From an uncultured Fidelibacterota bacterium (lineage in GTDB: Bacteria > Marinisomatota > Marinisomatia > Marinisomatales > TCS55): a DNA stretch of 9,434 bases. The notes below the pieces were generated by a model. That model made no database searches, was not told the DNA's origin, and saw only the letters and a list, made by a program, of their open reading frames with translations. Below are positions 1-9,434 of this stretch, in pieces (within the stretch, counting starts at the first letter, position 1; each line of letters begins with the position of its first letter). The stretch covers positions 1-9,434 of the forward strand of contig CAJWTA010000040.1 in the NCBI GenBank assembly GCA_913046805.1. The letters are read 5' to 3'. A program made the position numbers and the translations under genes.

Positions 1-1013
1 CTGTATTTTAAGATGAGTTCATTTAATGAGCTTTTTAGTTTTTCAATTGTTAGGTTAAGCCCTGAAAGCTCATCAAGATCTGTCTTGATTTTCTCAACAT
101 GATCGATAACCGACTCAATTGATCCTCCATATTTTCGCTTTAAACTTTCAATCGATTGAAGCCTATCATTTACTTCGCTAAGTTTTGATGGATCGCTTTC
201 AATTTGATCAAGGTACTCGACCAACCCAGAAGAGGATTCCTGAATTGACATGGAAGATTGCTTCAAAGCATCTAAAAAATTTGAGAGTTTTTTGTCATAC
301 TTTGAAAGACCCTCCAATTCATCTATCGCTGAATACAGCTGTTTGTAAATTGAATGATCGTGTTCAGTGAGACTTTGATTAAGTTTTTGAATTGCATTAA
401 TGGTTTCTTCGGAATTATTCAAACGCTTGAATTCAGCTGTTAATTCTTCATCCTCATTGAGCTTTGGGCTAATTAATTGAATCTCATTTAATTGAAACTC
501 AAGGAAATCTTTTTTATCATTTGATTGTTTAGACAATTCAAGCTTTTTTGCTAGATCTTCTTTTGTAAAGATTAGCTCATTGTATATTTTTTCAATAGCA
601 CTGAGTTTGTTTTCATTTTTACAAAAACGATCCAAAAAATCTATGTGCGTACGACTGTTCATGATTAGCTGTTGCTCGTTCTGTCCGTGAAAATCAGCAA
701 AGCTATAAACTAGCTCTCGATACGATTCTTCCGATAAAGGCTCTTCATCAACATAGGATTTTATCCTTCCGCCTTTAGAGAGCAATCTACGGTAATTCTT
801 CTGATTGCTAAGACTGACCTCAACAACTGATCGCTCTTGACCGCTTCTTACATCTGTTTTTTCTGCCTTTGATCCTAGTGCGAGTGACAGTGCTTTCACT
901 ATTAGGGACTTACCAGCACCCGTTTCACCAGTAATAACTGTAAATCCATCAAAAAAAGGAAGATCTAACTCTCGAACAATAGCGTAGTCTTTTATATAGA
1001 TTTTATTTATCAT
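1..1013 (-). CDS. recN: DNA repair protein RecN, N-terminal 337 residues (runs off the left edge)
   Basis: RecN is an SMC-like ATPase of the cytoplasm that acts in recombinational repair of double-strand breaks. I translated the frame by hand from the ATG at 1013 to base 3 and found no stop, so the C-terminal part (Walker B, signature motif) lies outside the window. Full-length RecN is about 550 residues. Visible motifs are the N-terminal ATPase opening (MINKIYIKDYAIV), Walker A GETGAGKS at residues 29-36, the RecN-typical DFHGQNEQQ at 107-115, LNNSEE at 198-203 in the coiled-coil arm, and LKRKYGG at 291-297. Residues from about 135 are rich in Lys, Glu and Leu, as expected for a coiled coil. 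The start overlaps the end of the VanZ-like gene by 11 bases and has no good Shine-Dalgarno sequence, which points to translation coupled to the upstream gene. The family call is secure. Confidence 0.95.
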   Translation of the reverse strand, partial: MINKIYIKDYAIVRELDLPFFDGFTVITGETGAGKSLIVKALSLALGSKAEKTDVRSGQERSVVEVSLSNQKNYRRLLSKGGRIKSYVDEEPLSEESYRELVYSFADFHGQNEQQLIMNSRTHIDFLDRFCKNENKLSAIEKIYNELIFTKEDLAKKLELSKQSNDKKDFLEFQLNEIQLISPKLNEDEELTAEFKRLNNSEETINAIQKLNQSLTEHDHSIYKQLYSAIDELEGLSKYDKKLSNFLDALKQSSMSIQESSSGLVEYLDQIESDPSKLSEVNDRLQSIESLKRKYGGSIESVIDHVEKIKTDLDELSGLNLTIEKLKSSLNELILKY

Positions 1014-1353
1014 TGCTTACGGTATAAACTAAAATTAAACCAACAGCAAAACCAAGCGTATCGCTTAAGACATCCAAGCCGCTTGAAAACCTGCCAGATA
1101 TAAATGATTGTAGGTATTCATCCATCAATCCAAATAAAAGACCAGCTGGAATTAAAGCTAGCACCGTTTTTTTCGAAACTTTTGGCATACTTTTAATAGC
1201 TAACATTCCAAATATAAAATATTCAAAAAAATGAATTACCTTATCGTACTGAAGTAGCCAAGATTTAGGAAGTTCGCTGCTAGGTGTAGATGAAAGCATT
1301 AATATTAATAACGCATATAATGCAAATAAGACTCTGTAAAATTTATAATTCAT
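1003..1353 (-). CDS. VanZ-like family membrane protein
   Basis: This is a 116-residue integral membrane protein of the VanZ-like family. Hydrophobic segments lie at about residues 4-21, 39-54, 63-77 and 97-112, giving four likely membrane spans. The family motifs are present: DKVIHFFEY at 37-45 and, after the third span, DEYLQSF at 78-84 followed by GRFSSGLDVLSDTLG at 87-101. The founding member, VanZ, raises teicoplanin resistance in enterococci, but most members, including short single-domain ones like this, have no established function, so I do not infer resistance. The gene overlaps nnr upstream and recN downstream by 11 bases each. The only Shine-Dalgarno-like bases are a poorly placed AGGA well upstream, so translation is probably coupled to nnr. 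Confidence 0.87.
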   Translation of the reverse strand: MNYKFYRVLFALYALLILMLSSTPSSELPKSWLLQYDKVIHFFEYFIFGMLAIKSMPKVSKKTVLALIPAGLLFGLMDEYLQSFISGRFSSGLDVLSDTLGFAVGLILVYTVSNDK

Positions 1354-2866
1354 ACCCAGAAAGTATTTTTCCTATTTCTATTAACAGGTCGCTCGCAATA
1401 AGACCTCTTTGACTAATATTATTTGATTGATTATCTGCTGCAAGTCCATGAATAAATGTACTTACAATTGATGATTCAAGTGAATTATATCCTTGTGATA
1501 TAAGCGAAGCAATAACACCACTCAACACATCTCCTGTCCCCGCTGTCGCAAGGCCCGGGTTTCCAGTTGAATTAATATATCCATTAATCCCATCGGATAT
1601 AATTGTAGAATCATTTTTTGCAACTAAAACACCAGGCATGTTTGTGGTCATCTTTTCAAAAATATTAATCATGTCCATCTTAAACTCTTCCGCATCTATT
1701 TCGAACAACTTGCTAAGCTCTCCAATGTGAGGGGTAAATACAAAGTCATTTTTTATTTTTTTAAGCAATGAAAAATCATTGTAAAATGGACTAAACCCAT
1801 CCGCATCAACTACCATAGGCTTATCAATCTCAAGATAAAGATTGTGCAATAATCTCACAGTATCCTTATTTCTTCCAAGTCCGGGCCCAATCAAAACCGA
1901 ATCAGCCCAATCGATATTGTCCATTATCTGATTATAATTGTCATTTGTAAAAAATCCCGAACCTCTATCCTCGCATGACACAGTCATCCCTTCTGTAATT
2001 TTGCGTTCGTAGACAATATTTAGTGATTTTGGGGCAAATGTTTTCGTTAATCCGCAACCAGATCGCAATGCACCCATCGTTGCAAGATAGGCTGCGCCTG
2101 TCATACCCTCTGAACCAGCTAATATCAAAACCTTACCCTGTTTGTACTTGTGGGTATTTTTTTTAAGAGGTTGTAAAATATTTCTAATTAGATCATCTGT
2201 TATAACATTCCATTTTTGGCCATTCAACTCGTTGATTTTATTCGGAAATCCGATATCAACCGATCTGATGGTACCACTATAACTTTTACCAGGCTCTAAA
2301 AGAGATCCTATTTTTGGGTAGCCCATTGCAATGGTATAATCTGCACTCACTGCTTTTGTGCATACTGTACCGCTATCGCTACATACCCCAGTTGGAATAT
2401 CGCAAGAAATAACTACAGAAAATCTATTTATCCACGTGGCCCAGTTTTTTAGGTTCTCGTAAAGCTCACCCTTAAAACCTATGCCTAGCATTGAATCTAT
2501 TGCCAAACTATTGAAATCGTAGACAGATGGAGGATCAGAGTCAAAAATAACAGAAATATTTTCTTTCAAGCATTCTTTGTAATAATATGATGTTTCATTC
2601 GAAAAATATTGGGCACTATATATTGAGAAAACGGCAATGCTGAAACCGCACTTATTTAAATAAACTGCAGCAGCAAAACCATCTCCTCCGTTATTTCCTT
2701 TTCCTACTACAATACTAATAGATTTTATATCACTAAAATTGCTATTGATAAAATCTGCAATTTTTTTGCCAGCTTCGCCCATAAGTTTTTGACCACTTAT
2801 ACCATTCGTTTTTAGAGCTAATCTATCGAGATCATAAGCCTGATTTTTCATCAAGACAGTACTCAT
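1343..2866 (-). CDS. nnr: Bifunctional NAD(P)H-hydrate epimerase / ADP-dependent NAD(P)H-hydrate dehydratase
   Basis: This 507-residue enzyme repairs NADHX and NADPHX, the hydrated and inactive forms of the reduced cofactors. The N-terminal YjeF_N domain (about 1-215) epimerises the R and S hydrates. It shows LMGEAG at 28-33, the nucleotide-binding GKGNNGGDG at 55-63, AIDSMLGIG at 122-130 with the conserved Asp124, and CDIPTG at 155-160. The C-terminal ribokinase-like domain (about 235-507) dehydrates the S form using ADP. It shows VLILAGS at 246-252, IGPGLGR at 326-332, DADG at 354-357, TPHIGELSKLF at 378-388, and GNPGLATAGTGDVLSG at 435-450 with the predicted catalytic Asp446. Domain order and length match the usual bacterial fusion. 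The ATG overlaps the acpS stop as ATGA, and no Shine-Dalgarno sequence is visible, so coupling to acpS is likely. Proximity of acpS and nnr is common in bacteria. Confidence 0.96.
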   Translation of the reverse strand: MSTVLMKNQAYDLDRLALKTNGISGQKLMGEAGKKIADFINSNFSDIKSISIVVGKGNNGGDGFAAAVYLNKCGFSIAVFSIYSAQYFSNETSYYYKECLKENISVIFDSDPPSVYDFNSLAIDSMLGIGFKGELYENLKNWATWINRFSVVISCDIPTGVCSDSGTVCTKAVSADYTIAMGYPKIGSLLEPGKSYSGTIRSVDIGFPNKINELNGQKWNVITDDLIRNILQPLKKNTHKYKQGKVLILAGSEGMTGAAYLATMGALRSGCGLTKTFAPKSLNIVYERKITEGMTVSCEDRGSGFFTNDNYNQIMDNIDWADSVLIGPGLGRNKDTVRLLHNLYLEIDKPMVVDADGFSPFYNDFSLLKKIKNDFVFTPHIGELSKLFEIDAEEFKMDMINIFEKMTTNMPGVLVAKNDSTIISDGINGYINSTGNPGLATAGTGDVLSGVIASLISQGYNSLESSIVSTFIHGLAADNQSNNISQRGLIASDLLIEIGKILSGYEL

Positions 2867-3225
2867 AGGAACATCAATGCCATCGCTATTGCAAAATCTT
2901 TTTCGTGCGAAATTGAAATCTGAATATCTTTTATATTGAAATCTTTTATCTTTGAAACAAACGGTGCGCCATTACTACGAGATAAAATCTCAATCTCGTT
3001 AAATCCAATCGAAGCGGTGATTTCGCTCGAATATAGGCATTTTTTAATAGATTCTTTTGCGGCAAATCGTCCTGCAAAATGAACAGACGGAATATCTTTT
3101 GAAAAACAATATTCAGATTCATTTAAGGTAAAAACTTTTTTTATGAATTTATCTTTTTGCTTTTCAAGCAGTTTCTGGATACGCTCAATTTGAACGATAT
3201 CCGTTCCAATGAAGAATTTAGACGT
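2863..3225 (-). CDS. acpS: Holo-[acyl-carrier-protein] synthase with apparent ACG start codon
   Basis: AcpS transfers 4'-phosphopantetheine from CoA to a serine of acyl carrier protein, activating it for fatty acid synthesis. The frame encodes 120 residues, the usual family size. IGTDIVQIERI starts at residue 6, HFAGRFAAKES spans 49-59, IEI at 78-80 is followed by G86-A-P88, and SISHEKDFAIAMAL closes the protein. The Mg/CoA-binding Asp9 and Glu58 fall at the same numbers as in E. coli AcpS when counted from an ACG codon at 3225. The frame has no ATG, GTG or TTG before the last few codons, and an in-frame TAA lies at 3229-3231. The ACG sits 8 bases after AAAGGA. An ATT at 3210 is the only other non-canonical option and lacks a Shine-Dalgarno sequence. 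The gene overlaps the HAD gene by 8 bases upstream and nnr by 4 downstream. A base-call error turning ATG into ACG is possible. The product is nearly certain; the start is inferred. Confidence 0.93.
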   Translation of the reverse strand, partial: TSKFFIGTDIVQIERIQKLLEKQKDKFIKKVFTLNESEYCFSKDIPSVHFAGRFAAKESIKKCLYSSEITASIGFNEIEILSRSNGAPFVSKIKDFNIKDIQISISHEKDFAIAMALMFL

Positions 3226-3901
3226 TGTTTAATTCCTTTATTATACCAACCACTTCATGGATATCGTTAACATCCCAATCGGCTCCCGATTCTTTGGTTC
3301 CAAATGTATCGCCATACCTAGCAAAAATAGTTTTCATACCTATCTGCTTTGCACCCACAACATCGCGATCGGGCCAATCACCTATCATTAAAGCCTCATC
3401 TGGCCCAACATTCATTTTTTCTAGTGCTAACTTGAATGGTTTGGGGGAAGGTTTTCGAGCGCCCGTATCATCGAAAGTAAGCACGGGATCGAAAACATGA
3501 TGTAAATTTAAATAATACAAACGCATCCAGGCTTCCCTACTCGGAGCATCAGAAACAACAGCAAGACGGATTTGTGTTTTTAACAGCTCAATTAGGGTTT
3601 TGTTGACATTTGGATAAACGAGCAAGGTGGCCTCACGAGCTCTGCGATAGGCTACAACGCCTGCGGCCAAAATCTTATTACTTACCTCACCAGTAGTCTG
3701 TTTAAGATAATCATCAAAGACTAACTGATTTTCCCAGCCTGTGGTCATATACAGCTCCATTACATCTTTATAGCCACTTTCTTCATCAACATTAAGTCCA
3801 GCCTCATTCATTGCTCTAATCGAGGCTTTAACAGCAAACTGCTTCATTTTGACAAAGTCCAATAAGGTATTGTCTAGATCAAAAATTATTGCTTTAATCA
3901 T
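3218..3901 (-). CDS. HAD-superfamily hydrolase, subfamily IA (phosphatase of unknown substrate)
   Basis: This 227-residue cytoplasmic protein is a probable small-molecule phosphatase. All four HAD motifs are readable. Motif I is FDLDNT at 7-12, with nucleophile Asp8 and acid/base Asp10. Motif II is VVSDA at 115-119, with Ser117. Motif III is the Lys at 150 in ARKPSPKPF. Motif IV is MIGDWPDRDVVGAKQIGM at 172-189, with Asp175 and Asp180. Residues 15-95 form a helical cap typical of subfamily IA. The opening MIKAIIFDLDNTLLD and the motif IV wording recall the archaeal/bacterial TIGR02253 (CTE7) group, whose substrates are unassigned as far as I know. The gene starts 18 bases after the TPR gene stop without a clear Shine-Dalgarno sequence, and its 3' end holds the acpS ribosome-binding site. 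The substrate cannot be read from sequence; nucleotide or sugar phosphates are typical for the family. Confidence 0.87.
   Translation of the reverse strand: MIKAIIFDLDNTLLDFVKMKQFAVKASIRAMNEAGLNVDEESGYKDVMELYMTTGWENQLVFDDYLKQTTGEVSNKILAAGVVAYRRAREATLLVYPNVNKTLIELLKTQIRLAVVSDAPSREAWMRLYYLNLHHVFDPVLTFDDTGARKPSPKPFKLALEKMNVGPDEALMIGDWPDRDVVGAKQIGMKTIFARYGDTFGTKESGADWDVNDIHEVVGIIKELNNV
3234..3239 (-). promoter_or_regulatory. Shine-Dalgarno site deciding the acpS start
   Basis: The minus strand reads AAAGGA here, followed by 8 bases (ATTAAACA) and then the ACG codon at 3225. The site lies within the last codons of the HAD gene. It is among the better ribosome-binding sites in the window, and its spacing is ideal for ACG at 3225 but too long (23 bases) for the ATT at 3210. 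It is the main evidence for where acpS translation begins. Confidence 0.7.
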
Positions 3902-3919
3902 AAAGGTTTAAGCGGGGTA

Positions 3920-5227
3920 CTATTCAACGTATTTTTGAGGATTTTTAATTTTGTCAATCTCATATTCGGCCATCTTCCTCCAAGATCTGTCGTTCCTAGC
4001 TTTTTCAAATGCGTTCAATGCCCCAGCTTTATTACCAGAACCATTGCACCATTCAGCTGTCCCAAGCTCAAACCATGCACCCCCAAACCTATTTTTTAAT
4101 TCCGTACTTTTTCTAGCAGCGTCCAATGCAGATTTACAATCGCCATTCATGTTGTGCGCTCCAGACAAGCGAAAATAACTCATTGCATCTCGTTCATTCA
4201 AAGCTACGGCCATTTCAAGGCTAGCTATAGCCTGATTCCATTCTTTTTCTTCTGAAAAAATAACACCCAGGTTTGCATAGCCTTTTGAATAGTTGGGATT
4301 TACTGTTGTAGCCATTTTCAAAGTTTGCTTGGCTTTGTCGTAGTCTTTTTGTTGAATGTAGATGTCACCCATTGCGCCATATGCTTTATCGTAGCTTGGG
4401 TTGATATCGATAGCAGATTGCAATGCAGTTAAGGCGCCATCTGTATCATTCGTAGAATTTTTTGCTAAACCAAGCGCAAAGTACGCTTTGTAAAATTGAG
4501 GATTGATTTCTATAGATTTTTCATAGGATTGAACCGCTTTGTCTTTGTCGCCCATTTTTGACTGAATAACGCCAACTTGAAAGTGTGCCTGATAAAAGGT
4601 TTTGTCTACATTTAATACCTCATCATACGATGATAAAGCGCCTTCCAAATCTCCTCTTTTATACAGCTGATTTCCTTTATTAAAAAAGTTTTTAGCGACG
4701 TTCTTAATTGCCGTAAGTGCGTTCTTGTGATCTGGATTTATTTCAATAGTTTTGTTGAAATAGTTAACCGCCTCCGTAAAATCTTTATTTCTAAAATGCG
4801 TTAATCCCATGTTAAAAACAGACTCGGGATACTGTGGAAATTTTTCATACGCGATCCTAAAAGATTCGAAAGCGTTATCTATGTCGCCATTTTTCATAGA
4901 TCTAATACCCTTTCCCATTAGGGTGTTTAGCTCGCTGAGACGTTCAAATTCTTGGCGAAACTCTTTGTTTTCAGGGTCTGCTTCAATAGCTTCTTTAAGA
5001 TAAGTGTTTGATTGCCTTAGATCTCCCTTTCGCATTGCAACAATTGCTAGTCCTGCGTATGCTGGTGCAAAAGATGGGTCCATGTCAACTGCGCTTTTAT
5101 ATTCATTTTCTGCTTTTAAAAGATCTCCAGAATCCAGATTAGCTTTTGCAGAATTGTATAACTCGTCTGGGGATTGAGCAAAAACGATACCCATTAAAAT
5201 AACTGAAGCTGTTAATAAATTTCTCAT
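3920..5227 (-). CDS. Exported tetratricopeptide-repeat (TPR) protein
   Basis: This is a 435-residue protein built almost wholly of TPR units. Residues 1-17 form a signal peptide (Arg2, a hydrophobic core LLTASVILMGIV, then FA before Gln18), with likely signal peptidase I cleavage after Ala17. There is no lipobox Cys, so a soluble periplasmic location is more likely than a lipoprotein. About 11 repeats of roughly 34 residues follow from residue 19 to about 425. Most end in the classic pattern of Ala at position 20 and a closing NPxx or DPxx, for example EINPDH, EINPQF, DINPSY and TVNPNY. The last unit is irregular and contains Cys and Trp (WCNGSGNK). TPR arrays are protein-binding scaffolds; the partner is unknown. 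AAGGA lies about 11 bases before the ATG. The tRNA-Leu gene ends 36 bases upstream, so one transcript could carry both. I do not recognise a named family beyond TPR. Confidence 0.88.
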   Translation of the reverse strand: MRNLLTASVILMGIVFAQSPDELYNSAKANLDSGDLLKAENEYKSAVDMDPSFAPAYAGLAIVAMRKGDLRQSNTYLKEAIEADPENKEFRQEFERLSELNTLMGKGIRSMKNGDIDNAFESFRIAYEKFPQYPESVFNMGLTHFRNKDFTEAVNYFNKTIEINPDHKNALTAIKNVAKNFFNKGNQLYKRGDLEGALSSYDEVLNVDKTFYQAHFQVGVIQSKMGDKDKAVQSYEKSIEINPQFYKAYFALGLAKNSTNDTDGALTALQSAIDINPSYDKAYGAMGDIYIQQKDYDKAKQTLKMATTVNPNYSKGYANLGVIFSEEKEWNQAIASLEMAVALNERDAMSYFRLSGAHNMNGDCKSALDAARKSTELKNRFGGAWFELGTAEWCNGSGNKAGALNAFEKARNDRSWRKMAEYEIDKIKNPQKYVE

Positions 5228-5263
5228 ACGTAATTATTTCCTTATTCTTAAATAAATATTTTG

Positions 5264-5347
5264 TGCCGAAGGCCGGACTCGAACCGGCACGAGGTTTCCC
5301 CCACTGCCCCCTCAAGACAGCGTGTCTACCAGTTCCACCACTTCGGC
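5264..5347 (-). tRNA. tRNA-Leu (anticodon GAG)
   Basis: The minus strand folds as a type II tRNA. The acceptor arms are GCCGAAG at 5341-5347 and CTTCGGC at 5265-5271, a perfect 7-bp stem, with discriminator A at 5264. The anticodon stem is CTGTC/GGCAG (one G-U pair) around the 7-base loop TTGAGGG, which places GAG at 5311-5313, reading the Leu codons CUC and CUU. A long variable arm follows, as expected for leucine. The T arm is GCCGG-TTCGAGT-CCGGC, and the D arm contains the usual GG-TAGACAC region. The 3' CCA is not encoded: after the discriminator come C, A, A, so it must be added by nucleotidyltransferase. The gene lies 69 bases after the sulfotransferase-like gene and 36 before the TPR gene, all on the same strand. 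Confidence 0.97.
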
Positions 5348-5416
5348 TTGTTAAAATTTACATACATTAAAAACTTTATATCTACAGAACTTTATCTGGG
5401 TTAAAATAAAAGTACT

Positions 5417-6142
5417 TTAATGAACTTTGATGCTGCGTGAATTCAATATCTCATAATCAATCATACAGCGGTAGTAAATATCTTCCCATTTTGCATCCAA
5501 TACAATGTTTTTATCGGAGTACGGCTGAAAACCTGTGGTTTTTTCCACTTCGCTATACCAATGAGGAGCCCAAACTCCATCAGTATCCCTTTTACCGGCT
5601 GGCCAATAAAGCATTCTTTCATCAAAGTCTATCTGCATAATTCTACATATTTCACTTAAAATCTTTTGGGGGTTCATCAATACATCTTTAGCGTTGATAA
5701 CAATCGGAAAATCTCCGGTTGTATCTGCTACAAAATTCATAATTTGAACTTGTTGATTGTAGCCAAGCTGCATATGGTCCACTAGATCAAACCGTTTTTG
5801 ATAGCTTATGATAACCTCTTTCGGATCTCGTATTAGAAAAAGATTTGTAACATGCTTTGTCCAACTTAAATCAGAATGTGTAAAAATATGGTGTGCCATG
5901 TGTTTTTGATACCACACTTTTTTCTGTTTTGGTATTTCACCGATAAGCATACTTGAAACGGTATTCCAGTCCGAAGACTGGTTATTTAAAATTTCTTTGC
6001 GAGCAGGGTGATTCTCACCGCTCTCAGTTAAAAAATATGCATAATAAGGCTCATCGGTTACGTATGTATCGGATCGATTCTCAAATGAGCGCATCAAAGC
6101 TGTTGAAATGTTGCGAGGTCCAGACCACATTGCTATTTTCAT
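5417..6142 (-). CDS. Sulfotransferase-like P-loop protein paired with the aminotransferase
   Basis: This is a 241-residue protein of the sulfotransferase superfamily fold, probably cytoplasmic, since no signal peptide or membrane span is visible. The N-terminal phosphosulfate-binding region reads WSGPRNISTALMRSF at 6-20, followed by EPYYAYF at 31-37. A KH pair at 80-81 lies where classical enzymes have the catalytic KTH region. LIRDPKEVIISY at 103-114 supplies the Arg105 and Ser113 expected to bind the 3' phosphate of PAPS. DGVWAPHWY at 188-196 is a further strong motif. The 5' loop lacks the usual Ser-Gly (PRSGST type) and has Asn-Ile instead, so true PAPS use is unproven. The start is 3 bases after the aminotransferase stop, with GGGGGA before it. 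The same two domains occur fused in a plant protein family. The fold is fairly certain; the acceptor and reaction are unknown. Confidence 0.8.
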   Translation of the reverse strand: MKIAMWSGPRNISTALMRSFENRSDTYVTDEPYYAYFLTESGENHPARKEILNNQSSDWNTVSSMLIGEIPKQKKVWYQKHMAHHIFTHSDLSWTKHVTNLFLIRDPKEVIISYQKRFDLVDHMQLGYNQQVQIMNFVADTTGDFPIVINAKDVLMNPQKILSEICRIMQIDFDERMLYWPAGKRDTDGVWAPHWYSEVEKTTGFQPYSDKNIVLDAKWEDIYYRCMIDYEILNSRSIKVH

Positions 6143-6145
6143 TAC

Positions 6146-7042
6146 TTATCCCCCAATGTGTTTTTTGTAAAATGATTGAAGGGTGTGGGTTAATTCTCCC
6201 CTGTTGCCATTATTTATCAAAATACCATCAACGCTTGTAACAGGAATAATGCCTGCAAATGTACCGGTGACAAAAACTTCATCGGCGTTATGCACATCTT
6301 CGATTTTAAAATTTTTTTCATAAACTGGTATATTGTTTTCCTTACACAAATCAATTACTGTTGATCGAGTGATGCCATGCAAACAATACTCTCCAGTTGA
6401 GGTCCATACTTCATTGGAACGTATAATAAAAAAGTTGGTGGAATTGCAGGTAGACACAAACCCGCTTGGATCTAACATCAATCCTTCGTCGGCCCCTTTT
6501 TTATCGGCCTCAATACATGCGGCAATACAATTATGCTTACTCAAAGAATTAATGTTTGGGTTCTGCACGCGATGATCCCTTATAGTGTCAACTTGAGCAA
6601 GCCTTATACCTTTTTCAGTAACCGATTTATCGGCAACCTTATATTCCGGAATTATTACTACTGTTGGATTACCTACAGATGCATTAGGGTGTTGGTATGG
6701 TGTTTTTTTAAGACCTCGAGACACAATAAAGCGAATATGAACATTTGATTCCATGTTATTAATATTGATGGTATCCATTATAGCTTTTTCAATTTCATCT
6801 TTGGATAAATGGATATCTAGAGCAAGTGAACGAGCCCCAAAAAAGAGTCTATCTATATGCTTTTCAAAGTGAAGTAGCTTGCCATTGTTTAATCGTATGC
6901 CTTCCCAAACACCGTCACCTAAAAGGAACCCGCTATCAAGAACTGAAATTTTGGCATCACTTCGATGAAAAAAATTTCCATTAATAAAAATTTTAATATC
7001 TTTATTTCTTGGGTCATCGTAGTAATCGTGTGTAGTAGGCAT
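6146..7042 (-). CDS. Class IV (fold-type IV) PLP aminotransferase, branched-chain/D-amino-acid type
   Basis: This 298-residue cytoplasmic PLP enzyme should move an amino group between an amino acid and a 2-oxoacid. Visible family features are SGFLLGDGVWEGIR at 37-50, HIDRLFFGARSL at 62-73, VHIRFIVSRG at 101-110, the PLP Schiff-base lysine Lys169 in NSLSKHN, and the late binding loops HGITRS at 222-227 and FVTGTFAGIIPV at 257-268. At GFVSTCNSTNFF (194-205), Thr198 occupies the place of the Glu that binds the pyridine nitrogen in IlvE (GYISEGAGEN) and D-amino-acid transaminase. This departs from IlvE, so I do not assign ilvE. It lies 20 bases after secG with AGG before the ATG, and 3 bases before the sulfotransferase-like gene, so they are surely cotranscribed. 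The substrate is unknown; the family call is secure. Confidence 0.9.
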   Translation of the reverse strand: MPTTHDYYDDPRNKDIKIFINGNFFHRSDAKISVLDSGFLLGDGVWEGIRLNNGKLLHFEKHIDRLFFGARSLALDIHLSKDEIEKAIMDTININNMESNVHIRFIVSRGLKKTPYQHPNASVGNPTVVIIPEYKVADKSVTEKGIRLAQVDTIRDHRVQNPNINSLSKHNCIAACIEADKKGADEGLMLDPSGFVSTCNSTNFFIIRSNEVWTSTGEYCLHGITRSTVIDLCKENNIPVYEKNFKIEDVHNADEVFVTGTFAGIIPVTSVDGILINNGNRGELTHTLQSFYKKHIGG

Positions 7043-7062
7043 AAAAATAACCTGATGTAAAA

Positions 7063-7410
7063 CTAATCTTTAACTTTTTCTTCCTGAAGAGGAACGGTTG
7101 GTAAAGACAAGTTTTCAGTGTTTGGCGCTAAAGATCCATCTTGCTGAGCATCTTCAACGACCGACCCAGAAGAGCCTGAACCTGGCGAAGAAATCAGGCT
7201 AATAAGCAAAGCTAGACCCATAAATATTCCTGCTAAATAAGTAGTTAGCTTGCTTAGAGCGTTTCCAGCGCTTCTCCCGCCAAAAATAGCGTTTGTGGTT
7301 TGACCACCGGAAAGTCCGGATAAACCACCCCCCTGACTTGCCTGCATTAAAACAACGACAATCAGTAGAAGGCTAATTATTGCATGTAGGGTTATTAAAA
7401 AACCAATCAT
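7063..7410 (-). CDS. secG: Preprotein translocase subunit SecG
   Basis: SecG is the small inner-membrane subunit of the SecYEG channel that helps SecA-driven protein export. The 115-residue product has the standard layout of two membrane spans, at about residues 3-22 and 55-75. The conserved cytoplasmic link between them carries the signature LMQASQGGGLSG at 21-32 and IFGGRSAGNALSKLT at 42-56. The C-terminal tail (about 76-115) is Ser/Gly-rich then acidic, and is low-complexity as is common in SecG. The gene follows tpiA by 18 bases, and GAGAGG lies 5 bases before the ATG. A tpiA-secG order is frequent in bacteria. Confidence 0.96.
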   Translation of the reverse strand: MIGFLITLHAIISLLLIVVVLMQASQGGGLSGLSGGQTTNAIFGGRSAGNALSKLTTYLAGIFMGLALLISLISSPGSGSSGSVVEDAQQDGSLAPNTENLSLPTVPLQEEKVKD

Positions 7411-7428
7411 AAATACCTCTCAATATTT

Positions 7429-8160
7429 TTAAGTTATATTTTTAATTATCTGACAAAAATTCTCGGAGTTCAGGCTAGCCCCTCCAACCAAAAATCCATC
7501 TACATTTTTAATTTCAAAGAGCTCTGCAGCATTCGCAGCGTTGACAGAACCACCATATAAAATTTGAGGTAGAGTCTCAAAAAATTCATTCAGGATTTCA
7601 TTGATAAAACGATGGGTTTTATCAACCTGGTTTGGGGTTGCAGATTTTCCAGTTCCAATAGCCCAAACTGGCTCGTACGCTACAATTAAATCTGAATTGC
7701 GATCGACATCGTTAAAGGCGGAAGCTAGTTGTTTTTTTAAGACTTCTAAGGTTTCTCCAGACTCTCTCTCTTCGAGCGTTTCTCCAATACATACTATTGG
7801 AGTTAGATTTTCAGCGATAGCATTATGAATCTTTCTATTCACCAGATGGTCGGTTTCCATGAAGTACTGTCTTCTTTCTGAGTGTCCGATAATTGCGTAA
7901 TCTACACCAAGCGGCTTAATCATATGAGCGGATATCTCACCTGTATAGGCACCGCTTTGTTCGTGATGAATATTTTGCACACCAACTTTATATCCAGTAT
8001 TGAGTAATTTATCACTAATCGATTTTAATGCTGTTGATGGTGGAAAAAAAATAATCTGTGATATTTCTGGAGATGAATCCTTTAGGATATTATCAATAAG
8101 AACCAAACCTTCATTAATGGTCATATTCATTTTCCAATTAGCTGCTATGATAGGATTCAC
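7429..8160 (-). CDS. tpiA: Triosephosphate isomerase
   Basis: TpiA interconverts dihydroxyacetone phosphate and glyceraldehyde 3-phosphate in glycolysis and gluconeogenesis. From the chosen GTG the product is 243 residues and opens MNPIIAANWKMN, with Lys10. The catalytic His93 lies in IIGHSERR, and the catalytic Glu163 in AYEPVWAIGTGKSATPNQ, which covers flexible loop 6. The phosphate-binding loops YGGSVNAANAAEL and VGGASL follow, so all active-site residues are present. I prefer GTG at 8160 over an in-frame TTG at 8181: GGAGG ends 9 bases before the GTG, the resulting N-terminus matches the family, and the TTG would add seven unconserved residues overlapping the end of pgk. With this start the gap after the pgk stop is 4 bases, so the genes should be cotranscribed and coupled. 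Confidence 0.97.
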   Translation of the reverse strand: MNPIIAANWKMNMTINEGLVLIDNILKDSSPEISQIIFFPPSTALKSISDKLLNTGYKVGVQNIHHEQSGAYTGEISAHMIKPLGVDYAIIGHSERRQYFMETDHLVNRKIHNAIAENLTPIVCIGETLEERESGETLEVLKKQLASAFNDVDRNSDLIVAYEPVWAIGTGKSATPNQVDKTHRFINEILNEFFETLPQILYGGSVNAANAAELFEIKNVDGFLVGGASLNSENFCQIIKNIT

Positions 8161-8164
8161 TTTG

Positions 8165-9349
8165 TTAAACCTCCAAGGCAAAAATTGCCGGTAAATTTTT
8201 TCCCGATAGAAGCTCTATGGATGCGCCTCCACCAGTGGATAAATGCGTCATTTTGTTATCTAGATTAAATTTTCGCAATGCAGATGCTGTATCTCCGCCC
8301 CCCATAATACTTATTAAACCCTTTTCAGTGCAAGAGACTATCTGACTCGCTATTTCTTTCGTTCCTTTATCAAAAAAACTAGATTCAAAAACGCCCATGG
8401 GCCCATTCCATACAACCGTTTTCGAATCAACAATATGCTTTGAAAAAGATTCAATTGTTTTAGGTCCAATATCTAGCCCCATTTCATCAAAAGGTATCTC
8501 TGTTATATCGTAGGTGTTATGTTTGGAACCATTTTCTATTGATTTCGAACAAACAACATCCTTAGGCAAGAACAAATTCTTTTTGGATTTTGCTTTATTA
8601 ATCAGTTTGCTTGCTGCTGAAATTTTAGATTGATCTACTATCGATTCACCAACATCGATACCACGAGCCTTGAGCAAGGTAAAAGCCATTCCACCACCAA
8701 TTAAGATTTTATCAGCTATACCAATATAATAGTCGATCAAATTGATTTTGGTATCAATTTTAGCGCCGCCTAAAATCAGGGTCAGGGGGCGTGCAGGTTT
8801 TGACAAGGATTTTGATAAAAAATTCAATTCATTCTCAATTAAAAATCCAATACCTTTCCTAGAAAAATGTTTTGCAACTCCTACATTGGATGCATGTGAT
8901 CTGTGCGCAGTACCGAAAGCATCATTGATAAAAATATCACCATGCTTAGCAAGCTTAGCGCTAAAATCATTATCGTTCTCAATTTCCTCCGAATGAAATC
9001 TTAGGTTTTCAAGCATATGTATTTCTCCAGGCTTGAGGCCGAGCGTCACATCGTGCGCATCTTCAGAAATACAATTGCTAGAAAACTTTATAGGCATTTC
9101 TAGGAAATCTGCAAGCGTCTCTCCTACTGGCATTAAACTTAGACTAATGTCTTTTTTACCTCTCGGTCTTCCTAAGTGGGACGAAATAACTAGTTTCGCA
9201 CCCGCCTCTAAGCAATATTTGATTGTTGGCAGTGTTTGCTTTATTCGAAAATCATCTGCAACTTTTTCATTTTCAATAGGCACATTATAGTCCACCCGCA
9301 GAAGAACTGTTTTATTTTTTAAATCAAAAGTTTTTAAAGTTTTTATCAT
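8165..9349 (-). CDS. pgk: Phosphoglycerate kinase
   Basis: Pgk makes ATP and 3-phosphoglycerate from 1,3-bisphosphoglycerate in glycolysis. The product is 394 residues, the usual size, and complete. Key parts are LLRVDYNVP at 16-24, SSHLGRPRG at 56-64 in the substrate-binding basic patch, DAFGTAHRSHAS at 143-154, LGGAKIDTKI at 193-202, the nucleotide-site NGPMGVFE at 315-322, GGGDTAS at 350-356 and STGGGAS at 371-377. The start is taken as ATG at 9349 (MIKTLKTFDLKNK), which fits the family. A TTG two codons upstream is in frame but adds nothing. No good Shine-Dalgarno sequence precedes the ATG; the nearest AGGA is roughly 25 bases away. tpiA follows after 4 bases. Pgk is the first gene of this run within the window; whether gap or another gene precedes it cannot be seen. 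Confidence 0.97.
   Translation of the reverse strand: MIKTLKTFDLKNKTVLLRVDYNVPIENEKVADDFRIKQTLPTIKYCLEAGAKLVISSHLGRPRGKKDISLSLMPVGETLADFLEMPIKFSSNCISEDAHDVTLGLKPGEIHMLENLRFHSEEIENDNDFSAKLAKHGDIFINDAFGTAHRSHASNVGVAKHFSRKGIGFLIENELNFLSKSLSKPARPLTLILGGAKIDTKINLIDYYIGIADKILIGGGMAFTLLKARGIDVGESIVDQSKISAASKLINKAKSKKNLFLPKDVVCSKSIENGSKHNTYDITEIPFDEMGLDIGPKTIESFSKHIVDSKTVVWNGPMGVFESSFFDKGTKEIASQIVSCTEKGLISIMGGGDTASALRKFNLDNKMTHLSTGGGASIELLSGKNLPAIFALEV
8170..8175 (-). promoter_or_regulatory. Shine-Dalgarno site deciding the tpiA start
   Basis: The minus strand reads TGGAGG here, inside the last codons of pgk. It lies 9 bases before the GTG at 8160. It falls downstream of the alternative TTG at 8181, so it can serve only the GTG. 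This supports the shorter tpiA product. Confidence 0.75.
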
Positions 9350-9434
9350 TTGCAATATGCTTGATATTGGCTATCCTAATCAAAAATAATTTCATATACG
9401 GATAACTCATAATTTACACATAAATATGTACATC
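9350..9434. other. Gene-free AT-rich stretch upstream of pgk, cut by the window edge
   Basis: These 85 bases precede pgk on its strand. The three minus-strand frames each meet a stop (TAA, TAG or TGA) within the stretch, so no long coding tail enters from the right. It probably holds the pgk leader or promoter, but I find no convincing pair of -35 and -10 boxes: TAGGAT near 9370-9376 is a possible -10 without a matching -35. No hairpin or riboswitch is evident. Confidence 0.4.

Follow-up and report, generated by a model that had tools for sequence, protein, structure and literature searches.

The window, by which we mean the whole 9,434-nucleotide stretch analysed here, carries on its minus strand two genes that the first-pass annotation had singled out as an aminotransferase and a sulfotransferase-like protein, henceforth AT and ST (Table 1). 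Both are real genes, separated as had been claimed by only 3 bases, with a GGGGGA standing before the ST start. Read along that strand, the order is pgk, tpiA, secG, AT, ST, tRNA-Leu, a TPR protein and a HAD hydrolase, beyond which an NnrD-like protein, a VanZ-like protein and recN follow in the same direction (Pgk, TpiA, RecN and NnrD were named by eye). Given how closely AT follows secG, the pair may be part of a longer transcript that includes the upstream secG, tpiA and pgk. Where close relatives of the window proteins are named, they come from Candidatus Marinimicrobia, Neomarinimicrobiota or Fidelibacterota. The entire recN-to-pgk order (window 3–9355) recurs in a Neomarinimicrobiota MAG (L001), with identities of 89% for the HAD hydrolase, 86% for the TPR protein, 85% for SecG and 52–74% for the remaining genes, and among 90 loci compared the neighbour genes of the window were seen at no other. 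The HAD hydrolase (3218–3901) scores 171.3 bits against TIGR02253, barely above the cut-off of 169.75.

Table 1. Coordinates of the genes, codons and motifs discussed in the text; counts of loci refer to the best 80 of 578.
Feature	Position	Strand	Basis or remark
secG	7063..7410	-	20 bases upstream of AT start; tpiA and pgk precede in the same direction
AT, Lys-less class IV aminotransferase-like protein, Asn type, 298 aa	6146..7042	-	Pfam, alignment
Arg65 codon	6848..6850	-	80/80 loci
Asn165 codon	6548..6550	-	Schiff-base lysine column of ordinary class IV enzymes
Thr198-Cys-Asn-Ser201 codons	6440..6451	-	Replaces E-G-S region of ordinary enzymes
Thr225 codon (G-I-T-R)	6368..6370	-	80/80 loci
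Thr261 codon (T-G-T)	6260..6262	-	80/80 loci
ST, Sulfotransfer_5 sulfotransferase, 241 aa	5417..6142	-	Pfam, fold, motifs
PRNIST (P9-T14) codons	6101..6118	-	P9, R10, S13 invariant in 48-sequence alignment
R105 to S113 codons	5804..5830	-	R105, S113 invariant in 48-sequence alignment
DGVWAPHWY codons	5555..5581	-	D188, G189, W191, W195, Y196 invariant in 48-sequence alignment
tRNA-Leu (GAG)	5263..5347	-	Between ST and TPR gene

AT matches the Pfam family Aminotran_4 with 158.7 bits (cut-off 28.5) and stays below the cut-off of all NCBIfam transaminase models, whether branched-chain or D-amino-acid, the best scores being 254.5 bits against 363 for PRK08320 and 210.4 against 245.55 for ilvE_I. 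It shares the fold and the phosphate cup, which we take to consist of Arg65, Thr225 and Thr261, with the archaeal branched-chain aminotransferases 5cm0, 5e25 and 5mqz (185–195 bits), but it has neither their lysine nor their glutamate: in the alignment Asn165 occupies the lysine column (PNINS instead of PNIKS), and Thr198 takes the place of the glutamate of their SEGS motif, which faces the PLP ring nitrogen. The best PDB match (281.5 bits) is 7z79, an 'aminotransferase-like protein' of Variovorax paradoxus, deposited also as its N174K mutant (9j32), which like AT has an asparagine for the lysine; a literature search yielded no description of its function. Ordinary ping-pong transamination is unexpected without a lysine to hold PLP, and the first-pass view of AT as a transaminase is not supported. 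That an ordinary transaminase supplies the substrate of ST is in keeping with the class IV fold and the 254.5 bits to a branched-chain transaminase model, but we strongly disfavour it, as lysine occurs at the Schiff-base position in no family member scored and every NCBIfam transaminase model falls under its cut-off.

The loss of the lysine extends far beyond the window. From a genome scan with 578 confirmed loci we kept the best 80, i.e. those nearest the query, in all of which Asn165, Lys169, Thr198, Cys199, Asn200 and Ser201 are present; the scan patterns left out the Asn165 site. Asn165 was also found in every AT scored among loci fetched without these patterns. The Thr198 region varies in later loci (ATCNST, NTTNAC, SSCNAT, ASCNST), Lys169 becomes Arg in two of the later-fetched subtypes, and the Thr261 position is Ser in L133 and L147. 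A class IV survey of 15 genomes, in which 30 of 46 places were pulled and 29 gave sequence, recovered ten members of the Lys-less family (nine with Asn, one with His) and 19 other loci, with lysine in all 18 of the latter that had data at the column. In a 59-row tree all 44 Lys-less proteins fell together in a single clade (100/97) that excludes the 15 lysine-bearing ones and has 5cm0 and 5mqz outside it, and this clade was divided into a His branch (100/99) and an Asn branch (100/99) that includes 7z79. The tree omits four long-branched ordinary rows kept in an earlier 60-row version, where a branch (97/94) again set the ordinary group apart. The glutamate is lost only on the Asn side; the His form (KIHHNN) retains it (AETNAT). 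ColD-type PMP enzymes likewise have histidine for the PLP lysine; ColD is of fold type I and acts on a sugar. Because the phosphate cup is kept, AT probably still binds something, and with cup and pocket both preserved in a gene apparently under purifying selection, loss of all binding would be unexpected.

ST matches the Pfam family Sulfotransfer_5 (PF19798) with 178.7 bits (cut-off 23.2) over residues 1–236 of 241, and the two sulfotransferase motifs quoted in the first-pass annotation, PRNISTALMRSF and DGVWAPHWY, are both present. We take PRNIST to be the 5'-phosphosulfate-binding loop and the segment from R105 to S113 to be the 3'-phosphate-binding motif. Sulfotransferases take the first 19 places in Foldseek and all 50 rows listed by VIA, with adenylate and shikimate kinases further down the fold-match list. 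These kinases might hint that ST is itself a kinase or another nucleotide-binding protein of the same P-loop fold and no sulfotransferase, but such a reading is very unlikely against so uniform a head of the list, the invariance of the key residues of both PAPS motifs over 48 sequences, and the position of a distant Sulfotransfer_5 relative on a plasmid of a cyanobacterium (Dolichospermum, L187 5989–7917), not far from a gene annotated as cysC. The gene names in this plasmid cluster resemble saxitoxin synthesis. The solved structures closest to ST, by sequence and by VIA, are the sulfotransferase domains of CurM (4gbm) and of an olefin synthase (4gox), at 17–18% identity; unlike ST, they are part of polyketide/olefin synthases. 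APS kinase occurs, at a loose cut-off, in 206 of 225 ST-free Pseudomonadota genomes and is thus uninformative on a link between ST and PAPS; none was seen in six ST genomes, and 4 of the 48 gave only weak, partial matches. Four small genomes in the Marinimicrobia set have APS-kinase-like genes close to the pair; these stand amid genes of polysaccharide type (by eye), and their proximity is probably incidental.

How often the two genes are neighbours in bacteria bears directly on the first-pass proposal of a joint function. In 72 of the best 80 of 578 loci AT is followed on its own strand by ST; the distance never exceeds 0.9 kb and stays within about 110 bases at 69 of the 72. Eight of the 80 have no adjoining ST (L002, L004, L016, L021, L022, L054, L060 and L065). 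The L002 contig stops 354 bases past AT, the L065 genome has an ST elsewhere, and in the L016 genome the sole match to the family is weak (2.2e-15) and some 21 kb off if the contig coordinates agree; a genome search found no ST in the genomes of the remaining six, that of L002 among them. Within 249 Pseudomonadota genomes (AT counted as present at E <= 1e-60), ST was found in 24, AT in 27 and both in 24, adjacent in 18 (gaps of 9–175 bases) and unlinked or on other contigs in six (Fisher p = 1.8e-30, kinship ignored; phylum samples of this kind are not independent of kinship). AT occurs here without ST in G210, G227 and G249. In 120 genomes of the Marinimicrobia set (the phylum of G010) ST was present in 22 and AT in 20, every one of the latter also with ST: 19 have the two adjacent and one (G309) has them split across two contig ends. 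In G348, one of the two remaining ST genomes, a His-type AT immediately follows ST, and in the second, G372, both genes are interrupted. Interruption of AT and ST, at L142 7400–9120 in a small genome of this set, reflects either joint decay or sequencing error. Archaea are included as well: in the phylum of G006, the genome of a marine group III archaeon (L026), ST was found in 8 of 116 genomes, with AT at all eight loci.

Few other genes accompany the pair. Clustering of the neighbours at the best 80 of 578 loci revealed no third gene kept beside it across lineages, only housekeeping genes and lineage synteny, e.g. pyruvate-dehydrogenase genes (by eye) in Sphingomonadales-type loci. Viral carriage was considered for 82 pattern matches and confirmed for none. 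Chloroflexota had appeared as an additional phylum through an 'Anaerolineae' MAG (L058), but a search of its phylum gave the Pseudomonadota genomes over again, and the additional phylum was rejected; the MAG carries the pair, its AT groups with an alphaproteobacterial AT, and it is possibly misnamed. Where AT and ST are unlinked, two weak leads emerged: some ATs have ABC transporters close by, and in 5 of 20 stretches an msrA-like gene (by eye) accompanies ST. In one such genome (G105, L122 3837–5933) a class I/II aminotransferase-like gene (by eye) comes directly after the unlinked Lys-less AT.

The pair is also found as a single protein. The first-pass annotation had invoked the Arabidopsis proteins At3g05190 and At5g27410, which we take to join an ST-like N-terminal half to a class IV aminotransferase C-terminal half, and had seen in them a Rosetta-stone signal. 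A padded fused query gave 326 matches; the best 120 of these include single chains with ST and AT from green algae (Chlorella, Volvox and Chlamydomonas among them), the fungus Hyaloraphidium, the land plant Rumex and several bacteria, of which one has a name (Phycisphaerae). Neither of the two Arabidopsis proteins is among these best 120. Both domains are present, each homologous to its counterpart in the window, on an algal (P0246) and a land-plant protein (P0274), and relatedness of the plant N-terminal half to ST is thereby borne out; the land-plant evidence is one sequence, from an unusual gene model of 937 residues whose halves are repeated. In these best 120 of 326 matches the order is ST-AT in 82 and AT-ST in 28, ten having AT only. 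As the AT-ST proteins may result from genes run together, fusion was judged from the ST-AT order alone. Lysine was absent from the Schiff-base column in all 119 scorable proteins (101 Asn, 18 His), and the ST-AT order comprised all 18 His proteins and 64 Asn proteins. Scanning nine long homologues among the best 120 turned up no convincing extra domain. A PNPOx domain in P0335 was rejected, being confined to a single-member protein that possibly represents neighbouring genes run together. A model of the fused protein (pLDDT 89.8, pTM 0.61) does not fix the domain arrangement.

The reversal of gene order in plants was claimed as part of this signal, and here the claim held only in part. The fusions do run ST-AT, and unfused Asn-branch pairs run AT then ST (72 of 72 paired loci among the best 80 of 578, and 17 of 18 adjacent Pseudomonadota pairs, G054 being the exception). 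However, the Rumex protein belongs to the His branch, whose sole unfused pair seen (L148) already has ST before AT, so the reversal need not have arisen by fusion. The green-algal fusions have the ST-AT order yet an Asn-type AT. The overall first-pass reading thus stands as to a module, with the order argument corrected and the transaminase assignment left unsupported: the data support a conserved AT-ST module whose genes are neighbours in prokaryotes and whose domains are fused in green algae and in one land plant. Neither of the two outcomes that would have refuted it, an unrelated plant N-terminal half or rare adjacency in bacteria, was observed. The occurrence of the module in bacteria, archaea, green algae and plants suggests that its two members take part in one small-molecule pathway.

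In the ST tree, where 11 of the 46 inner branches lack resolution, the ST domains of the algae and the fungus join that of Rumex (100/100), whereas their AT domains fall in a different branch from that of Rumex; similarly, L147 of the Marinimicrobia set has an Asn-type AT and an ST that falls among partners of His-type ATs. This mismatch suggests that Asn-type and His-type ATs are exchangeable as partners of ST. From the grouping in the ST tree, a single ST-AT fusion with later replacement of the AT domain would be as possible as two fusions. Such an apparent exchange on one ST lineage, along with the lysine loss, the near-obligate co-occurrence and the fusions, is what might be seen if AT were a catalytically dead regulator or scaffold that activates or stabilises ST. 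We regard this as rather improbable, given pocket residues that are invariant in all of the best 80 of 578 loci and the existence of ATs without ST beside amino-acid importers, which a pure activator of ST would not explain.

These ATs constitute a whole ST-free subclade of the Asn type, in which, unlike the window AT, 7z79 also groups. It was sampled at 14 loci (three genomes and eleven plasmids) that include near-copies, namely three Paracoccus plasmids and the 95% identical G210 and G691. No ST was found in any of the 14 stretches, and amino-acid ABC transporter genes adjoin AT in all of them. Tblastn detected a ClC gene in six loci (annotation adds a seventh), the same six have proC, and five have an MmgE/PrpD gene. 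An example is L190 (2954–9536), where genes for an amino-acid ABC importer, a Lys-less AT and a ClC channel form an operon with proC, but without ST. This operon recurs on plasmids of Paracoccus and Thioclava; an Agrobacterium plasmid and the genome G227 have it with proC upstream, again lacking ST. This subclade and the three AT genomes that have no ST indicate that AT can work without ST, and the adjoining importers suggest that its ligand is amino-acid-like.

Plasmid matches (n = 20, two D. shibae copies, H20 and H21, being left out) also included seven ATs of the NTTNAC subtype, with no ST in any of their stretches. Three of these have an ABC transporter upstream and one a divergent one, one lies by a TRAP transporter and one by a TRAP solute-binding gene; the Ruegeria member has nothing directly adjacent, the nearest branched-chain amino-acid ABC genes lying some 3 kb off. 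In Mameliella the end of AT is overlapped by a choline-sulfatase-family gene (591.6 bits, cut-off 433.45). In Yoonia such a gene lies about 4 kb from AT, a 37-codon stretch resembling the Mameliella sulfatase comes directly after AT, and a pyrroline-2-carboxylate-reductase-like gene (below cut-off) is found upstream. From these two clusters we read that AT may be linked to sulfate in breakdown as well. The Mameliella cluster (L206 14023–20858) continues past AT and the sulfatase with proline-racemase-family, D-amino-acid-dehydrogenase-like and DapA-family proteins and an aldehyde dehydrogenase. The nearest NCBIfam model to the proline-racemase-family protein is trans-3-hydroxyproline dehydratase, below cut-off, and from this one cluster a hydroxyproline-like substrate may be taken as a lead.

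The interpretation that we prefer, while giving it slightly less than an even chance, is that AT and ST form a two-component PAPS-dependent system for sulfonating a hydroxylated amino-acid-like compound. From its fold and motifs we infer that ST would be a sulfotransferase with PAPS as donor, and AT would be a fold-type-IV protein that no longer holds PLP on a lysine. The pocket and phosphate cup of AT would take up the amino-acid-like compound, probably along with non-covalent PLP or PMP or as an adduct of either. Both proteins would share this one substrate, a hydroxylated small molecule: ST would put sulfate on the hydroxyl, and AT would bind, present or further convert the compound by a chemistry free of the Schiff-base lysine.

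Sulfate could also be added only to be removed. The sulfotransferase domains of CurM and olefin synthases, the nearest solved relatives of ST, activate a hydroxyl for elimination, and by analogy ST would make a sulfate ester as leaving group that AT eliminates or exchanges with non-covalent PLP or PMP, which would make AT akin to ColD. The His branch, with His for Lys and the PLP-ring glutamate kept, would suit this chemistry, and imine-reductase genes (proC, pyrroline-2-carboxylate-reductase-like) recur beside ST-free ATs. It is nevertheless an unlikely alternative, since Asn is unable to serve as a base, the nearby Lys169 is not universal (Arg in some subtypes), the glutamate is lost in the Asn branch and the imine-reductase neighbours are seen only at AT loci without ST. 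The boldest version, which we hold to be speculative and on the whole unlikely, would be that marine bacteria, archaea, green algae and land plants share an undescribed pathway. In it, a Lys-less PLP/PMP enzyme of fold type IV, with interchangeable Asn and His versions, would convert a sulfonated hydroxylated amino acid with departure of the sulfate.

Each half of the module is a known family, and a crystal structure of a Lys-less member already exists. In a literature search that reached few subscription papers, none was recognisable as dealing with the AT-ST pair or its function, and a passage search of PMC9309667 found no mention of sulfotransferase, BCAT-like or fusion. What we take as new is that the whole partner clade lacks the lysine, the plant and algal fusions that we saw being no exception, that AT comes in two versions which have apparently been exchanged, and that its pairing with ST is near-obligate. 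Plant and algal proteins named 'branched-chain-amino-acid aminotransferase-like' have ST and an AT without lysine in one chain; the one land-plant AT seen is of the His type, while that of the window is of the Asn type, as are the algal ATs in the tree. Judging from their sequences, many database entries called 'branched-chain aminotransferase' or 'aminotransferase class IV', these fusions included, look unfit to be ordinary aminotransferases. For PLP enzymology the clade provides a natural Lys-less family of fold type IV for study, and its near-obligate partnership with ST marks a missing metabolic step that is testable in Arabidopsis, Chlamydomonas and culturable bacteria.
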